64,000 nucleotides of DNA, taken from assembly GCF_014696315.1 (NCBI RefSeq), contig NZ_JACJPX010000006.1, positions 1-64,000 on the forward strand, read 5' to 3'. Both the position numbers and the translations under genes were made by a program. This document shows, piece by piece, positions 1-64,000 of the stretch; within the stretch, counting starts at the first letter, position 1; every line of letters starts with the position of its first letter. The notes under the pieces are model-generated. The model was not told where the DNA came from. It searched no databases and worked only from the letters and a program-made list of their open reading frames with translations. The DNA comes from Calothrix membranacea FACHB-236 (GTDB taxonomy: Bacteria; Cyanobacteriota; Cyanobacteriia; Cyanobacteriales; Nostocaceae).

Positions 1-1032
1 CCCCATGTTTGGGCAACAGTTACAAAATATGGTGCAATTGCTAGTTCGTTTGAAGCTGCACGCACTATTTTAACAGATTGGGGAATAAGCATTAGTCTAA
101 AGCGAATAGAACGCATCACATATCATTTTGGTAAGATTGCCCTAAATTTACGCCAATCTAAATTAAAAAGTTTAGAAAAGGGTAATTTACCTACTCTTAA
201 TGTTCTCAAAGACCAACGTGTTGTCATTGCTGTAGATGGTGGAAGAACGAGAGTGAGGATTAATAAAAAGGGTAGACGCTCCCTCAAGACTAATCGTCTA
301 GGCTTTACTGGAGAATGGGTAGAGCCAAAATTATTAACTATTTATACAGTAGATGAACATGGTAAAAAAATTAGGACATCATCTCTACCTATCACTAATG
401 ATGGTACATATTTAGGTTATGAAGCATTTCTCCTCATCTTAGAGATGTATCTAGTTAATTTGGGGATAAGTCAAGCTAAACAGGTTTTATTAGTGGCTGA
501 TGGGGCTGAGTGGATTTGGAAACATATTCCGCCTTTATTAGAGAAAGTAAAAGGCCCAACTGCCACTTATAAGCTATTAGATTTTTATCACGCTGCTTCC
601 CATCTACAAGATTTTGCTAATGCTGCTTTTACTACAGACGATGAGCGGCAATCGTGGTTTAAAAATGCTCGAAAAACTTTAAAGAAAGGTCAAGCTCTCA
701 ATTTAATGAGAAATATGGATGAATTTATTTCAACAGCAACTGGCGAGCGTTGTAAGATTTTAGTGCGAGAGCGTAATTACATTCTCAAAGCTTACCGTAG
801 GCGACTATTAAACTATCACTTAGTCGCAGCACATCAGCTACCTCTGGGTAGCGGTGCAGTTGAAAGTTTAATTCGTCAAGCTGTTAACTTACGCATGAAG
901 GGAAACAGTAAATTTTGGCTTCCAGATAATGCAGAGATTATGTTACATCTGCGATGTCAATGGATCGCTGGCAGTTGGGACAATTTTTGTAATTCTATTT
1001 TTTGTTCTTTCCTTAATCCCAGCAGTACCTAA
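1..1032 (+). CDS. ISKra4-like DDE transposase, 5' end outside window
   Basis: The frame is open from base 1, so the visible 343 residues are the C-terminal part of a longer protein; the GTG at 253 is an internal codon, not a start. The translation has the look of a DDE transposase of the ISKra4-like group: an Asp in VVIAVDGGRTRVR (about residue 79), a second Asp in LLVADGAEWIW (about residue 165), and a Glu in LGSGAVESLIRQ (about residue 285), followed by a basic RMKG segment. It would catalyse excision and insertion of its own element. Family knowledge supplies the DDE role; the exact IS family is inferred from motif style. The stop codon at 1030-1032 lies about 60 bases before a pPIWI-RE-like ORF, suggesting the element disrupted that locus. 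Confidence 0.8.
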   Translation, partial: PHVWATVTKYGAIASSFEAARTILTDWGISISLKRIERITYHFGKIALNLRQSKLKSLEKGNLPTLNVLKDQRVVIAVDGGRTRVRINKKGRRSLKTNRLGFTGEWVEPKLLTIYTVDEHGKKIRTSSLPITNDGTYLGYEAFLLILEMYLVNLGISQAKQVLLVADGAEWIWKHIPPLLEKVKGPTATYKLLDFYHAASHLQDFANAAFTTDDERQSWFKNARKTLKKGQALNLMRNMDEFISTATGERCKILVRERNYILKAYRRRLLNYHLVAAHQLPLGSGAVESLIRQAVNLRMKGNSKFWLPDNAEIMLHLRCQWIAGSWDNFCNSIFCSFLNPSST

Positions 1033-1090
1033 ACATTTTATACATTTTACTTGAATCTATGTTTTAGCGATCGCCTGACCTTGGAGTGGC
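1..1090 (+). mobile_element. Right part of an insertion sequence (ISKra4-like)
   Basis: The transposase gene marks an insertion sequence whose left end is outside the window. I could not locate the right terminal inverted repeat because its partner is not visible. The right border is therefore only bracketed, between the transposase stop (1032) and the next ORF (about 1094). A HIP1 octamer lies at about 1068. Confidence 0.45.
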
Positions 1091-1093
1091 GCA

Positions 1094-3340
1094 TTGTCAC
1101 TTGTTTTTGCCCGACTTCAGAAAATCGCGTTGCTCCCGCTAAAACCGTGGATTTTTCTACATTTAAGCTGTCAACGATATGGTCATGAGCCATTAATTCA
1201 ACCTAACTATAATCGTGATATATCTGTACTAATAGGAATGAATGAGGAACGCCTAACTGGTTATGGAATAGATTCAACACTTATACGTCTGACCATTGAG
1301 AATAATGGCAGAGAAAATAGTAATCAGTGGAAATTTCAATTACCAAATTTGTTAGCAGCATTCAAAGCACGTCCATTGCAAACAACAGAGAACATTTTTC
1401 AAAATCCTGCGAGATGTGGAAATTTAGATAATAATTCTAACTGGAATCAAGATGAATATTATTTAGTTCATGCTGAGGGATACAAGTATGAACATGAAAA
1501 TCATAAAAGAGGACACAGCATTAAACCTGGATTTAGTTTGCAAGAACGGGGTGACATAGTTGCTCAAGTATTAAATCTTTTAAACGGAGTTTTAATACCA
1601 GATAATCCAATGCAAAGCGATATTCCGGCTCCCTCTGGTCTAAAAACACCTTTGGCAATGCGCGATTATGAATATATTTCTAAACTTCTAACATTCACAA
1701 AAGAACAAAAACAGAGGTTAAGTGAAATAGAAATTAAGCAACGTGTAGATAAGCATCATCATGAACGACAAACAATCATTGCTAATTCTATTGAGCGCGC
1801 GTTGTCAGGAAAACCTATGCATATTTTTCTCTTGTGGCGCGAGCGAGATACCTGTGATGTAATTTACCAAACTTTGCGTGATGCTTTCCTACTCAATGAA
1901 GGAGAAAATTTTCCTGAGCATATCAAAGTATCATCTGTGTGGATTGATGATGCAACTCTTTTACAGCCACTTGATACAGCCGGATTTGTTCCTAAAGATG
2001 GTCAAGAGTTTGACAAACAAATCCGCAAGCAACATCAAATTAAACTTGATGCATGGCGTAGCTTTTTAAAACAGAAATTTATTCCTTTAATTGATTCCAG
2101 CACTAAACCTTACTGCTTCGCAATTGTTGAAATTGGACAAACAAAAAAGAAAGGAGTTCACCCTAAACAAAGCATTTACAGATCAGTTCGAGAAGCTTGT
2201 GTGTTAGAAAACATTGGTTCTCAGATGGTGCAAACTGTTAAACCAAAATCAGCCGATAAAGAATTTGAAAACACAAACGCATCGCCTTCTTATAGTAAGA
2301 AAACAACAGGACGTATTTTAAATGCTGTTTTAGATGTGTCACTACGCCAGATTGGGGTACTCTATGGACTGCCTTTAGAAGTCTATGAACGAGCGGGAAT
2401 ACCCCAAGAAATCGCACCAAATCTCGATGTAATTGCCCTTTGTCGGCGAAAAAGTCATCTAGGGCAAGATAATCTTCACTATGCCCTTGCTGTGCGTCTG
2501 CGGGCAACAGGTGCAGTCGATGTATTATTTCCTGAAAGTCAGGCTTGGATACCTTACCCACGAGCAGGGATTGAACTTGGGCAGATTTTCTCACGAGCAA
2601 GACGCGATCGCAATTATCTCAAAACAGTTCAGTTAAAGGGAATAGATTTAGCAAAATTTGCGGCGGATGTCATCACCCAAGTAGGCGAACGCCCGACTAT
2701 TGTATTGATTGAAGCTGATGTATGGCGTAATGAACGTGGCGAAGAAAATGGAGGTCAAGTTTGGTTTCAACTCAAAAATGAAAATATTCTTGCAAAGCGG
2801 GATGTGTTGGATTTCCAACACGTTCCAGGCCATGCTTGTATATATACTTGTGACCATAGTCAGCTCAAAAACTTGCTGGGAATTATTCGCTTCCGCACTG
2901 GGGACGAAACCACCCAATACATTACTAATCGACAAGCTTGGCATGAAAATTCCCTAGCGCGAGATTTAATTCGCCTAAGTGGCTTTTACGATAATTCCAT
3001 ACCTGATTTGTTACATTACTTTTCTGTTGGAAAATTACCGGAAACACAGAAAGCACAAGATACGCCAACAGTACGCGAACTCTACATCCTCGACTCTCAA
3101 AATGACGAATACGGTGCAAATATTGCATTCAAGCAGCAGCAGATACTAGAAATCGTACCCTTTTTTGTGCATCCAGATTTTCAAAAGACCGAAGAAAGCC
3201 TAAAATCTCTTTGCCGAGTGCCACACTACTTAAGATACTCCCCAGCATGGTCTATGGGTAATCTTCTCTTTCCATATCCGATGCATTTAGGTAAACAGCT
3301 AATAGAGGATCACTTATGTATCCTTGGTGTAGAAGTCTGA
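1094..3340 (+). CDS. pPIWI-RE-like protein (RNase H-fold/PIWI module), probably 5'-truncated
   Basis: The long ORF resembles the prokaryotic PIWI family named pPIWI-RE for conserved Arg and Glu residues (also annotated as DUF3962/DUF3893 or RNaseH_pPIWI_RE). Supporting features are a MID-like stretch around residues 240-380 (MHIFLLWRERDTCDVIY; PYCFAIVEIGQ), a PIWI/RNase H-like region around 400-640 (RQIGVLYGLPLEVY, LDVIALCRRKS, PTIVLIEADVWRN), and the C-terminal YPMHLGKQLIEDHL helix. Characterised members sit in operons with a restriction-type nuclease and a DinG-like helicase and are predicted to target invading nucleic acid; neither partner is visible here. The nominal start is TTG at 1094 without a ribosome site. 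The first in-frame ATG is at 1238, and the first 25 or so residues look non-native, so the N-terminus was probably lost when the neighbouring IS inserted. It may be a remnant or non-functional. Confidence 0.6.
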   Translation: MSLVFARLQKIALLPLKPWIFLHLSCQRYGHEPLIQPNYNRDISVLIGMNEERLTGYGIDSTLIRLTIENNGRENSNQWKFQLPNLLAAFKARPLQTTENIFQNPARCGNLDNNSNWNQDEYYLVHAEGYKYEHENHKRGHSIKPGFSLQERGDIVAQVLNLLNGVLIPDNPMQSDIPAPSGLKTPLAMRDYEYISKLLTFTKEQKQRLSEIEIKQRVDKHHHERQTIIANSIERALSGKPMHIFLLWRERDTCDVIYQTLRDAFLLNEGENFPEHIKVSSVWIDDATLLQPLDTAGFVPKDGQEFDKQIRKQHQIKLDAWRSFLKQKFIPLIDSSTKPYCFAIVEIGQTKKKGVHPKQSIYRSVREACVLENIGSQMVQTVKPKSADKEFENTNASPSYSKKTTGRILNAVLDVSLRQIGVLYGLPLEVYERAGIPQEIAPNLDVIALCRRKSHLGQDNLHYALAVRLRATGAVDVLFPESQAWIPYPRAGIELGQIFSRARRDRNYLKTVQLKGIDLAKFAADVITQVGERPTIVLIEADVWRNERGEENGGQVWFQLKNENILAKRDVLDFQHVPGHACIYTCDHSQLKNLLGIIRFRTGDETTQYITNRQAWHENSLARDLIRLSGFYDNSIPDLLHYFSVGKLPETQKAQDTPTVRELYILDSQNDEYGANIAFKQQQILEIVPFFVHPDFQKTEESLKSLCRVPHYLRYSPAWSMGNLLFPYPMHLGKQLIEDHLCILGVEV

Positions 3341-3409
3341 TTTTCTTAGAGAAAATTCACCAACCTATAGTAAAATGACTCACCATTGTTCTCAATACTT
3401 GATATTTCC

Positions 3410-5059
3410 ATGACCAGGTTTGTCTTACCAGTTAGACGATGGAGGAGGATGACGCAATTCCTCTCTTTATTCTGTCTATGTTTACTATTTGTTGTGAGTT
3501 GCAGTCCTCGCCAACAGACAACTACTTCTACTAGTTCTCCCAACTCTGCTACAGGGGATGGCAGGATTACTATCGGGACGACATCCAAGCCAAGAACCCT
3601 AGATCCAGCAGATGCTTACGAGTTGGCATCGTTGGGTTTAGTATTTAATATGAGCGATCGCCTCTATACTTATGAGCCTGGTAGCACAGAAATTAAGCCC
3701 CAGCTGGCGACAGCATTACCCAAAGTTAGTGCAGATGGTTTAACTTATACCATTCCTTTACGCCAAGGAGTAGTTTTTCACGATGGAACTCCCTTTAATG
3801 CGGAAGCAATGGCGTTTACGATCAAGCGCTTCATTGAAAATAAGGGTAAACCCTCCTTCTTGTTAGCTGATACAGTAGATTCTGTGAAAGCTACCAGTGA
3901 ATCTGAGTTAACTATCAAGCTGAAAAAACCTTTTGCGGCGTTTCCTTCTCTACTGGCGTTTTCTGGGGTTTGTCCAGTTTCACCAAAAGCTTATGAACTG
4001 GGTGCAGGTAAATTTAAGCCAGAGACTTTTGTAGGAACTGGCCCTTACAAATTAGCAGCCTATGGTACTGATTCGCTGCGTTTAGATGTATTTGATAAAT
4101 ATTGGGGCGAAAAACCTGCGAATCAGGGCGTTAATGTCCAAATTCAGACTAGCCCAGTAAATTTATTTAATGCTTTCCGTACAGGTGCAGTAGATGTAGC
4201 TTACCTTTCTTTGCAACCAGATCAAATTCGCAGCTTGGAAGAAGGCGCAAAAAAAGGAGATTGGCAAGCGATTACCGCCCAAGGTAGCGTAGTCAGCTAT
4301 ATGGTGCTGAACCGGAATCAGAAACCTTTAGATAAACCAGAGGTAAGACAAGCGATCGCTTCTCTAATTGATCGTCCACTCTTAAATCAGCGAGTCTTGT
4401 TTAATCAAGCTGATCCCCTTTACAGCATGATTCCTACGACATTTAATGTTTCCCAACCCTTATTTAAAGATCAATATGGGGATGGTAATGTTGATAAAGC
4501 AAAACAACTATTAACAGCTGCAGGTTTTTCTAAAGATAATCCAGCAAAAGTAGAAGTTTGGTATCCCGCTAGTTCACCTACCCGAAGTTTGGCAGCACAG
4601 ACAATAAAATCACTAGTCGATCAAAAAATGGAAGGCATACTAGTACTGGAAGCCAAAACTGTTGAGGGTGCTACCTTCTTTAAAGAAATTGGTAAGGGCT
4701 TGTATCCATCAGCTTTGCTTGATTGGTACCCAGACTTTTTAGATCCTGATAATTACGTGCAACCGTTTTTGGCTTGTCAAAAAGGTTCTGTTGCCAAGGG
4801 ATGCGAAGATGGGGGAAGCCAAACGCAAGGTTCTTTCTATTACAACGAAGCGGTCAATAAACTAATTGATCAACAACGGAAAGAACAAAATCCAGAGGCG
4901 CGTAAGCAAATATTTACTCAAATTCAAACACAAGTTTCAAATGATGTACCTTACGTTCCCTTATGGCAAAACAAAGATTATGTATTTGCCCAAAAAGGTG
5001 TCAGTAATGTTCAACTTGACCCCACGCAAAATTTAGTTTATAAGCCGATTAAAAAGTAA
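3410..5059 (+). CDS. ABC transporter substrate-binding lipoprotein, family 5 (peptide/nickel type)
   Basis: This is a 549-residue extracytoplasmic solute-binding protein of the DppA/OppA/NikA class. The N-terminus has basic residues, a hydrophobic core and a lipobox ending FVVSC, so Cys31 should be lipidated. The mature part contains the class signature around residues 85-120 (LATALPKVSADGLTYT, then FHDGTPFNAEAMAFTIKRF) and the usual TGPYKL turn. The ligand (peptide, nickel chelate or other) cannot be read from sequence. I prefer ATG 3410 over the upstream TTG 3386; another candidate is ATG 3449, directly behind GGAGGAGG. A matching permease follows after about 110 bases, but a second permease and ATPases are not encoded nearby, so they must be elsewhere. 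Confidence 0.88.
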   Translation: MTRFVLPVRRWRRMTQFLSLFCLCLLFVVSCSPRQQTTTSTSSPNSATGDGRITIGTTSKPRTLDPADAYELASLGLVFNMSDRLYTYEPGSTEIKPQLATALPKVSADGLTYTIPLRQGVVFHDGTPFNAEAMAFTIKRFIENKGKPSFLLADTVDSVKATSESELTIKLKKPFAAFPSLLAFSGVCPVSPKAYELGAGKFKPETFVGTGPYKLAAYGTDSLRLDVFDKYWGEKPANQGVNVQIQTSPVNLFNAFRTGAVDVAYLSLQPDQIRSLEEGAKKGDWQAITAQGSVVSYMVLNRNQKPLDKPEVRQAIASLIDRPLLNQRVLFNQADPLYSMIPTTFNVSQPLFKDQYGDGNVDKAKQLLTAAGFSKDNPAKVEVWYPASSPTRSLAAQTIKSLVDQKMEGILVLEAKTVEGATFFKEIGKGLYPSALLDWYPDFLDPDNYVQPFLACQKGSVAKGCEDGGSQTQGSFYYNEAVNKLIDQQRKEQNPEARKQIFTQIQTQVSNDVPYVPLWQNKDYVFAQKGVSNVQLDPTQNLVYKPIKK

Positions 5060-5062
5060 TTA

Positions 5063-5165
5063 TGAGTCAAGAGTCAAAAGTCCATAGTCCAGAATCTCAT
5101 GAGTATTGACTATTGACTCTTCATTTTGACTCTTGACCTTTTACCCTTGACTCTTGACTTTATAA
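5063..5165. repeat. Degenerate heptamer-type repeat cluster (TTGACTC-like)
   Basis: The spacer between the solute-binding protein and the permease is made of repeated GAGTCAA / TTGACTC units in both orientations (for example GAGTCAAGAGTCAAAAG near 5063 and CCTTGACTCTTGACTT near 5144), so it can fold on itself. This is the short tandemly repeated repetitive sequence type known from heterocystous cyanobacteria. It creates a spurious in-frame extension of the permease ORF. Confidence 0.7.
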
Positions 5166-5167
5166 AT

Positions 5168-6193
5168 ATGTCTCGATCCAAAGCTTTACAATATTACATT
5201 GCTTCGCGGTTACTATTAGCACCACTCCAGCTATTAACTATTATCACTATCGTATTTCTCTTACTCAGAGCAACACCAGGCGATCCTGCAGATGCAATTC
5301 TGGGCGGACGTGCGCCAGAAAGCGCAAAAGCGGAATTACGCAAACAACTGGGTTTAGATTTACCTTTGTGGTTACAGTATTTAAATTATTTAGGAAACTT
5401 ACTGCGCTTTGATTTAGGAACTTCTTTAACAAGTCGGGGACAAAATGTTGGGGATATTATTGGGCAATATTTTCCCGCGACAGTAGAGTTAGCTGTATGT
5501 AGTATGGCAGTTGCTTTAATTGTGGGAATTGTAGTTGGGACGCTTTCGGCTTCTCGTCCTGGAACAGCTGTTGATGCTGGCGGACGTTTATTTGGAATTA
5601 TTACTTATGCTCTCCCAATGTTTTGGGCGGGAATGATTCTGCAGTTAATTTTCTCAGTCCAACTACGCTGGTTTCCCAATTCCAACCGCTTTCCACCAAA
5701 TCTTCCGGCTCCTACTCATATTACTGGGTTGTATACCCTGGATAGCTTACTTGCTGGTAACTTCAGCCAATTTTTTACATCATTACACCATATTGCCCTT
5801 CCTAGCTTGACTCTGGGAATTTTGTTGAGTGGAATTTTTGAACGGATAGTGCGCGTCAATTTAAAGCAGACTCTACAAGCAGATTATGTAGAAGCTGCTA
5901 GAGCCAGAGGTATTCCAGAAAACAAAATTTTAGTTTCCCATGCTTTGAAAAATGCTTTGATTCCAGTAATTACAGTTTTAGGGCTAACCTTTGCTTCTTT
6001 GTTAGGTGGAGCAATTTTAACTGAAGTTACATTTTCTTGGCCTGGGTTAGCCAACCGACTATATCAAGCAATTTCCGATCGCGATTATCCTACAGTTCAG
6101 GGAGTACTAGTATTTTTTGGTGCGATCGTTGTCAGTGCCAGTATTTTAATTGATATTTTAAACGCTTATGTCGATCCACGGATTCGTTATTAA
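5168..6193 (+). CDS. ABC transporter permease, DppB/OppB type
   Basis: This 341-residue inner-membrane permease has about six hydrophobic segments. It carries the ABC-permease EAA loop, EAARARGIPENKILVSHALKN (about residues 240-260), which docks to the ATPase. The N-terminal RATPGDPADAILGG segment and the C-terminal DPRIRY are typical of the DppB/OppB/NikB group. The start is ATG 5168 (MSRSKALQYY); the 14 codons available upstream are repeat DNA. It is presumably co-expressed with the preceding solute-binding lipoprotein to import the same ligand. The normally paired DppC permease does not follow; a hicBA pair does. Confidence 0.88.
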   Translation: MSRSKALQYYIASRLLLAPLQLLTIITIVFLLLRATPGDPADAILGGRAPESAKAELRKQLGLDLPLWLQYLNYLGNLLRFDLGTSLTSRGQNVGDIIGQYFPATVELAVCSMAVALIVGIVVGTLSASRPGTAVDAGGRLFGIITYALPMFWAGMILQLIFSVQLRWFPNSNRFPPNLPAPTHITGLYTLDSLLAGNFSQFFTSLHHIALPSLTLGILLSGIFERIVRVNLKQTLQADYVEAARARGIPENKILVSHALKNALIPVITVLGLTFASLLGGAILTEVTFSWPGLANRLYQAISDRDYPTVQGVLVFFGAIVVSASILIDILNAYVDPRIRY

Positions 6194-6276
6194 GAATTAG
6201 ATTTTGATGAGTAAATCACTAGCTAAAAAAAGCAAGTTATATATCATCAAAAAAAGATATTTGTAAGTTGATTAAC

Positions 6277-6486
6277 ATGAAAATTTTCACTGCTATCATC
6301 GAACGTGATACTGAAACAAATCTTTATGTTGGTTATATCCCTGGATTTGCAGGAGCTCATTCTCAAAGTGAAACATTAGATGAATTACAGGAAAATCTTC
6401 GAGAAGTAATTGAAATGCTTTTAGAAGATGAAAATGTTTCATTTACTACTCATTTTGTAGGCACACAACAAATTGTGTTGCAATAA
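6277..6486 (+). CDS. hicB: HicB-family antitoxin
   Basis: This 69-residue protein has the HicB N-terminal fold: MKIFTAIIERD, then YVGYIPGFAGAHSQSETLDELQENLREVIEMLLED. The short partial-RNase-H-like domain binds HicA and neutralises it. No separate C-terminal DNA-binding domain is present, so autoregulation is uncertain. ATG 6277 is used rather than TTG 6268. The stop codon is three bases before hicA, indicating translational coupling. The antitoxin-first order is the reverse of the classical hicAB arrangement but is common in cyanobacteria. Confidence 0.88.
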   Translation: MKIFTAIIERDTETNLYVGYIPGFAGAHSQSETLDELQENLREVIEMLLEDENVSFTTHFVGTQQIVLQ

Positions 6487-6489
6487 ATT

Positions 6490-6714
6490 ATGAGTAATAT
6501 TCCCGTCTTGAAACCACAAGAAGTTTTACGCATCCTTGAAAAATTGGGTTTTGTGGAGGTGCGTCAAAGGGTTTCCCATAAACAATTTCGTCATGAGGAT
6601 GGACGTGGAACAACCGTTCCGTTTCACAAAGGTTGCGATATTTCACCAAGGTTATTACGTCAAATTGCCAGTGATATTAATTTAACAGTAGAAGAAATTT
6701 TGGAGTTTCTTTAA
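6490..6714 (+). CDS. hicA: HicA-family mRNA interferase toxin
   Basis: This 74-residue protein matches the HicA/YcfA double-stranded-RNA-binding-like fold: PVLKPQEVLRILEKLGF, then a catalytic His in VSHKQFRHEDGR, then TVPFHKGCDISPRLLRQI. Family members cleave mRNA when released from HicB. The usual GSHH-type motif reads VSHKQF here, so the key His is retained. It is the second gene of the hicBA pair and is followed directly by a long perfect-looking stem-loop at 6720. Confidence 0.88.
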   Translation: MSNIPVLKPQEVLRILEKLGFVEVRQRVSHKQFRHEDGRGTTVPFHKGCDISPRLLRQIASDINLTVEEILEFL

Positions 6715-6719
6715 CAACA

Positions 6720-6769
6720 CGCTATTCATCCCCGCCCTATGAGTACATTGAGGGTGGGGATGAATAGCG
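6720..6769. terminator. 19-bp stem-loop after hicA, possible bidirectional terminator
   Basis: The arms CGCTATTCATCCCCGCCCT (6720-6738) and AGGGTGGGGATGAATAGCG (6751-6769) are complementary except for one G-T pair and enclose a 12-base loop. It lies between the convergent hicA and FAD oxidoreductase genes. No long T run follows directly (TTTTTT starts about 10 bases later), so it could also be a small repeat element. Confidence 0.6.
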
Positions 6770-6842
6770 GGGGTTAAGAATTTTTTCGTTACATAGTTTG
6801 GTTCTTTTCTCGCCGACTTACCTATCTGATAAATAAGATTAT

Positions 6843-8876
6843 TTACCGCCAATCATCCCAGTTTTGGTTAAAAATTGAGGTATCAGGAAAGGCCGTAGGA
6901 TTACCATTTTGTTCTAAAAGCCGTTTCAGCGCTTGTAGTTGCGGTTCTTGTTTGGGTAAATCATCTACTAATTGGTATGGCGCTACAGCATTTTTAAGGG
7001 CAAAAGCTGCTACTGTTCCCGCAGCTGCACCAGCTGACCATTCAAAAGAGTGGACTCGATAAGCAGCAGCAGCAATGTGACTGGTAGCAATACTTTTACC
7101 ACCAACGATTAAATTGTCTATTTTCTGGGGAATCATAGCCCGCAATGCTATTTGGAAAGGATAAGCTTGACCTGCACCCCGTCTTTCACCAGCACGTTCT
7201 GTATTACCAGGTGTTTCTGGTGGACTTTGGGTCATACAGGGGTGAAAGTCGATAGCATAGTGACCAATACCGATAGAATCAGGGAAGATAGTAGAACGAG
7301 TTCGCCGCATGGCTTTATCTGGAGAAATTTGCCCAGAAATTACCGATGTTGCTTCTAAACCTGCTAGCGCTGCTCTTAACTGTTTATACATATCTGCTGG
7401 CAGCGTCTTACGGTAATATTCGTCATTGTAGTCACGTCGAGAAATATCAATTTCCCATATGCCAAAACCAGAAGCTTGTCCCCAGCTAGGACGGCCAATA
7501 ATGCGCCGTCCTTCTCGCATATAAGGGTATTTTGACAAACCAGATACCGTCCCCATTGGGGAATCTAGCCCAGATAACAAACGGTGGTTTGGGTATGGCT
7601 GCTTGACACCGTTCCCTAGTTGAGAATCTGTGGTTCCAGCAACTAACCAGTAGTAATAGGAAAGGGCATTTTCCTCTCCTTTCCGCAAAGTGTCTGTTCT
7701 GAGTCCTCCCATCCAACCACCAGGCTGCAACTGTCCCGTACTTTCTAACTGTTGGCGAGTATAAATTAAGTTATCAGCAGCAGTTCCCGGGCGATAGTCG
7801 TTACCCCATGTCCAGTTTTGCATGGAAATGTCACCGGGTGAGGAAGCAGTAAAATTAATACCACCAAATTTTGTTGGTTGTCCTTTTGTAGGACTCCAAA
7901 TGCGACGGTAGGTAAAAACTAAATCAAAGTTTGCCAACCGCTGTAATTCATAGCTGAAATACGGTGCATATTGGGGATAATATGGGGGCATTGTTTGGGG
8001 TTGTGCTTCCTTAGTCGCCTCCATTGCAAACGTGTAGGTAAAACCTTGAGTACAATATGGGTCTTTTTGGGAATTGGAAGCAGAAGGTTCTAGATAGGAA
8101 AGAGCATCAATACCTAATCGGTAGGAAACATCAGCTAGTCCAATGATTTCTCCAGTTTCACTAGCATCTACAACATACCAATTTGGAGATGTTTGTTGAT
8201 TGGCTTTAGGTACAAAGCGAATAATTGTTTTAGTAAGCCGAGATGAATTGCCGTAAGTATAGGCATCTTCAATAGTTTGAGATAAAGGATAAGTATTGAG
8301 AGGGGGTGCGCCTTTTGCTGGTTGATGTTGAATGGCGATCGCACTATTGATGATTTTGCCATCAGCACTAATTTCTAAGTCTTTAATTACTGTATTGCCA
8401 AACCATTGCAACTTGCCTTTGCCTTTACTTTCGGCATCTTTGAGCATCTGAGTCAAAATGGTGTGAGCATCACGGGGTAAAAAGCAAGAGTCACTTACCC
8501 AGCAATTACCAGGATTGAGTTTACCGTACTTGCGCTGAATGCGATCGCGTAATTCCAAATAACCGCGAGAATAGAATTGCCGCGCTCTTTGGGTAGGTCG
8601 TTCGTCTAATGCAGAGGTTCCTTGAGAAGAAATTTGTCCCCCCAACCAGTCAGTAATTTCTGTTAAACAGACAGTTCTTCCTGCAAGTAATCCTTCGTAA
8701 GCTGTGGCGACACCAGACAATCCACCCCCCACAATTAACATTTCACAATTTACAGTTTTATCTGGGTTTCTCGGTGGTGCAGCAATTAATGCCGAATACG
8801 GTGCAAGCAAGGCGGATATTAAGCTGAAACTTATGAGTGAATGCTGTCTATAAGCCAGTTTTAGTCTACATTTCAT
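6843..8876 (-). CDS. Exported FAD-dependent oxidoreductase
   Basis: This 677-residue protein has a signal-peptide-like N-terminus (hydrophobic stretch at residues 14-33 ending in IAA) and then a dinucleotide-binding fold, EMLIVGGGLSGVATAYE (residues 45-61). A second FAD-associated motif lies near the C-terminus (IDNLIVGGKSIATSHIAAAAYRV), as in the FAD_oxidored family. Export implies a periplasmic or cell-surface oxidation, and the substrate is unknown. The long middle region rich in Trp, Tyr and Pro is typical of this cyanobacterial group. It is monocistronic, with ATG 8876 as the only good start. Confidence 0.8.
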   Translation of the reverse strand: MKCRLKLAYRQHSLISFSLISALLAPYSALIAAPPRNPDKTVNCEMLIVGGGLSGVATAYEGLLAGRTVCLTEITDWLGGQISSQGTSALDERPTQRARQFYSRGYLELRDRIQRKYGKLNPGNCWVSDSCFLPRDAHTILTQMLKDAESKGKGKLQWFGNTVIKDLEISADGKIINSAIAIQHQPAKGAPPLNTYPLSQTIEDAYTYGNSSRLTKTIIRFVPKANQQTSPNWYVVDASETGEIIGLADVSYRLGIDALSYLEPSASNSQKDPYCTQGFTYTFAMEATKEAQPQTMPPYYPQYAPYFSYELQRLANFDLVFTYRRIWSPTKGQPTKFGGINFTASSPGDISMQNWTWGNDYRPGTAADNLIYTRQQLESTGQLQPGGWMGGLRTDTLRKGEENALSYYYWLVAGTTDSQLGNGVKQPYPNHRLLSGLDSPMGTVSGLSKYPYMREGRRIIGRPSWGQASGFGIWEIDISRRDYNDEYYRKTLPADMYKQLRAALAGLEATSVISGQISPDKAMRRTRSTIFPDSIGIGHYAIDFHPCMTQSPPETPGNTERAGERRGAGQAYPFQIALRAMIPQKIDNLIVGGKSIATSHIAAAAYRVHSFEWSAGAAAGTVAAFALKNAVAPYQLVDDLPKQEPQLQALKRLLEQNGNPTAFPDTSIFNQNWDDWR

Positions 8877-9227
8877 ATTGGAGATCCCTGCAAATGCTTT
8901 TCACCTGTAGACGGTAGCATTTAGGAAATGTTTTACTCAAGGTTTTCAGCAAAGAAATTCGGGATTAGTGACTGGGTATTAGGTATTGGGTATTGGGAAA
9001 TTTGTGCTAGGGGTAAAAAATCAAACCACAAGGCAGGAAAATAGGAAGAAAAAAAGTTTTGATTAGTTTGGAGATATGCTGTTTAGTGCAGCTTAATGAA
9101 AAACAATATTTGCAATAGCGCAATTATTAACAGAAATCAATACACCAAAATATAGAGATTTTAGATATCACAATTGTGTGTATCTTGATGAAGTGGGGGC
9201 GGACAATATGTCCGTCCCACAAAAGTA
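8877..9227. other. Intergenic region with GGTATTG repeats
   Basis: No gene is seen. At about 8968-8997 there is a degenerate tandem of a GGGTATT-type heptamer (three to four copies). A terminator-like hairpin (9193-9220) closes the region on the malic enzyme side. Confidence 0.6.
9193..9220 (-). terminator. Stem-loop downstream of malic enzyme gene
   Basis: GTGGGGGCGGACA and TGTCCGTCCCAC pair around a three-base loop, with one bulge. It starts eight bases after the malic enzyme stop codon on the minus strand. No clear T tract follows. Confidence 0.5.
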
Positions 9228-10619
9228 TCAACTGTGAGCAATACCTTCTTGACGCGCTGCTTGTTGCACAGCCGCCGCTACAGATGAGGCGACTCGCTCA
9301 TCAAAAACTGAAGGAATAATATGTTCCCGATTTAAGTCTGAAGGCTTAACTAAAGATGCGATCGCATGTGCAGCTTCTAAATACATAGTGGTGGTAATTG
9401 TCTTAGCTTGACAATCTAATGCACCGCGAAATACTCCCGGGAAAGCCAAAACGTTGTTAATTTGATTGGGGTAATCACTGCGTCCTGTAGCAATTACAGC
9501 TACATCGTTTGTGACTAATTCTGGTTGAATCTCGGGAATTGGATTAGCCATTGCAAACACGATCGCATCTTTTGTCATTGATTGCACCATTTCTGGTGTC
9601 AAAACTCCCGGTGCGCTTACACCAATAAATACATCTGCGCCTTGCAATGCACCAGCTAATGTACCTTGGGCTTTAACTGCAAATTCGCGCTTTTCTTCAG
9701 TCAAATCAGTACGGCTGATGGATATAATCCCTTTAGAGTCGCACATCCAGATTTTTTCTGCCCCAGCTTTGCGGAGTAAGCGTGCGATCGCTACTCCAGC
9801 AGCGCCAGCACCATTAATCACAATGCGGATTTCTGCTAGTGATTTATTTACCAGTTTCAAAGCGTTAAACAATGCTGCCAAGGTGACAATTGCTGTACCA
9901 TGCTGGTCATCGTGAAAAACAGGTATATCTAATTCCTGACGCAGCCTTCTTTCAATTTCAAAGCACCGCGGAGCTGCTATATCTTCAAGATTCACACCAC
10001 CAAAAACCGGAGCGAGATTTTTGACTGTCCGCACAATCTCATCGGTATCTTGGGTTGCCAAGCAGATGGGGAAAGCATCAATACCTGCAAATTCTTTGAA
10101 CAGCATCGCTTTCCCTTCCATGACTGGGAGAGCAGCCGCCGGGCCGAGATTTCCTAAACCTAAAACCGCACTACCATCGGTAACAATAGCCACCGTATTT
10201 TTTTTGATGGTGAGGTTATAGACTTCATCTGGATTTTCAGCGATCGCTGTACAAATGCGACCTACTCCCGGCGTATAAGCCATTGCTAAGTCAGAAACAC
10301 TCTTCAGCGGAATCCTGCTAGCGATGCTGATTTTACCGCCACGATGCAAATTAAAGGTGCGATCATACACACTGAGCAAGTGAATGTGTGGTAGTGCTTT
10401 GACTGCTTGCACAATAGTTTCTGCGTGTTCAGTACTAGCCGCATCTACTGTAATATCGCGGGTAGACTCTTTGCGGGTTTGCTCGATTAAATCAATTTGT
10501 CCGAGTAGTCCACCACTAGCTGCGATCGCCTGAGTAACTGAAGCCAACATCCCAACGCGATTGGGAATCTGCAAGCGCAGAGTCAAACTAAAACTAGAAT
10601 TAGGAGTAAGGTCTGCCAT
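9228..10619 (-). CDS. NAD(P)-dependent malic enzyme with N-terminal ACT domain
   Basis: This 463-residue enzyme should decarboxylate malate to pyruvate with NAD(P) reduction. An ACT domain occupies about residues 10-85 (IPNRVGMLASVTQAIAASGG), suggesting allosteric control by a small ligand. The malic domain follows, with the catalytic Tyr in LAMAYTPGVGRIC, the catalytic Lys in PVMEGKAMLFKEFAG, and the metal-binding DDQHGTA. The nucleotide site is NGAGAAGVAIARLL, and the C-terminal FAMANPIPE is present. The size and short bacterial architecture fit the family; cofactor preference cannot be assigned. It stands alone on the minus strand with ATG 10619. Confidence 0.9.
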   Translation of the reverse strand: MADLTPNSSFSLTLRLQIPNRVGMLASVTQAIAASGGLLGQIDLIEQTRKESTRDITVDAASTEHAETIVQAVKALPHIHLLSVYDRTFNLHRGGKISIASRIPLKSVSDLAMAYTPGVGRICTAIAENPDEVYNLTIKKNTVAIVTDGSAVLGLGNLGPAAALPVMEGKAMLFKEFAGIDAFPICLATQDTDEIVRTVKNLAPVFGGVNLEDIAAPRCFEIERRLRQELDIPVFHDDQHGTAIVTLAALFNALKLVNKSLAEIRIVINGAGAAGVAIARLLRKAGAEKIWMCDSKGIISISRTDLTEEKREFAVKAQGTLAGALQGADVFIGVSAPGVLTPEMVQSMTKDAIVFAMANPIPEIQPELVTNDVAVIATGRSDYPNQINNVLAFPGVFRGALDCQAKTITTTMYLEAAHAIASLVKPSDLNREHIIPSVFDERVASSVAAAVQQAARQEGIAHS

Positions 10620-10847
10620 TGTGATTTTTAGATTTTAAATTTCACATCTTATATTGAATTGATTATTAAAAACCTATTGCAAATCTTAAATGTCATATTT
10701 TACTAACTGTTAACAAATTGCAAGCTCGTAAATATACTCAGCAACACCAGATATTTTTGCTATCTCATATTCTCAACTGCTACGCAGGCAATAGAGAACG
10801 CTGCCATCAAAGGCTTTGGTTAGAGTAAATACATTTGTGATGCCAAT

Positions 10848-10876
10848 AAAAAAGCGCTCTCTCAATCGAGAACGCT
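10848..10876 (-). terminator. Rho-independent terminator of psbA
   Basis: On the minus strand AGCGTTCTC and GAGAGCGCT pair around a six-base loop and are followed directly by TTTTTT. It begins about 22 bases after the psbA stop codon. Confidence 0.8.
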
Positions 10877-10898
10877 ATTAATTTATATTAACCCCAGA

Positions 10899-11981
10899 TT
10901 AACCATGCGTAACTAGAGCCTCCAAAGCTACAGGTATGAATTCACCAGCAGCCAAATCGAGGGGGAAGTTGTGAGCATTACGTTCGTGCATCACTTCTAT
11001 ACCTAAGTTGGCACGATTGACAACATCGGCCCATGTACTAACTACACGACCTTGAGAATCTAGCACCGATTGGTTAAAGTTAAATCCATTCAAGTTGAAT
11101 GCCATTGTGCTTATACCCAAAGCCGTCAACCAGATACAAACTACAGGCCAAGCAGCTAAGAAAAAGTGCAGCGAACGAGAGTTGTTAAAGCTAGCATATT
11201 GCCAGATCAAGCGTCCAAAATAACCGTGAGCCGCTACAATGCTGTAGGTTTCTTGTTCTTGACCAAATCTGTATCCATAGTTAATCGATTCAACTTCAGT
11301 CGTCTCCCTTACTAGCGAGGAAGACACCAAAGAACCATGCATTGCACAGAATAAAGAACCGCCGAAAACACCTGCTACCCCAAACATATGGAAGGGGTGG
11401 AACAGAATATTATGTTCTGCTTGGAATACAAGCATAAAGTTAAACGTGCCGCTAATACCTAGAGGCATCCCGTCAGAAAAGCTACCTTGACCAATGGGAT
11501 AAATTAAGAACACTGAGGTCGCCGCAGCTACGGGTGCTGAGTAAGCAACACAAATCCAGGGACGCATCCCTAAACGAAAACTTAGTTCCCATTGTCTGCC
11601 GAGCCAACAGAAAATACCAATGAGAAAATGCAAAACAATTAGCTGATAAGGGCCGCCGTTGTAGAGCCATTCATCCATAGAGGCCGCTTCCCAAAGAGGG
11701 TAGAAGTGCAAACCAATAGCATTGGATGTCGGCACAACAGCACCAGTAATGATGTTATTACCGTAAAGTAAAGAACCAGCAACAGGCTCTCGAATACCGT
11801 CAATATCAACTGGTGGTGCAGCAATAAAGGCAATAATGAAACAAATGGTTGCAGTTAACAAAGTGGGAATCATTAACACACCAAACCAGCCGATATAAAG
11901 CCGATTTTCAGTGCTAGTAATCCATTGCGAGAATCGATCCCACTGATTACCGCTTTCGCCTCTTCTGAGAGTTGTGGTCAT
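10899..11981 (-). CDS. psbA: Photosystem II D1 protein, divergent Gln130 form
   Basis: This 360-residue D1 subunit carries the primary electron-transfer cofactors of photosystem II in the thylakoid membrane. The key residues are all present by count: Tyr161 (YZ), His190, His198, His215, Ser264 and His272. The Mn4Ca ligands Asp170, Glu189, His332, Glu333, His337, Asp342 and Ala344 are also intact, so it should support water oxidation. Residue 130 is Gln, the low-light-type D1 state in characterised cyanobacteria. It differs from standard D1 at many normally fixed places (Trp126, Trp260, Cys212, Cys282, and an unusual C-terminal extension [15 protein letters not shown]). The D1-prime markers (Ala80, Leu158, Ala286) are absent. 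It is probably one copy of a psbA family with specialised expression. A strong terminator follows. Confidence 0.95.
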
Positions 11982-12638
11982 GGCTGTATTGTTGATAAAT
12001 CACTAAAATCAACCTTCTCAATTTTTTAATTGAGAATAAAGCTGTTTTCAAAGACTTTTGCCAAATACCTTCTCCCTAATCACCGGGATTTTCTGAAATT
12101 GCCTCACACCATATAACAATTACTCAATCAATTTCCCAGGGAGACGGTGTGAACAAGGGGGGAAGTTTTCCCGGCTCTTATTATCAGTTTTTACATAAAC
12201 TCTTTGTATTTATCAATAATGTTTTTATAAAGTTTGATTGCAAGTACTACCTAACCTCTTGTTACAGCAGAATTTTAATATTTCAAAATAAGGGCTTTAA
12301 GTATTTTTCACAAACAACGTTTTATCTGGACGCAAATTTACTTAAAAATTGGTAAAAACTGGCTGATACTCTATCAGAAATAGGTTCTCAATTTATCCAG
12401 TGGCATTACTCAAGCTATTAAATAAAAAGTCTAATTAAAATATATATACCGATTTTTTTCTAATAGTTTCTAATTGATATAGCAAATAATATTACTTAGA
12501 TTATTTATGTAATATTAAAAACCAAGCAGTTAGTAACAGTCAATATATTGACTGCAAAAAATTAGGGTATGCACTGCCACAGACTTCAACAGGGTACTGC
12601 TGAGTACTCTGAATACTTCCAGTTCAAAATTTGGTTAG
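11982..12638. other. psbA leader and upstream region, no gene seen
   Basis: This AT-rich divergent region separates psbA (minus) from the NRPS gene (plus). It holds the psbA 5' leader with an 8-bp-arm hairpin at 12016-12035, and an inverted pair TCACACC / GGTGTGA at about 12102-12150. A 68-codon frame at 12149 has no homologous-looking features and is not accepted as a gene. Confidence 0.55.
12016..12035 (-). promoter_or_regulatory. Stem-loop in the psbA 5' leader
   Basis: TCTCAATT and AATTGAGA pair around a TTTT loop about 35-54 bases upstream of the psbA start. A leader hairpin could affect mRNA stability or translation. It is seen in sequence only, and the function is inferred. Confidence 0.35.
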
Positions 12639-15600
12639 ATGGAAAAATCCATGCTGAGTGATCATAAAAACATTTCCATTCATCAATTAGTGGAATTTCA
12701 GGTGTCACAAACCCCTGATGCTGTAGCGGTAATTTTTCAAAATGAGCAATTAACATATAGAGAACTGAATCAAAAAGCCAATCAATTAGCGCATCACCTC
12801 AGAACTCTAGGCGTAAAACCAGAAACCTTAGTAGGGGTTTGTATAGAGCGATCGCTAGAAATGTTCATTGGGTTACTAGGAATACTAAAAGCTGGAGGAG
12901 CTTATATTCCTCTTGACCCTACCTATCCCCAAGATCGCTTGGAATTTATGTTAGAAGACTCTCAGATGCCAATTATTGTGACTCAAAAGCATCTGATTGA
13001 GCAATTACCAAGTTTAGACACTAGGCAAGTCGTGTGTATTGATACAGATTGGGCAGTAATTTCGCAATACACCCAAGAGAATATCGATACTAGAGTCACT
13101 AGCGAAAATTTAGCTTATACCATCTATACTTCAGGCTCTACAGGTACGCCTAAAGGTGTCCAGATTACGCACCGCTCTGTAGTTAACCTGTTAAATTCGA
13201 TGCAGAGAGAACCAGGGCTAACTGCAGAAGATACATTACTCGCCATTACAACAATTTCTTTTGACATGGCAGTGCCAGACCTATATTTACCTTTGGTTGT
13301 AGGTGCTCGTATTAAGCTAATGGCACGACAAGTAGCATCAGACGCAGCAGAACTTGCCAAAGTTTTATCTGAGCCAGAAGTCACCTTTGTACAGGCGACT
13401 CCAGCAACATGGCAACTAGTTTTAGCAACAGGCTGGCAAGGAAATAAACGACTCAAAATATTATGTGGTGGAGAGGCCTTGATGAGATCTCTAGCCAATC
13501 AGTTGTTAGAGAAAGCAGGCTCCCTTTGGCATATGTATGGCCCTACAGAGACTACTGTATGGTCAATGGTCTACAAAGTAGAACCTGGTATTAACTCTGT
13601 ACCTCTTGGTCGTCCTATTGCTAACACACAAATCTATTTATTAGAGCAACCAGCACGTCGCAAGAATGATCCCATCAAAATAGCTCCTATTGGCATTCCT
13701 GGTGAAGTTTATATAGGTGGGGATGGAGTAGCGCGAGGTTACCTGAACCGTCCAGACTTAAATCGTGACAGGTTTGTCTATAACCCCTTCAGTCAAGATC
13801 CTGAAGCACGTCTTTACAAAACTGGCGATTTAGCTCGCTATTTACCTGATGGAAATCTTGAATTTATTGGTCGGATTGATAATCAAGTAAAGATCCGTGG
13901 CTTCCGTGTGGAATTAGGAGATATTGAAACAACCTTGAGCCAACACCCACAAATCAGAGAGGTTGCTGTTATTGCTAAAGAAGATAATTTTGCCAGCCAA
14001 CGTCTGGTTGCATACGTAGTTCCCAAAAATCACTCTTATGATTTGGAAGTGCCTGTTCAATTAGAACAATTAGTTACTGAACAACTCCAACAATGGAAAA
14101 AAATATGGAGCAGTTTCTATGTTCAATACTTTGAAGATTGGGCTGGTTGTAATGATAGTTTTACAGGTCTACCCTTTCGAGCCGATGAGGTTCGTGAATG
14201 GGTTGATGGTACTGTTGAGCGGATTCTTTCTCTGCGTCCACAGCGAGTATTAGAGATTGGATGCGGCAAAGGGTTACTTCTATTTAAGATTGCTCCTCAC
14301 TGTAGCCACTATTTAGGTATCGACATCTCATCTGAAGCTATCTCTCACATTGAACAGCAATTGCACAATAATCCGGAAGATTGGTCAAAAAATGTAAATG
14401 TCCTCCAAAGAGCTGCCCATGAACTAGAAGCATTAGAACCTGCAAGTTTTGACACAGTGGTGATCAACTCAGTTATTCAATACTTTCCTAGTGTGGATTA
14501 TTTATTGCAGGTTATCGAGAAGTGCATCAAGTTGGTTAAATCAGGAGGACAAATCTTTATTGGTGACGTTCGTAACTTACCTTTACTGGAAGTTTTTCAT
14601 ACCGCAGTTCAAATAAGTCAATCTGCGGCTTCTCTTTCCAAGCATCAACTCCAACAGCTTATCAGAGAAAGAATTGCTCAAGATAAAGAACTTGTACTAC
14701 ATCCAGACTTTTTCCTGGCTTTAAAGCAGCATATTCCGCAAATTAGCCATGTTCAAACCCAACTAAAACGAGGTCATTCAAAAAATGAGCTTATTCAGTT
14801 CCGTTCAGATGTTGTCCTTTATATAGAAGCTCATATATATCAAAATTTAGATACAGTTTGCTGGGATTGGCAACAACAGGATCTATCATTATTAAAAATT
14901 TGCCAATATTTAGAAAGTAGTCAGCCCAAAGCTTTGCAAATTAACAATGTACCTAATGTGCGGATTTTCTCAGAGGTGAAAACGGTAGAAATTTTAGCGA
15001 GTTCAAGAAGCTTTAAAACTGTAGGAGAATTAAGAGAATTTATACAGCAGATTACTGAAGACAAAGGGGTAGATCCTGAAGAATTCTGGAGTCTAAGTCA
15101 ATATCTACCTTATAGCGTTTATATTACTTGGTCAGATTCCAGTAATTCTGGTAAATATAATGTAGTTCTGCAACAGCAATCAAATGTTACAGCCCAAGAA
15201 AATATTACAGAATTTTCTGATAAAGCATTAGAATTAAAACCTTGGGCTGCCTATACTAATAATCCTTTACAGTTTAAAGAAAAGATTAGCATAGTGCCGC
15301 AAATACGGACATTCTTGAAAGAAAAGCTACCAGAATATATGGTGCCTTCAGGATTTGTCATCATAGAAAGTTTACCTCTAACTCCAAATGGAAAAATTGA
15401 TCGGCGAGCGCTTCCTGAACCTAGAAAAGACAGACCTATTTTAAGCGATGAATACGTTGCACCTTCAACTCCCTTGGAAAAGCAACTTGCTGAAATTTGG
15501 TCTCAAGTATTAGACGTTGAGCCCATTGGAAGCTACGACAACTTCTTTGATTTGGGAGGTCATTCTCTGCTAGTAGCGCAGATGCTGGCTCAAGTAAAAG

Positions 15601-17051
15601 AAGCAATTCAAGTAGATTTACCCCTGTTTTACTTACTCAAAGAACCAACCATAGCCGGATTAATTAAAGCAATTGATGCTGTTTGGCGTTTGGGACATTC
15701 TTCCTCCTTCCAGGAAGAAATCAAGGTTGACTTACAAGCTGAAGCTGTTCTAGATCAGAAAATTAGTCCTGATGGATTATTTTTGGAATTAACTAATGAG
15801 TCAGAAAATATTTTATTAACAGGAGCAACAGGTTTTGTTGGTGCTTTTCTCCTGTATGAGCTGCTACAACAAACTACAGCAACTGTATATTGCCTTGTTC
15901 GTGCTTCTAATTTTGAAGAAGGTCGGCAAAAAATTCAAACCAATCTCAAGCGTTATATGCTTTGGAGTGGTGAGTTAAGTTCTAGAGTTGTTCCCATCAT
16001 AGGAGATTTATCCCAGCCTTTATTAGGATTAACTGCCGAACATTTTGATAATTTAGCAGGCTCACTTAACCGAATTTATCATGCTGGTGCATTTGTTAAC
16101 TTAGTTTATCCATATAGTGCATTACGAACTACTAATGTACTAGGAACTCATGAAATTTTAAAATTAGCTAGTCATGGCAAAGTCACTCCTGTCCATTTCA
16201 TTTCGACCATAGACGTATTCCAATCTCCGACATACTTTGGAATGAAATCTATCAGAGAGGATCAGGTTCTTGACCATGCTCAAGACTTAGACAACGGATA
16301 TGCCCAAAGTAAATGGGTAGCTGAGAAGTTAATAGCGACCGCTCAATCTAGAGGTATTCCTGCATGCATATACAGATTAGGTATGATGTCAGGACATAGT
16401 CAAACAGGTGCGTCCCAAACAAACGACCTGATGTGTCGCATCATTAAAGGTATGGTTCAATTAGAGATTGCACCGGATATAGAGCAATTTATCAATATAA
16501 CTCCGATAGATTACGCTAGCAAAGTTATAGTTCATCTATCAAAACAGCCAGAATCTTTAGGGAAAGCCTTCCATATTATCAATCCTCTAACTGTGCCTTG
16601 GAAGCAGTTTGTGAGTGAAATCTGCCGTTTTGGCTACCCCATTAATTTGATAACACATAAACAATGGCAAGAAGAGTTACTCCAGCTGGGTAGCTTCCAA
16701 AGTAATGCCATAGGTCCAATTCTGCCTCTATTAACCCAGAAGAATCCCGAGACACAAATGACTTATCTTGAAATCTTCTTACAGACAGCCCAGGCCTTTG
16801 AATGCCAAAACACACTTGATGGGCTTTTGGGTACTTCAATAATTTGCCCATCTTTAGATACCAAGCTAATTCATACTTACCTTTCATACTTTACACGGAC
16901 TGGTTTCCTAGAAACTCCACTGGAGAATGTAGAAAACAGTAATTTGTACCAAATACAACGAAGAGGACAACAAACAAGCACATGGGATGATGCACAAATA
17001 ACACCAACAACACAGATGAAGCTGATTTCTCAAACTTCAAAGCAAGTATAA
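12639..17051 (+). CDS. Single-module NRPS: adenylation-methyltransferase-PCP-thioester reductase
   Basis: This 1470-residue enzyme activates one amino acid, holds it as a thioester, probably methylates it, and releases it reductively as an aldehyde or alcohol. The domains are: adenylation (about 15-490; YTIYTSGSTGTPKGV at about 159; A8 RGFRVELGDIE); a SAM methyltransferase inserted between A8 and A10 (about 490-690; VLEIGCGKG at about 537); A10 with the catalytic Lys, PNGKIDRRALP (about 917); a carrier domain with phosphopantetheine Ser in DNFFDLGGHSLL (about 975); and a reductase (from about 1055; LLTGATGFVG; Tyr-x3-Lys in GYAQSKW). There is no condensation domain, so it makes no peptide bond itself. 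By manual alignment the specificity code is D-M-P-Q-L-G-M-V-W, close to glycine codes. No other biosynthetic gene is adjacent and the product is unknown. Confidence 0.9.
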   Translation: MEKSMLSDHKNISIHQLVEFQVSQTPDAVAVIFQNEQLTYRELNQKANQLAHHLRTLGVKPETLVGVCIERSLEMFIGLLGILKAGGAYIPLDPTYPQDRLEFMLEDSQMPIIVTQKHLIEQLPSLDTRQVVCIDTDWAVISQYTQENIDTRVTSENLAYTIYTSGSTGTPKGVQITHRSVVNLLNSMQREPGLTAEDTLLAITTISFDMAVPDLYLPLVVGARIKLMARQVASDAAELAKVLSEPEVTFVQATPATWQLVLATGWQGNKRLKILCGGEALMRSLANQLLEKAGSLWHMYGPTETTVWSMVYKVEPGINSVPLGRPIANTQIYLLEQPARRKNDPIKIAPIGIPGEVYIGGDGVARGYLNRPDLNRDRFVYNPFSQDPEARLYKTGDLARYLPDGNLEFIGRIDNQVKIRGFRVELGDIETTLSQHPQIREVAVIAKEDNFASQRLVAYVVPKNHSYDLEVPVQLEQLVTEQLQQWKKIWSSFYVQYFEDWAGCNDSFTGLPFRADEVREWVDGTVERILSLRPQRVLEIGCGKGLLLFKIAPHCSHYLGIDISSEAISHIEQQLHNNPEDWSKNVNVLQRAAHELEALEPASFDTVVINSVIQYFPSVDYLLQVIEKCIKLVKSGGQIFIGDVRNLPLLEVFHTAVQISQSAASLSKHQLQQLIRERIAQDKELVLHPDFFLALKQHIPQISHVQTQLKRGHSKNELIQFRSDVVLYIEAHIYQNLDTVCWDWQQQDLSLLKICQYLESSQPKALQINNVPNVRIFSEVKTVEILASSRSFKTVGELREFIQQITEDKGVDPEEFWSLSQYLPYSVYITWSDSSNSGKYNVVLQQQSNVTAQENITEFSDKALELKPWAAYTNNPLQFKEKISIVPQIRTFLKEKLPEYMVPSGFVIIESLPLTPNGKIDRRALPEPRKDRPILSDEYVAPSTPLEKQLAEIWSQVLDVEPIGSYDNFFDLGGHSLLVAQMLAQVKEAIQVDLPLFYLLKEPTIAGLIKAIDAVWRLGHSSSFQEEIKVDLQAEAVLDQKISPDGLFLELTNESENILLTGATGFVGAFLLYELLQQTTATVYCLVRASNFEEGRQKIQTNLKRYMLWSGELSSRVVPIIGDLSQPLLGLTAEHFDNLAGSLNRIYHAGAFVNLVYPYSALRTTNVLGTHEILKLASHGKVTPVHFISTIDVFQSPTYFGMKSIREDQVLDHAQDLDNGYAQSKWVAEKLIATAQSRGIPACIYRLGMMSGHSQTGASQTNDLMCRIIKGMVQLEIAPDIEQFINITPIDYASKVIVHLSKQPESLGKAFHIINPLTVPWKQFVSEICRFGYPINLITHKQWQEELLQLGSFQSNAIGPILPLLTQKNPETQMTYLEIFLQTAQAFECQNTLDGLLGTSIICPSLDTKLIHTYLSYFTRTGFLETPLENVENSNLYQIQRRGQQTSTWDDAQITPTTQMKLISQTSKQV

Positions 17052-17205
17052 GAAATTTTATGTATCTGTATTATTTGCTAGCATCTTCAGGATTCTTCGT
17101 GACAATGTTCTCTATTAAATAATTTTGGGAATTATTAATTATGAGTAATCAGTACATACATAAATATCATCATGAAATTGAAGTAGGATACTACTTTGAA
17201 GAATT

Positions 17206-19866
17206 ATGAAACATCCTATACGCAAATCTATCGGATCAAGATTATTTCTTTATGTCTTAGGCGGTGCTTTAGTAGGCTTGGGAAGTATGTCCTACTTTTT
17301 CTATCAGGCTCTAGAAAGTAGAGCTAAAGATGAAATTAAAGGTAGTCTAAGTACACAGGTTAAATCTATTGAAGCTCAATTGGCTAGAGTAGAACAATCT
17401 TTGCAAAACTTGTCTGCAACAGTTACAACATTAAATAGTAGAGAAATTCAAGATCCAGAAACTTATAAAGAATTGGTTTTTGGGCTTTTTCAGCAACGCT
17501 CATCTTTGACTACAGGTTTTGGTTTTGGTCAAGCTCCCTTCCAAGTGGTGAAAACTCGTCAATGGTATTGGCCCTACTTTTATCTAGATAATAATACTCC
17601 TGGTCAGTTAGGAGATAAACTACCATATCCTTACCAAAATATGGGTTATGCAGATGTGTCTAAAGATGAATACTATCAGAAAGATTATTATACAGGGGTG
17701 GTAGCAACAGGAAAAAATAAGTGGCTAGAACCTTATCAATGGTATGGGATTACGATGACAACTTATACAGGTCCCATCTACAATGACCATAATCAGCTGC
17801 TTGGTGTGGCTGGATTAGATATAAATGTTACAGCCATAGCAGAACAAACTACCTCTTCTGTGACTAGGGGAGGAGGTTATTTCGTAATTTTAAGCGAAAA
17901 GGGTAATTTACTAGCATATCCACCTGATCCAATAAAAGCTAAGGCGCTAGCAACTTATAAAGATATACCAGAACTCAAAAATGTTTGGCAGAAAATCATA
18001 AATGATAATGATGGCTTCTTGCAATCACATGGCAAATACTGGGTATTTCAAAAAATTCAAGGGACTAACTGGTTTTTACTAGCAGTAGTACCTCAGTCAG
18101 TAGTCTTAGTTCCAGTATTATCCATTGCAGTTGGTGGAGCCTTAGGTGCTGGTACAGTACTAGCATTAGTTATCACAGTGTTTATTCGTAGGCTAAATAA
18201 ACGCTTGCAACCAATTCTCGAAGAATGTCAGAAGTTAGCAGAAGTTGATGCTCAAAGGGCACTTCGTTTAAGCCAAGATTCTGGGGTATTAGTTAATAGC
18301 AAACAAAACTATCAATCTGATTTACAAAATGCAGATGAAATCGAAATATTGACACAGTCTTTTACTCAGATGGCAAGCCAGTTAAAAGATTCATTTGATG
18401 AGTTGGAACTGCGAGTACAAGAACGCACATCTGAACTACAAGAAGCTAAAGAATTAGCTGATAGTGCCAACAGAGCGAAAAGCGAATTCCTGGCTAACAT
18501 GAGCCATGAACTTCGCACACCACTCAATGGAATTTTAGGTTATGCTCAAATTCTCCAAAGTTCAAAAAATATGACAGATAAGCAGCATAAAGGTATCACA
18601 ATTATTAACCAATGTGGTTCCCATCTGCTGACCCTAATTAACGATATTCTTGACCTTTCTAAAATCGAAGCCAGGAAAATGGAGTTACATCCAACAAATT
18701 TTCATTTTCCCTCCTTCCTCCAAGCTGTCGCTGAAATTTGTAGAATTAAAGCAGAACAAAAAGGGATAAACTTTATTTATCAACCAGATACTCAACTACC
18801 AATGGGTATCCATCTTGATGAGAAGCGGTTACGTCAAGTTTTAATTAATTTACTAGGTAACGCTATTAAATTTACTGAAAAAGGTAGCGTAAATTTTATA
18901 GTAAAAATTCAGCAAATTAAAAATATTTCTTTACAAGAACCAGCCATTTATCAAATTCGCTTCCAAGTGGAAGATACTGGTGTGGGGATTAGTAGTGAGC
19001 AAATCGAGCAAATATTTTTACCTTTTGAGCAGGTAGGTAACATCAAAAAACAATCAGAAGGAACAGGTTTAGGATTAGCTATTAGTCAAAAAATTGTTGA
19101 GATGATGGGTGGTAATATCCAAGTTCAAAGCCAACCCGAAAAAGGTAGTATTTTTTGGTTTGATGCCGATATACCTGAATCTTTAGAATGGGCAGATAAA
19201 TCTAAAGTTACTCAACAAGGATCTATAACTGGTTTTAAAGGCAAAAAGCAAAAGATTCTAGTAGTAGATGATCGTTGGGAAAATCGCTCTGTACTCATGA
19301 ATTTACTGGAACCAATTGGTTTTGAAATTGTAGAGGCAGAAGATGGTAAAGAAGGATTAGCTAAAGCAGTTAATTTTCAACCTAACTTAATAATTACTGA
19401 TATTACTATGCCAGTGATGAATGGATTAGAAATGATTCAAAATCTACGTAATTTACCAGAGTATCAAGATATCAAGATTATTGTTTCATCAGCTAGTGTT
19501 TTTGATACTGACAAACAGAAGAGTTTAGATGCAGGTGCTGATGACTTTATGCCCAAGCCTGTGCAAGCTTCTGACCTAATTGAAAAGTTACAGGCTCATC
19601 TAGAAATCGAATGGAACTATGAAGAAGAGAATAACTCATCATTACCACTTAACCAAGAAATAGTAGTGCCGTCAACAGAAGAATTAAATCGCTTACATGA
19701 ATTAGCTTTAAAAGGACGAATAAAAGCTTTACAAAATCAATTATCTGAAATAGAAAAATCTGATCATAGATTTGTGCCATTTGTTCAGGAAATTCAAGCA
19801 TTAACTCAGAGTTTTCAAATAGAAAAAATTCAAAATCTTATTGAGAATTATATCAAATCTTCTTAG
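17206..19866 (+). CDS. Membrane hybrid histidine kinase (Cache-HAMP-HisKA-HATPase-REC)
   Basis: This 886-residue sensor has a first membrane helix at about 13-34, a periplasmic Cache-type sensor at about 35-295 ([11 protein letters not shown], then [15 protein letters not shown]), a second helix at about 297-325, then HAMP. The HisKA phosphoacceptor is His434 in [11 protein letters not shown]. The ATPase domain has the G boxes DTGVGIS and [11 protein letters not shown]-terminal receiver has Asp732 in LIITDITMP, followed by an 80-residue helical tail. It should sense an extracellular small molecule and relay phosphate internally. It starts 154 bases after the NRPS and precedes a second kinase, so a functional link is possible but not shown. 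Confidence 0.9.
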
Positions 19867-19925
19867 CTTTAATGCTTTACTAGTTAAAATACAGCTATTT
19901 AAATCAAGAATTAAAAATCAGCATA

Positions 19926-21410
19926 ATGCAGAATTCAGAAACCAATCTAATCTTGATAGTTGATGATACTCCTACAAATCTAGAAGTACTTTCAGAAGCT
20001 TTAACTGATGCGGGATTTGATGTTGCCGTTGCAACTACTGGTGAAAGTGCTATTAGGCAAATCGAATACGATCCACCAGAATTGATTTTGTTAGATGTAA
20101 TGATGCCAGGGATTGACGGATTTGAAACTTGCAATCGACTAAAGGCAAATCCTAAAACTAAAAATATTCCCATCATTTTTATGACTGCTCTGAGTGACAC
20201 AGTAGATAAGGTCAAAGGCCTTTCTTTAGGTGCTGTGGACTATATCACTAAGCCATTTCAGCAAGCAGAAGCACTAGCCCGTATTCAAGTTCATTTGAAG
20301 CTGCAAAATATCAGTGCAGCAATGGAAAAACAAAATGTGCGTCTTAAACAAGAAATTGCAGAACGTGCTAATGCTGAAGCTGCATTGCAAAGGTTAACTC
20401 AAGAATTAGAGCTAAGGGTTACAGAAAGAACAAAGGAACTATCACAAGCACTGCAAGATTTACAAAATGCCCAAGTTCAACTGATTCAAACAGAAAAATT
20501 AGCCACACTAGGCCAGTTGGTAGCTGGCGTAGCACACGAAATTAACAATCCTATCAACTTTATACATGGCAATCTTGATCACGCCAGTTCTTACATTGAT
20601 GAATTGTTAGAACTGCTCAAACTCTATCAGACTCAGTTTCCTCATCCCACTCCAGAGATTGCTCAAAAATCAAAGGAAATTGATCTAGATTTTCTCAGAG
20701 CTGATTTACCCAAAATTATCTCTTCAATGGCAGTAGGTACACAACGAATTCAGGAAATTGTGCAATCTTTCCGCAATTTCTCACGCCATGACGAGGCAGA
20801 AGTTAAAGAAGTCGATATCCATGATGGATTAGACAGTACACTAATGATGATTGACCATCGGTTGAAAACCAATACAGAATATCCACCAATTCAGGTGGTT
20901 AAGGAGTATGGAAACTTACCACCTATAGAATGCTTTGCGGGACAAATGAACCAAGTATTTATGAATGTCCTCAGTAATGCAATTGATGCTTTGGAAGAGT
21001 TAATGGGAGAAGGACACAGTTATTGTAGTTTATCACCCATGATTCGGATTCAGACGGAAGTTATGGGGGCTAATCGTATTGCTATTCGGATTGCTGATAA
21101 TGGGCCAGGGATACCAAAGGAAGTTCAAAAACGAGTATTTGACCCCTTCTTTACAACTAAGCCAGCGGGGAAAGGAACAGGATTAGGGATGTCCATTAGT
21201 CATCAAATTATCACAGAAAAACATGGTGGTTTACTGTCCTGTATTTCCAACCCAGGCAAAGGTGCAGAGTTCATCATTGAAATTCCGATTCAACTGCTAA
21301 AGTTTTCTAATACAAACTGGTGGCAGTCTCAAGACATAACAACAAACCCTATGCAAAGTCAATCATTTCCTCATCATCGTAAAGATATAGCTATTCTCAA
21401 TGAACTGTAA
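19926..21410 (+). CDS. Soluble response regulator-histidine kinase (REC-coiled coil-HisKA-HATPase)
   Basis: This 494-residue cytoplasmic protein has an N-terminal receiver with Asp57 in LILLDVMMPG, a coiled-coil linker at about 135-190, a HisKA domain with His204 in VAHEINNPINF, and an ATPase domain with NALDAL-type N box, DNGPGIP and GTGLGMSIS. This layout is common in cyanobacteria, and such proteins often receive phosphate from an upstream hybrid kinase. The gene lies 59 bases after the Cache kinase on the same strand, so the two probably form one phosphorelay. It ends before the convergent ftsE gene. Confidence 0.9.
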   Translation: MQNSETNLILIVDDTPTNLEVLSEALTDAGFDVAVATTGESAIRQIEYDPPELILLDVMMPGIDGFETCNRLKANPKTKNIPIIFMTALSDTVDKVKGLSLGAVDYITKPFQQAEALARIQVHLKLQNISAAMEKQNVRLKQEIAERANAEAALQRLTQELELRVTERTKELSQALQDLQNAQVQLIQTEKLATLGQLVAGVAHEINNPINFIHGNLDHASSYIDELLELLKLYQTQFPHPTPEIAQKSKEIDLDFLRADLPKIISSMAVGTQRIQEIVQSFRNFSRHDEAEVKEVDIHDGLDSTLMMIDHRLKTNTEYPPIQVVKEYGNLPPIECFAGQMNQVFMNVLSNAIDALEELMGEGHSYCSLSPMIRIQTEVMGANRIAIRIADNGPGIPKEVQKRVFDPFFTTKPAGKGTGLGMSISHQIITEKHGGLLSCISNPGKGAEFIIEIPIQLLKFSNTNWWQSQDITTNPMQSQSFPHHRKDIAILNEL

Positions 21411-21511
21411 ACATCTTTGATGATTTCTGCATATCACGAGGACTCTGATCCATGCAGGTAAATATTCATGACAATCAGCTTCCCCGAACTTATATTATTA
21501 ATCACTACTAT

Positions 21512-22258
21512 TTATTTGCGATACAATCGTCCATTGCGGACTTGTACTACCGGATGATTACATCTACGTACCAGTTGTTCATCATGAGTAGTGACAATTA
21601 CAGTAGCCCCAAAGGAATTCAACTTTTGGAGAATCTGCATGACTTGCCAAGAATTATCTGGATCGAGGTTTCCTGTTGGTTCATCTGCAAAAAGCAGTGG
21701 TGGAGTGGCCACAATTGCTCGTGCAATGCTTACTCGCTGTTGTTCTCCGCCTGAGAGTTGATCTGGAAAGCAGTCAGCTTTAGAAAGCAACCCTACTAGC
21801 TTTAATGTTGGCTCTAAACGTCGTTGAATTTCTTTTCTGGTATAACCTTGAGCCTGCAACACAAGGGTAATATTTTCTGATACTGTCCGTTGGCGAATCA
21901 GCTTATAATCTTGAAAAACAATACCAATGCGCCGCCGCAACAATGACAAGCGATCGCCCCTTAAAGAAGCCATATTGAATTTATCAACAATCACTTCTCC
22001 TTGTGTTGCTAACTCTTCACCATACAGCAACTTTAAGAGAGTTGATTTACCAGAACCACTAGGGCCTGTGATAAATAAAAATTCTTTTTCTTTTACCTCT
22101 AAGTTCACATCTAATAAAGCGTGACAGCCATTGGCATAGGTTTTTGTTACAGAAGATAATCGTAAGATTGCTGATGCATTACTACTTTGCTTTCGAGTTT
22201 CAGTGTCCGGTTGATGAACAAATGGGTTCTGCGTTTCTTTAGTAGTTAATACTGGCAT
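21512..22258 (-). CDS. ftsE: FtsE-like ABC ATPase (cell division)
   Basis: This 248-residue ATPase has Walker [10 protein letters not shown], signature LSGGEQQR, Walker [13 protein letters not shown] and the switch His in VTTHDEQLV. The segment [11 protein letters not shown] is characteristic of FtsE, which works with the membrane protein FtsX to control septal peptidoglycan hydrolysis. A poorly conserved N-terminal extension of about 30 residues precedes the ABC core. ftsX is not next to it; the upstream minus-strand gene is a WecG-type glycosyltransferase, separated by a terminator-like hairpin. Confidence 0.85.
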
Positions 22259-22317
22259 TGCTGAATTGTTAAGTACAGATTGAGATTTAAATATTGAAAA
22301 ATTCCATACAAAATAAT

Positions 22318-22341
22318 GATTCCCAGGTTTTCCTGGGAATC
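22318..22341 (-). terminator. Perfect 10-bp stem-loop between wecG-like gene and ftsE
   Basis: GATTCCCAGG and CCTGGGAATC pair around TTTT. On the minus strand it lies downstream of the glycosyltransferase and upstream of ftsE, followed by an AT-rich ATTATTTTG tract. It probably terminates the glycosyltransferase transcript. Confidence 0.65.
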
Positions 22342-22434
22342 ACCAATATAAAAGCAAAAATCTCAATTTTCTTTGAGTATCTCAATACTAAGTATTTATT
22401 ACCAGTGAAAGCTGATGACTCAAAACTTGTATCG

Positions 22435-23190
22435 CTAACTAATGGCACCTCTTGCAGTCAAGTGGTACACAAAAGCTTTTAAGGCAAACTCTGGCAAAGC
22501 CAACATCCGCCGCCAGCGCCAAGGCTCTTGATAAAGCCGATACAGCCATTCTAAATTATTATTTCCTAACCAAGCCGGAGCGCGATTTTTTGCACCAGAC
22601 CAAATATCAAAACTGCCACCGACACCAATCCAGATTGAGTGGGGACACAAATGACGATTTTCAGCAATCCATAACTCTTGTCGTGGTACCCCCAAACCAA
22701 CAAAGATGACTTGTGGCTGCAATTGGCTAAGAGTTTGTCTTAATTCTTCTTCTTCTTCTTTGGAATGGTAACCGGAGTGAGTACCTGCTATGGTCAAACC
22801 TGGGATTTGATGCTGGCAAAACTCTGCTGCTTTTGCAGCGACACCAGGCGCTCCTCCATAGAAAAATACCTTTGCATCTGGCTGCTTTTGTCCCAAGTCT
22901 CGCAATAGTGTTTCTGCTAGTTCAATACCCGGACAACGTTGCACTTTTTGCCATAACAGCCAGCGTAAATACAAAACGACTCCTGCGCCATCGGGAATGA
23001 CTAAATCGGCATCTTGAATGACCTTAGCTAGGGAACCGTTACGCTCTGCTTGCATAGTCATTTCTGCATTGAGCGTTACTACATGAGTACCTTTGCCTTG
23101 TTTCAAGCATTCAAGCAGCCAAGCTGGGTAGTTAGTCATCACGTGAACTGGTATTCCCAACACTGAAAATGCTCTAGTCTGTTTAGACAT
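22435..23190 (-). CDS. WecG/TagA/CpsF family glycosyltransferase
   Basis: This 251-residue protein has the family hallmarks: VTLNAEMTMQAERN near the N-terminus, DLVIPDGAGVVLYLRW (about residues 83-98), FYGGAPGVAAKAA, and VFVGLGVPRQELWI followed by IGVGGSFDIWSGAKNRAP. Members transfer N-acetylmannosamine(uronic) or similar sugars onto lipid carriers for teichoic acid or exopolysaccharide synthesis, at the cytoplasmic membrane face. ATG 23190 is preferred over a TTG two codons upstream. There is no polysaccharide cluster around it. Confidence 0.88.
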   Translation of the reverse strand: MSKQTRAFSVLGIPVHVMTNYPAWLLECLKQGKGTHVVTLNAEMTMQAERNGSLAKVIQDADLVIPDGAGVVLYLRWLLWQKVQRCPGIELAETLLRDLGQKQPDAKVFFYGGAPGVAAKAAEFCQHQIPGLTIAGTHSGYHSKEEEEELRQTLSQLQPQVIFVGLGVPRQELWIAENRHLCPHSIWIGVGGSFDIWSGAKNRAPAWLGNNNLEWLYRLYQEPWRWRRMLALPEFALKAFVYHLTARGAIS

Positions 23191-23890
23191 AACCAATTCT
23201 TCCTTAACCTCTCACCACAATTTATTGAACGTTAGTCTATCAAATTTTTTAATATATTGCCTGTTGTAATTTTAGCAACAACGAATAGGTTTTTAACATC
23301 GATAAAACTCGGTAAATTATCTTCTAGACTTGATTTAAAACATAAGATGAAGACACTATTTTAAATATTTAACTTCATAAAAATTTCTTATATTAAATTT
23401 GTAGCAGTCATAAATTACGTACACCAACGGATGAAAAAGCAAGTTGGGGCTAGAGGTTAGAGTTAGTAGTTTTTACTCAGTACAACTACTAGGGTAGCTT
23501 TGCTAGACCAACCTTACACCTGACTTTGGGAACAAAAAAGCTGTGACTTACACAAACAATAGCTGAAACCCTAATTTTCTGTAGGGGGAAATTTATAGAT
23601 TTCTCCAGAACGCTTATATTTTTGTGTAAGCATTCAAAGCATGAAAATCCTTTTTGCTAATGTTTGGTATTTGCTTGGGGTCAACCCCTGTTGATTCTAT
23701 TATTGAATTGTATTGTTCCCTTAGAGAATGAATGCCTGTGGCTCGGCCCACACCCTTAAGTGTTAGCCTTAGTCAAAAAGCACTTCTACATTTGTAGGTA
23801 AGTATCTTACAACTGCATCTCTAACAACTTTTGAACTTTTCAGTAAACTCGATTTTACAGTTAAGGTAGTGTAACGGGCGGAACTTGGCT
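23191..23890. other. 700-base intergenic region upstream of a response regulator
   Basis: No gene is recognised. The region contains a GGGGTCAACCCC palindrome (about 23678-23689) and a GTAAG-TAT-CTTAC inverted repeat (about 23800-23812) about 80 bases before the response regulator start. Either could be a regulator site. The length suggests a long leader or an unannotated RNA, which cannot be decided by eye. Confidence 0.4.
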
Positions 23891-24610
23891 ATGAGTAAAA
23901 TTCGTATTGCTCTTATTGAAGATCATGACCTCACCCGTGTGGGTATTAGGACAGCACTACTGCAAAAAGAAGAAATTGAGGTTGTAGGAGAAGCTGCCAA
24001 TGCTGCGGAAGGTCTAAAAATGCTAAAAATGCTACAACCGGATATTGCGATTGTAGATATTGGTTTACCAGATAAAGATGGTATCGAGCTGACGCGAGAG
24101 TTGAAATCTACTAGTAATGGAGAAGATTTAAGAACAAAGGTGTTAATTCTGACACTAAGAGATAATAAGGAAGCCGTGCTGGCAGCTTTTGCCGCTGGGG
24201 CTGATTCATACTGCATGAAAGATATCAAATTCGATAATTTACTGGAAGCAGTGCGGGTAACATACAATGGCAACGCTTGGATTGATCCAGCGATCGCGCG
24301 GATTGTATTACAACAAGCACAACAAAATCCTCCTAAACAGGATAAAGTATCGCTAGACACCAGAAATTCTTTTAATACCTTTGAGTCTGGAGAAAATCCA
24401 GAGCATATAGATGCTTATACGCTGACAGAAAGGGAATTAGAAGTGTTACAGTTGATTGTCGAAGGTTGTAGCAATGCAGTCATCGCCGAGAGACTTTATA
24501 TCACAGTCGGTACAGTAAAAACTCACGTTCGGAATATTTTGAACAAGCTATGTGCTGATGATCGTACTCAAGCCGCAGTTCGTGCCTTGCGTTCTGGATT
24601 AGTAGGATAA
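23891..24610 (+). CDS. NarL/FixJ-type response regulator
   Basis: This 239-residue transcription factor has a receiver domain (acidic EDHD near the N-terminus; phosphoacceptor Asp56 in IAIVDIGLPDKDG; Lys in YCMKDIKF) and a C-terminal LuxR helix-turn-helix (LTERELEVLQLIVEG, then ITVGTVKTHVRNIL). The linker (residues 145-170) is polar. ATG 23891 is chosen over TTG 23885. No kinase is adjacent, but a REC-GAF-PP2C signalling gene follows on the same strand after about 190 bases. Confidence 0.9.
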   Translation: MSKIRIALIEDHDLTRVGIRTALLQKEEIEVVGEAANAAEGLKMLKMLQPDIAIVDIGLPDKDGIELTRELKSTSNGEDLRTKVLILTLRDNKEAVLAAFAAGADSYCMKDIKFDNLLEAVRVTYNGNAWIDPAIARIVLQQAQQNPPKQDKVSLDTRNSFNTFESGENPEHIDAYTLTERELEVLQLIVEGCSNAVIAERLYITVGTVKTHVRNILNKLCADDRTQAAVRALRSGLVG

Positions 24611-24650
24611 AGTTGATTTTAGCTGTAGCTCTCAGTAAAGAAACTTAAAG

Positions 24651-24713
24651 ATAAAGAGAAATTTACAACTTTGACCAAATTATTAACTTCAAAGTGGGTA
24701 ACTTCTCTTTATA
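24651..24713 (+). terminator. Nested inverted repeats after the response regulator
   Basis: ATAAAGAGAA pairs with TTCTCTTTAT across about 43 bases, enclosing a second pair ACTTTGA / TCAAAGT. It begins some 40 bases after the regulator stop. It may terminate that transcript, but the loop is long and the role is uncertain. Confidence 0.35.
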
Positions 24714-24802
24714 GGTAATTTTTTGATTATGTCATGATTTATTATGTGTGATAAAAATTACACTATTTTGCTATTGCAGTATCTAAAAAGTTAAAGTCAA
24801 AT

Positions 24803-26476
24803 ATGACTGAAATAGAAATATGCAAACTTAAGCTCATGGTGGTAGATGATGAGCCGGATAACTTAGACTTACTCTACCGCACTTTTAGACGAGATTTTGA
24901 AGTATATCAAGCTAATCATGCTCGTGCTGCCCTAGAAATATTAGACAAAGAAGGCGAGATGGCTGTGATTATTTCTGATCAAAGAATGCCAGAAATGAAT
25001 GGCACGGAATTTCTCAGTCGGACAGTAGAACGCTTTCCCGATACGATTCGGATTTTGCTGACTGGTTTTACGGATGTCGAAGACTTAGTAGATGCAATTA
25101 ACTCTGGTCAGGTATTCAAGTACATCACCAAACCCTGGAACCCGCAAAGATTAAAAGCATTAGTAGAACAAGCCACTGATACTTATCGTTTGGTGAAAAA
25201 GCGTACCCAAGAGTTGCGGCGTGCTTTGCGGCGAGAATCTTTGTTTAATGCAGTCACCACAGCAATTCGGGAGTCTTTAGACTACGATAGTATGCTGCAA
25301 AAGATTGTTGCTACTATCGGTGAAACATTTGAAGCTACTTGTTGCTTCCTCAGACCAGTAGAGGGCGATTGTCTAACATCAGATTTATTTTCCTATCAAG
25401 ATCCCCAATACAATCCATCAAATGCTATTTTCGATCCCAGTGAGTTAATCGAAAAAGTCCTTGCAACTCATCAATACCAGCTGACTCAGGGTACAGATGA
25501 TGGTAATCCCTGCCACCAATTAGTTGTGCCATTATCTTATCAGCAACACTTGCTGGCTATTTTGGCTCTTTACCAAAGAGGTAGCGTTCATTCTTGGCAA
25601 GATGAAGATATCCAACTAATTGCAGGTGTGGCGGAACAAGCAGCTTTAGCCCTTTCCCAGGCAAAACTATACCAGCGCCTTCAAGAAAAACAGCAGCAAA
25701 TTCGCGCTGAATTAGAAGTGGCTCGCCAAATTCAAAATAACTTGCTCAGGCAAAGTTTACCAGATATCAAGGGTGTCAAAGTGCAAGCTTGCTGCTATGC
25801 AGCCAGGGAAGTAGGAGGAGATTTTTTTGAAGTTTTTGTTCATCCCAAAGGTGACCTGTGGTTAGCAGTGGGTGATGTTTCTGGTAAAGGAGTTCCAGCG
25901 GCTTTGTTTATGGCTAGCGCCATTTCGGTTTTACGTCGGGAATTGTCTCAAGAAACACCAGCTGAGCCGAATGTGGTCATGCAGAACTTGAATCACGCTA
26001 TGTCTGATGACTTGATTGGCAATAATTGCTTTATCACTCTTGTCTTAGCCTGTTACACCCCTAGCACTAGGGAACTAGTTTATGCTAACGCTGGTCACAT
26101 TTATCCCTTACTCTGGTCATCGCCTACCACTGCTAACGAACAACCGCATTACCTGAAAGTACGCAGCGTTCCCTTAGGTATTTTACCTAAGTGGCAAGCA
26201 CAGTCTGGTCGTTTAGTGTTAAATCCTCAAGATACCTTGCTCCTCGCCAGTGATGGAATTACAGAAGCAATGGTATCAAGTAATGTATTTAGTAGTGATA
26301 ATACTGGGAATGGTAGTCAAGGATTTAGCCGTTCTATGCTAAATCAAGATGGTCTTTGGCAACTCTTACAACAGGAACCAAAACCACTTTCTCTTGCCCA
26401 TCTGCTAACTCGCATCCAGGCAAACAACCAAGTTCAAGAAGATGACCAAACTATACTCTCATTGGAGGTTTTATAA
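24803..26476 (+). CDS. REC-GAF-PP2C (SpoIIE/RsbU-type) phosphatase
   Basis: This 557-residue signalling protein has a receiver (residues 10-125; Asp59 in VIISDQRMPEMNG; KPWNPQRL as in RpfG-like receivers), a GAF domain (about 155-290), a coiled coil (about 290-320; QARIQNNLL-like RsbU linker), and a PP2C serine phosphatase domain (about 325-557; GGDFFEVF, AVGDVSGKGVPAALFMA, YANAGHIYPLLW, LLASDGITEAM). The metal-binding Asp residues are present. It should dephosphorylate an anti-sigma-antagonist-type protein in a partner-switching pathway. The next gene, three bases away, is an RsbW-like kinase. Confidence 0.9.
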   Translation: MTEIEICKLKLMVVDDEPDNLDLLYRTFRRDFEVYQANHARAALEILDKEGEMAVIISDQRMPEMNGTEFLSRTVERFPDTIRILLTGFTDVEDLVDAINSGQVFKYITKPWNPQRLKALVEQATDTYRLVKKRTQELRRALRRESLFNAVTTAIRESLDYDSMLQKIVATIGETFEATCCFLRPVEGDCLTSDLFSYQDPQYNPSNAIFDPSELIEKVLATHQYQLTQGTDDGNPCHQLVVPLSYQQHLLAILALYQRGSVHSWQDEDIQLIAGVAEQAALALSQAKLYQRLQEKQQQIRAELEVARQIQNNLLRQSLPDIKGVKVQACCYAAREVGGDFFEVFVHPKGDLWLAVGDVSGKGVPAALFMASAISVLRRELSQETPAEPNVVMQNLNHAMSDDLIGNNCFITLVLACYTPSTRELVYANAGHIYPLLWSSPTTANEQPHYLKVRSVPLGILPKWQAQSGRLVLNPQDTLLLASDGITEAMVSSNVFSSDNTGNGSQGFSRSMLNQDGLWQLLQQEPKPLSLAHLLTRIQANNQVQEDDQTILSLEVL

Positions 26477-26479
26477 CTA

Positions 26480-26911
26480 ATGAAAAGTGAGTTACACGTA
26501 CCCAGTGATTTAAATTTTTTAAACATCGTTGAAAACTGGTTGCTGGGATGCCTGAAAATCCAGCTAGGAGAATCAGTTGATTGGTCGCGGCAATCAAGTC
26601 GTTTGCGGCTAGCTCTGGTTGAAGCCTACTCTAATGTAGTACGTCATGCCCATAAGGAACAGCCCAATTTGCCAGTTTTACTACGTTTGGAACTCAAAGA
26701 ACGGGATCTGGCTTTAGAAGTTTGGGACTATGGTGAAGGCTTTGATATGTCTACTTACTTCCCACCCAACCCTGTAGCCAAACAAGAAGGTGGGTATGGT
26801 TGGCTAATTATGAATCGGTTAATGGATAAAGTAGAGTACCAGTTGCAAGTAGATGGTGCTAACTGCCTCAAGTTAGAAGCTACATTGCCAGAACTTGTAC
26901 AAAAAAGCTGA
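26480..26911 (+). CDS. RsbW-like anti-sigma/serine kinase (HATPase_c)
   Basis: This 143-residue protein has a stand-alone GHKL ATPase fold: N box VEAYSNVVRHAH, G1 WDYGEGFDMS and G2 GGYGWLIMNRLMD. In the family it phosphorylates an antagonist protein and binds a sigma factor or other target. The start is three bases after the PP2C gene stop, so the two are translationally coupled and probably act as an opposed kinase-phosphatase pair. The antagonist (STAS) protein is not encoded nearby. Confidence 0.87.
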   Translation: MKSELHVPSDLNFLNIVENWLLGCLKIQLGESVDWSRQSSRLRLALVEAYSNVVRHAHKEQPNLPVLLRLELKERDLALEVWDYGEGFDMSTYFPPNPVAKQEGGYGWLIMNRLMDKVEYQLQVDGANCLKLEATLPELVQKS

Positions 26912-27321
26912 GTTATATTTGCGTAGAATCTCGGATAGAAGCAAGTTAAAGAATGATAACAAAGGGCTGCTATAGTAAGCATTCAACCGAATTTTTCCGG
27001 ATCTTAAATGCTTTAGCTGCTGAAGATTTATATTGCTGTTCCCTAATTTTTAATCTCAGTATTTTTGTTTGTATGAAGCTGCTTGCTATTTCCTAAGCAG
27101 AGCAGATTATACGATTATGGATGCCTAAATTTTGCCTGGGGTTTCCCTAAAACTGGAGAAAAAATTTGGCGCATTAGAATAGACAATGATTTGAGATATG
27201 CTGCTGGAGTTGAAGCGATCGCATATTTTCTCCACAGAATCATGTGATATCAACACTAAGTGGTTCCCAGCCACAGGCTAGAAACCAATCAGCACCAAAG
27301 ATATTTACCTGTAATATTGAG
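26912..27321. other. Convergent intergenic region, nothing recognised
   Basis: This region lies between the RsbW-like gene (plus) and nadE (minus). It contains one HIP1 octamer (about 27214) and no convincing hairpin, repeat or ORF. An 87-codon frame at 27260 overlaps the nadE 3' end antisense and is rejected. Confidence 0.5.
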
Positions 27322-29070
27322 TTACTTCATCCGCAGATTAGTATCTTTGCCATCTCTGACTACTAAAGTAGGGGTAGGGATGCTTTGCGCTGACGAGGTA
27401 TTTTTTAAAGCTTCCCAGCTACTAGCAATTGGCATTCGCCAACCAGTACCAAAAGCGCGATCGGTGATTTTTAAACCAGGGGGTGCTTGTCGGCGTTTAA
27501 ATTCTGCACGGGCTAGCATTTGAATTACTCGGTCTACAATGACTGCATCATGTCCGGCACTGACAATTTCGGCTGCTGATTGGTGTTTATGAATCAAGCG
27601 CTCTAAGATATCATCGAGAATTTCGTAGGGTGGAAGAGAATCTTGATCGACTTGCCCAGGTTTGAGTTCAGCGCTTGGTGCTTTAGTGAGAACATTTTGG
27701 GGAATAATTTCGCCGTTGCGATTTAACCAATGGCAAATTGAATAAACTCTGGTTTTGGGAACATCCGCAATTACTGCTAACCCACCATTCATATCTCCGT
27801 AAAGGGTACAGTACCCAACTGCCATTTCTGACTTATTACCAGTGGATAACAGGAGGTAGCCAAATTTATTGGCGATCGCCATTAATAAATTACCCCGAAT
27901 TCGAGATTGCAGATTCTCTTCAGCAATACCAAACTCAGTACCTGCAAACAACTCAGCTAAGGAGTTGTCAAAGCATTGCATAGGTTCGGCAATGGGTAAT
28001 GTAGTGGTTTTTATGCCCAAATTCTCCCCTAATGCCAAAGCATCGCTGATGGAATGTTCGGAACTATAGGGAGAAGGCATTAACACACCGAAGACATTCT
28101 CCTTACCAAGTGCAGCCACTGCGATCGCAGCTACCAATGAAGAATCAATCCCCCCACTTAAACCCAGCACTACTTTAGAAAAGCCACACTTACGGGCGTA
28201 ATCACGCACGCCTAAAACCAAAGCTTGCCAAATTTCTGCGTCTTCAGACTCATAAATAGGCGCTAATTTACCTAACTTAAAATCTCGCTGTTTTTCATCA
28301 AATTCTACTATGAGCAAATCGGCTTCAAAGCCACGGGCACGAGATACAATTTCACCTTGACGGCTTAAGGCAAAACTGCAACCATCAAATATCAAGTCAT
28401 CATTGCCACCGATTTGGTTAGCATAGATCAACGGCTGCTGAAAACGTACTGCACTATGCTTGAGCATAGCTTCGCGGAACTGCTGCTTACCGACACTGTA
28501 AGGTGAAGCAGACAAATTGACAATTAAATCCACGCCCAAAATTGCTAAATCCGCGATCGGGTTAACTGCATAACTGCGTTTACCCCAGAATTCCTCATCA
28601 TTCCATAAGTCTTCACAAACAGTGACACCAATATGCAGATCGTCCAAGGTGAAATAATTAGCTTGTAATCCTGGTTCAAAATAGCGGTGTTCGTCAAACA
28701 CATCATAGGTAGGCAAAAGCCGCTTATGAAAAACTTGTTTTACCTGTCCACCTTGTAACAAAGCGATGCTATTAAATAAAGATTTACCGCCTGTGGTGTG
28801 GGCTTTGAAATTTTCTTCTACAGTCCCTACCAAAACTGCTAAATTTGGCGGTAAATCTCTAGCTAATTGTTTCAAAGTTGTACCCATCGCCGCGATAAAA
28901 CTGGGATTTAGCAATAAATCCCTTGGCGGATAACCACACAAAGAAAGTTCTGGTGTTAATAACAACCGCACCCCAGATGCTACTGCTTTGTGTGCTGCTT
29001 GGAGAATTTGCCCAGCATTTCCAGGTAAATCACCAATTTTGGGATTGAGTTGAGCGATCGCAATTTTCAT
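27322..29070 (-). CDS. nadE: Glutamine-dependent NAD+ synthetase
   Basis: This 582-residue enzyme catalyses the last step of NAD synthesis, amidating deamido-NAD with glutamine-derived ammonia. The N-terminal nitrilase-type glutaminase (about 1-265) shows the Glu-Lys-Cys triad in LLLTPELSLCGYPPRDLL, FHKRLLPTYDVFDE and VTVCEDLWN. The synthetase part starts at about 295 with the ATP pyrophosphatase loop LGLSGGIDSSLVAAIA, and contains LLSTGNKSEMAVGY. It is the last gene of a minus-strand NAD set (pncB, nadD, nrtR, nadE), separated from nrtR by 58 bases of TTGGTCA-type repeats. Confidence 0.95.
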   Translation of the reverse strand: MKIAIAQLNPKIGDLPGNAGQILQAAHKAVASGVRLLLTPELSLCGYPPRDLLLNPSFIAAMGTTLKQLARDLPPNLAVLVGTVEENFKAHTTGGKSLFNSIALLQGGQVKQVFHKRLLPTYDVFDEHRYFEPGLQANYFTLDDLHIGVTVCEDLWNDEEFWGKRSYAVNPIADLAILGVDLIVNLSASPYSVGKQQFREAMLKHSAVRFQQPLIYANQIGGNDDLIFDGCSFALSRQGEIVSRARGFEADLLIVEFDEKQRDFKLGKLAPIYESEDAEIWQALVLGVRDYARKCGFSKVVLGLSGGIDSSLVAAIAVAALGKENVFGVLMPSPYSSEHSISDALALGENLGIKTTTLPIAEPMQCFDNSLAELFAGTEFGIAEENLQSRIRGNLLMAIANKFGYLLLSTGNKSEMAVGYCTLYGDMNGGLAVIADVPKTRVYSICHWLNRNGEIIPQNVLTKAPSAELKPGQVDQDSLPPYEILDDILERLIHKHQSAAEIVSAGHDAVIVDRVIQMLARAEFKRRQAPPGLKITDRAFGTGWRMPIASSWEALKNTSSAQSIPTPTLVVRDGKDTNLRMK

Positions 29071-29075
29071 ATTAG

Positions 29076-29118
29076 TTATTTGTCATTGGTCATTGGTCAT
29101 TTGACTTTTGACTTTGCA
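29076..29118. repeat. TCATTGG/TTGACTT heptamer repeats between nrtR and nadE
   Basis: The spacer is composed of repeated TCATTGG and TTGACTT units, of the same class as those at 5063, 40146, 61745 and 62720. No separate promoter motif is obvious within it. Confidence 0.6.
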
Positions 29119-29128
29119 AAGTTGGTTG

Positions 29129-29875
29129 TTAAATAAATACCAACGGCTTATCTTTGAAAGGTGCAAAAGCCTCGGCATCAAACTTATACAAGCTGGCTGG
29201 ACGACCAGCGCCACGTGATACCTTAATTCCGGTATCGCACAAAAAACCTAACTTGAGTAGACGGGCGCGAAAGTTAGAATAATCAGAAAAGTTTTCCCCT
29301 AAAACTGTGGTGTATAACTGATATAAATCATTGAGAGTAAACATTTCTGGTAAAACTTCAAAAGCCACCGGACTGTACTCTAATTTATTCCGCAAACGCC
29401 TATGTCCATAGCTGAGAATTTGATTGTGGTCAAAGGCTAATTTTGGTAATTCTTTTAGTGGATACCAAGCTATACCTGTGACTCCATCAGCAATTAATTC
29501 TGCTTCCTCAAACCGCACTAAGGCAAAGTAACTGACGGAGAGATAACGCACACCGTAACTATCGGTGGCTTCCCGTGGATCACGATGGGGGCCGCCAAAA
29601 GTATATAACTGTTCTAAATAGAGATTGTTAACTCTGATTTTTTCAGCCATGATGCGATAGGCAGCATCTTCTAAAGATTCTCCTTGACGCACCAAAGTAC
29701 CAGGAAGACTCCAACAATTTAAAAATGGCTCTTGCTGCCGCATTACCAACAGCACGAGCAGTCGATTTTGGGCAGTATCTACAGAAAAAATTACATTATC
29801 AACACCAACCTTGAAATCAGCCAAAGGTTGTTGATTTAAAGGAGTTGAAAACTTTTTGTGGTTGCGTCCTGGCAT
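29129..29875 (-). CDS. nrtR: NrtR-type Nudix-domain transcriptional regulator of NAD metabolism
   Basis: This 248-residue protein combines a Nudix-like domain (about residues 20-150; WSLPGTLVRQGESLEDAAYRIMAEKI, where the Nudix box lacks the usual catalytic REXXEE) with a C-terminal winged helix (about 165-240; FTLNDLYQLYTTVLGENFSDYSNFRARLLKLGFL). This is the architecture of NrtR, which binds ADP-ribose-type ligands and represses NAD genes. It overlaps the nadD 3' end by about 40 bases, consistent with one transcript. A palindrome upstream of pncB is the likely operator. A simple Nudix hydrolase is the alternative, but the wHTH and the context favour NrtR. Confidence 0.85.
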   Translation of the reverse strand: MPGRNHKKFSTPLNQQPLADFKVGVDNVIFSVDTAQNRLLVLLVMRQQEPFLNCWSLPGTLVRQGESLEDAAYRIMAEKIRVNNLYLEQLYTFGGPHRDPREATDSYGVRYLSVSYFALVRFEEAELIADGVTGIAWYPLKELPKLAFDHNQILSYGHRRLRNKLEYSPVAFEVLPEMFTLNDLYQLYTTVLGENFSDYSNFRARLLKLGFLCDTGIKVSRGAGRPASLYKFDAEAFAPFKDKPLVFI

Positions 29876-30435
29876 TTGTACAAATGCTCTTGATTAATAT
29901 AGGCAACTATAGGGGGAGTGAGGGCTTGGGAATCTCCATGTTCGCGATAGGCTGTTGAGGAAATATCTAGTCCAGTCAAGCTGGCGATCGCAATTTTCCC
30001 GCCTAGCTGTTGCACTCCCTCTAAACTAGACTCATCTATCGCATATCCCGGTCGCGGCACTACTAATAATTGCACTTGCCGCAACAAATCTTCAACTTTA
30101 TACCATCGGGGTAGCTGATTTAGCAAATCGGAACCAATCACCAAAGTATATTCGGGATTTTCTCCCCAACGCATTTTTGCTTTTTTTAGAGTTTCTAGAG
30201 TGCGGAAGCTACTCAATTCTTGTTCCAAAGCAATATTGTGCCGTGATGTTGGGATATCAGAAATTAATAATCGCAGCATTGCTGCCCGATGTATTAATGC
30301 TGTTTGATGGGATTTAAAGGGATTATCCGCCGCCCAAACTGCTACCCAATCATAACGCTCAGATAACCAACCTAGAATAGCCTGATGCCCAGCAGTTGGT
30401 GGATCGGCACTAGTACCAAACAAAGCAATTCTCAT
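29836..30435 (-). CDS. nadD: Nicotinate-nucleotide adenylyltransferase
   Basis: This 199-residue enzyme transfers AMP to nicotinate mononucleotide. It shows the nucleotidyltransferase motif GTSADPPTAGHQ (residues 7-18; a Thr replaces the first His of the usual HxGH-type motif, as in cyanobacterial relatives), TLVIGSDLLNQLPRW and the C-terminal ISSTAYR signature. ATG 30435 (MRIALFGT) is the correct start; the 25 codons upstream do not belong. It sits between pncB and nrtR in the NAD gene set. Confidence 0.9.
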   Translation of the reverse strand: MRIALFGTSADPPTAGHQAILGWLSERYDWVAVWAADNPFKSHQTALIHRAAMLRLLISDIPTSRHNIALEQELSSFRTLETLKKAKMRWGENPEYTLVIGSDLLNQLPRWYKVEDLLRQVQLLVVPRPGYAIDESSLEGVQQLGGKIAIASLTGLDISSTAYREHGDSQALTPPIVAYINQEHLYKCQDATTKSFQLL

Positions 30436-30528
30436 AATGTTATACGATTTTGGATTTTTAATTAGAAATGGATGTTTATATTCGGCTGAGTTTGAATCCA
30501 TCTGTCGCAATCATTTTTTAAATTGGTG

Positions 30529-31941
30529 TTACCTCTGTGCTGCTGCGGTTTTCTTTGTCTTTTGCGTCAAATCTTGCAACGCAGTAGAAATTTCCACATT
30601 CACTAAGAGAGGCTGATTTAAGCGCCTTGTTTGTTCTGGTAAACTAGCAACCGATGCAGCAGTACGGTGGCGAATTGTTGCTAAAGATTCTGGTGATTGG
30701 ATTTTTTTCCCTTGCTTCATCACCAGTTGCAACAAAGGTTCTGCATCGAGAGGAGTTTCTGTAGCCAATCCCAATTTATCTACCTGCAACATTCCGCCAG
30801 CAAACGAGCGAAATATTTGCTTGCGTCCGGGATAAGTAGTTTTGTCACGAGATTCCTTCATCACAGGGATGCTATCAATTTCTACAAGTTTGTAAACACC
30901 ATTGACAGGCGCACCCGTAACTAATTTTGTCCCTAGTCCATAACCATCTATTTGGGCACCAGCAGCCTTAAGTCTGGCAATTTCCCACTCATCCAAATCG
31001 CCACTAGCAAAAATGGGCACAGTCGGCAGCAGCGATCGCACTTTTTGGGACAAGGTAACTAAATCTCCAGAGTCCAGCCTGACTCCACTCAATTGCATTT
31101 CTCCGGAATTTACTTTTGGTGCTAAATGTTGGGCAGCTGCGATCGTATCGTAAGTATCAATCAACAATGGCGCACCCGGAAAATAGCGATGAAAAGCTGT
31201 AAAAGCTTGTTCTTCACTGCCTGCCATTGCTGATAATGCCATAACCAAAGCGTGAGCCATCGTACCACTTGGTTGTTGATTGAGTTGTAGCGCCGCTAAC
31301 ACATTAGAGGTTGAATCTAATCCCCCTGCTAAGGCCGCCCGCGCTGCCCACAATGAACCTTGGGGGCTAAATGCCCTTCTAGTACCAAATTCTAAAAGTG
31401 TGGCTTGTTCACCCGCTACATCCCTAATTCTGGCTGCTCTAGTAGCAATTAAAGTTTGATAATTAAGAGTATTTAAAAGGTAGGTTTCTACTAATTGCGC
31501 TTGCCAAAGTGGTGCTTCCACCCGCAACAAAGGCTGATTAGCAAACACTGCTGTACCTTCTGGTACTGCCCACACATCGCCAGTAAAACTCCCCTCAGCT
31601 AACAATGACCAAAAGCGATCGCTGGCGTGGGCAAAAATTCCCGTCGCCTGCAAAGCTTGGATTTGCGAAGGACTAAAACGCAACTTTTCTAAATATTCCA
31701 AAGCTTGCGCCAATCCCATTGCAATTAAATAGCCAAAGCCTTCTGGTAGCTTTCTGGCAAACAACTCAAAGCTTGCTTGTTTTTGTTCTACACCTTCACC
31801 TATGTAACAAGCTGCCATTGTTAGCTGGTAAAGGTCAGTTAACAGGCTGTAATCCTCAGCAGCAAAATTCAGTTCCTGATTAAGGCGATTTTGCCATCTT
31901 TCTTGATTTGCATTGATCTCCAATTCTGGGAGCGTTGTCAT
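30529..31941 (-). CDS. pncB: Nicotinate phosphoribosyltransferase
   Basis: This 470-residue enzyme salvages nicotinate to nicotinate mononucleotide with PRPP. Motifs: LLTDLYQLTMAACYIGEG (about 34-51), FELFARKLPEGFGYLIAMG, the catalytic His in SGTMAHALVMALS, and SGVRLDSGDLVTLS with FASGDLDEWEI in the phosphate-binding barrel. ATG 31941 has an AAGGA site upstream. It is the first gene of the NAD set, with a perfect palindrome about 30-58 bases before its start, positioned to control transcription of the whole group. Confidence 0.93.
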   Translation of the reverse strand: MTTLPELEINANQERWQNRLNQELNFAAEDYSLLTDLYQLTMAACYIGEGVEQKQASFELFARKLPEGFGYLIAMGLAQALEYLEKLRFSPSQIQALQATGIFAHASDRFWSLLAEGSFTGDVWAVPEGTAVFANQPLLRVEAPLWQAQLVETYLLNTLNYQTLIATRAARIRDVAGEQATLLEFGTRRAFSPQGSLWAARAALAGGLDSTSNVLAALQLNQQPSGTMAHALVMALSAMAGSEEQAFTAFHRYFPGAPLLIDTYDTIAAAQHLAPKVNSGEMQLSGVRLDSGDLVTLSQKVRSLLPTVPIFASGDLDEWEIARLKAAGAQIDGYGLGTKLVTGAPVNGVYKLVEIDSIPVMKESRDKTTYPGRKQIFRSFAGGMLQVDKLGLATETPLDAEPLLQLVMKQGKKIQSPESLATIRHRTAASVASLPEQTRRLNQPLLVNVEISTALQDLTQKTKKTAAAQR

Positions 31942-31970
31942 GCCAGAGCGTCCTTACAAGAATGCTTGTG

Positions 31971-31999
31971 ATATTTATGGTAACTTTTACCATAAATAT
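31971..31999. promoter_or_regulatory. Candidate NrtR operator upstream of pncB
   Basis: The arms ATATTTATGGTAA (31971-31983) and TTACCATAAATAT (31987-31999) form a perfect 13-bp inverted repeat around CTT. It lies 30 bases before the pncB start, in an operon that encodes an NrtR-type regulator. NrtR proteins bind palindromes of about 21 bases upstream of NAD genes. The assignment is inferred from position and symmetry. Confidence 0.7.
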
Positions 32000-32391
32000 T
32001 GTCAACCTCCACCGAGTTCATCCTTTGGAATGCTAGAAAATGCTAGATTTACTATAAAAATAATACTAATTCATCCTTTAATTTAATATTTGTTAATAGT
32101 TATAGTTATTAATAATCGCGTTGCTTGCGAAATTTATAATGAAATGTAACAATGGATTGTCTTTAGAAAATACCTGCATCTTTACTAGGCAAGGGTTTGA
32201 AAAATAGCAGGTTTACAATTAGAATTAAACATAGAAGTTAAACTTGCAAACAGGCTAAAGTATTGCAAAGCTATCTAAAAAACTATTGCAGAGATTATTG
32301 ATATATTGAGAATTTAAGCAAGGTCAGAATATCAGAATTAAAGTATAGACATAACAAATCTAGAGTGAGCCGTAAACAGAGGTCTAATATT
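32000..32391. other. AT-rich intergenic region, no gene seen
   Basis: This is the divergent spacer between pncB (minus) and the 50-codon gene (plus). It is strongly AT-rich. I see no repeat or strong hairpin; it presumably holds the promoters of both. Confidence 0.45.
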
Positions 32392-32544
32392 ATGTCTATC
32401 TCCAGAATGATTGCTACTATCACTCAATATATTTCTGAAGCAGCAATGCGGATTTTTGCTCCTAGTGATGATGCTTATCCTGTGATTGGTGTACAACCAT
32501 TTACAGGCGATCCTTACAAAAAGGGTACTGCGGACAATTGGTAA
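32392..32544 (+). CDS. Small protein of 50 residues, unknown function
   Basis: ATG 32392 opens a 50-codon frame (begins MSISRMIATITQYISEAA, ends KKGTADNW). The N-terminal half is an amphipathic helix; the C-terminal half is acidic then Pro/Gly-rich (SDDAYPVIGVQPFTGDPY). The GVQPF-GDP pattern looks like a conserved small cyanobacterial protein rather than random translation, and codon use is normal. A GAGG-like site precedes the start by about 10 bases and a hairpin terminator follows 30 bases after the stop. No function can be assigned. Confidence 0.65.
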   Translation: MSISRMIATITQYISEAAMRIFAPSDDAYPVIGVQPFTGDPYKKGTADNW

Positions 32545-32575
32545 ATGATGATGATTGTGAGATTAACAAATATGA

Positions 32576-32603
32576 AGGCGTGAGGATAATCCCCACGCCT
32601 TTC
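32576..32603 (+). terminator. Terminator after the 50-residue gene
   Basis: AGGCGTG and CACGCCT (inner GGA / TCC also pair) form a stem with a short loop, followed by TTT. It is well placed to end the 50-codon transcript. Confidence 0.7.
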
Positions 32604-32813
32604 CATTTGCTGATTCTGATTGTGAGAGTTTGTCTAATGCCAAAAAATGCATTATTGGCAAGTAGAGAACACCCAAGAATCTTTAGGTGTTCCCAACAAA
32701 TCGAAAGTTTTTTTAAATTGTAGTTCCTGTGTAATTAGGAATTATTTAATTTAGGTAGTGCAGCTTGATAATTAAGACTAAAGTAATGTCGATAATCAGA
32801 TTCATAGCGGTGC

Positions 32814-34250
32814 TTAAGGTTGAGTAGATTTTTCTAAAATCTCTTTTTGTTGCAACCAATCTTTACCTACTTGAATACTAATATCGGAACCGAGATTACC
32901 AGTACTTTCCACTCTTACCTCACCAAATCCCAAAAGTTGACGAACTAATTCTGCACTATTGCCATCTCCTTGTTGAGCGACAATGTGAGTGGTATCGAGC
33001 GGTTCACCCCAAGCTTTAGCAACATAAACATTGCGATATCCAGCTTTTTCTAAGGATTTGATTAAAGGTCGTAAGCTAGAGCGATCGCCACCAGTGCTAT
33101 CTTGAATTGCTACACGCAAAGAAGCTGGTTCAATATTATTTTCTTCTTGGGCCTGTGTTGATTCCACACTGTAGTGTTTAGCCATCAATTTGGCAATGGA
33201 ATTTTTGTTAGGCAACCAATAGCTAGCATCATACTCATTCTTCTCGCTAAAGCGACCAGGCACCATTAACATTTGCATATTAGAGCGATTGGTTCGCACG
33301 CCAAAACCAACTAGTGCTACTAACTCTTCAACTGTCAAGTTAGTATCAATATATTCTTTAACTACATCTAGCACTTTTGGCATTTGAGCTACAGTTGTGG
33401 GGTTAAGTGACTGATCCATCAAAGCACGCAGTACCATTTGTTGCCGTTGAATCCGTCCAATATCTCCCAATTCATCATGGCGATATCGAAGTAATTGTAA
33501 TGCTTGATCGCCATTAAGATGCTGTTTACCAGCCTTCAAATTGATGTATAGATGTTGGGAATCGTCTTGATATTTCATATCCTTGGGAACGTAGACTGTA
33601 ACTCCACCCAAGGCATCAATTAGCTTCGCTACACCCAAAACATTAATGCGGACATAGCGATCAATGGCCACTCCATTTAAGAGATTACTAACTGTTTTAG
33701 CAGTTAAGGCAGGCCCACCTTCAAGATTGGCATGATTAATTTTTTTCACGCCATGTCCTTCTATTTCTGTACGGGTATCTCTGGGAATAGAAAGCATGAC
33801 CATTTTCTTTGTCTCTGGATCAAATTTGATCAAGAGCATGACATCAGCAAGACCATCAAAGGAGTTTACCTGTGGAAGGTAGCCGAGATTTTTAACATCA
33901 GTAGGAGGGTTCTCGATATCAGGTGGAAGTACGCTCATTCCCATCAATAAAATGTTCACAGGACGAGTTAATTGTGAAAATCGCAATCCACTTCCAGAAA
34001 TGCGATCGCCATCAAATACGGCTTCTTCTTGGGGGCTAAGTTGGGCCTGCTGCAAAGGTGTACTGGTTAATGAAACAGCTAACAGCGCCCCAGCTGTTGC
34101 TGAAACCATTGCAATGCCACTCATTCCCACCCAAAACCACAACCAACGTCCAGATTTTGAGTTTGGGATAGTTTTTTTGCTGGCATTAGAGTCATTTTCC
34201 GACTGGTTTTCTTCTGCCGAAGTTCTTTGAATGGTCACGGACTTCCTCAC
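32814..34250 (-). CDS. LytR-CpsA-Psr (LCP) family protein with LytR C-terminal domain
   Basis: This 478-residue protein has a cytoplasmic polar N-terminus, one membrane helix (about 35-60) and an extracellular LCP domain (about 100-300). LCP hallmarks: DVMLLIKFDPETKKMVMLSIPRDTRTEI, GVKKINHANLEGGP, and LLRYRHDELGDIGRIQRQQMVLRALM with the conserved Asp and Arg. A LytR_C domain follows (about 365-460; LRVAIQDSTGGDRSSLRPLIKSLEKAGY). LCP enzymes transfer lipid-linked polymers onto peptidoglycan or related acceptors. It is monocistronic and its glycan substrate is unknown. Confidence 0.92.
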   Translation of the reverse strand: MRKSVTIQRTSAEENQSENDSNASKKTIPNSKSGRWLWFWVGMSGIAMVSATAGALLAVSLTSTPLQQAQLSPQEEAVFDGDRISGSGLRFSQLTRPVNILLMGMSVLPPDIENPPTDVKNLGYLPQVNSFDGLADVMLLIKFDPETKKMVMLSIPRDTRTEIEGHGVKKINHANLEGGPALTAKTVSNLLNGVAIDRYVRINVLGVAKLIDALGGVTVYVPKDMKYQDDSQHLYINLKAGKQHLNGDQALQLLRYRHDELGDIGRIQRQQMVLRALMDQSLNPTTVAQMPKVLDVVKEYIDTNLTVEELVALVGFGVRTNRSNMQMLMVPGRFSEKNEYDASYWLPNKNSIAKLMAKHYSVESTQAQEENNIEPASLRVAIQDSTGGDRSSLRPLIKSLEKAGYRNVYVAKAWGEPLDTTHIVAQQGDGNSAELVRQLLGFGEVRVESTGNLGSDISIQVGKDWLQQKEILEKSTQP

Positions 34251-34526
34251 ACTTACTGATCAAATTCGGTACATTTGCAAACTAATAAATATGCAGACAA
34301 ATCAAATCATAATAGCTAATTCTTAATTATCAGTGCTTAGTTTTTTAATGTTGTGTCAACCACAACACTTATAGCAGTCTTTTGCTTTTTGAAGGAGAAA
34401 TTAAATAATGTGTTATTGCAGTATGACAACAATAAACCAGTTTGACCAGATCTCTTCAGGGATAATCTTTAAATTAGCAAAAAAAATCAGTAAAAATACT
34501 GACTTAAGTATTTCTTTCCTATAATA

Positions 34527-34901
34527 TTAAGACATATACTTTCCTAAAAATCGCTCGGCAAAACGACTAAACCCTGGCAAACGGTGAGATTTTCCCTGAA
34601 TGATGCGAAAAATTAACCAAACATTTACCAAAAAATAACCAGAAGTTAGAAAGCCGTTGAGAATCAATAGACGTAGGGCGAAAAAATCTGAAGTTGCGGC
34701 CCCTGTTGCTAATAAAATGTATGTCAAAAACCAGGTAAATGCCAAAGTAATAGACAGACGGCTAGTAGCCAGTTGTTCCCGGCTTCCTTGACGACGATAT
34801 AGTGTCCATAGAGCAGGAAAAAAGCCAATCACTGGAATTAAATACACAACTAGCTGTAATTTAGGAGTGGCATCAGTGATTGGGGATTGGTCATTTGTCA
34901 T
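34527..34901 (-). CDS. Small membrane protein, unknown
   Basis: From ATG 34901 the product is about 124 residues with three to four hydrophobic segments (LVVYLIPVIGFFPALWTLY; ITLAFTWFLTYILLATGA; LILNGFLTSGYFLVNVWLIFRII) and a basic C-terminus. It resembles conserved cyanobacterial membrane proteins of unknown function. The 22 extra codons available upstream are repeat DNA (TTGTCAT units and the ACGCGATTAATCGCGT palindrome), so they are excluded. Confidence 0.7.
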   Translation of the reverse strand: MTNDQSPITDATPKLQLVVYLIPVIGFFPALWTLYRRQGSREQLATSRLSITLAFTWFLTYILLATGAATSDFFALRLLILNGFLTSGYFLVNVWLIFRIIQGKSHRLPGFSRFAERFLGKYMS

Positions 34902-34934
34902 TGTGTTATTTGTCCTTTGGTGTTGATTAAGGGT

Positions 34935-34963
34935 TGGAGATACGCGATTAATCGCGTCTGTAC
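34935..34963. repeat. Palindromic repeat GACGCGATTAATCGCGTC family, copy 1
   Basis: The 29-base segment GGAGATACGCGATT / AATCGCGTCTGTACT has an almost perfect copy at 62755-62783. The core is palindromic. Both copies sit in intergenic DNA next to GTCAAAAGTCAA-type repeats, indicating a dispersed repeat family. Confidence 0.7.
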
Positions 34964-35161
34964 TCAAAAGTCAAAGGTCAACTATATACCTATTACCTGT
35001 TACCCATTACCGATTACCGATTAACCTGTCCCTGTGAAGGAAAAATTTTCCATTTGGGTGAGTCTAATCCTAAACTAGGAGGATGAACAACAGTTATGTA
35101 GTTAGAGATAATAGGCTGTAAAGCAGAATTTTATTTAGTTCTATCCTGTAATCGGCTAAAG

Positions 35162-36337
35162 ATGCAGACACGCAAGCTACTCGACTGGTGGGAAACACTA
35201 ACACCCATAGCGCGCACCGGAGCGATCGCATTATTCATTCCGTTGCTAGTACTCAATGGTTGGGCGATTTCGGCAATTTTCAATTACTTCCATTCGTTGA
35301 TTGTGATTTTAGTCGGAGCCTCAGTGCTAGCTTTTCTGCTGAACTACCCTGTTAGCTGGATGGAGCATCATGGTGCTAGGCGAGAGCCGATTGCTATTTT
35401 AGTATTTCTTTTGGCTTTATCAATTTTATTGGCGTTGGGTGTTACCCTGTTTCCCCTAGCTCTGACCCAAGCTCAACAACTCGTGGCTCGTTTGCCAGAG
35501 TTGATTGACTCAGGACGCTCCCAGTTAATGATGTTAAACGAGAAAGCAGAGGTTTTTGGCTTACCAATTAACCTGGATGCCCTAGTCGTGCAAATCAATG
35601 ATCGCGTCAAGGGACAATTGCAAGCGATCGCGGGACAAGTTCTCAATTTGGCTGTAGTCACAGTCACTAGTCTGTTGGACTTCGTCTTGACGATGATTTT
35701 GACTTTTTATCTTTTACAGCATGGGGGTGAACTGTGGGAGAGTTTAGTAGACTGGCTACCCACGAAAGTTCGTGAGCCTTTCTCGCAAACAGTACGTCTC
35801 AGCTTTCAAAATTTCTTTATCACCCAGCTAATTTTATCTACCTGTATGGCATCGGCGCTGATTCCCACATTCTTGTGGTTGAAAGTGCCGTTTGGTCTGT
35901 TATTCGGTTTAACAATTGGGATTATGGCCCTTATCCCCTTTGGCGGTTCTGTAGGTATCGCCTTGACTACCTTATTGGTGTCGCTGCAAGATTTTTGGAT
36001 GGGAGCCAGAGTGTTAATGGCTGCTGTGATTGTGCAGCAAATTCTCGAAAACCTGATTGCTCCTCGAATTTTAGGCAGCTTTACGGGTTTAAACCCCGCT
36101 TTGGTGGTAATTTCGGTATTAACAGGGGCGAGAATTGGGGGTCTTCTGGGTGTAATTGTGGCAGTACCTACTGCTGTGGTCATTAAAACTGCTTTAAGTG
36201 TCATCCGTCCAACATCTTTGAGCAGCGATACTGATGAATACACAAATTCCAGCGAGAAAGCTGCACCCGCACTAGAAGAGCCCGCAAAACCTGAAGCGAA
36301 AAATCCCCTGAGCATATCAGAAGCTACTTCACCATGA
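35162..36337 (+). CDS. AI-2E family transporter (putative permease)
   Basis: This 391-residue inner-membrane protein has about eight hydrophobic helices and the family pattern: LIVILVGASVLAFLLNYPV near the N-terminus, and the C-terminal GLTIGIMALIPFGGSVGIALTT with ENLIAPRILGSFTGLNPALVVISVLTGARIGGLLGVIVAVP. The family includes the TqsA autoinducer-2 exporter and Na+/H+ antiporter-like members, so the substrate is open. The C-terminal 50 residues are polar and Pro/Ala/Glu-rich. ATG 35162 is clear. Confidence 0.88.
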   Translation: MQTRKLLDWWETLTPIARTGAIALFIPLLVLNGWAISAIFNYFHSLIVILVGASVLAFLLNYPVSWMEHHGARREPIAILVFLLALSILLALGVTLFPLALTQAQQLVARLPELIDSGRSQLMMLNEKAEVFGLPINLDALVVQINDRVKGQLQAIAGQVLNLAVVTVTSLLDFVLTMILTFYLLQHGGELWESLVDWLPTKVREPFSQTVRLSFQNFFITQLILSTCMASALIPTFLWLKVPFGLLFGLTIGIMALIPFGGSVGIALTTLLVSLQDFWMGARVLMAAVIVQQILENLIAPRILGSFTGLNPALVVISVLTGARIGGLLGVIVAVPTAVVIKTALSVIRPTSLSSDTDEYTNSSEKAAPALEEPAKPEAKNPLSISEATSP

Positions 36338-36527
36338 GCGCTTAAGAGATGATCAAAAAATAAATCATCCTATTGCTGTGTCAGCTGAGGCGAAAGATTC
36401 CCATCATCTTCGTAGCTTTAACATTGGATAATTTAGTATTGCTAGAATTCCCTAAAAGTAAAACAATTCCTAGCTAATATACAGTCTGCTGGAAAATTGA
36501 GGACTCCAGCCCTTAATTTTGAATTTT

Positions 36528-37856
36528 TTACTGTGGTTCCATTATTGAACCCATAAACAAGACACTTCCTGTCTGATTATCACGAATAGCACAGAAGAAA
36601 GGACGGTCAACAATCATCTTAAATGGTTGGGTGGGTGGAGCCGCAGATGTGAGCATAATTGTTGCTGAAGTAGCCGCAGCAGCTTCAGTACCTTCTTCAT
36701 TCACTTCCACAAAGGTTTTATGCTTCACCTGGCTAATGGCAAGGTTTTTACCGATACCAGTAAAATTAGCTTGGTTGCTAAAAGCCTCACCCATACCTAA
36801 AGCTTTGAGTGCATTGTTAAGTGTAACGTCATAGTCGGTCTTAAACCGAGGTAACCGAATTGACCCTTCACGCCTTCTAAATTGAGTCATCCAGTTTTCC
36901 CAGTTTTCTGCATTTAAGCTTCCATAGAAGTTTTTCAGGTTTGAGTTCTGTTTAGGTAAAAAGATGTAAAGACTGACTTTCCCATCTTTACCATAAGGTA
37001 GACTAACTGCCTGAAATTGTTCATTTTCTTGGTATCTATACTCCCCATCTTGCGACATCATCGGGTGTTGTTTCTGCTTGCCTGATGCTAAGTAAAAAGG
37101 TAATGTCGCAGTTTGACTTTTATCAAATTCGTTGCTCCATTTACCTTTAAAATATATGGCATTAATTAGAAAAAGTACTTGATCTGGTTGGATTTGATCA
37201 ACTATTTTGCTGATTTTACCTTGCGTATTATCCCTAACCCAGTTATTGATGATGTTGGGTGCTTCAGCATCTTGAAAATTTAAACTTGTCACCTGAGCAT
37301 TATAGAAATCCTTGTTTCTCTTCAGGAAGTCTGACTGAAAGCTGGTGTTTTGATTCGCCCACAGGGAGTTAGCAATAGTCAGCTGCACATTAGCATCAGG
37401 ATTCTCTAATAGCTTTTTTAATGCTGCGTAAGAGGAATTGATTTCTGATAGATTCATCCCCTGTAATTCCAGGGTTCTCGCCATAGCTTTTTGCGTAGAA
37501 CCGCTGGCTCCGTTATAGGTCATCGCTAAGGCGATCGCTACACTTGAAGGGGAAACAAAAACGTTCTTTTCACTACTTTCATTTTTGATTACTTCTGAAA
37601 ATAGTTTAAAGCCGAATTTGTTGTTAGCATTAACTAGTTTTGTATCTGGGTTAACTGTTTTTTTTTGCAAAGGAGACTCTGTATTTGGCAAACGAGATTG
37701 GGCCATAGCACTCGTGTCACTATTGATTTGAGAACAGCCAAGAACACCAAACAGCACAACGCTAGCAGCTGCCAGCACGTAACGTCTTCCTAATCGAACA
37801 CCGTAACGTCTTTGGAGGAAATTGTCTTTCACACCACTAAATTTCTGCCGATTCAT
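36528..37856 (-). CDS. Serpin-family protease inhibitor, lipoprotein
   Basis: This 442-residue protein has a lipoprotein signal (VVLFGVLGC, Cys41) and a complete serpin fold: NVFVSPSSVAIALAMTYNGASGST, FLINAIYFKGKW, VSLPYG, and the C-terminal PFFCAIRDNQTGSVLFMGSIMEP. The hinge EEGTEAAAATSATIM fits the inhibitory consensus (small residues), so it should trap a protease. Counting from the hinge puts the scissile bond near LT-SA, suggesting a target that cleaves after small or hydrophobic residues. Serpins are scattered in bacteria. Its location on the membrane surface points to a periplasmic or secreted protease target. An S8 peptidase gene lies 660 bases upstream on the same strand. Confidence 0.92.
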   Translation of the reverse strand: MNRQKFSGVKDNFLQRRYGVRLGRRYVLAAASVVLFGVLGCSQINSDTSAMAQSRLPNTESPLQKKTVNPDTKLVNANNKFGFKLFSEVIKNESSEKNVFVSPSSVAIALAMTYNGASGSTQKAMARTLELQGMNLSEINSSYAALKKLLENPDANVQLTIANSLWANQNTSFQSDFLKRNKDFYNAQVTSLNFQDAEAPNIINNWVRDNTQGKISKIVDQIQPDQVLFLINAIYFKGKWSNEFDKSQTATLPFYLASGKQKQHPMMSQDGEYRYQENEQFQAVSLPYGKDGKVSLYIFLPKQNSNLKNFYGSLNAENWENWMTQFRRREGSIRLPRFKTDYDVTLNNALKALGMGEAFSNQANFTGIGKNLAISQVKHKTFVEVNEEGTEAAAATSATIMLTSAAPPTQPFKMIVDRPFFCAIRDNQTGSVLFMGSIMEPQ

Positions 37857-38519
37857 TCTGCCACCTCGTTCGCCATTAATTTTTAGCTATCTTTTAAAGT
37901 TGACGCTAAATGATGTGTCAAGTGTTAACTATGGCATTCACAGGAGCAGAAAATCTGGTCTGTTACAGTTTTGGTAACAGCAAATAATTTGCAGGAAAGG
38001 TGAAAAACTTTTATAAGGTAGTAATTACTAATTGAGACGGCTACACAGACCCATGATTCTCAAATATTTTCTACCTTTTGGATAAACGTATTGTAGACTA
38101 CAAATCAACCCAATGTCATCTGTTTCTTGGGTTGGTGGTCATCAATAAATTTCATCATTTGCTGTTGAAATTTATGCAAAGCTTCTATGGTGGAATTTAG
38201 ACTTTGCATATTAGCAATATTTAATACATTCTAGCTGACAACAAGTAGAAATACTCTGCAGATTCCGGAAACTTGTTTAGATTAATGTGTTTTGAGAATT
38301 GACAAAAGGCTCACGCATTTGCCAAATCATTTCATATCATATATTTGATTTTGAAGTATGTAGGGTTAAGCCCCTTATTAAAAATAGGGCTTACGCAATT
38401 GGCACAAATATTTTCGGGGCGTGGCAGTCAAGAGTCAAGGGTCAAAAATTGGACTTTGGACTTTTGACCCTTGACAACCACTGCGGGAAAAATATGACAC
38501 TTGCGTCAGTCCTAATCTC
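37857..38519. other. Intergenic region with repeats, no gene
   Basis: No ORF with coding character is seen. A repeat-derived hairpin is present at 38434-38475. The rest is AT-rich sequence upstream of the serpin gene. Confidence 0.5.
38434..38475. repeat. Inverted TCAAGGG heptamer repeats, 14-bp arms
   Basis: GTCAAGGGTCAAAA (38434-38447) and TTTTGACCCTTGAC (38462-38475) are perfectly complementary with a 14-base loop. It is built of the same heptamer family found elsewhere between genes and lies just after the S8 peptidase stop, where it could act as a terminator. Confidence 0.65.
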
Positions 38520-40148
38520 TTATGGCTGATTGGGAATTTTGACTGCTCCAGTGGAACTAGCGGGTACAGTCCACCAAGCAAGACCGTAAGATTGAGTAGG
38601 CTCGTTGACTTGTTGACGCATTTGGACGCGGATTTTGTAATTTCCATTCGCAGGAATAGGGCAGAAAATGTGTTCTACACTATCAACTGGGCTAGTAGAT
38701 GAGCAAACAGTAGCCGCATCTTGATTTTGACCATCAGCTTTTACAAGATAAAGGTCAAGATTATTCAAACCGCGATCGCGGAAACTATCTCCGACATCAT
38801 AAAGCTCATTTTTATTGCGATCGTTAAGCTCTACCAACCTGTCCCAAGTCAAGGTGATAGCAACGAAACTTCCTTGTTTTAAAGGTTTAGCTAGGGCATA
38901 TTCTACAGGTGCAAGTGCATCGACTGTGCGGTAATCCCAACCAATAGCAGGTGCAACAGTTGATGGCTGCCATTGACCTGCGCTAAATTGCTGATAAGCG
39001 CGAAATGCATTCAAATGACCTGTTCCCATTTGTGAATCTAAGGGAATTTTGGGGTCTTGATAAGCATCCAAAGCGAGCCAATCTTTATTTTGTTTATCAA
39101 TGATTGTGCGCGTCATTCCCAACCGCAAACCATCACCGCTATCTTGAATTTTGTCGGCGGAATTCATTAATATAGCTTTCATCACCTGATGACGGCGAGA
39201 ATCAATACTCCAATTAGGTTGTTTTGTTCGTAACTGGCGATCGCCAAATTCCTGCAATAAAGCAACGGTAGCTGTTAGATGGGGTGCTGCAAAGCTTGTC
39301 CCTGTCACCTTATTCAGTTTGCCATCAGGATTGAGCAGCGCAATATTACTGCCAGGCGCAACTATACTAATAGCACGCCGTCCACCTATATTAAACTCCT
39401 TCCCAACTAGCCTACCACTCGCTCCCTGGTCAGCACCAGCTAGATTAGAAACGTCAACTTTATTAAAAATTCCTCCCCGCCGAGATGAAAAAGCCACGTT
39501 CATGGCATTAAAATTATCTGTAGGGATAGGAATCCCGCCTTTACCTTGGTTGCCTGCGATCGCATACACAACATCATGAACGCGACTAGACCAGTCAATA
39601 CATAGTGTCAGTAAAGCATTACCATCTAAAAGAGCATCGGGGCGCGGATCGCGATTGAGGGGTTCGCCAAAGCTAAAATTAATAGCACGAACATCACCAG
39701 CATTTTGTAAGGCTATGTGTTGAGCTGATAAACATTCTTCTGGTTGACCCATGTTTTTAGTCGAGCCAACAGCCGAAGAATAAAGTCGTGCTTGTGGCGC
39801 AACTCCCGGCCAAGCTTTATCTTTACTGACCATTACACCAGCAACATTATAAGCATGGGAGTCAACGCCACTATTTGATTGAGCAGGGCCATTGCGTAAA
39901 AAAACTGCGGCTAGAGATATAGCACGATTTTTAGACACGGCTTTATCCCAACCAAACATTCCCGGTCGTCCGATTTCCACCTGACCAATAGCGATTTTGC
40001 GCCCACTCAAATTATAAGGAGCTTGGTGTAACCTTAAAGCATCAATACCATTGGTGCCAAAAGAAGTTTCATAAACCGCAGCTAGTACTGGCAAACTCAA
40101 ACAAGAAGCACTTAATCCCCAAATTATCCAAGTTAGTTTTTTAGTCAT
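38520..40148 (-). CDS. Exported subtilisin-like (S8) serine peptidase
   Basis: This 542-residue secreted protein has an N-terminal signal peptide (residues 1-23, cleavage near VLA-AV). The S8 core is recognisable: His in SHAYNVAGVMVS, oxyanion Asn in AIAGNQGKGG, and the nucleophile Ser in TGTSFAAPHLTATVALL. At the position of the catalytic Asp the motif reads IAIGQVEIG, with Glu in place of Asp. A C-terminal beta-sandwich domain (about 400-540) with LTWDRLVELND and NLDLYLV resembles bacterial pre-peptidase/P-like domains. It may still be active, since Glu serves in the related sedolisins. The start codon is embedded in a TTTGTCA repeat tract. Confidence 0.85.
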   Translation of the reverse strand: MTKKLTWIIWGLSASCLSLPVLAAVYETSFGTNGIDALRLHQAPYNLSGRKIAIGQVEIGRPGMFGWDKAVSKNRAISLAAVFLRNGPAQSNSGVDSHAYNVAGVMVSKDKAWPGVAPQARLYSSAVGSTKNMGQPEECLSAQHIALQNAGDVRAINFSFGEPLNRDPRPDALLDGNALLTLCIDWSSRVHDVVYAIAGNQGKGGIPIPTDNFNAMNVAFSSRRGGIFNKVDVSNLAGADQGASGRLVGKEFNIGGRRAISIVAPGSNIALLNPDGKLNKVTGTSFAAPHLTATVALLQEFGDRQLRTKQPNWSIDSRRHQVMKAILMNSADKIQDSGDGLRLGMTRTIIDKQNKDWLALDAYQDPKIPLDSQMGTGHLNAFRAYQQFSAGQWQPSTVAPAIGWDYRTVDALAPVEYALAKPLKQGSFVAITLTWDRLVELNDRNKNELYDVGDSFRDRGLNNLDLYLVKADGQNQDAATVCSSTSPVDSVEHIFCPIPANGNYKIRVQMRQQVNEPTQSYGLAWWTVPASSTGAVKIPNQP

Positions 40149-40280
40149 TTGTCATTTGTCATTTGTCATTTGTCATTTGTCATTGGGTAATTGGTAATTG
40201 GTAATTGGAATTGGGTGTTTGGTGTTGGTAATTTACCCTCATCCCCAGTCCCCAGTACCCAGTCCCCAATCCCTAGTCCG
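40144..40280. repeat. Tandem heptamer tracts (TTTGTCA x5, AATTGGT x3, CCCCAGT)
   Basis: Three adjacent short tandem repeats lie between the divergent S8 peptidase and rpe genes: TTTGTCA in about five perfect copies, AATTGGT in about three, then CCCAGTC/CCCAGTA units. This is the classic cyanobacterial short tandemly repeated sequence class. Confidence 0.8.
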
Positions 40281-40356
40281 GGATCAAATTTATGAGCGAT
40301 CGCTCAATATTTTGTTACAATACTTACAGACGAGGATGCTTGAAAACCCACTAGCC

Positions 40357-41064
40357 ATGACCCAAAACCGATCTCAAAAGCCCATTGTTATTTCTCCATC
40401 TATCTTATCAGCCGATTTTAGCCGTCTTGGTGACGAAGTCCGTGCTGTAGATGCTGCTGGAGCTGATTGGATTCATGTTGATGTAATGGACGGTCGTTTT
40501 GTACCTAATATTACGATAGGTCCTCTGGTTGTGGAGGCGATTCGTCCGGTGACCACAAAACCACTGGATGTCCACTTGATGATTGTGGAGCCAGAAAAAT
40601 ATGTGGAAGGCTTTGCTAAAGCGGGTGCTGATATTATTTCAGTACATGCTGAACACAATGCTTCACCACACCTACACCGTACTCTTGGACAAATCAAAGA
40701 ACTCGGTAAACAAGCTGGAGTTGTACTCAATCCTTCCACACCTTTGGAACTAATTGAGTATGTACTAGACCTTTGCGATTTAGTACTAATTATGAGCGTC
40801 AACCCCGGTTTTGGCGGTCAAAGTTTTATCCCGACCGTAGTACCCAAAATCCGCAAGCTGCGTCAAATGTGTGATGAACGTGGTCTTGATCCTTGGATTG
40901 AAGTTGACGGTGGGCTGAAAGCCAATAATACCTGGCAAGTTTTAGAAGCCGGCGCTAATGCGATCGTTGCAGGTTCAGCTGTATTTAACGCTCCAGATTA
41001 TGCGGAAGCAATTACAGCAATTCGTAATAGCAAACGACCCACACCAGAATTAGCTAAAGTTTAA
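40357..41064 (+). CDS. rpe: Ribulose-phosphate 3-epimerase
   Basis: This 235-residue TIM-barrel enzyme interconverts ribulose-5-phosphate and xylulose-5-phosphate in the Calvin and pentose phosphate cycles. Signature motifs: [36 protein letters not shown] (metal-binding His and the catalytic Asp), [21 protein letters not shown], and [32 protein letters not shown] 40357 (MTQNRSQK) matches the usual N-terminus. ATG 40336 is possible, but an AGACGAGG site touches it too closely. A strong terminator follows. Confidence 0.96.
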
Positions 41065-41096
41065 TTCCTGAAAAGTTAAACATACTCGATCAAAAC

Positions 41097-41127
41097 AAAT
41101 AGGGTGGGCATTGCCCACCCTATTTTA
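41097..41127. terminator. Bidirectional terminator between rpe and hpsJ-like gene
   Basis: AAATAGGGTGGGC and GCCCACCCTATTT form a perfect 13-bp stem with an ATT loop, flanked by A and T runs on opposite sides. It serves two convergent genes. Confidence 0.9.
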
Positions 41128-41159
41128 TAGCTTAAGGCGCTGAAAATTTTTAGTTTTAA

Positions 41160-41885
41160 CTACCTACTAATTCTTGCCCATTGAGTGGCTTTCCAAAAAC
41201 TAAAAAATAAAGTTGCAGCAACCAAAGCGCCAAGATTCCATTTAACAGAATTTTTGATTAAGGTGAGTCTTTGGGAAGATTCGGTAGCTTGTGCTTGAGC
41301 CTTAATTTGTGATTTTACCTTAGATACTTCTGATAAGATTTGGGTTTTTACTTCCTGAGGGCTTTTACCATCTAATGCACGACCTTGTTCCCTTAAAATA
41401 TTACCTATTTGTTCTGGAGTAGCTTGATTTAATCGCTGTTCTACCTGTTGCGCTTGGGTTAATTGTTGTTTAGATACATTACTAATTTGAGCTGCACTCT
41501 GCTTACTCAGACGAACTGTATTACCAACTCCCAAAGGAATCATTAACAAAAATACTACTGCTAATAATAAAGTTAACCAAGATATTAGCTTTAAACTTAG
41601 AAATTCCCATTTGTTGCGAGAATGCAGCTCTCCATAAAATACCAGCGCTAAACCAATTAAAGGTACAGGTACTCTTTCAACAAGCGCTCCAAAGGTTTGA
41701 AATTCCCACGCAGGATTCATAAAATTTGGTGGGACAAACATCTCAACTACATCGAATAATGCTAATATCAGCAGTCCGTAGCCAAGCATTCGCAAAATCT
41801 TCGTTGAGCCTGTCTGGCTAAAAGCAAACTCCTGTAGTTCTTGGACTAATCCGGGAATGAATTTATCGCTACTTGATTTGGTCAT
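41160..41885 (-). CDS. HpsJ-like membrane protein
   Basis: This 241-residue protein has two N-terminal hydrophobic segments (ILRMLGYGLLILALFDVVEMF; VPLIGLALVFYGELH), a third long one (LISWLTLLLAVVFLLMIPLGVG), a polar Gln/Ala-rich coiled coil (about 125-205) and a C-terminal membrane helix. The arrangement matches the HpsJ family, named after a hormogonium polysaccharide secretion gene in Nostoc punctiforme. This copy is outside a recognisable hps cluster, so the role in motility or secretion is inferred from the family only. Confidence 0.72.
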   Translation of the reverse strand: MTKSSSDKFIPGLVQELQEFAFSQTGSTKILRMLGYGLLILALFDVVEMFVPPNFMNPAWEFQTFGALVERVPVPLIGLALVFYGELHSRNKWEFLSLKLISWLTLLLAVVFLLMIPLGVGNTVRLSKQSAAQISNVSKQQLTQAQQVEQRLNQATPEQIGNILREQGRALDGKSPQEVKTQILSEVSKVKSQIKAQAQATESSQRLTLIKNSVKWNLGALVAATLFFSFWKATQWARISR

Positions 41886-42095
41886 GTTCCTAGCACAATA
41901 AAAAAGAAAGATTTGAAATGAGGAGAATCCCAGGTTTGTAATATAAGGTTTTGCTATTACTATTACAAATAAAACCAGACGGTTTGTAAAACATTCTAGT
42001 TATAGAAGTTAGCAAATATATTCCTTTTTCATAAAACCTTAATGTATTTCTCACCCTTATTTACTCCTAAAAAGGAGAAATTAATAGTCTGCATA

Positions 42096-42275
42096 TCAGC
42101 GTGAAACTGTGTAATTGTAGTCTTCAAACCATGCAACGGTGTGAGATTGATCCTGAGACTGTTCTGATTTTGGCTTTTCTATAGTTGTAGTCAGCAAAAC
42201 CTTGACTAAAACTAACAGGACTCCACCCAAGGTGAGAGCCAAAATCATAATCCGCAGTTGTTTCCACAGATCCAT
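42096..42275 (-). CDS. Small single-span membrane protein, 59 residues
   Basis: ATG 42275 opens a 59-codon minus-strand frame (MDLWKQLRIMILALTLGG, ending EDYNYTVSR). A positively charged N-terminus precedes one hydrophobic helix (about residues 9-28), followed by a polar Gln/Ser/Glu-rich tail. This is the shape of a small N-in membrane-anchored protein and looks more genuine than the overlapping 84-codon frame, which shows no such pattern. The ribosome site is weak. Function unknown. Confidence 0.5.
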   Translation of the reverse strand: MDLWKQLRIMILALTLGGVLLVLVKVLLTTTIEKPKSEQSQDQSHTVAWFEDYNYTVSR

Positions 42276-42913
42276 TACTTTGAAAACTCCGCAACATCCT
42301 AAATTTGCTAATTTCTACTGTAGACGCAAGAAAAGGTAAAATGACCCCAAAATCTGCACTGCGATCGCCACTAAGCAAAAAGGTATAAAAGTTAATGGTA
42401 GTTATAACCCTGGTAAAGCCCTGACACAGAGTATTTTGTTAATTTTCACACAGCAATAGATAACAACAAGTGAGCTAACTCATCTTGGTTTATATTTTAC
42501 TGTAATGTTTATTTTCAGTAATTATCCTGAAATAACCGTAATTATCATTACGTGCTAATTATTGATAATCAAGATTTTTATTTGATTTTAATCAAATCTT
42601 CACTTTAACTATGTTTTATGAATTTAATCAATTTTATACTAAAACCTAGGTCATATCTAGATTATCAAAAAAAGCAGGCTCTTTTTTTATGATAAAGTTT
42701 GTGTAAATTTATGCTTGCAGATGCAATAGTTAAGTATAATTTTACACATTATTGTTAATCTACTCTTGATTGCTATGGGTTTTGAAGGCAATCCTATTGG
42801 CCAGTAAAAAGTGCATGGGAGTGGATTTAAAACTTAATTATTAAGTCCCCAACACCCAGCACATACTTTTATCTGTACGCAACTATCAACTATATAGTGT
42901 TGCCATCTTTAAC
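42276..42913. other. AT-rich intergenic region, no gene seen
   Basis: This long AT-rich spacer between the small membrane protein and a PEP-CTERM gene has no ORF with coding character and no perfect long hairpin that I could see. Confidence 0.45.
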
Positions 42914-43825
42914 TTATACTTTAGCTGTAGCTTTTTGTTGCTGTTTTTGTTTGCGACGTAAAGTCACACCAAAACCTGCTGCCGTTAATGTACCTATGAT
43001 AGTTAAAGGTTCAGGAACATCAGCAGGAGGTATTATTACTTGACCAGCACGTCCAAATCGTAAATTGTCAATGGCAAAACCCGCAGGCTCTGAACCAACT
43101 AGGCTAAACTGCAAACCAGCTATTCTATTCTGACCGTCTTCAGTTACTAATCCCAAAAATTCAATCCCTGTTTTTTCATTTAGTACTGAACCAAGCAATG
43201 TACCGTTTCTGGCAAATGCTTTGATAGCAGTTCCACCTATGGCATCGAAAAAGCCACCTTCTAATCCTACTCCAGCGATATCTTTATCAAATAAGATACT
43301 AATAGCTCCGTTAAATCTGGGTGAGCCTGATAAAACTGGACTTGTTGGATTTGCACTATCACGTGTAATAAATGTATTAGGTGAATTTGCATCTAGTGCC
43401 AGTGGTGCAGTAGGTGTACCATTAACTACTCCACTAGGAGCAGCACCAGACGGAATAGGCGGTAAGCCTACAGTCTGACCTTGGAAAGCACCATCGAATG
43501 TTACAGTCGGTGCATTCGCTCCACCACCATATATAGATGGCGTATAAGTGGGGTTAACTGTACCAACTGCAAATTCACTAAAGGTAATTAATCCTGCATC
43601 TGCTGTAAAAGCAGATTGATTGATTCTTTTAATACCAGCGGCATTTGCTGCTGATTCAAAAGCTAAAGCAGAGATTGATAATGCAGATAGTATGCTTAAG
43701 GTTGAAACAGTTTTCAGTCTACTTTGACTGGGATTTACTTGCCCTATGTCAACTATTTTACAAGCAATAGATTTTGCTTTTTTAGAAGCTGTCCACAACT
43801 TTTTTCGGATACCAAATCTATTCAT
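42914..43825 (-). CDS. PEP-CTERM sorting-domain protein
   Basis: This 303-residue secreted protein has a signal-like N-terminus (about residues 37-62, ALSISALAFESAANAAG) and a C-terminal PEP-CTERM signal: VPEPLTIIGTLTAAGFGVTL, then RRKQKQQQ. Such tails direct sorting by the EpsH/exosortase pathway to the cell surface. The body contains a beta-rich domain (GAISILFDKDIAGVGLEGGFF, FAIDNLRFG), resembling other cyanobacterial surface proteins, but the function is unknown. The last 34 residues are nearly identical to those of a second PEP-CTERM gene at 44893. Confidence 0.85.
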   Translation of the reverse strand: MNRFGIRKKLWTASKKAKSIACKIVDIGQVNPSQSRLKTVSTLSILSALSISALAFESAANAAGIKRINQSAFTADAGLITFSEFAVGTVNPTYTPSIYGGGANAPTVTFDGAFQGQTVGLPPIPSGAAPSGVVNGTPTAPLALDANSPNTFITRDSANPTSPVLSGSPRFNGAISILFDKDIAGVGLEGGFFDAIGGTAIKAFARNGTLLGSVLNEKTGIEFLGLVTEDGQNRIAGLQFSLVGSEPAGFAIDNLRFGRAGQVIIPPADVPEPLTIIGTLTAAGFGVTLRRKQKQQQKATAKV

Positions 43826-44390
43826 TGAATTAATTCCTATTCAGGACTAAAAGGATGATGGTAGACGTACCCGATAGTTAGAAATATAGCCAAAACCAAC
43901 CGAACACTTTTTAAACAAAAGTGAACTGAAATTGGTACAATTTATTTTTGTAAGTACGATGCTTTATCTTTGCCAGTATCTCGGATAATTGACCGTTAAA
44001 GAGACAAAAAGTATAGTCCATAAACTAGTATTCATCAATATGAATTAAGTTTTCGGACTTAACTTGTCATCTCTCATACATACTAGCGATACTGCGTAAT
44101 TACCCTGTGGATACACAAATTAGTTTTACAAAGTACGTAAATATATTCAACCAATTTTGTCTTAGTTCATGAAATCTTTACTGTAATATAACGTTGGTAA
44201 AATACATTAGCTGGTATTTAAACTCTTGCTTTCAAAGCTCAACTACTCTATTAGTAATTTAGAATTTGTATAAAATTTATATAAATCTTTGCCGCTCGGC
44301 AAGAGATACATGCATTATTTTATACTTGTATATTAGTATAAGTAAAGGTGGACATTGCCCACCTTTAATCCTGACTTCCTTATTCAATAC
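43826..44390. other. Intergenic region between PEP-CTERM gene and duplicated gene
   Basis: AT-rich with no gene. It ends with a hairpin (44344-44366) that belongs to the downstream side of the 44391 gene. Confidence 0.45.
44344..44366 (-). terminator. Hairpin after the truncated duplicate gene
   Basis: AAAGGTGG and CCACCTTT pair around a seven-base loop, 25 bases after the stop of the 44391 gene. It resembles the hairpin at the same position behind the full-length paralogue (46177-46196). Confidence 0.65.
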
Positions 44391-44762
44391 TTACTTATGT
44401 CTATCTAGCCATTTGGCTGCAGCAATACCGTTAATGCCTGCCACAACCGGATTACTGAGAAACTTAATAATTCCTGGTTGTTCTGCCAATACCTCACGGA
44501 AAATACTGGGGTGGTTATGATAGGCAAAAGATGCAAGTTTGCTGACATCATTAGCGCTGATGCGACTGGCATGATGAGTAGAAAGGCCTAATTGTTTCTC
44601 TAGATGGCGGTCGTCTAGTCCTCTTTCCTTGAGATGTTTGAAAAAGGCTCTTGCTACATCATCTCGTTCGTTGGGTTTAATTTGCGCGATCGCCTGGGCA
44701 TGTTTAGCCAAAAGTTGCTTTTCTTCTTCTGTTATAATGGCTCGTCTGGCAGACAATCTCAT
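44391..44762 (-). CDS. Partial duplicate of the 46238-46759 gene, unknown function
   Basis: This 123-residue protein is almost identical over its last 100 residues (AIAQIKPNERDDVARAFFKH onward) to the C-terminal part of the gene at 46238. Its N-terminal 22 residues (MRLSARRAIITEEEKQLL) are unrelated. It is helical, with a short hydrophobic C-terminal stretch (PVVAGINGIAAAKWL). The paralogue has 173 residues, so this copy lost about 70 residues and acquired a new start. The DNA identity ends at a HIP1 site (44686-44693). It may be expressed (AGAAG site before ATG), or be a decaying copy. Confidence 0.65.
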   Translation of the reverse strand: MRLSARRAIITEEEKQLLAKHAQAIAQIKPNERDDVARAFFKHLKERGLDDRHLEKQLGLSTHHASRISANDVSKLASFAYHNHPSIFREVLAEQPGIIKFLSNPVVAGINGIAAAKWLDRHK

Positions 44763-44892
44763 TTACTTCTTTTGCTTTGCGTCTATATTGGCGTTTAATT
44801 TCATCAAATCAAATGCCTCATTTTAGTCGTGTTAGTCCTCTACATGAATTTCAAAATCAAATATGAGTCCTATCTTAGTTGCAATGTTTAGC

Positions 44893-45558
44893 TTAAACCT
44901 GAGCCTTAGCTTTTTCTTGCTGCTTTTGTTTGCGACGTAAAGTCACGCCGAAACCAGCTGCTGTCAATGTACCTAATATGGTTAAAGGTTCGGGAACAGA
45001 TTCAGAGTTATTGTAGGTAAAGTTATCAAGCACAAAATGCGTACCATAACGGCCATAACCTGCATTGACACCATCGAAAGAAGTAAATTTTAGTTGATCA
45101 ATGCCAAGGAAGTTGAAATTAAACAATGTAGGAGCAGTAGTCCCTACATTTACAGTTTGTGAATACTTTTTGTTCCCGTTGAAGAAACCCTCTACAAGAA
45201 TATTTAGTCCATTATTCCAAGCGCCTGTAAGATAAGCACTGTTGAAATCAAACTGACCAGAATTAATACTTAGATAAGCAGGCTGTCCTGATGAATTAAA
45301 TGCGACGTTTGGATTTGAAACTGTTCCATTCTTATAGCCTGACTGGTTTTTATAATTAGCACTATTTAAATATGCGAAATTATTCCAGTTAAATCCCTTG
45401 TATCCATTTTGTATCCAGTCTATATCCCCAGGCAGATCATCAAAATCTATAACTACTGCTTGCGCTTTGCCTATGTTTACTATTCCTGCGATCGCAGCAG
45501 TTAAAACTGTTAAGGTACTAACACGTGTTAAGTTCTTTTTAATTGCAAATCTGGTCAT
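44893..45558 (-). CDS. PEP-CTERM sorting-domain protein
   Basis: This 221-residue secreted protein starts at ATG 45558, which has GGGAG eight bases upstream, then a signal peptide (STLTVLTAAIAGIVNIGKAQA). The body (VVIDFDDLPGD, GYKGFNWNNFAYLN, FNSAYLTGAW, FVLDNFTYNN) has the beta-sandwich look of cyanobacterial PEP-CTERM proteins. The tail is VPEPLTILGTLTAAGFGVTL followed by RRKQKQQEK, nearly the same as in the gene at 42914. It should be exported and processed by an exosortase. The ligand or function is unknown. Confidence 0.85.
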   Translation of the reverse strand: MTRFAIKKNLTRVSTLTVLTAAIAGIVNIGKAQAVVIDFDDLPGDIDWIQNGYKGFNWNNFAYLNSANYKNQSGYKNGTVSNPNVAFNSSGQPAYLSINSGQFDFNSAYLTGAWNNGLNILVEGFFNGNKKYSQTVNVGTTAPTLFNFNFLGIDQLKFTSFDGVNAGYGRYGTHFVLDNFTYNNSESVPEPLTILGTLTAAGFGVTLRRKQKQQEKAKAQV

Positions 45559-46176
45559 AAAGCTAACTCCCATTAACAGATAAAGGCTGATGGTAGATGC
45601 ACCCACAAGTAAAAATTAGCTACCATTAACTTTGATTCTCTTGTCAACGATAAGTAGCCTAATTAGGTTATAAACACAACCAGAGTTGAAGATAGCGCCA
45701 TTGTTCAGTTTCGATGTCGTCTGCTTTTTAGTCAAAATAAGCGGACTAATTTTTTTATTATTGTATAAATTTTAAATTACTTAAAAGTAATTACTTATGT
45801 TTACAAAAACTTTAAAATACGTTTTTATACTTTACTTAATCTTAATATGAACCAAAGCTATACAGGTAAAGTACTTTCATATTTAACGTTGAGTATTTTA
45901 GGTATCAGTATATAAATTATTGGTGAATTTACTCTAGGTAATGAATAAAATAGTTCTATATGCAAGGTATAATTACGCTCTTAAAATCCTAAATTCGCGA
46001 ATGATCGTCTAAGCAGCAGACAGTCAGGACTGTTTACACAGCGTTCTTGTAGGGTAGTAGGTATACAATTTTGGATTGTGAAATATTGATGAACTAAGCT
46101 TTTGAGCGATTTATATGTCGCAATCATTTTTAAAATTTCTAGGAATACCAGAAAATCAGCCCAGAATAAGCAAAAA
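45559..46176. other. Intergenic region, no gene seen
   Basis: AT-rich DNA between the second PEP-CTERM gene and the next terminator. The longest frames are about 20 codons and look random. It presumably contains the PEP-CTERM gene promoter. Confidence 0.45.
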
Positions 46177-46196
46177 AGGTGGGTTTTGTCCCACCT
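46170..46196 (-). terminator. Rho-independent terminator of the 46238 gene
   Basis: On the minus strand AGGTGGG and CCCACCT pair around ACAAAA and are followed by TTTTTT. It starts about 40 bases after the stop codon. Confidence 0.85.
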
Positions 46197-46237
46197 AGTT
46201 CTGACTATGTACGATAATTCAAGTGAGAATAAAGTAC

Positions 46238-46759
46238 TTACTTATGTCTACCTAGCCACTTAGCTGCAGCAATACCGATAATACCTGCCACAACCGGATT
46301 ACTGAGAAACTTGATAATTCCTGGTTGTTCTGCCAATACCTCACGGAAAATATCAGGGTGGTTGTGATAGACAAAAGATGCAAGTTTGCTGACATCATCA
46401 GCACTCATCCGGCTGGCGTGATGAGTAGAAAGACCCAGTTGTTGTTCTAGATGGCGGTCGTCTAGTCCTCTTTCCTTGAGATGCTTGAAAAAGGCTCTGG
46501 CTACATCATCTCGTTCATTGGGTTTAATTTGCGCGATCGCCTGTTGTAATTCCGGCTCCATTTGGCTAGCGGGAATTTTGTCTGGATGTAAAGACCGACC
46601 AAATAATTGACGACGCTGATCTGTGGTGGTGCGTTGAGCAAAATCGTCAAAGTTTTCGTACTCAGTCGTTGAATCGCTTTTGACATCATCTAAAGATTCG
46701 ACATTTCCCTTTGCCAAATCTTTCATGATTTCACGTCTGTACTGTTCGCTGCTGGTCAC
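46238..46759 (-). CDS. Conserved protein of unknown function (full-length paralogue)
   Basis: This 173-residue protein starts with GTG 46759, with AAGGAG nine bases upstream. The N-terminal third is acidic and probably disordered (EYENFDDFAQRTTTDQRRQLF); the middle is helical (QAIAQIKPNERDDVARAFFKH), and the end is mildly hydrophobic (LSNPVVAGIIGIAAAKWLG), possibly membrane-associating. A nearly identical C-terminal part recurs in the gene at 44391. Such proteins are found in cyanobacteria as uncharacterised families. No function can be assigned. Confidence 0.75.
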   Translation of the reverse strand: MTSSEQYRREIMKDLAKGNVESLDDVKSDSTTEYENFDDFAQRTTTDQRRQLFGRSLHPDKIPASQMEPELQQAIAQIKPNERDDVARAFFKHLKERGLDDRHLEQQLGLSTHHASRMSADDVSKLASFVYHNHPDIFREVLAEQPGIIKFLSNPVVAGIIGIAAAKWLGRHK

Positions 46760-46870
46760 TTTGGGTTTCTCCTTTTTCGGGTCTATTGTTTAATCCCCTA
46801 AAATTTTGAGAAATTTTAGCTATTTGCAGGGATTAAGCTAGCTTTATGCTGTTATTACTAATTCAGCTAT

Positions 46871-47311
46871 TTAGGTGTACTGAACTTGGCTAGTTTGAGT
46901 GTCGTACTTAGCAGTTACGATCAGTTTTTTATCGGGAGCATAAATCAAAACTGTTAAGTCTTGATTGGGGAAATTCTTACGAAAGCCTTGCACTAAAGAT
47001 TTTGCTAAAGGTCGCACATCATTAGGACGCACTTCTTGTGAAATAACAACACCTAGTTTGTTGTTATCGCGTACATAGGCATCTTTAATTAATCCCTGAG
47101 ATGTTTGTACTACCCAGTTGCCAAAACTTTGTCCTGAAGGAGTATTGCCACGCTCTAATTGTGCATAAGCTACATCACGGCCTATGGCGGGGGCGCTGCT
47201 TGGGCGGTCAAGTTGAGCAACGTTACTACCACCACAGGCAGTAGTGATTGTTAGAACTAAAATCAAGATACCAGTCATCAAGATTTTGCGGCTCTGCTGG
47301 AGCAGAATCAT
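46871..47311 (-). CDS. Small lipoprotein, unknown function
   Basis: This 146-residue protein has a lipoprotein signal (ILILVLTITTACGG; Cys about residue 26). The mature part of about 120 residues has a compact alternation (WVVQTSQGLIKDAYVRDNN, LTVLIYAPDKKLIVTAKYD), suggesting an alpha/beta domain. AGGAGG lies seven bases before ATG 47311, a strong start. Conserved lipoproteins of this type occur in cyanobacteria with no assigned role. Confidence 0.75.
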   Translation of the reverse strand: MILLQQSRKILMTGILILVLTITTACGGSNVAQLDRPSSAPAIGRDVAYAQLERGNTPSGQSFGNWVVQTSQGLIKDAYVRDNNKLGVVISQEVRPNDVRPLAKSLVQGFRKNFPNQDLTVLIYAPDKKLIVTAKYDTQTSQVQYT

Positions 47312-47369
47312 TTATTTACCTCCTAATATTTAATTAATTGCTAAAAATATCAATAAATCAATGGTGAAA

Positions 47370-47410
47370 TGCCCCTAATATCCCCATTTATATAGAGAAT
47401 ATTAGGGGCA
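47370..47410. terminator. 12-bp stem-loop downstream of csbD-like gene
   Basis: TGCCCCTAATAT and ATATTAGGGGCA are perfectly complementary with a 17-base loop. It lies between the csbD-like gene and the lipoprotein gene (both minus strand), suitable as a terminator of the former. No T run follows. Confidence 0.55.
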
Positions 47411-47498
47411 TAACGTGATTGATATTTAGCTGTTATTTCTGCAAAATTAGGATGAAATCAACTCATGTTCACAAAACTAATGCAGAAATATATTCACT

Positions 47499-47681
47499 CT
47501 AGTCCAGCTTTTTCTTCACGTTGTCTTTCACATCTTCGATGCCGTGACGGACTTCGCTTTCAGCTTGTTTAGCTTTTCCTTCAGCCTTATCTTCTGGATC
47601 TCCAGTAACGTTACCTAAAGCTTCTTGGGCTTTACCTTCAATATTTTTACCTGTGGCTTTGGCCCGATCTTCTATACTCAT
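47499..47681 (-). CDS. CsbD-family stress protein
   Basis: This 60-residue, highly charged, low-complexity protein (MSIEDRAKATGKNIEGKAQEA, GDPEDKAEGKAKQAE) has the CsbD pattern. Members are induced by general stress in Bacillus and other bacteria, but the biochemical role is unknown. ATG 47681 has AAGGAG upstream. It has its own terminator-like hairpin downstream. Confidence 0.9.
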   Translation of the reverse strand: MSIEDRAKATGKNIEGKAQEALGNVTGDPEDKAEGKAKQAESEVRHGIEDVKDNVKKKLD

Positions 47682-48018
47682 TTTGTACTCCTTAGTTTAA
47701 TAAAGAATTAGTTGCTAACTTTTGCTGCAACTCTGAACTTCTTTTGCTGACTTTTACACAGTAGCTTAATTTTTTTTCCCTAGCCTTCTGCCACAAGATA
47801 TATTAGTTATCTCTGTTAAGAGAGAGATAATAAATGGCGTAAATTATATTTTGTTGTTAGCTTGTAACCTATATAGGTAGTATGAAATAATTTTATGTAG
47901 TTCATTTATTGGAAATTATGATGAATAATTATATTGTTCAAAACAATGAATTTCTACTAAAATTTAGAAATTAAATTATTAAGTATGGGCTATTTTTTTG
48001 TAAATACTTAATATAAAT
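47682..48018. other. Intergenic region, no gene seen
   Basis: AT-rich region between the csbD-like gene and the terminator of the repeat protein. It should hold the csbD promoter. No repeats or ORFs are supported. Confidence 0.45.
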
Positions 48019-48046
48019 AACCCGCCCTCTGTATAGAAGACGGGTT
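48019..48046 (-). terminator. Weak terminator of the GIRP-repeat gene
   Basis: AACCCG and CGGGTT pair across a 16-base loop, followed on the minus strand by an AT-rich ATTTATATT tract, about 30 bases after the stop codon. Confidence 0.5.
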
Positions 48047-48074
48047 GATAAACTTATGAAGATGATTCTTATAT

Positions 48075-48545
48075 CTAATCTAGAAAACCCATCAGATTTT
48101 CGGAATTGTCAATCTCATTTGATGCTATCGGACGGTTACCGAATGTTGAGTAACTCTCAGAAATTACCAATGAACTTGAGCTAACTGGGCGAATACCAGA
48201 GAGATTAATACTTTCAACAACTTGGAATGTATTAGCACCAATGGGACGAATACCCATTGCGTTATAGGTTTCAACAACTTCTAATGTACTGGTGCTAACG
48301 GGACGCACCCCAGCAATGGAGAGTTTTTCAGCAACTTCTAAATCACTAGCACCGATGGGACGAATTCCAGAGATTGCGAGTGTTCCTGGATTTTCTTTCT
48401 GCACTGGCTGCTCTGTACCTTGTTCGACTTTATCTGTATTCAAGCTATTACCCTGATTATTTTCTACTTCCACTGTACTTTCTCCTTTTAGCTTGGCACG
48501 CTTTTGTCGAGGACTGACTGTTTTGCCAGTGCTACTAATGGTCAT
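48075..48545 (-). CDS. GIRP-repeat protein, unknown function
   Basis: This 156-residue protein consists of a basic, polar N-terminus (about 1-50) and then five tandem copies of an approximately 20-residue unit of the form SGIRPIGAS-LEV-E, with variants AGVRPVSTSTLEVVE, MGIRPIGANTFQVVE, SGIRPVSSSSLVISE and FGNRPIASNEI. The regular spacing suggests a repeated beta or beta-turn unit. There is no signal peptide or membrane helix. ATG 48545 follows a GGAG site. I do not recognise the family, although comparable repeat proteins exist in Nostocales. Confidence 0.75.
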   Translation of the reverse strand: MTISSTGKTVSPRQKRAKLKGESTVEVENNQGNSLNTDKVEQGTEQPVQKENPGTLAISGIRPIGASDLEVAEKLSIAGVRPVSTSTLEVVETYNAMGIRPIGANTFQVVESINLSGIRPVSSSSLVISESYSTFGNRPIASNEIDNSENLMGFLD

Positions 48546-48794
48546 AACTGAACTCCTGCGGTTTGTTAAGTGGTTTTTACAATAATTAAACTGACGTGAA
48601 TTTTTTTGTATATATGAGAGTTTAACCTTAAAAAACCAGGGATAGGTATAATTATCTTTAAAAAGTACACATAAGTAAATGCTATAAGTAAAAATTTATA
48701 AATAAAGATTGCCATATATTCCTTTACCTAATCTCGTTCCACGAGTGCATAATCTGATCGTTACTATGGGAAAGGGTATTTCTGGCACAACTGT

Positions 48795-50792
48795 ATGACA
48801 GAATTTAGTCTGCAAGCTCCCTTTAGTCCGACAGGCGATCAACCACAAGCGATCGCACAATTAGCAGCCAGTATCAAAGCTGGGAATCGTTACCAAACCT
48901 TACTGGGTGCTACGGGAACCGGTAAGACATATTCAGTAGCAGCAGTGATTGAGAAAGTTGGTAGGCCTACCTTGGTGCTGGCGCATAACAAAACGTTAGC
49001 GGCACAACTTTGTAACGAGTTGCGGGAATTCTTTCCCAATAACGCCGTTGAATATTTCGTGAGTTACTACGATTATTATCAACCGGAAGCGTACATTCCT
49101 GTTAGCGATACTTATATTGAGAAAACAGCTTCGATTAATGATGAAATAGATATGTTGCGGCACTCAGCAACGCGATCGCTTTTTGAACGTCGTGATGTGA
49201 TTGTGGTTGCTTCCATTAGCTGCATCTACGGTTTGGGAATGCCAGCTGAATATTTCAAAGCTGCTATACCCCTACAAATCGGGATGGAAGTAAACCAACG
49301 CCAGATTTTGCGAGACTTGGCATCTGTGCAGTATAGCCGCAACGATTTAGAAATGGGTCGCGGAAAATTTCGCGTCCGGGGAGATGTTTTAGAAATTGGC
49401 CCAGCCTACGAAGACCGCATTATTCGGGTAGAATTTTTTGGCGATGAAATTGATGCAATTCGCTATATTGACCCTGTAACAGGTGAGATTATTAATAGCC
49501 TGCAAGCAGTCAATATCTACCCCGCACGTCACTTTGTTACCCCAGAAGAACGTTTAGAAGTAGCTTGTGATGATATTGCGGCTGAACTGAAACAACGCAA
49601 AGCTGAATTAGAGGAAGCAGGGAAATTATTAGAAGCGCAACGTATAGATCAGCGCACCCGCTATGACTTAGAAATGTTGCGTGAAGTTGGTTACTGTAAC
49701 GGCGTAGAAAACTATTCGCGTCACCTTGCAGGTAGACAGGCAGGGGAACCACCAGAATGTTTAATTGATTATTTTCCTAAAGATTGGCTGTTAGTTATTG
49801 ATGAATCTCATGTGACAGTACCGCAAATTCGCGGGATGTATAACGGCGACCAAGCTAGAAAGAAAGTGTTAATTGAACATGGATTTCGCCTTCCCAGTGC
49901 TGCTGATAATCGTCCATTAAAAGCAGAAGAATTTTGGCAAAAGGTAAATCAGTGTATATTCGTTTCTGCTACCCCAGGAAATTGGGAATTAGAAATTTCT
50001 GATAGCAATATAGTTGAGCAAGTAATTCGACCAACTGGTGTTATTGATCCAGAAATTTTCGTGCGTCCTACGGAAGGTCAAATTGATGATTTATTAGGAG
50101 AAATTAAAGACAGAGTTGACCGCCACGAAAGAGTTTTGGTAACCACTTTAACTAAGCGGATGGCGGAAGATTTAACAGAATACTTGGAAGATAACGGCAT
50201 TCGTGTCCGCTATTTGCATTCAGAAATTAATTCCATTGAACGGATTGAAATTTTACAAGATTTGCGCTCAGGTAAGTTTGATGTCTTAGTGGGAGTCAAC
50301 TTATTGCGGGAAGGTTTGGATTTACCAGAAGTTTCCCTCGTAGCCATCATGGATGCAGATAAAGAAGGATTTTTGCGCGCCGAACGTTCTTTAATTCAAA
50401 CAATTGGTAGAGCTGCACGTCATATCAAGGGACAGGCAATCATGTATGCTGATAATCTTACAGATAGCATGATTAAAGCCATTGAAGAAACAGATAGAAG
50501 ACGTGGAATTCAAACGGCTCATAACAAAATGCATGGCATTACACCTCAGCCAATTGTGAAAAAATCAAGTAACGCGATTTTGTCTTTTTTAGATGTTTCT
50601 CGACGGTTAAATGCTACAGATTTAAAAGTAGTAGATGAACATATCGATGAACTACCGCTAGAAGAGATTCCCGACTTGATTGCTAAACTCGAAGCGCAAA
50701 TGAAAGAAGCTGCGAAAAAACTAGAATTTGAGGAGGCTACAAGCTTGCGCGATCGCATTAAGCATCTGCGCGATAAAATGCTGGGACATTAG
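48795..50792 (+). CDS. uvrB: UvrABC excinuclease subunit B
   Basis: This 665-residue nucleotide-excision-repair helicase-like protein has Walker [11 protein letters not shown] (about residues 39-48), the beta-hairpin [12 protein letters not shown] (about 93-104), the DEAD-like [13 protein letters not shown], motif [18 protein letters not shown] and QTIGRAARH, and a C-terminal UvrC-binding UVR motif ([22 protein letters not shown]). It verifies damage after UvrA loading and recruits UvrC. Length and motifs are those of a normal, intact UvrB. It is monocistronic; no SOS-type box was identified upstream. Confidence 0.97.
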
Positions 50793-50868
50793 TACCAACT
50801 CAGGATAGCGATTAAGAGTACGCTCTTTTTTCGCTATCCTAGATAACCTTTGCCTATTGGGTATAATT

Positions 50869-51492
50869 TCAAGACCATTGTCGCAAAGTTTTATGTACCT
50901 GCGCTAAATACCACATATAATCATCAATTTTGTAATTATCAGCAGCTTTAACTATATATTCCTGAGCTAATTTCATATTATTTTCAACTTCATAATATAA
51001 TCCTAAATAAAGATGGCTGTAAAAATTACCTTTTACACCTTCAGATTGACCAACATTTAAAACATCATTAGGCGTACAATTTCCTGCATATAAGTCGTAT
51101 ACACTCCGCATGATTCGCCGGGGGTCATTTCTTACAGTTAATAGCGAATTCCTTGCTTTCTCTACACTATCAAGGCGAGCTATACAGAGATATCGCCATA
51201 CTGTTTCTTCTACATCTTGGGCATTAACTGTCAAGTCAATCTCGAATTGTTTAGCACCTTCAGCAAATTTCTCGGCGTAGTAGTAAGATAGTCCTCGTTG
51301 CCATAAATATGGTTTAAGACGAGTATCTAATTTTTCTGCTGTATCAAAATCTTGAATTGATTCATCAATTTTAGCAAGCTGAAAGTTAACCATTCCACGT
51401 CTAATATAAGCATTAGGATTTTGTGGCTGATTACAAATAATATCGTTCCAACGCTGAAGTTGATTTTCTAAAGAGTTAGCAGCAGAAAACAT
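50869..51492 (-). CDS. TPR-like repeat protein
   Basis: This 207-residue protein (ATG 51492 preferred to an upstream TTG) has helical repeats of tetratricopeptide type: NPNAYIRRGMVNFQLAKIDE-SIQDFDTAEKLD, then KPYLWQRGLSYYYAEKFAEG, and later SHLYLGLYYEVENNMKLAQE. There is no signal peptide. It probably acts as a protein-interaction scaffold; the partner is unknown. It lies 70 bases downstream of a CHAT-domain gene on the same strand. CHAT and TPR modules are often functionally paired, so the two may work together. Confidence 0.8.
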   Translation of the reverse strand: MFSAANSLENQLQRWNDIICNQPQNPNAYIRRGMVNFQLAKIDESIQDFDTAEKLDTRLKPYLWQRGLSYYYAEKFAEGAKQFEIDLTVNAQDVEETVWRYLCIARLDSVEKARNSLLTVRNDPRRIMRSVYDLYAGNCTPNDVLNVGQSEGVKGNFYSHLYLGLYYEVENNMKLAQEYIVKAADNYKIDDYMWYLAQVHKTLRQWS

Positions 51493-51563
51493 AATTTTGA
51501 ACAGCAACTTTTTATTTCTGTTTATGAACAGATAATACCATTAACTACCCCCTGGTTTTCTCT

Positions 51564-52991
51564 TTATGGCAAACCTATAAGTGTCAACATTCCCCAATCT
51601 TGAGGATTAGGATATTTTTTCATTGTTACTAACATTGCTTGCCGCAAAGCAGCAGATCTATCAATATTCTTAGCTAAATTACTATGAAATTCCGTCATTA
51701 ATGTTGCCGTCGATTCATCAGAAATATTGCCAGATGAAGCAATGACACTGTTAGCACCTGCAACTAAGAATGCACGAGACAACCCAATTACACCATCACC
51801 TGTGATTTTTCCTAAAGCAGAATCACAACTACTCAAGATAACCAGTTCCGCTTTTAGCTTTAACTTGGTAACTTCACCCACAGTTAACCAACCATCATCT
51901 TGACTAGAAGATGCAAACGCTAGAAAGCCAGGAATTTCTAAAGATTTTCCCAAAAATCCTGATGTTGCTAAATGAATTAGCCTGGCGTTGGACATTCGCT
52001 TGACAACCGTTGTTTCAGTTGCAGCATCACCTATTAGTGCTTCGGTATTATAGATACTGGCAATATTTTTTGCTTCCTTCTCTGCACCTGGTAGTTGAGA
52101 AAGCTGGTTAAATGGTTCACCAGGGTTCAGGGGTTTAGTTGGCATAGTAGGATTACCAACTATCAACACATCTTGAGTAGATTTTGTATTTGTAGTGCGT
52201 CTTTTTGCAAGTAAATCTAAAGCTTGAATTGATGGTGCAGTAGAAATTGTATGTTTCTCAACTAAATACTGATTATTGCTATCTTGTAAGATTGCAAAAG
52301 GCACAATAAATAATTTATCTTGGGGAATAAAAATTACTCTTGCTTCTGGTTTAGTGGGTAAAATGTCAGATATTGGTTGAATAAGTAATTCATGTAGTTG
52401 TTTTCTAACTAATGAAGAACTATTTTGGTTAGTGTCTGATACTTTTATGACACCTTTATTTCGTTCAAGTCCCTGACTATGACTTTGTTGAAGGTGATTA
52501 ATCGCATCTGCCAGATTAGTCTTATTTTTTACTTGCCAAGCCTTTAAATCAACTTGTCGTAGAGTAATTTCACCTGTAGATTTAATCACCCAAATTACCA
52601 AATCAGATACTTGAGGGTACCGTTTACCTTCAACATTAACATCTTGATATAGAAGTGAATATTGCACAAGAGTCGCATTTTGATTTTTAGCAACTTGCTT
52701 AATTACCTCAGCCGTTGGCGCGTTGACATTTTTAGTGGGTAAACTCTGTGCTAATAAATCTCCTAACTCCCTGTTGCGACTGCGTGCAGAAATTTCTAAT
52801 GCTGATGTATGTTGATTTTGGCTAAGAAGCGATTTAATTAATTGTTGATAGCTTAGTGTTTGCTTTTCTAATAGGGATTTATCTAATGCTATGGTCGAAT
52901 TTGCAGGTAATGTTAAACAACTGATAAGGCTGAGAAATACTGGAGCCAATTTTAGTTTTACTAAAGAAGATTCCACCTTCGACTGTTTCAT
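51564..52991 (-). CDS. CHAT-domain (caspase-like) protein with altered active-site motif
   Basis: This 475-residue protein has a probable signal peptide (KLAPVFLSLISCLTLPANS) and a CHAT peptidase-like domain (about residues 195-475). The Cys motif VILSSCDSALG is intact (about 385-395), and the C-terminal DWGMLTLIGLP is typical. The His motif reads RLIHLATSGFLG, where the usual ATHG has Ser in place of the presumed catalytic His (TCA codon). Proteolytic activity may therefore be lost or altered. ATG 52991 is preferred over GTG 52997. A TPR gene follows downstream. CHAT proteins act in cell-death or regulated proteolysis systems; a role here is inferred. Confidence 0.85.
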   Translation of the reverse strand: MKQSKVESSLVKLKLAPVFLSLISCLTLPANSTIALDKSLLEKQTLSYQQLIKSLLSQNQHTSALEISARSRNRELGDLLAQSLPTKNVNAPTAEVIKQVAKNQNATLVQYSLLYQDVNVEGKRYPQVSDLVIWVIKSTGEITLRQVDLKAWQVKNKTNLADAINHLQQSHSQGLERNKGVIKVSDTNQNSSSLVRKQLHELLIQPISDILPTKPEARVIFIPQDKLFIVPFAILQDSNNQYLVEKHTISTAPSIQALDLLAKRRTTNTKSTQDVLIVGNPTMPTKPLNPGEPFNQLSQLPGAEKEAKNIASIYNTEALIGDAATETTVVKRMSNARLIHLATSGFLGKSLEIPGFLAFASSSQDDGWLTVGEVTKLKLKAELVILSSCDSALGKITGDGVIGLSRAFLVAGANSVIASSGNISDESTATLMTEFHSNLAKNIDRSAALRQAMLVTMKKYPNPQDWGMLTLIGLP

Positions 52992-52997
52992 ATTCAC

Positions 52998-53336
52998 CTG
53001 ATACCTAAGAATTTTGTCGTCTCCACTAAATATATAGTTCTCAGGCTAGTTAAGCTTATGCAGTTTTGGGAAGTAAATAGGGGTACCCAAGTATTCATAT
53101 TTGATAAAAATTATGTGGGTAGGGTGCATGATGCTATTGCTAACGCACCTCTGCTAACTTTCCATGTGTTACGGCTTATGCCTAACACACACTGCAAAAT
53201 ACTAAATATATTAATAATCAAAATAATTGTAGATATTTGGTTAATAGTAGTAGCTTAACATACTAAAACTGCTTGATATAGTGCGTTAATCTTGCCTTAC
53301 GCATGACAAAAAAACTAAAATTTCCAAGGTAAGCTT
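52998..53336. other. Intergenic region with GGTGCGTTA-type repeat
   Basis: It contains two related segments (about 53115-53150, GGTGCATGATGCTATTGCTA; and about 53163-53195, GTGTTACGGCTTATGCCTAA), similar to the repeat at 58731. A 66-codon frame here (53058) is formed by these repeats and is not accepted. Confidence 0.5.
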
Positions 53337-53759
53337 GTGTCTGATATCGCCCTACATAAATATCTTCCTCTCCTTCCCGAAGCTGCACTCCAAGAATTTA
53401 CAGAATGGTGTGTTGTAGAGCAGTCAAAAGCAGCAGGATGTGAATTTACTCCTGATACTACTAAGTTAAATAACCTAACACCAGCAGATTATATCCCGAA
53501 ACTTGTAGATCAGTTCATGAAAGTTAAGCCTGACCCAATTAAAGCAGGTTTAGTAGCTGCGATCGCAGGCAAAGAAGCAGATGCACACGCTTTATCTGGT
53601 GTGGCAATTATTGCTGATTTTGTCTCACTGTATGTCAAATATTTAATTCCTAAAGATGGTACAAAACCGGAAGATGCAGACGCAATTTTAATAAAGGCTG
53701 GACAAGAACAGTGTGAGAAGCTGGTTGAAATTGCCAAAAAATATGGAGTAGCGTTTTAG
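53337..53759 (+). CDS. Conserved protein of unknown function near hupW
   Basis: This 140-residue soluble protein starts with GTG 53337. It is helical, with no signal peptide, membrane helix or familiar motif; segments LTPADYIPKLVDQFMKVKPDP and GKEADAHALSGVAIIADFVSLYVKYLI are the most structured. It lies 180 bases before the hydrogenase protease on the same strand. The position beside hydrogenase and nitrogen-fixation genes suggests heterocyst-related expression, but there is no direct evidence of function. Confidence 0.7.
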   Translation: MSDIALHKYLPLLPEAALQEFTEWCVVEQSKAAGCEFTPDTTKLNNLTPADYIPKLVDQFMKVKPDPIKAGLVAAIAGKEADAHALSGVAIIADFVSLYVKYLIPKDGTKPEDADAILIKAGQEQCEKLVEIAKKYGVAF

Positions 53760-53939
53760 TTTATAATTAACCTACTTTAGATACAATAAACATTAGGGAC
53801 ACAACTGATTGTGCCCCTAAAAATCATCTCTATATTAAAAATAGTAAATATTAATTAGTTTGCTATTACATTGTTAAACTTTCCTCACTACAAGGAAACT
53901 CATCAAAATACAGGCTGATTCTCAAAACGCGCTCAACAA

Positions 53940-54407
53940 ATGCTAACTATTATTGGTTGTGGTAATCTTAATCGCAGTGATGATGCTGTAGGCGTTATCG
54001 TTGCTCAACGCTTACAGCAATTTCTCGCTAAAAATCCTCATCCCAACGTCCGAGTTTATGACTGTGGAACTGGAGGGATGGAAGTGATGTTTCAAGCCAG
54101 AGGAAGCAAAGAATTAATTATTATTGATGCAAGTTCCACAGGTTCTGAACCAGGGGCAGTATTTAAAGTCCCTGGGAAAGAACTCGAGGCTTTACCAGAA
54201 CCTACTTACAACTTGCATGATTTTCGGTGGGATAATGCTTTAGCTGCTGGACGGAAAATTTTTCAAAATGACTTTCCCCAAGAGGTAACAGTCTACCTCA
54301 TCGAAGCAGCAAATCTTGATTTAGGTCTGGAATTAAGTCCTGCTATCAAGCATTCTGCTAATCTGGTGTTTGAGGAAGTAGCCGCAATCATCAGACAGAA
54401 TTTTTAG
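53940..54407 (+). CDS. hupW: Hydrogenase maturation protease (HupW-type)
   Basis: This 155-residue endopeptidase of the HycI/HupD family cleaves the C-terminus of the [NiFe]-hydrogenase large subunit after nickel insertion. The family motifs are visible: IIGCGNLNRSDDAVGVIVA (residues 3-21, with a nickel-binding Asp/Glu position), DCGTGGMEVMF and ELIIIDASSTG. In heterocystous cyanobacteria the dedicated protease for the uptake hydrogenase is called HupW, and the nif neighbourhood supports it. HoxW for a bidirectional hydrogenase is the alternative. Confidence 0.82.
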   Translation: MLTIIGCGNLNRSDDAVGVIVAQRLQQFLAKNPHPNVRVYDCGTGGMEVMFQARGSKELIIIDASSTGSEPGAVFKVPGKELEALPEPTYNLHDFRWDNALAAGRKIFQNDFPQEVTVYLIEAANLDLGLELSPAIKHSANLVFEEVAAIIRQNF

Positions 54408-54460
54408 GTTTAATTAACAATCCAGATGCCAAAATCCCACATCTAAAACCTAGAATAAGA

Positions 54461-54832
54461 TTAGAGATCATCTCCGTAAATCGACAATTCATCTACCCTC
54501 ATTTCAAAGGGTATGCCTTGGCTCTCTGGAGGGCAAACACGAATTTTAGCACTGCTAACAATCTTATAAAGTAATTTACCCATTGGCACGATTTTTTGTA
54601 GAATCCGCCAGTTAGTAACTTCATCAGGACATTCAATTACCAACACCATCACGCTAGCATCGGTGGTGACATACCAACGACAAGTAGATAAGAGGTTTTG
54701 GATAAAGCGATCGCAGGCTTCATAGAAGTACCTGCTAATAGAATATTCTAGTTGCTGACGCAGGATAATATCTGCTGAAGTCAGCTGCATGGGATGTGAA
54801 TCATCTTCTTGGGAATAAATTTCTTTAGCCAT
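54461..54832 (-). CDS. Conserved cyanobacterial protein, unknown function
   Basis: This 123-residue soluble protein has an alpha/beta pattern (DIILRQQLEYSISRYFYEAC, then WYVTTDASVMVLVIECPDEV, then LLYKIVSSAKIRVCPP). It has no motif I recognise. It is encoded 18 bases downstream of the SagB-type oxidoreductase on the minus strand, so it is probably the last gene of an ankyrin-sagB-like transcript. Confidence 0.7.
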   Translation of the reverse strand: MAKEIYSQEDDSHPMQLTSADIILRQQLEYSISRYFYEACDRFIQNLLSTCRWYVTTDASVMVLVIECPDEVTNWRILQKIVPMGKLLYKIVSSAKIRVCPPESQGIPFEMRVDELSIYGDDL

Positions 54833-54850
54833 CTGAGTTGATTTCCTAAG

Positions 54851-56137
54851 TTATATGCCAATTGCGATCGCATAGAGTACATCTTGATTAGTTCCTAAAA
54901 ATTCTTGGATTTCATCATCATAGAAAGCACCAATACCACTACAATGAATGCCCATAAAGTTGCTAACAAGATAAACTCTTTGCCCTAAAAAACCAGCTAT
55001 TTGCATAGCTGTTTGATAATTTATATAGTCGGACGTAAAAAATAAAGTTACAGCGCTATCTCTAACTATTGCTTGATTGATGCACAAGTAACCTGTTTTT
55101 TCACTAAAATTGCCCGCCTTTAATAGATGCTTCCCTTTATATATTCCTGGAGTCATCCCTCTAACATGATGGACAACAGAGTAAATTTCTAAATCCTCAA
55201 AATTTTCGGTCGGTATTGGCTGCTGAATATGCTGCAATAGCTGCCAGTAACTTTCTTGAGGAATTGACTGTTTATAAAAACGTCTAATTGAGCGTCTCAT
55301 CCAAACAGTCTGAAAAAATTTATCTTTGTCAAAGTTAAACTGGGGATGCACTAATTCCTGCTGGCGACTCGGCTGAAGAGATGTGTTTTGATAGCCTTGT
55401 TCAATGAATTCATTGGCTTCAAAATAATCGGTGCCACAGACAAAAGGAACTTTTAACCTTAAATTTCTGACTTTCTTGTCTTGAATTTCTCCCGAAATCG
55501 TACAAGCAGTAATAAACTCTTTGTTCTCAAATCCTAAGTCCGCATTGAGAGCGAGTTTATCAAAATCGAAAATTAACTGTATCTCTCTGTCGTGAATATA
55601 GGCTGAAGCAGCAATTGCACCTAAATGGTGTCCGCTATCCAGCCAGCAATATCTCAGGCTCCTGTCTTTATATTTCCAGCTAGACCTATAATAAACACAA
55701 CTAATTAAAAAAATGAATCCATTTATACTTTTGCCAGGTAAAATATAACTCTCTAAGCCATCGTCAATTAATTCATAGATGAGAGTTAGACAATTATTCT
55801 CAACTTCTAAATGATATATCCCATTAATAAAGTCTTCGATATTGCGAATTTGGATATAAACTTCTGTCGGATATAAAGCGCCAGCAGACGGATTTACACG
55901 CAATTTCACAGCACCGTCTTTATACATCTTTTCTAGAGTTACAGCACTGGTAAGGCTGATAAACGAGTGAATTGGATTATTGAGATTTAATTTCACTCGC
56001 CGATAAAACTTTGGGTAAACTTTAAATGAAGATGGTTGAGTTGCTTCATCCACATAATTTGGATCGAGCTGCACAGATAGGTAAGAATGCTTGGTTGCTT
56101 GGTGATAGACTCTCTTAGAGATAGGACTTTGAGGCAT
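54851..56137 (-). CDS. SagB/ThcOx-type nitroreductase-fold dehydrogenase
   Basis: This 428-residue protein has a flavin-binding nitroreductase fold of the SagB type: N-terminal KLRVNPSAGALYPTEVYI (about 78-95) and WLDSGHHLGAIAASAYIH (about 166-183), followed by a second, partial nitroreductase-like half with MRRSIRRFYKQSIPQE (about 277-292) and QIAGFLGQRVYLVSNFMGIHCSGIGAF. SagB-type enzymes oxidise azolines in peptide natural products, but many cyanobacterial members are free-standing. No YcaO cyclodehydratase or precursor is adjacent, so the substrate is open. The gene overlaps the ankyrin gene by about 23 bases. Confidence 0.8.
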   Translation of the reverse strand: MPQSPISKRVYHQATKHSYLSVQLDPNYVDEATQPSSFKVYPKFYRRVKLNLNNPIHSFISLTSAVTLEKMYKDGAVKLRVNPSAGALYPTEVYIQIRNIEDFINGIYHLEVENNCLTLIYELIDDGLESYILPGKSINGFIFLISCVYYRSSWKYKDRSLRYCWLDSGHHLGAIAASAYIHDREIQLIFDFDKLALNADLGFENKEFITACTISGEIQDKKVRNLRLKVPFVCGTDYFEANEFIEQGYQNTSLQPSRQQELVHPQFNFDKDKFFQTVWMRRSIRRFYKQSIPQESYWQLLQHIQQPIPTENFEDLEIYSVVHHVRGMTPGIYKGKHLLKAGNFSEKTGYLCINQAIVRDSAVTLFFTSDYINYQTAMQIAGFLGQRVYLVSNFMGIHCSGIGAFYDDEIQEFLGTNQDVLYAIAIGI

Positions 56138-56588
56138 TTTTGAGTATCCTTAAGACTTCTACATTGCTCGCAAAATCTATTGCTTTAAAATCGTCTAAGT
56201 TTTTTAAATTTATGTTAGGATTATGTTGTAACAGCAAATTAACTACTTCTGTCTTTCCAGCTGAAGCTGCATACATCAACACAGTAGCTCCATTATCATT
56301 TTGGTTATCAATATTGATATGTGCAGCAAGTAACAAATTCATCAAATTGAAGTGGTTTCCAAAACAAGCAAACCATAAAGCATTATTACCATCATTATTT
56401 CTGGCATTAACATCTACGCCTAAACTAATTAATTCTTTGACTACTGCGTAAAAGCCTTCTCTTGTAGCTTTCATCAAAGGTGTATCACCATTTTCACCTC
56501 GCTGATTTAAGTCATCACAACTGTAGCCTTTAGCGAGTAACCATTGCTTTGTAGTATCACTCAGATTTTGTTGATTTTGAGAAATCAT
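56115..56588 (-). CDS. Ankyrin-repeat protein
   Basis: This 157-residue protein, starting at ATG 56588 behind an AGGA site, has four ankyrin repeats: GENGDTPLMKATREGFYAVVK (about 32-52), NNDGNNALWFACFGNHFNLM, NDNGATVLMYAASAGKTEVV and LDDFKAIDFASNVEVLRIL. It is a cytoplasmic interaction module. Its 3' end overlaps the SagB-like gene, so the two are translationally coupled and may form a complex. The 25 codons upstream of 56588 are not part of it. Confidence 0.87.
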   Translation of the reverse strand: MISQNQQNLSDTTKQWLLAKGYSCDDLNQRGENGDTPLMKATREGFYAVVKELISLGVDVNARNNDGNNALWFACFGNHFNLMNLLLAAHINIDNQNDNGATVLMYAASAGKTEVVNLLLQHNPNINLKNLDDFKAIDFASNVEVLRILKNASKSYL

Positions 56589-56652
56589 AAATATCCTGCC
56601 TATGGATAGAAATGCACACAAATAATTGCCATAACATTTCTTATAAAAGGTA

Positions 56653-56673
56653 ATGGTGGGCATTACCCACCAT
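56653..56673. terminator. GGTGGG hairpin upstream of the ankyrin gene
   Basis: ATGGTGGG and CCCACCAT pair around CATTA. It belongs to the GGTGGGCATT-GCCCACC hairpin class seen at 41097 and 44344, but here it lies in a leader or intergenic position rather than after a gene. Confidence 0.45.
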
Positions 56674-56734
56674 GTAAAAGAAATGCTATGAGACCCAATT
56701 AACTATGAGGATGGTGTGGTGGCTGTTAACGGTT

Positions 56735-56869
56735 ATGCCTCAACAATTAACAGTAAATACACCAGAATCACGAACCATTATTCAGTCAGAGAAAGAGAGA
56801 AAAAGAGCAACAATTTATCAGTATGAGATAGCAGAAATGCCCGACCCGATATCTATCCAGGCTAGATAA
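56735..56869 (+). CDS. Candidate 44-codon small ORF
   Basis: ATG 56735 opens a 44-codon plus-strand frame (MPQQLTVNTPESRTIIQSEK, ending PDPISIQAR) in an otherwise empty 330-base gap. The composition is strongly charged and protein-like, but no ribosome site is clear and I recognise no family. It is kept as a low-confidence candidate, possibly a remnant of a longer gene. Confidence 0.25.
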   Translation: MPQQLTVNTPESRTIIQSEKERKRATIYQYEIAEMPDPISIQAR

Positions 56870-56991
56870 GTAGTTCAGCTTTCTTGTTAGCAGCAGAGAA
56901 GGCTAGAAACAGATAGAAAATAGTAGGGTACTAAGTTATCTGATTAGTAAATTGATGCTCTCAACAGTACATCGTTGAAAAATCAAATCTC

Positions 56992-57588
56992 TTAGCCTAC
57001 AGATACATATTCTCTACCTTCAGAGAATAGCTGTCTTGCAGTTTTTTCTGGTTTGGGTGCGCCATAATAACCAGCTTCGGCTTCGAGTTCATCTACTAAA
57101 TCCCAAGCTTCCGCGGCTCTCTTAGAATCTGCACCATAGTTAGCCACAACTGAGCGAGCATTCGAGATAGCCTTGTGAAGTTCTTTTTGGACGAATTTTA
57201 ATTTTGGTTTTTCTACGAAGTCGCCCTTGGTGATAATATCTGTGACAGAAATAATGCCCAGTAATTCACCTTGAATAACAGGCGCACGCCATACACCAGT
57301 AGTAGCGAATAACCGTGCCACGTATTCTACATCTAGGTCAGGATTAACCACAATGCAGGGTTTGCTCATAACTTCATATACATGCATCCGTTCAGGATCT
57401 TTGCCATAAGCAACAACCTTGGATACAATATCAGTTTCGGTAATAATACCGTAAGCATCACCACTGTGGCGAGGTTCTACAATTAATGCCCGTAATTCTT
57501 TGAGCCGCATTAATTTGACTGCTTCTGCTACAGTAGCGGAACCGCGAATAGTAGCTACATCTTGAGTCATGATTTGTTTAGCTCTCAT
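56992..57588 (-). CDS. Tandem CBS-domain protein
   Basis: This 198-residue protein has two CBS domains (about 1-60: MTQDVATIRGSATVAEAVKLM; about 70-125: MSKPCIVVNPDLDVEYVARLF, with GIISVTDIITKGDF) and a C-terminal helical tail (KAISNARSVVANYG, LVDELEAEAGYYGAPKP). CBS pairs bind adenine nucleotides and regulate partner proteins. Stand-alone members of this type are found next to nitrogen-fixation genes in Nostoc relatives. ATG 57588 has AAGGAG upstream. Confidence 0.88.
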   Translation of the reverse strand: MRAKQIMTQDVATIRGSATVAEAVKLMRLKELRALIVEPRHSGDAYGIITETDIVSKVVAYGKDPERMHVYEVMSKPCIVVNPDLDVEYVARLFATTGVWRAPVIQGELLGIISVTDIITKGDFVEKPKLKFVQKELHKAISNARSVVANYGADSKRAAEAWDLVDELEAEAGYYGAPKPEKTARQLFSEGREYVSVG

Positions 57589-58492
57589 AATTCTGGCTCC
57601 TTAAAGTTTGTTTGCAAGTAAGGGAATTAGTTCTAAACTGCTGCAATGCTTCCCAAACTGCATTTCATTTAAGCAACTTATTCAAATTCAAACTAAATTG
57701 TTATAAATTGAATTTGTTGCATGAAAAAGTGGTTACGGAAATTAGACATTCCGAGAGAGAAATACTAAACTATTTCACTACTTAATTACTCTGGTAATTT
57801 GAAGACAGAAGACTTACGCATTTCCCCTCTTCCTTCCTTGAAGATCTCAGATTTTCTGCCTCATCTTTGAACTTAACCAGCATTAAGTTAGGAATGTCTG
57901 AGTTAAGTCTGTAATCGCTTTTGCTGAAGTCTGGTTGACTGGCAACAATTTAGCTTACTTATATAGTATCACTCTCATAAGTTGGAATTATGAATGCTTT
58001 ATAAAGATCCCCTGATATTTAATGGATAAAATGCTTAAAAAACGCCAAAAAGTATTACTATGAACTTTTTATTTTTTGAAAATAAGATATCTAGCAAATT
58101 GCGGCTATAAAATTATTGGAGTAATTAACAATAAATTGCTTATCTGTCAATAAAAATAATGATTAAAATCTATAAACATGATTTATTTAAGTAACAATCT
58201 CTATTGACTATTACTCTATTATATTGATATATGTTTTTAGCTTTTTCTTAATGTTGCTACTTAATAGCAAATACTATTTACCATTTAAATAATTAGTAAA
58301 AATATAATAATTTCGTGCCTCTACTTGTGTAGTTTATTTAGTCAAATAATTTTGCAAGTATAATATCTTATTTTTATTTATTCATTTATATAAGTAACTT
58401 GCTTTATTAAAAAAAAGTAAAAAAATTATCTGCTTACTATTATTGTTTGTTAGGGTTATCAAGTATACACAAAATAAAAAAGGTATCTAAGG
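57589..58492. other. 900-base AT-rich region upstream of mop, no gene seen
   Basis: This divergent spacer between the CBS gene (minus) and mop (plus) is extremely AT-rich, especially at 58050-58450. No ORF, tRNA or perfect hairpin stands out. It must hold both promoters, and an unrecognised small RNA cannot be excluded. Confidence 0.5.
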
Positions 58493-58702
58493 ATGGAAAT
58501 TAGCGCTCGTAATTCTTTAAAAGCTACTGTAAAAAAAGTTGTTGCTGGCTCTGTAAATAGCGAAGTTACTTTAGAAATAGCACCTGGTGTAGAAGTAGTA
58601 GCAATAATTACCAAATCTTCAGCAGACAAGCTGGGATTAGCAGAAGGTAAGACAGCTTATGCAGTGATTAAAGCATCAGATGTGTTAGTGGCTGTTGATT
58701 AA
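58493..58702 (+). CDS. mop: Molybdenum-pterin/molybdate-binding protein (Mop/TOBE domain)
   Basis: This 69-residue single Mop domain (SARNSLKATVKKVVAGSVNS, then EVTLEIAPGVEVVAIITKSSADKLGLAEGKTAYAVIKASDVLV) matches molbindin-type proteins that store molybdate or tungstate as oligomers. ATG 58493 follows AAGGA. Its position beside nif genes suggests supply of molybdenum for FeMo-cofactor synthesis. Confidence 0.92.
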   Translation: MEISARNSLKATVKKVVAGSVNSEVTLEIAPGVEVVAIITKSSADKLGLAEGKTAYAVIKASDVLVAVD

Positions 58703-58730
58703 GCAATAGTAAAAAATTATCTCTTATTTC

Positions 58731-58909
58731 GTAGGGTGTGTTATGCCGTAGGCTAACGCACCTTAAATTTTTTATGCTTCAGCAGAGTGTTGCATAAATT
58801 TAAATTTATTGAATACACATATATATTGTTTGTAGTTATTTCTGAGGGTAAAGTACCTTAAATGTTTTATAGCTCGCTGGTGCGTTGCGCTGCGCGACAA
58901 CACACCAGA
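58731..58909. repeat. GGTGTGTT/AACGCACC inverted repeat elements
   Basis: Two hairpin-forming segments follow mop: GGTGTGTTATGCC-GTA-GGCTAACGCACC (about 58735-58762), and CTGGTGCGTTGCG with CGACAACACACCAG (about 58877-58909). Related sequence is at 53115-53195. They resemble dispersed cyanobacterial intergenic repeats. Confidence 0.6.
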
Positions 58910-58925
58910 CAAATTTATTTAAATA

Positions 58926-59177
58926 TTAACTATCAAGAATGCGTACATAAATTATGCGGGATATTGCTTTATCTATTGAGAAAGTTATATTATTAACTTC
59001 GATTTGAAAGGTAGGAGATTTCTCTTTAATAGTTATACTCGTTCCTACTGAGATCCCCATTAATGTTAGTTCTTGACGGCACTTTTCATCTGGAATTTTA
59101 CAGAAAGCTACAATTCCTCGCTCTCCAGGTTTCAATAATTCTAATGAACAGCCCTTAATTGTAAAGGGAGTAAACAT
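58926..59177 (-). CDS. FeoA-domain protein
   Basis: This 83-residue protein has an SH3-like FeoA fold: LLKPGERGIVAFCKIPDEKC, RQELTLMGISVGTSITIKEKS and the C-terminal AISRIIYVRI. FeoA assists the ferrous iron transporter FeoB, but single FeoA-like proteins next to fdxH and nif genes are common in heterocystous cyanobacteria, where the role may be iron supply or regulation. No feoB is present here. Confidence 0.85.
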   Translation of the reverse strand: MFTPFTIKGCSLELLKPGERGIVAFCKIPDEKCRQELTLMGISVGTSITIKEKSPTFQIEVNNITFSIDKAISRIIYVRILDS

Positions 59178-59232
59178 AAGTAGTATAAATATTATATTTG
59201 TAGATGCCTCTGAGCAAGCTTGCCCCAGGCTA

Positions 59233-59253
59233 GGATGAAGATACTTTTCATCC
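59233..59253 (-). terminator. Hairpin downstream of fdxH
   Basis: GGATGAA and TTCATCC pair around a seven-base loop between fdxH and the FeoA-domain gene (both minus strand). It may separate the two transcripts. Confidence 0.5.
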
Positions 59254-59283
59254 TTAATCCTAGGTTCAAGCGATAACTACAGG

Positions 59284-59583
59284 TTATACAAGATATGGTT
59301 CTTGGTGAGTCTTGATTGTGCAGTTAGAACGGGGATAAGTAACACAAAGTAAAGCAAATCCCTTAGACATTTGCTCATCATCCAAGAAGATTTGATCGGA
59401 TTGATCGACTTCACCTTCTACAACCTTACCAACACAGCTAGAGCAAGAACCAGAGTGGCAAGAAAAAGGTAGATCAATACCATTTTCTCCTGCTGCTTCT
59501 AGGATGGTTGTTTCTTCATCAACCTCAATTGTGGTGTCGAGGTCTTCTTTTTTGTTGATTAATCTAACTTGGTAGGTAGCCAT
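59284..59583 (-). CDS. fdxH: Heterocyst-type [2Fe-2S] ferredoxin
   Basis: This 99-residue plant-type ferredoxin has the cluster cysteines Cys42, Cys47, Cys50 and Cys80 ([13 protein letters not shown], then FALLCVTYP). The heterocyst form is distinguished by sequence and by linkage to hesAB/nif; FdxH donates electrons to nitrogenase reductase. ATG 59583 (MATYQVRL) has GAGGAG upstream and is preferred over the longer frame. It is the terminal gene of the hesA-hesB-fdxH group. Confidence 0.93.
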
Positions 59584-59699
59584 TTTCCGATTCTCCTCAA
59601 ACTTTCTACAATTAGGTTTAATTTCCAGAGTTTGGTAGTCTCCCGGTTTCACTCTTGATGCAGCTACGCGGAGCGCTTCTGTGGCAGAATCGACACTAT

Positions 59700-59762
59700 T
59701 ACCGCTAAGCGGAAATCAATTTTTTACGACGGATTTTGTTTGAATTCCGCAAAGCGGTTTTA
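59700..59762. repeat. Two small CCGC-x3-GCGG palindromes between hesB and fdxH
   Basis: CCGCTAAGCGG (about 59702) and CCGCAAAGCGG (about 59749) form short hairpins about 45 bases apart in the 200-base hesB-fdxH spacer. They could stabilise or process the mRNA. Seen in sequence only. Confidence 0.4.
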
Positions 59763-59787
59763 TGTGTTGATTAAATCTGAAACAGTA

Positions 59788-60159
59788 TTAGCTGCAAGGT
59801 ACACCGTTAGGTGTGCAATCACCGGCTTTGAAGGACTTACCACAACCACAGCTATCGGTTGCATTGGGGTTGGAAAACTTAAAACCGCTGTCCATTACCC
59901 CATCAACAAAATCGATGACAACACCTTCCAATAACGGTACGCTTTGAGCGTCAACGTAAAGTTGTACTTTTCCTTGCTGAATTACTAAATCGTCTGGTTG
60001 TGGCTTACTAGTAATCTCCATGCCATACTCATAGCCACTGCAACCACCATCTTTTACAGAGATGCGAACGCCTTTAGTTGCAACATTGGAGTCGGGGGCA
60101 GAACCGACTAAGAACGCCCGCAGACGAAATTCAGCTTTTTCTGTCAAAGTAACAGTCAT
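59788..60159 (-). CDS. hesB: HesB Fe-S cluster assembly protein
   Basis: This 123-residue A-type scaffold/carrier has the three conserved cysteines in DGGCSGYEYGM and ATDSCGCGKSF. It delivers Fe-S clusters and, in nif clusters, serves nitrogenase maturation (HesB/IscA family). ATG 60159 with AGGAG five bases before it is preferred over the GTG immediately upstream. An extra C-terminal segment (AGDCTPNGVPCS) with two further cysteines is typical of the heterocystous HesB. Confidence 0.93.
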   Translation of the reverse strand: MTVTLTEKAEFRLRAFLVGSAPDSNVATKGVRISVKDGGCSGYEYGMEITSKPQPDDLVIQQGKVQLYVDAQSVPLLEGVVIDFVDGVMDSGFKFSNPNATDSCGCGKSFKAGDCTPNGVPCS

Positions 60160-60252
60160 CACATCTCCTGATTTGTCGCGATAGTGGTTGTAATTACAGG
60201 TGTGGTTTTTTAAGCCTTGAGGCGTTTTAATTGCATATTTGTCCTTTTCTTA

Positions 60253-60290
60253 CAAAGTTCTGATCGGAGGAAACCTCCGCTCAGACTTTG
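60253..60290 (-). other. Strong stem-loop in the hesA-hesB spacer
   Basis: CAAAGTTCTGATCGGAGG pairs with CCTCCGCTCAGACTTTG around AAA, with two mismatches or bulges. It lies between hesA (upstream) and hesB on the minus strand. It may be an RNA processing or stability element that sets different levels of the two messages, or an attenuator. Confidence 0.6.
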
Positions 60291-60418
60291 CGCTTAGCCG
60301 TTTGTAATTTGTATTTACAAAGGATTTTGGATTGACTTTGTATTTACAATGGGCAGAACACAAAAGACTAATAAAGGATTAAACGAAGAGATATGCAATT
60401 TCAACGCAATGAAGCTGA

Positions 60419-61219
60419 TTATTTTGTGAAATTACTGGTGGGTTCCATAGAACCTGATTGTGCGTATCTCCAGGGTGCGCTATTTCCGCAGACAGGACAA
60501 GCGCGATCGCGGTGAGAACGCCGTTTGGCAAATTCCATCCGAGCTAGGTCTATTGTCAACAGTTGTGACAGTAACGGTTGACTAAAACCAGTGATCAGCT
60601 TGATCGCTTCTAGTGCTGTTAAACAAGCCAAGGTTCCAGAAACGGCCCCCAGAACTGAAAAGCCACGCCGATCCCAATCAGGCTTTTCTGGAAACAGACA
60701 AGACAAGCAAGGAGTCACACCAGGAATAATCGTAGTCAGGTAAGCCTCCATTCCGTCCATTGCTGCTTCCACCATCGGCTTACGCCAACGCACACAAGCC
60801 GCATTCAACAAATTACGCTCTGTAAAATTATGGGCGCAGTCAAGAGCCATATCAGCGGACTGTACCAACGCGTCTACATTTTCTGGGGTGATGTAATCAT
60901 GAACTGCTTCCACTTGGACATCAGGATTAATCGCTTCCAAAGTTTCTTTAGCTTTGAATACCCTTGGCTGACCTACCCAATCGTCACTCATCAGGACTTG
61001 ACGATTCATATCATCTAGCCGCAGGTCACCACCCCGTACTAAGATTAGCCGCCCAACGCCCGCTACAGCTAGGTAAAGCGCCGCCGTACCGCCTAATCCT
61101 CCCACACCTGTAACCAGAACCGTCGCTGACTTCAGGCGCTTCTGAGCTAATTCGCCAAAATTAGGGAGCATCATTTGGCGACTATAGCGTTCTAATTCGG
61201 TAGGCGTTAGGTTTACCAC
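60419..61219 (-). CDS. hesA: HesA, ThiF/E1-like adenylyltransferase
   Basis: This 266-residue protein has the nucleotide motif VTGVGGLGGTAALYLAVAGVG (residues 35-55), a conserved Asp/Arg/Gln set (DDMNRQVLMSDDW), and two CxxC zinc motifs (CLSCLFP; ACPVCGN). ThiF-like enzymes activate a C-terminal carboxylate with ATP. HesA is linked to nif genes in heterocystous strains, and a role in cofactor or molybdenum metabolism has been proposed. It starts with GTG 61219 behind GGAGG, 10 bases after nifW. Confidence 0.92.
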   Translation of the reverse strand: MVNLTPTELERYSRQMMLPNFGELAQKRLKSATVLVTGVGGLGGTAALYLAVAGVGRLILVRGGDLRLDDMNRQVLMSDDWVGQPRVFKAKETLEAINPDVQVEAVHDYITPENVDALVQSADMALDCAHNFTERNLLNAACVRWRKPMVEAAMDGMEAYLTTIIPGVTPCLSCLFPEKPDWDRRGFSVLGAVSGTLACLTALEAIKLITGFSQPLLSQLLTIDLARMEFAKRRSHRDRACPVCGNSAPWRYAQSGSMEPTSNFTK

Positions 61220-61229
61220 TTTTTACCTC

Positions 61230-61547
61230 CTAATCAGAAGTGATTTCTGTCAGCTTGACTACATTTTTCGGCTTATCATTAAACACCTTAAACAGCTTTT
61301 GTTCTTGAGGTGTTGATTCGATAAATACGTCATAGGCTTTTTGCAAAGCCATAGCATATTGCTCGAGTTTTTCTTCTGGTTTTAAATCAGGAGAATTCTC
61401 ATCAACTTCTCTCATGAATTGAGAGAATTTTTTTAGAATATGTAAACGATTAACATTCACGAATTTTTGGTCGTAGGGCAGTTCAAAAAACTGAAAGAAT
61501 TCCTCTGCGTCTACGAGTTTCTTAAACTCATCAATATTCCGGCTCAT
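61230..61547 (-). CDS. nifW: NifW nitrogenase-stabilising protein
   Basis: This 105-residue protein has the NifW pattern FKKLVDAEEFFQFFELPYDQKFVN and VNRLHILKKFSQFMREV. NifW protects the MoFe protein from oxygen or helps its maturation. Its start codon overlaps the stop of the preceding CCE_0567 gene by four bases, so they are translationally coupled. Confidence 0.93.
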   Translation of the reverse strand: MSRNIDEFKKLVDAEEFFQFFELPYDQKFVNVNRLHILKKFSQFMREVDENSPDLKPEEKLEQYAMALQKAYDVFIESTPQEQKLFKVFNDKPKNVVKLTEITSD

Positions 61548-61744
61548 TCACCCTTCTCCATTTTTTTAAGCTGTTGCTTAAGTTCATCTAACTCACGATA
61601 GATGGCATAAGTCTCAGCTGCGACATCCATCAATTTTTCAAAGTCTGTGGGTAATCCCTCTGCTAAGTCATGCAGATCCATTTTCATTTGACCTGCTTTA
61701 CTATTGAGCCTTCTGATTTTTCCCTTGAGTTCTTCAGTTGTCAT
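61544..61744 (-). CDS. CCE_0567-family small metal-binding protein
   Basis: This 66-residue helical protein (LKGKIRRLNSKAGQMKMDLHDLAEGLP, then YAIYRELDELKQQLKKMEKG) matches the DUF683/CCE_0567 family, a four-helix-type protein with a metal site found in nif clusters. Its start codon is embedded in a TTTGTCA repeat tract (TCATTTG upstream). It overlaps nifW by four bases. Confidence 0.9.
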   Translation of the reverse strand: MTTEELKGKIRRLNSKAGQMKMDLHDLAEGLPTDFEKLMDVAAETYAIYRELDELKQQLKKMEKGE

Positions 61745-61828
61745 TTGTCCTCTGCCATTTGTTCTTTGTCATTAGTTATTGGTCATTTGTTGTTGACTAA
61801 TGACCAATGACCAATGACCAATGAAGAA
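61745..61828. repeat. TGACCAA/TTGGTCA heptamer repeats
   Basis: The spacer between the DUF269 gene and the CCE_0567 gene contains TCATTTG/TTGGTCA units and, in the opposite orientation, ATGACCAATGACCAATGACC, forming a self-complementary structure. It is the same repeat class as at 40144 and 29076. Confidence 0.7.
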
Positions 61829-62305
61829 TTAAAGCTTGCCAACTTCGGGGAAACGATTTACTAAATCGATGCCTTTTTCTATTAGCTTGGCTCCCTCTTC
61901 TGCAACTTTTTCTAGAGAATCAAAGCCAAAGCGATGGGCATCACGTAAGGTTCTTGTCACTAACAAAAGGCGACCAGTGAAAACAAGTACCCAACCAAAC
62001 CCTTCATGGTTTATATCAACTACAACCTGGGATATTAGGCCTGTTTCCTTTTCAATACAAGCGGCTACAGCTCGATAAAATGCCATGATCCGTGCTTGAG
62101 TAATCGGATCTACATCACCATCAATAGGAATTTCCCGTTTCTTTGCTTTAGGAACTACATAGGGTTTAAGAATTAAATCATCAGACCACTTTCGGTATGT
62201 TCCATAGGTATCTTGTCCCCGGATTTGTTGGATAATCGCCTTCAGGAAAGGTGAATTAGAGACTGTACTGCTGGCGGTACCGTTAACACTATTATCTATA
62301 CTCAT
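61829..62305 (-). CDS. NifX-associated DUF269 protein
   Basis: This 158-residue protein has the DUF269 pattern: FLKAIIQQIRGQDTYGTYRKW, DPITQARIMAFYRAVAACIEKETG and the C-terminal DSLEKVAEEGAKLIEKGIDLV. It is almost always encoded next to nifX, and its precise biochemical role is not settled. The start overlaps the nifX stop by four bases. The first 20 residues are low-complexity Ser/Thr. Confidence 0.92.
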   Translation of the reverse strand: MSIDNSVNGTASSTVSNSPFLKAIIQQIRGQDTYGTYRKWSDDLILKPYVVPKAKKREIPIDGDVDPITQARIMAFYRAVAACIEKETGLISQVVVDINHEGFGWVLVFTGRLLLVTRTLRDAHRFGFDSLEKVAEEGAKLIEKGIDLVNRFPEVGKL

Positions 62306-62715
62306 ACTGTTGCTTCATTTTCTAATTCATCAGCAAAGGTTGTGTCTTTTTGTTTTAAAGCTTTACGCAACCAAGGTGGGGGATTACCTTTAAGTGTTTG
62401 GACTAGTTTAGTTAACACTTCCGCGATTTCTTCTTCTTCCGATCGCGCTTTAATGGGAGTTACACCTTTTTTGATTAAACGAGCAGCAGCGCTACCACCA
62501 ATTGCTAATACATAAACAATTGTGCAATCTTCTAGCGCTGACAGTTTAGGTGTGATTTTATCCTCGTTACCATCTTCTTTAAGGTCGCCCTCAAAGTTTA
62601 AAGTCTCAACAAATGTATATCCCTCATCTGAGACTTCATAAACCTCAATTTGTCTTGCCCATCCGAAGTGAGCATTAATGTGAACTCGGTCACTTGTCGT
62701 AAAGGCAATCTTCAT
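62302..62715 (-). CDS. nifX: NifX, FeMo-cofactor intermediate carrier
   Basis: This 137-residue protein of the NifX/NifB-C-terminal family has MKIAFTTSDRVHINAHFGWARQIEVYEVSDEGY and LEDCTIVYVLAIGGSAAARLIKKGVTPIKA. It binds cofactor precursors and passes them between NifB and NifEN. ATG 62715 is preceded by the repeat region, which separates it from nifN by about 125 bases. Confidence 0.94.
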   Translation of the reverse strand: MKIAFTTSDRVHINAHFGWARQIEVYEVSDEGYTFVETLNFEGDLKEDGNEDKITPKLSALEDCTIVYVLAIGGSAAARLIKKGVTPIKARSEEEEIAEVLTKLVQTLKGNPPPWLRKALKQKDTTFADELENEATV

Positions 62716-62840
62716 CGTTATTCGTCCTTTGTCATTTGTTTTTGGTCAAGAGCCGGAGAGACGCGATTAATCGCGTCTGTACAAGAATCAAGAGTCAATA
62801 TTTATATACTTTTGACCGTTGACTTTTTAACCCTTGACTA
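62716..62840. repeat. nifN-nifX spacer: heptamer repeats plus ACGCGATTAATCGCGT palindrome
   Basis: The spacer contains TTTGTCA-type and GTCAAGAGTCAA-type units and the palindromic 29-mer at 62755-62783 that is also found at 34935. It may be a transcript processing or terminator region, but the genes on both sides are on the same strand. Confidence 0.65.
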
Positions 62841-64000
62841 CTACCAATCTCCGTGGAAGTTTTTTACTCTCTCTTCTTCGGCTTCTAAAAAGAGGTTGCC
62901 CATGCCAAACAAAAGCTCCATTGTGCCGCGGTAGCCGACTTTGGTAAATTGACCATTACCTAAGCGATCGTAAATGGGTATTCCGAGGCGATAGAGGGGA
63001 ATGGATAGCCGTTTAGCGATCGCACCGACGTTAGAATTGCCAATTAACAAGTCAGAGCCTACTGCTAGTTCCTCAAAGTCTTCCAAATCCCCGATTGTGA
63101 CGCTTTTAATGGGGAGTTGTTCTAACAGAGGCGATCGCGTTGTGGTTACAGCTCCATGAATTTGCGCTCCCATCGATTGCAAGAAATGCACTGCTGACCA
63201 CAACAAATCTGGTTCTAAAGCTAAGGATACGCGTTTAGCACCAAAATAAAAGTGAGTGTCTAACATTGCGTCTTGCAGTTGGCGACGTTGGCGGCGATAT
63301 TTTTCCGGGACGCTGTTACCGCTAAGAATCGCTAAAGCTTGCAAAAACTCATCCACAGGTTCTAAGCCTGTGAGTTGTCCGAAAACTTCATAGGGAATGC
63401 CAAACCGTTCTTGCAGAATCCGTGCTGCACCGCGCATACTTTCACCAAGTGCGATCGTGAAAGCAGAACCGCCAACTTCGCGCAGTTGAGCGACTGTTGT
63501 TCCACTGGCTGTAATCGCACTATAGGAATCTTCTAAATGTCCATCTAAGGAAGCACTTAAATCGGGTACCACAATAGGAACTAACCCAAAGCTGGTTACC
63601 ATTTCTTTAATTTCTTGGATATCCCCAGGGGTAAAAGAGGAACCCGCTAAGATGGTGACTTGTTCAATTCTGGTGGCACAAAGTCGGGGAATTTCTTTAA
63701 CAATGCTTTCCACCGCTACCGCAAAGCCATCTTGTAAAGCACCTTTAAAATCAGGTGTGGGCGCAAAAACAATTGGTAGCCGATCTAATTCTGGGTGACG
63801 TTCCCGAATTTCTTTCAGGAAACGTTCAATATCATCGCCTCTAGTTTCTGTTAACCCAGTGCTACACATACCAATAATTTCTGGCTGGGATTTTTCCACC
63901 AGGGTGAGAATTGCTTGTTCCACATTTTCTTCACCACCCAAAATGGTAGTCACTTCTGTCATGGCTGTAGTTGCTAGGGGAATTGCTTCCCGAAAATGCC
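62841..64000 (-). CDS. nifN: NifN, FeMo-cofactor scaffold subunit (5' end outside window)
   Basis: The frame continues past the window edge (upstream codons read HFREAIPLATTAM), so the ATG at 63962 is internal and the gene is the 3' part of nifN. About 386 residues are visible. Motifs include TEVTTILGGEENVEQAI, MCSTGLTETRGDDI, and the C-terminal IGNSNVGAIAKRLSIPLYRLGIPIYDRLG. With NifE it forms the scaffold on which FeMo-cofactor is completed. The order nifN-nifX-DUF269-CCE_0567-nifW-hesA-hesB-fdxH is the heterocystous arrangement; nifE, nifK and nifD are expected further upstream, outside the window. Confidence 0.95.
   Translation of the reverse strand, partial: HFREAIPLATTAMTEVTTILGGEENVEQAILTLVEKSQPEIIGMCSTGLTETRGDDIERFLKEIRERHPELDRLPIVFAPTPDFKGALQDGFAVAVESIVKEIPRLCATRIEQVTILAGSSFTPGDIQEIKEMVTSFGLVPIVVPDLSASLDGHLEDSYSAITASGTTVAQLREVGGSAFTIALGESMRGAARILQERFGIPYEVFGQLTGLEPVDEFLQALAILSGNSVPEKYRRQRRQLQDAMLDTHFYFGAKRVSLALEPDLLWSAVHFLQSMGAQIHGAVTTTRSPLLEQLPIKSVTIGDLEDFEELAVGSDLLIGNSNVGAIAKRLSIPLYRLGIPIYDRLGNGQFTKVGYRGTMELLFGMGNLFLEAEEERVKNFHGDW

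Follow-up and report, generated by a model that had tools for sequence, protein, structure and literature searches.

Positions 1138-3340 of the window (the whole 64-kb stretch of DNA analyzed here, namely, the first 64 kb of contig C121) very probably represent the 3' remnant of a pPIWI-RE island (PADLOC 'Ppr') in a Nostoc-like cyanobacterium, with insertion sequence (IS)-associated loss of the island's middle; we put the probability of this reading at about 0.92. Most likely, the gene is a dead leftover and not a new minimal system. The family is known, the window copy is a beheaded remnant of it, and the finding itself is ordinary. Many related cyanobacteria also carry damaged copies, and this wider pattern, not the window gene, might merit follow-up, the observations on spread and on an accompanying HTH + IrrE pair being modest. 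The genome consists of 8.81 Mb in 164 contigs, with completeness given as 100, and base 1 of the window already lies within a transposase ORF. The features at the start of the window are as follows:

1..1137, plus strand: 3' part of an ISKra4-like insertion sequence, with a transposase ORF at 1-1032 that is open at the contig start, and the right end of the IS at 1137
1084..1102, plus strand: weak terminator-like hairpin (8 pairs, 3 of them G-C) plus T-run, located in the end of the IS immediately ahead of the remnant
1094..1137, plus strand: TTG apparent start codon of the ORF and the codons that follow it, inside the IS and not part of the PIWI gene
1138..3340, plus strand: pPIWI-RE remnant, codons 258-990 plus stop, 82% identical to the full-length relative L012
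2453..3316, plus strand: RNase H (PIWI) domain, covering positions 12-287 of 288 of the PF13032 profile

The original prediction had placed a start-less pPIWI-RE-like gene at 1094-3340, about 60 bases downstream of a transposase gene. The transposase ORF indeed ends at 1032, and the family call was borne out by significant matches in two libraries, to PF13032 (RNaseH_pPIWI_RE; hmmscan E 1.3e-19, 71.5 bits against a cut-off of 25, ORF residues 454-741) and to PADLOC PprPIWI (E 8.4e-34, 115 bits, profile 231-711 of 718). The ORF list of the window does contain a 748-aa ORF with a TTG start codon at 1094-3340 on the plus strand; its 5' boundary, on the other hand, is an artefact, as the first 44 bases (1094-1137, about 15 codons) belong to an IS end that recurs at other contig ends, and homology to relatives starts at residue 16 of the ORF (around window position 1138 by DNA). 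The full gene has 990 codons in the relatives L011 and L012. Alignment with full-length relatives showed that PIWI residues 1-257 and the native start are gone, so that the gene is start-less in the literal sense and lacks 257 N-terminal codons, while the remnant frame is open across 733 codons. The X domain (PF13111) was matched only over profile positions 204-349 of 396, with 16 bits (cut-off 30.5), compared to 56.7 bits for full-length L011; the remnant is thus not a complete pPIWI-RE protein with an N-terminal X domain.

What is left of the gene is well conserved. In an alignment of the window copy with 10 other pPIWI-RE proteins, six of them from a distant class (L139, L142, and L143, with broken or partial ORFs, were excluded beforehand), the window copy was never the odd one out in the 37 columns where at least 10 of the 11 proteins agreed. 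Every R and E common to the other ten was kept (e.g., R841, R843, E847, E928, and R956 in L012 numbering), and the conserved positions of the family were retained from 260 onward. A search of solved structures with a full-length relative gave nothing meaningful (two matches, E ~0.6, to triosephosphate isomerase), and Rfam gave no match above threshold in the window. Elsewhere in the window, at 40144-40279 and 61756-61824, there are arrays of short tandem repeats, most with 7-base units (GTCATTT, GGTAATT, TCCCCAG, and TGACCAA).

The other half of the island was located by querying the genome with 6.7 kb of DNA from L012 (Nostoc sp. MG11), reaching from IrrE through the 5' part of PIWI. This query matched two places, window 1143-1188 and C54 149-1863 (82%), the latter containing the IrrE, HTH, and REase genes of an L012-type island. 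The HTH and IrrE genes on C54 are both open and are divergent from the REase gene, of which codons 1-239 were matched by tblastn (up to ~238 by the DNA junction) before its frame runs directly into an IS end (C54 bases 1-101). Since the nuclease domain occupies REase residues 249-373 in L011, it has been lost in this genome, where the gene exists only as the C54 fragment. A helicase protein query gave no match in the genome, while the same query matched at ≥60% identity in 32 other family genomes among the matches listed, serving as a positive control. The sole PF18155 match in the genome was sub-threshold (14 bits, cut-off 25) and contained four stops, and PF13032 and PF13111 revealed no second PIWI gene, with PF13032 reaching 73.1 bits at the remnant locus only. 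In sum, about 4.85 kb (by arithmetic on L011 and L012 coordinates), encoding the first 257 PIWI residues, the DinG-like helicase, and the nuclease domain of the REase, was not found by DNA, protein, or profile searches and has left no trace in the assembly. The original prediction saw neither partner gene in the window, and this agrees with the searches of the genome, in which REase DNA turned up on C54 alone and no helicase was located.

In the congener G018, which is assembled in 7 contigs, both flanks are directly seen to be contiguous within one 20-kb stretch at 92-96% identity, in the order C54 7372-946, C54 552-103, window 1138-2300, and window 2296-6192. C54 and C121 are therefore two sides of one locus, and within this genus the copies of the window genome and G018 are at one site. 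Both broken ends, and the IS end at each of them, are likewise observed directly. The IS end sequence of the window recurs in contigs C152, C54, C39, and C29 in two variants, one starting C54, C39, and C29 and the other present on C121 and C152; the two are 92% alike after reverse-complementing one of them, i.e., they are near-identical inverted repeats. As the flanks on C39 and C152 have a 9-bp duplication in common, the variants correspond to opposite ends, left and right, of a single IS. Between the C54 and C121 flanks no target duplication was found, as is expected if the IS marks a deletion. The element resembles the ISKra4 family in matching the NF033572 profile (transposase E 7.5e-33, profile 123-422), in its inverted-repeat ends, and in the 9-bp target duplication at another copy; it differs in scoring below the curated cut-off (114 bits against 205), its 5' part being cut off by the contig start. 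With the two broken ends of the island abutting two ends of one IS type, and contiguous in G018, the degraded-remnant option of the original prediction is upheld.

We propose that, in the ancestral locus, the IrrE and HTH genes would have pointed left and the REase, DinG-like helicase, and PIWI genes right, and that the ISKra4-like element would now lie between REase codon 238 and PIWI codon 258, the ~4.85 kb between them having possibly been lost through a deletion next to the IS or when two direct copies of the IS recombined. The assembly breaks at this very IS, so that the physical joining of C54 and C121 through the IS, like the deletion mechanism, is a probable reconstruction. The remnant is presumably recent and non-functional and would make no working protein, given that the native start, most of the X domain, the nuclease domain, and the helicase are missing; also, 900-1500 held no promoter-like site, where chance alone would give 2.4, and the upstream region contains the weak terminator-like hairpin (one such site found, compared to 0.4 expected in shuffles).

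The alternative that survives best, although we consider it highly unlikely, is a minimal orphan variant, in which MID and RNase H domains are still made, from the TTG in the IS or from a downstream ATG, and work alone or with host nucleases. The 733-codon open frame, the low pairwise dN/dS, and the conserved positions kept from 260 on would all fit this, as would the standalone pPIWI-RE genes reported in other bacteria (PMC3702460). However, the open frame is explained equally well by recent breakage, whole genes within a triad occur in related genomes, and the region upstream has no promoter-like site and one weak terminator-like site. The gene is also broken at an IS junction, and the opposite end of this IS type truncates the REase gene; with an IS junction on both halves, the minimal-variant reading was rejected. 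The predicted version of it, a minimal variant acting with partners elsewhere, found no support, the helicase query having come up empty, PF18155 having given only a sub-threshold match, PF13032 and PF13111 having matched this locus alone, and the REase fragment being devoid of its nuclease domain.

The evolutionary rates do not settle this argument. Synonymous divergence from G015 was 0.127 for the remnant and 0.122 for the flanking oppA, indicating that the remnant was inherited together with its neighborhood. Pairwise dN/dS of the remnant was 0.14-0.22, a range that, taken alone, would suit a gene under selection; branch dN/dS varied strongly with partner and outgroup (0.15-0.42 for the window genome, G000, and 0.13-0.89 for G015), and oppA was far more constrained (0.0065). 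On these estimates, recent death is not distinguishable from weak constraint.

Even less likely is an assembly artefact, with the island intact in the organism and its middle either unassembled or on an omitted contig. C54 and C121 do both end at or in the IS repeat, and the genome is in 164 contigs, but a unique 4.85-kb stretch is no repeat and should assemble, and the middle was absent by DNA, protein, and profile search, while the protein query found matches in relatives and completeness was 100. That two separate IS copies entered REase and PIWI and the middle moved elsewhere without being deleted is barely credible, as the lack of a common target duplication in the C54 and C121 flanks, which it would explain, is set against a middle without trace in the genome and flank orientations that fit a single IS.

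We also considered whether the breakage was shared with the sister species, and this was rejected, as the lesions in G015 and G018 differ from that of the window. The G015 contig begins in an apparently different transposase (judged by eye) beside PIWI codon ~558. In G018, an IS5-like element (by eye) interrupts PIWI at codon ~645, and the REase and helicase genes carry other lesions. The REase and helicase remnants of G018 are about 1 kb apart, and the DNA between them (L077 8776-9776) matches neither of the two reference genes; contigs C58 and C106 of G015 hold DNA matching this stretch.

Among 217 genomes of the family, 36 gave a match to the full-length PIWI query, and the states of the islands were read from tblastn maps. 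REase, helicase, and PIWI were uninterrupted in 11 of the 36, including G105, in which IrrE is interrupted. Parts of G017, G002, and G202 that end at a natural terminal stop were counted as uninterrupted. PIWI was whole in an island cut by a contig end in three genomes (G137, G206, and G133), and whole with a broken or replaced partner in four (G214, G207, G139, and G136). It was broken or partial in 17/36, among them the window genome, G015, and G135 (first 43-45 codons missing, 3' end near a contig end), and the match in G131 (1/36) was too weak to call. Weak second matches in G016 (C17) and G124 (C1:7386127) were not counted as islands. PIWI was thus uninterrupted in 18/36 genomes (G131 being among the other 18), compared to 15/18 for a PLD-helicase comparator (Fisher p 0.021), which is small and has one of its three broken copies in a 72%-complete genome of 1000 contigs. 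For the helicase, 13 of 32 genomes had an uninterrupted gene, compared to 70 of 81 distant-class places among the matches listed (p 2e-6; 13/28 and p 6e-5 without four contig-limited cases), with an intactness cut-off (ORF ≥950 aa) that was the analyst's choice and a distant set that is biased, weak fragments falling below threshold. These figures are suggestive of an excess breakage of pPIWI-RE islands.

The flanks of 22 fetched islands and the window genome, compared by blastn, fell into 11 groups for the 3.5 kb outside IrrE and 13 groups for the 3.5 kb outside PIWI, indicating that the island occupies numerous sites, in keeping with a system that moves horizontally; the window genome grouped with G018 alone on both sides. 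Judged by eye from their ORFs, the inserts in the islands presumably include several transposase types (IS982-, IS630-, IS5-, and IS4-like). The helicase of G193 is interrupted by a ~1.8-kb stretch with what we take, by eye, to be an IscB-like HNH ORF (L079 7671-9441), and G124 has between its helicase and PIWI fragments a 534-aa gene (L063 7030-8634) that by eye we assume to be reverse-transcriptase-like.

In six genomes, a PLD-nuclease/helicase gene, divergent from PIWI, adjoins helicase and/or PIWI remnants:

L014 6292-8994, L080 6160-8856, L085 8447-9436, L082 8489-11401, L083 9464-12376, L089 5936-8848: PLD-nuclease + helicase genes

A first kind occurs in G135, G136, and G146 (the G136 copy being itself cut to 330 codons), and a second kind, ~29-30% identical to the first, in G016 (Nostoc sp. 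T09), G156, and G208. The L014 and L018 proteins carry PF13091, PF04851, and PF00271, with C3a139 'HKD+Snf2' as their best PADLOC match. In G208 a mere scrap of PIWI is left, ~1.2 kb from the PLD-helicase gene, and G016 has a second locus, where a gene of the first kind adjoins matches to the helicase and to HTH/IrrE.

All 21 islands with an REase match contained HTH and IrrE/M78 genes as a divergent pair (one IrrE interrupted, one HTH partial):

L051 960-1875; L012 3388-4303: HTH + IrrE/M78 pair, divergent from REase

A phmmer search (L012 proteins as queries, E 1e-3) found neither HTH nor IrrE at the six distant-class pPIWI-RE loci, but could miss distant versions. The pair resembles a derepression switch of the ImmR/ImmA type. 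No report of its pairing with pPIWI-RE was found in the literature searched, which may not include every published account. The main text of the pPIWI-RE paper makes no mention of IrrE, ImmA, or Xre, though it does describe REases with a fused HTH domain and, as a rarity, a zincin-like domain fused to a standalone PIWI (PMC3702460). In PMC7641849, the string 'PIWI-RE' is merely part of 'Piwi-related', and that paper is irrelevant here. It is possible, and we offer this only tentatively, that heterocystous cyanobacteria have a distinct five-gene pPIWI-RE class, which would be switched by the divergent HTH + IrrE/ImmA-like pair and be costly enough for repeated inactivation (by different IS types, deletions, and stop codons), its slot being re-used by other defence-like genes (the two PLD-nuclease/helicase kinds and the reverse transcriptase-like gene).

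These results remove a tempting false lead, that of a minimal orphan relative of prokaryotic Argonautes, and teach that, for a PIWI ORF at an IS border, the contig ends should be checked before a variant is named. The comparison also supplies naturally inactivated loci, along with intact sisters, for a system that has seen hardly any biological testing, and the HTH + IrrE/M78 genes are a candidate regulator pair accompanying this pPIWI-RE class.

The closest known systems include the pPIWI-RE three-gene island (Burroughs et al. 2013, PMC3702460), which is predicted there to be a nucleic-acid-guided restriction system, with PIWI sensing an RNA-DNA hybrid, DinG unwinding, and REase cutting. The window gene belongs to the same PIWI family, and its relatives share the REase-DinG-PIWI order, the intact island L011 matching PADLOC PprRE, PprDinG, and PprPIWI. 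The relatives differ in carrying the extra divergent HTH + IrrE/M78 pair, and the window genome differs in having an REase cut at codon 238, no detectable helicase, and a PIWI without its N-terminus, and hence does not hold a three-gene Ppr system. A tested member of the family, likened to the window gene by description, is PsPIWI-RE of Pseudomonas stutzeri, which is reported to be an RNA-guided DNA nuclease and a DNA-guided RNA nuclease, with a role in DNA replication and cell division favored by its authors over defence (PMC10991935); as described there, it is a whole protein in a whole cluster, whereas the window copy lacks its front end and belongs to a broken cluster. With the PIWI start and 257 residues, the REase nuclease domain, and the helicase gone, neither literature model can operate as proposed in the window genome. 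Standalone pPIWI-RE genes, which according to Burroughs et al. 2013 (PMC3702460) occur in Bacillus, some proteobacteria, and actinobacteria, likewise have no adjoining REase or DinG gene. However, those are described as independent genes in genomes without a related REase or DinG, while the window copy is a truncated triad member, the other broken half of which, with its REase fragment, is still in the genome on C54.
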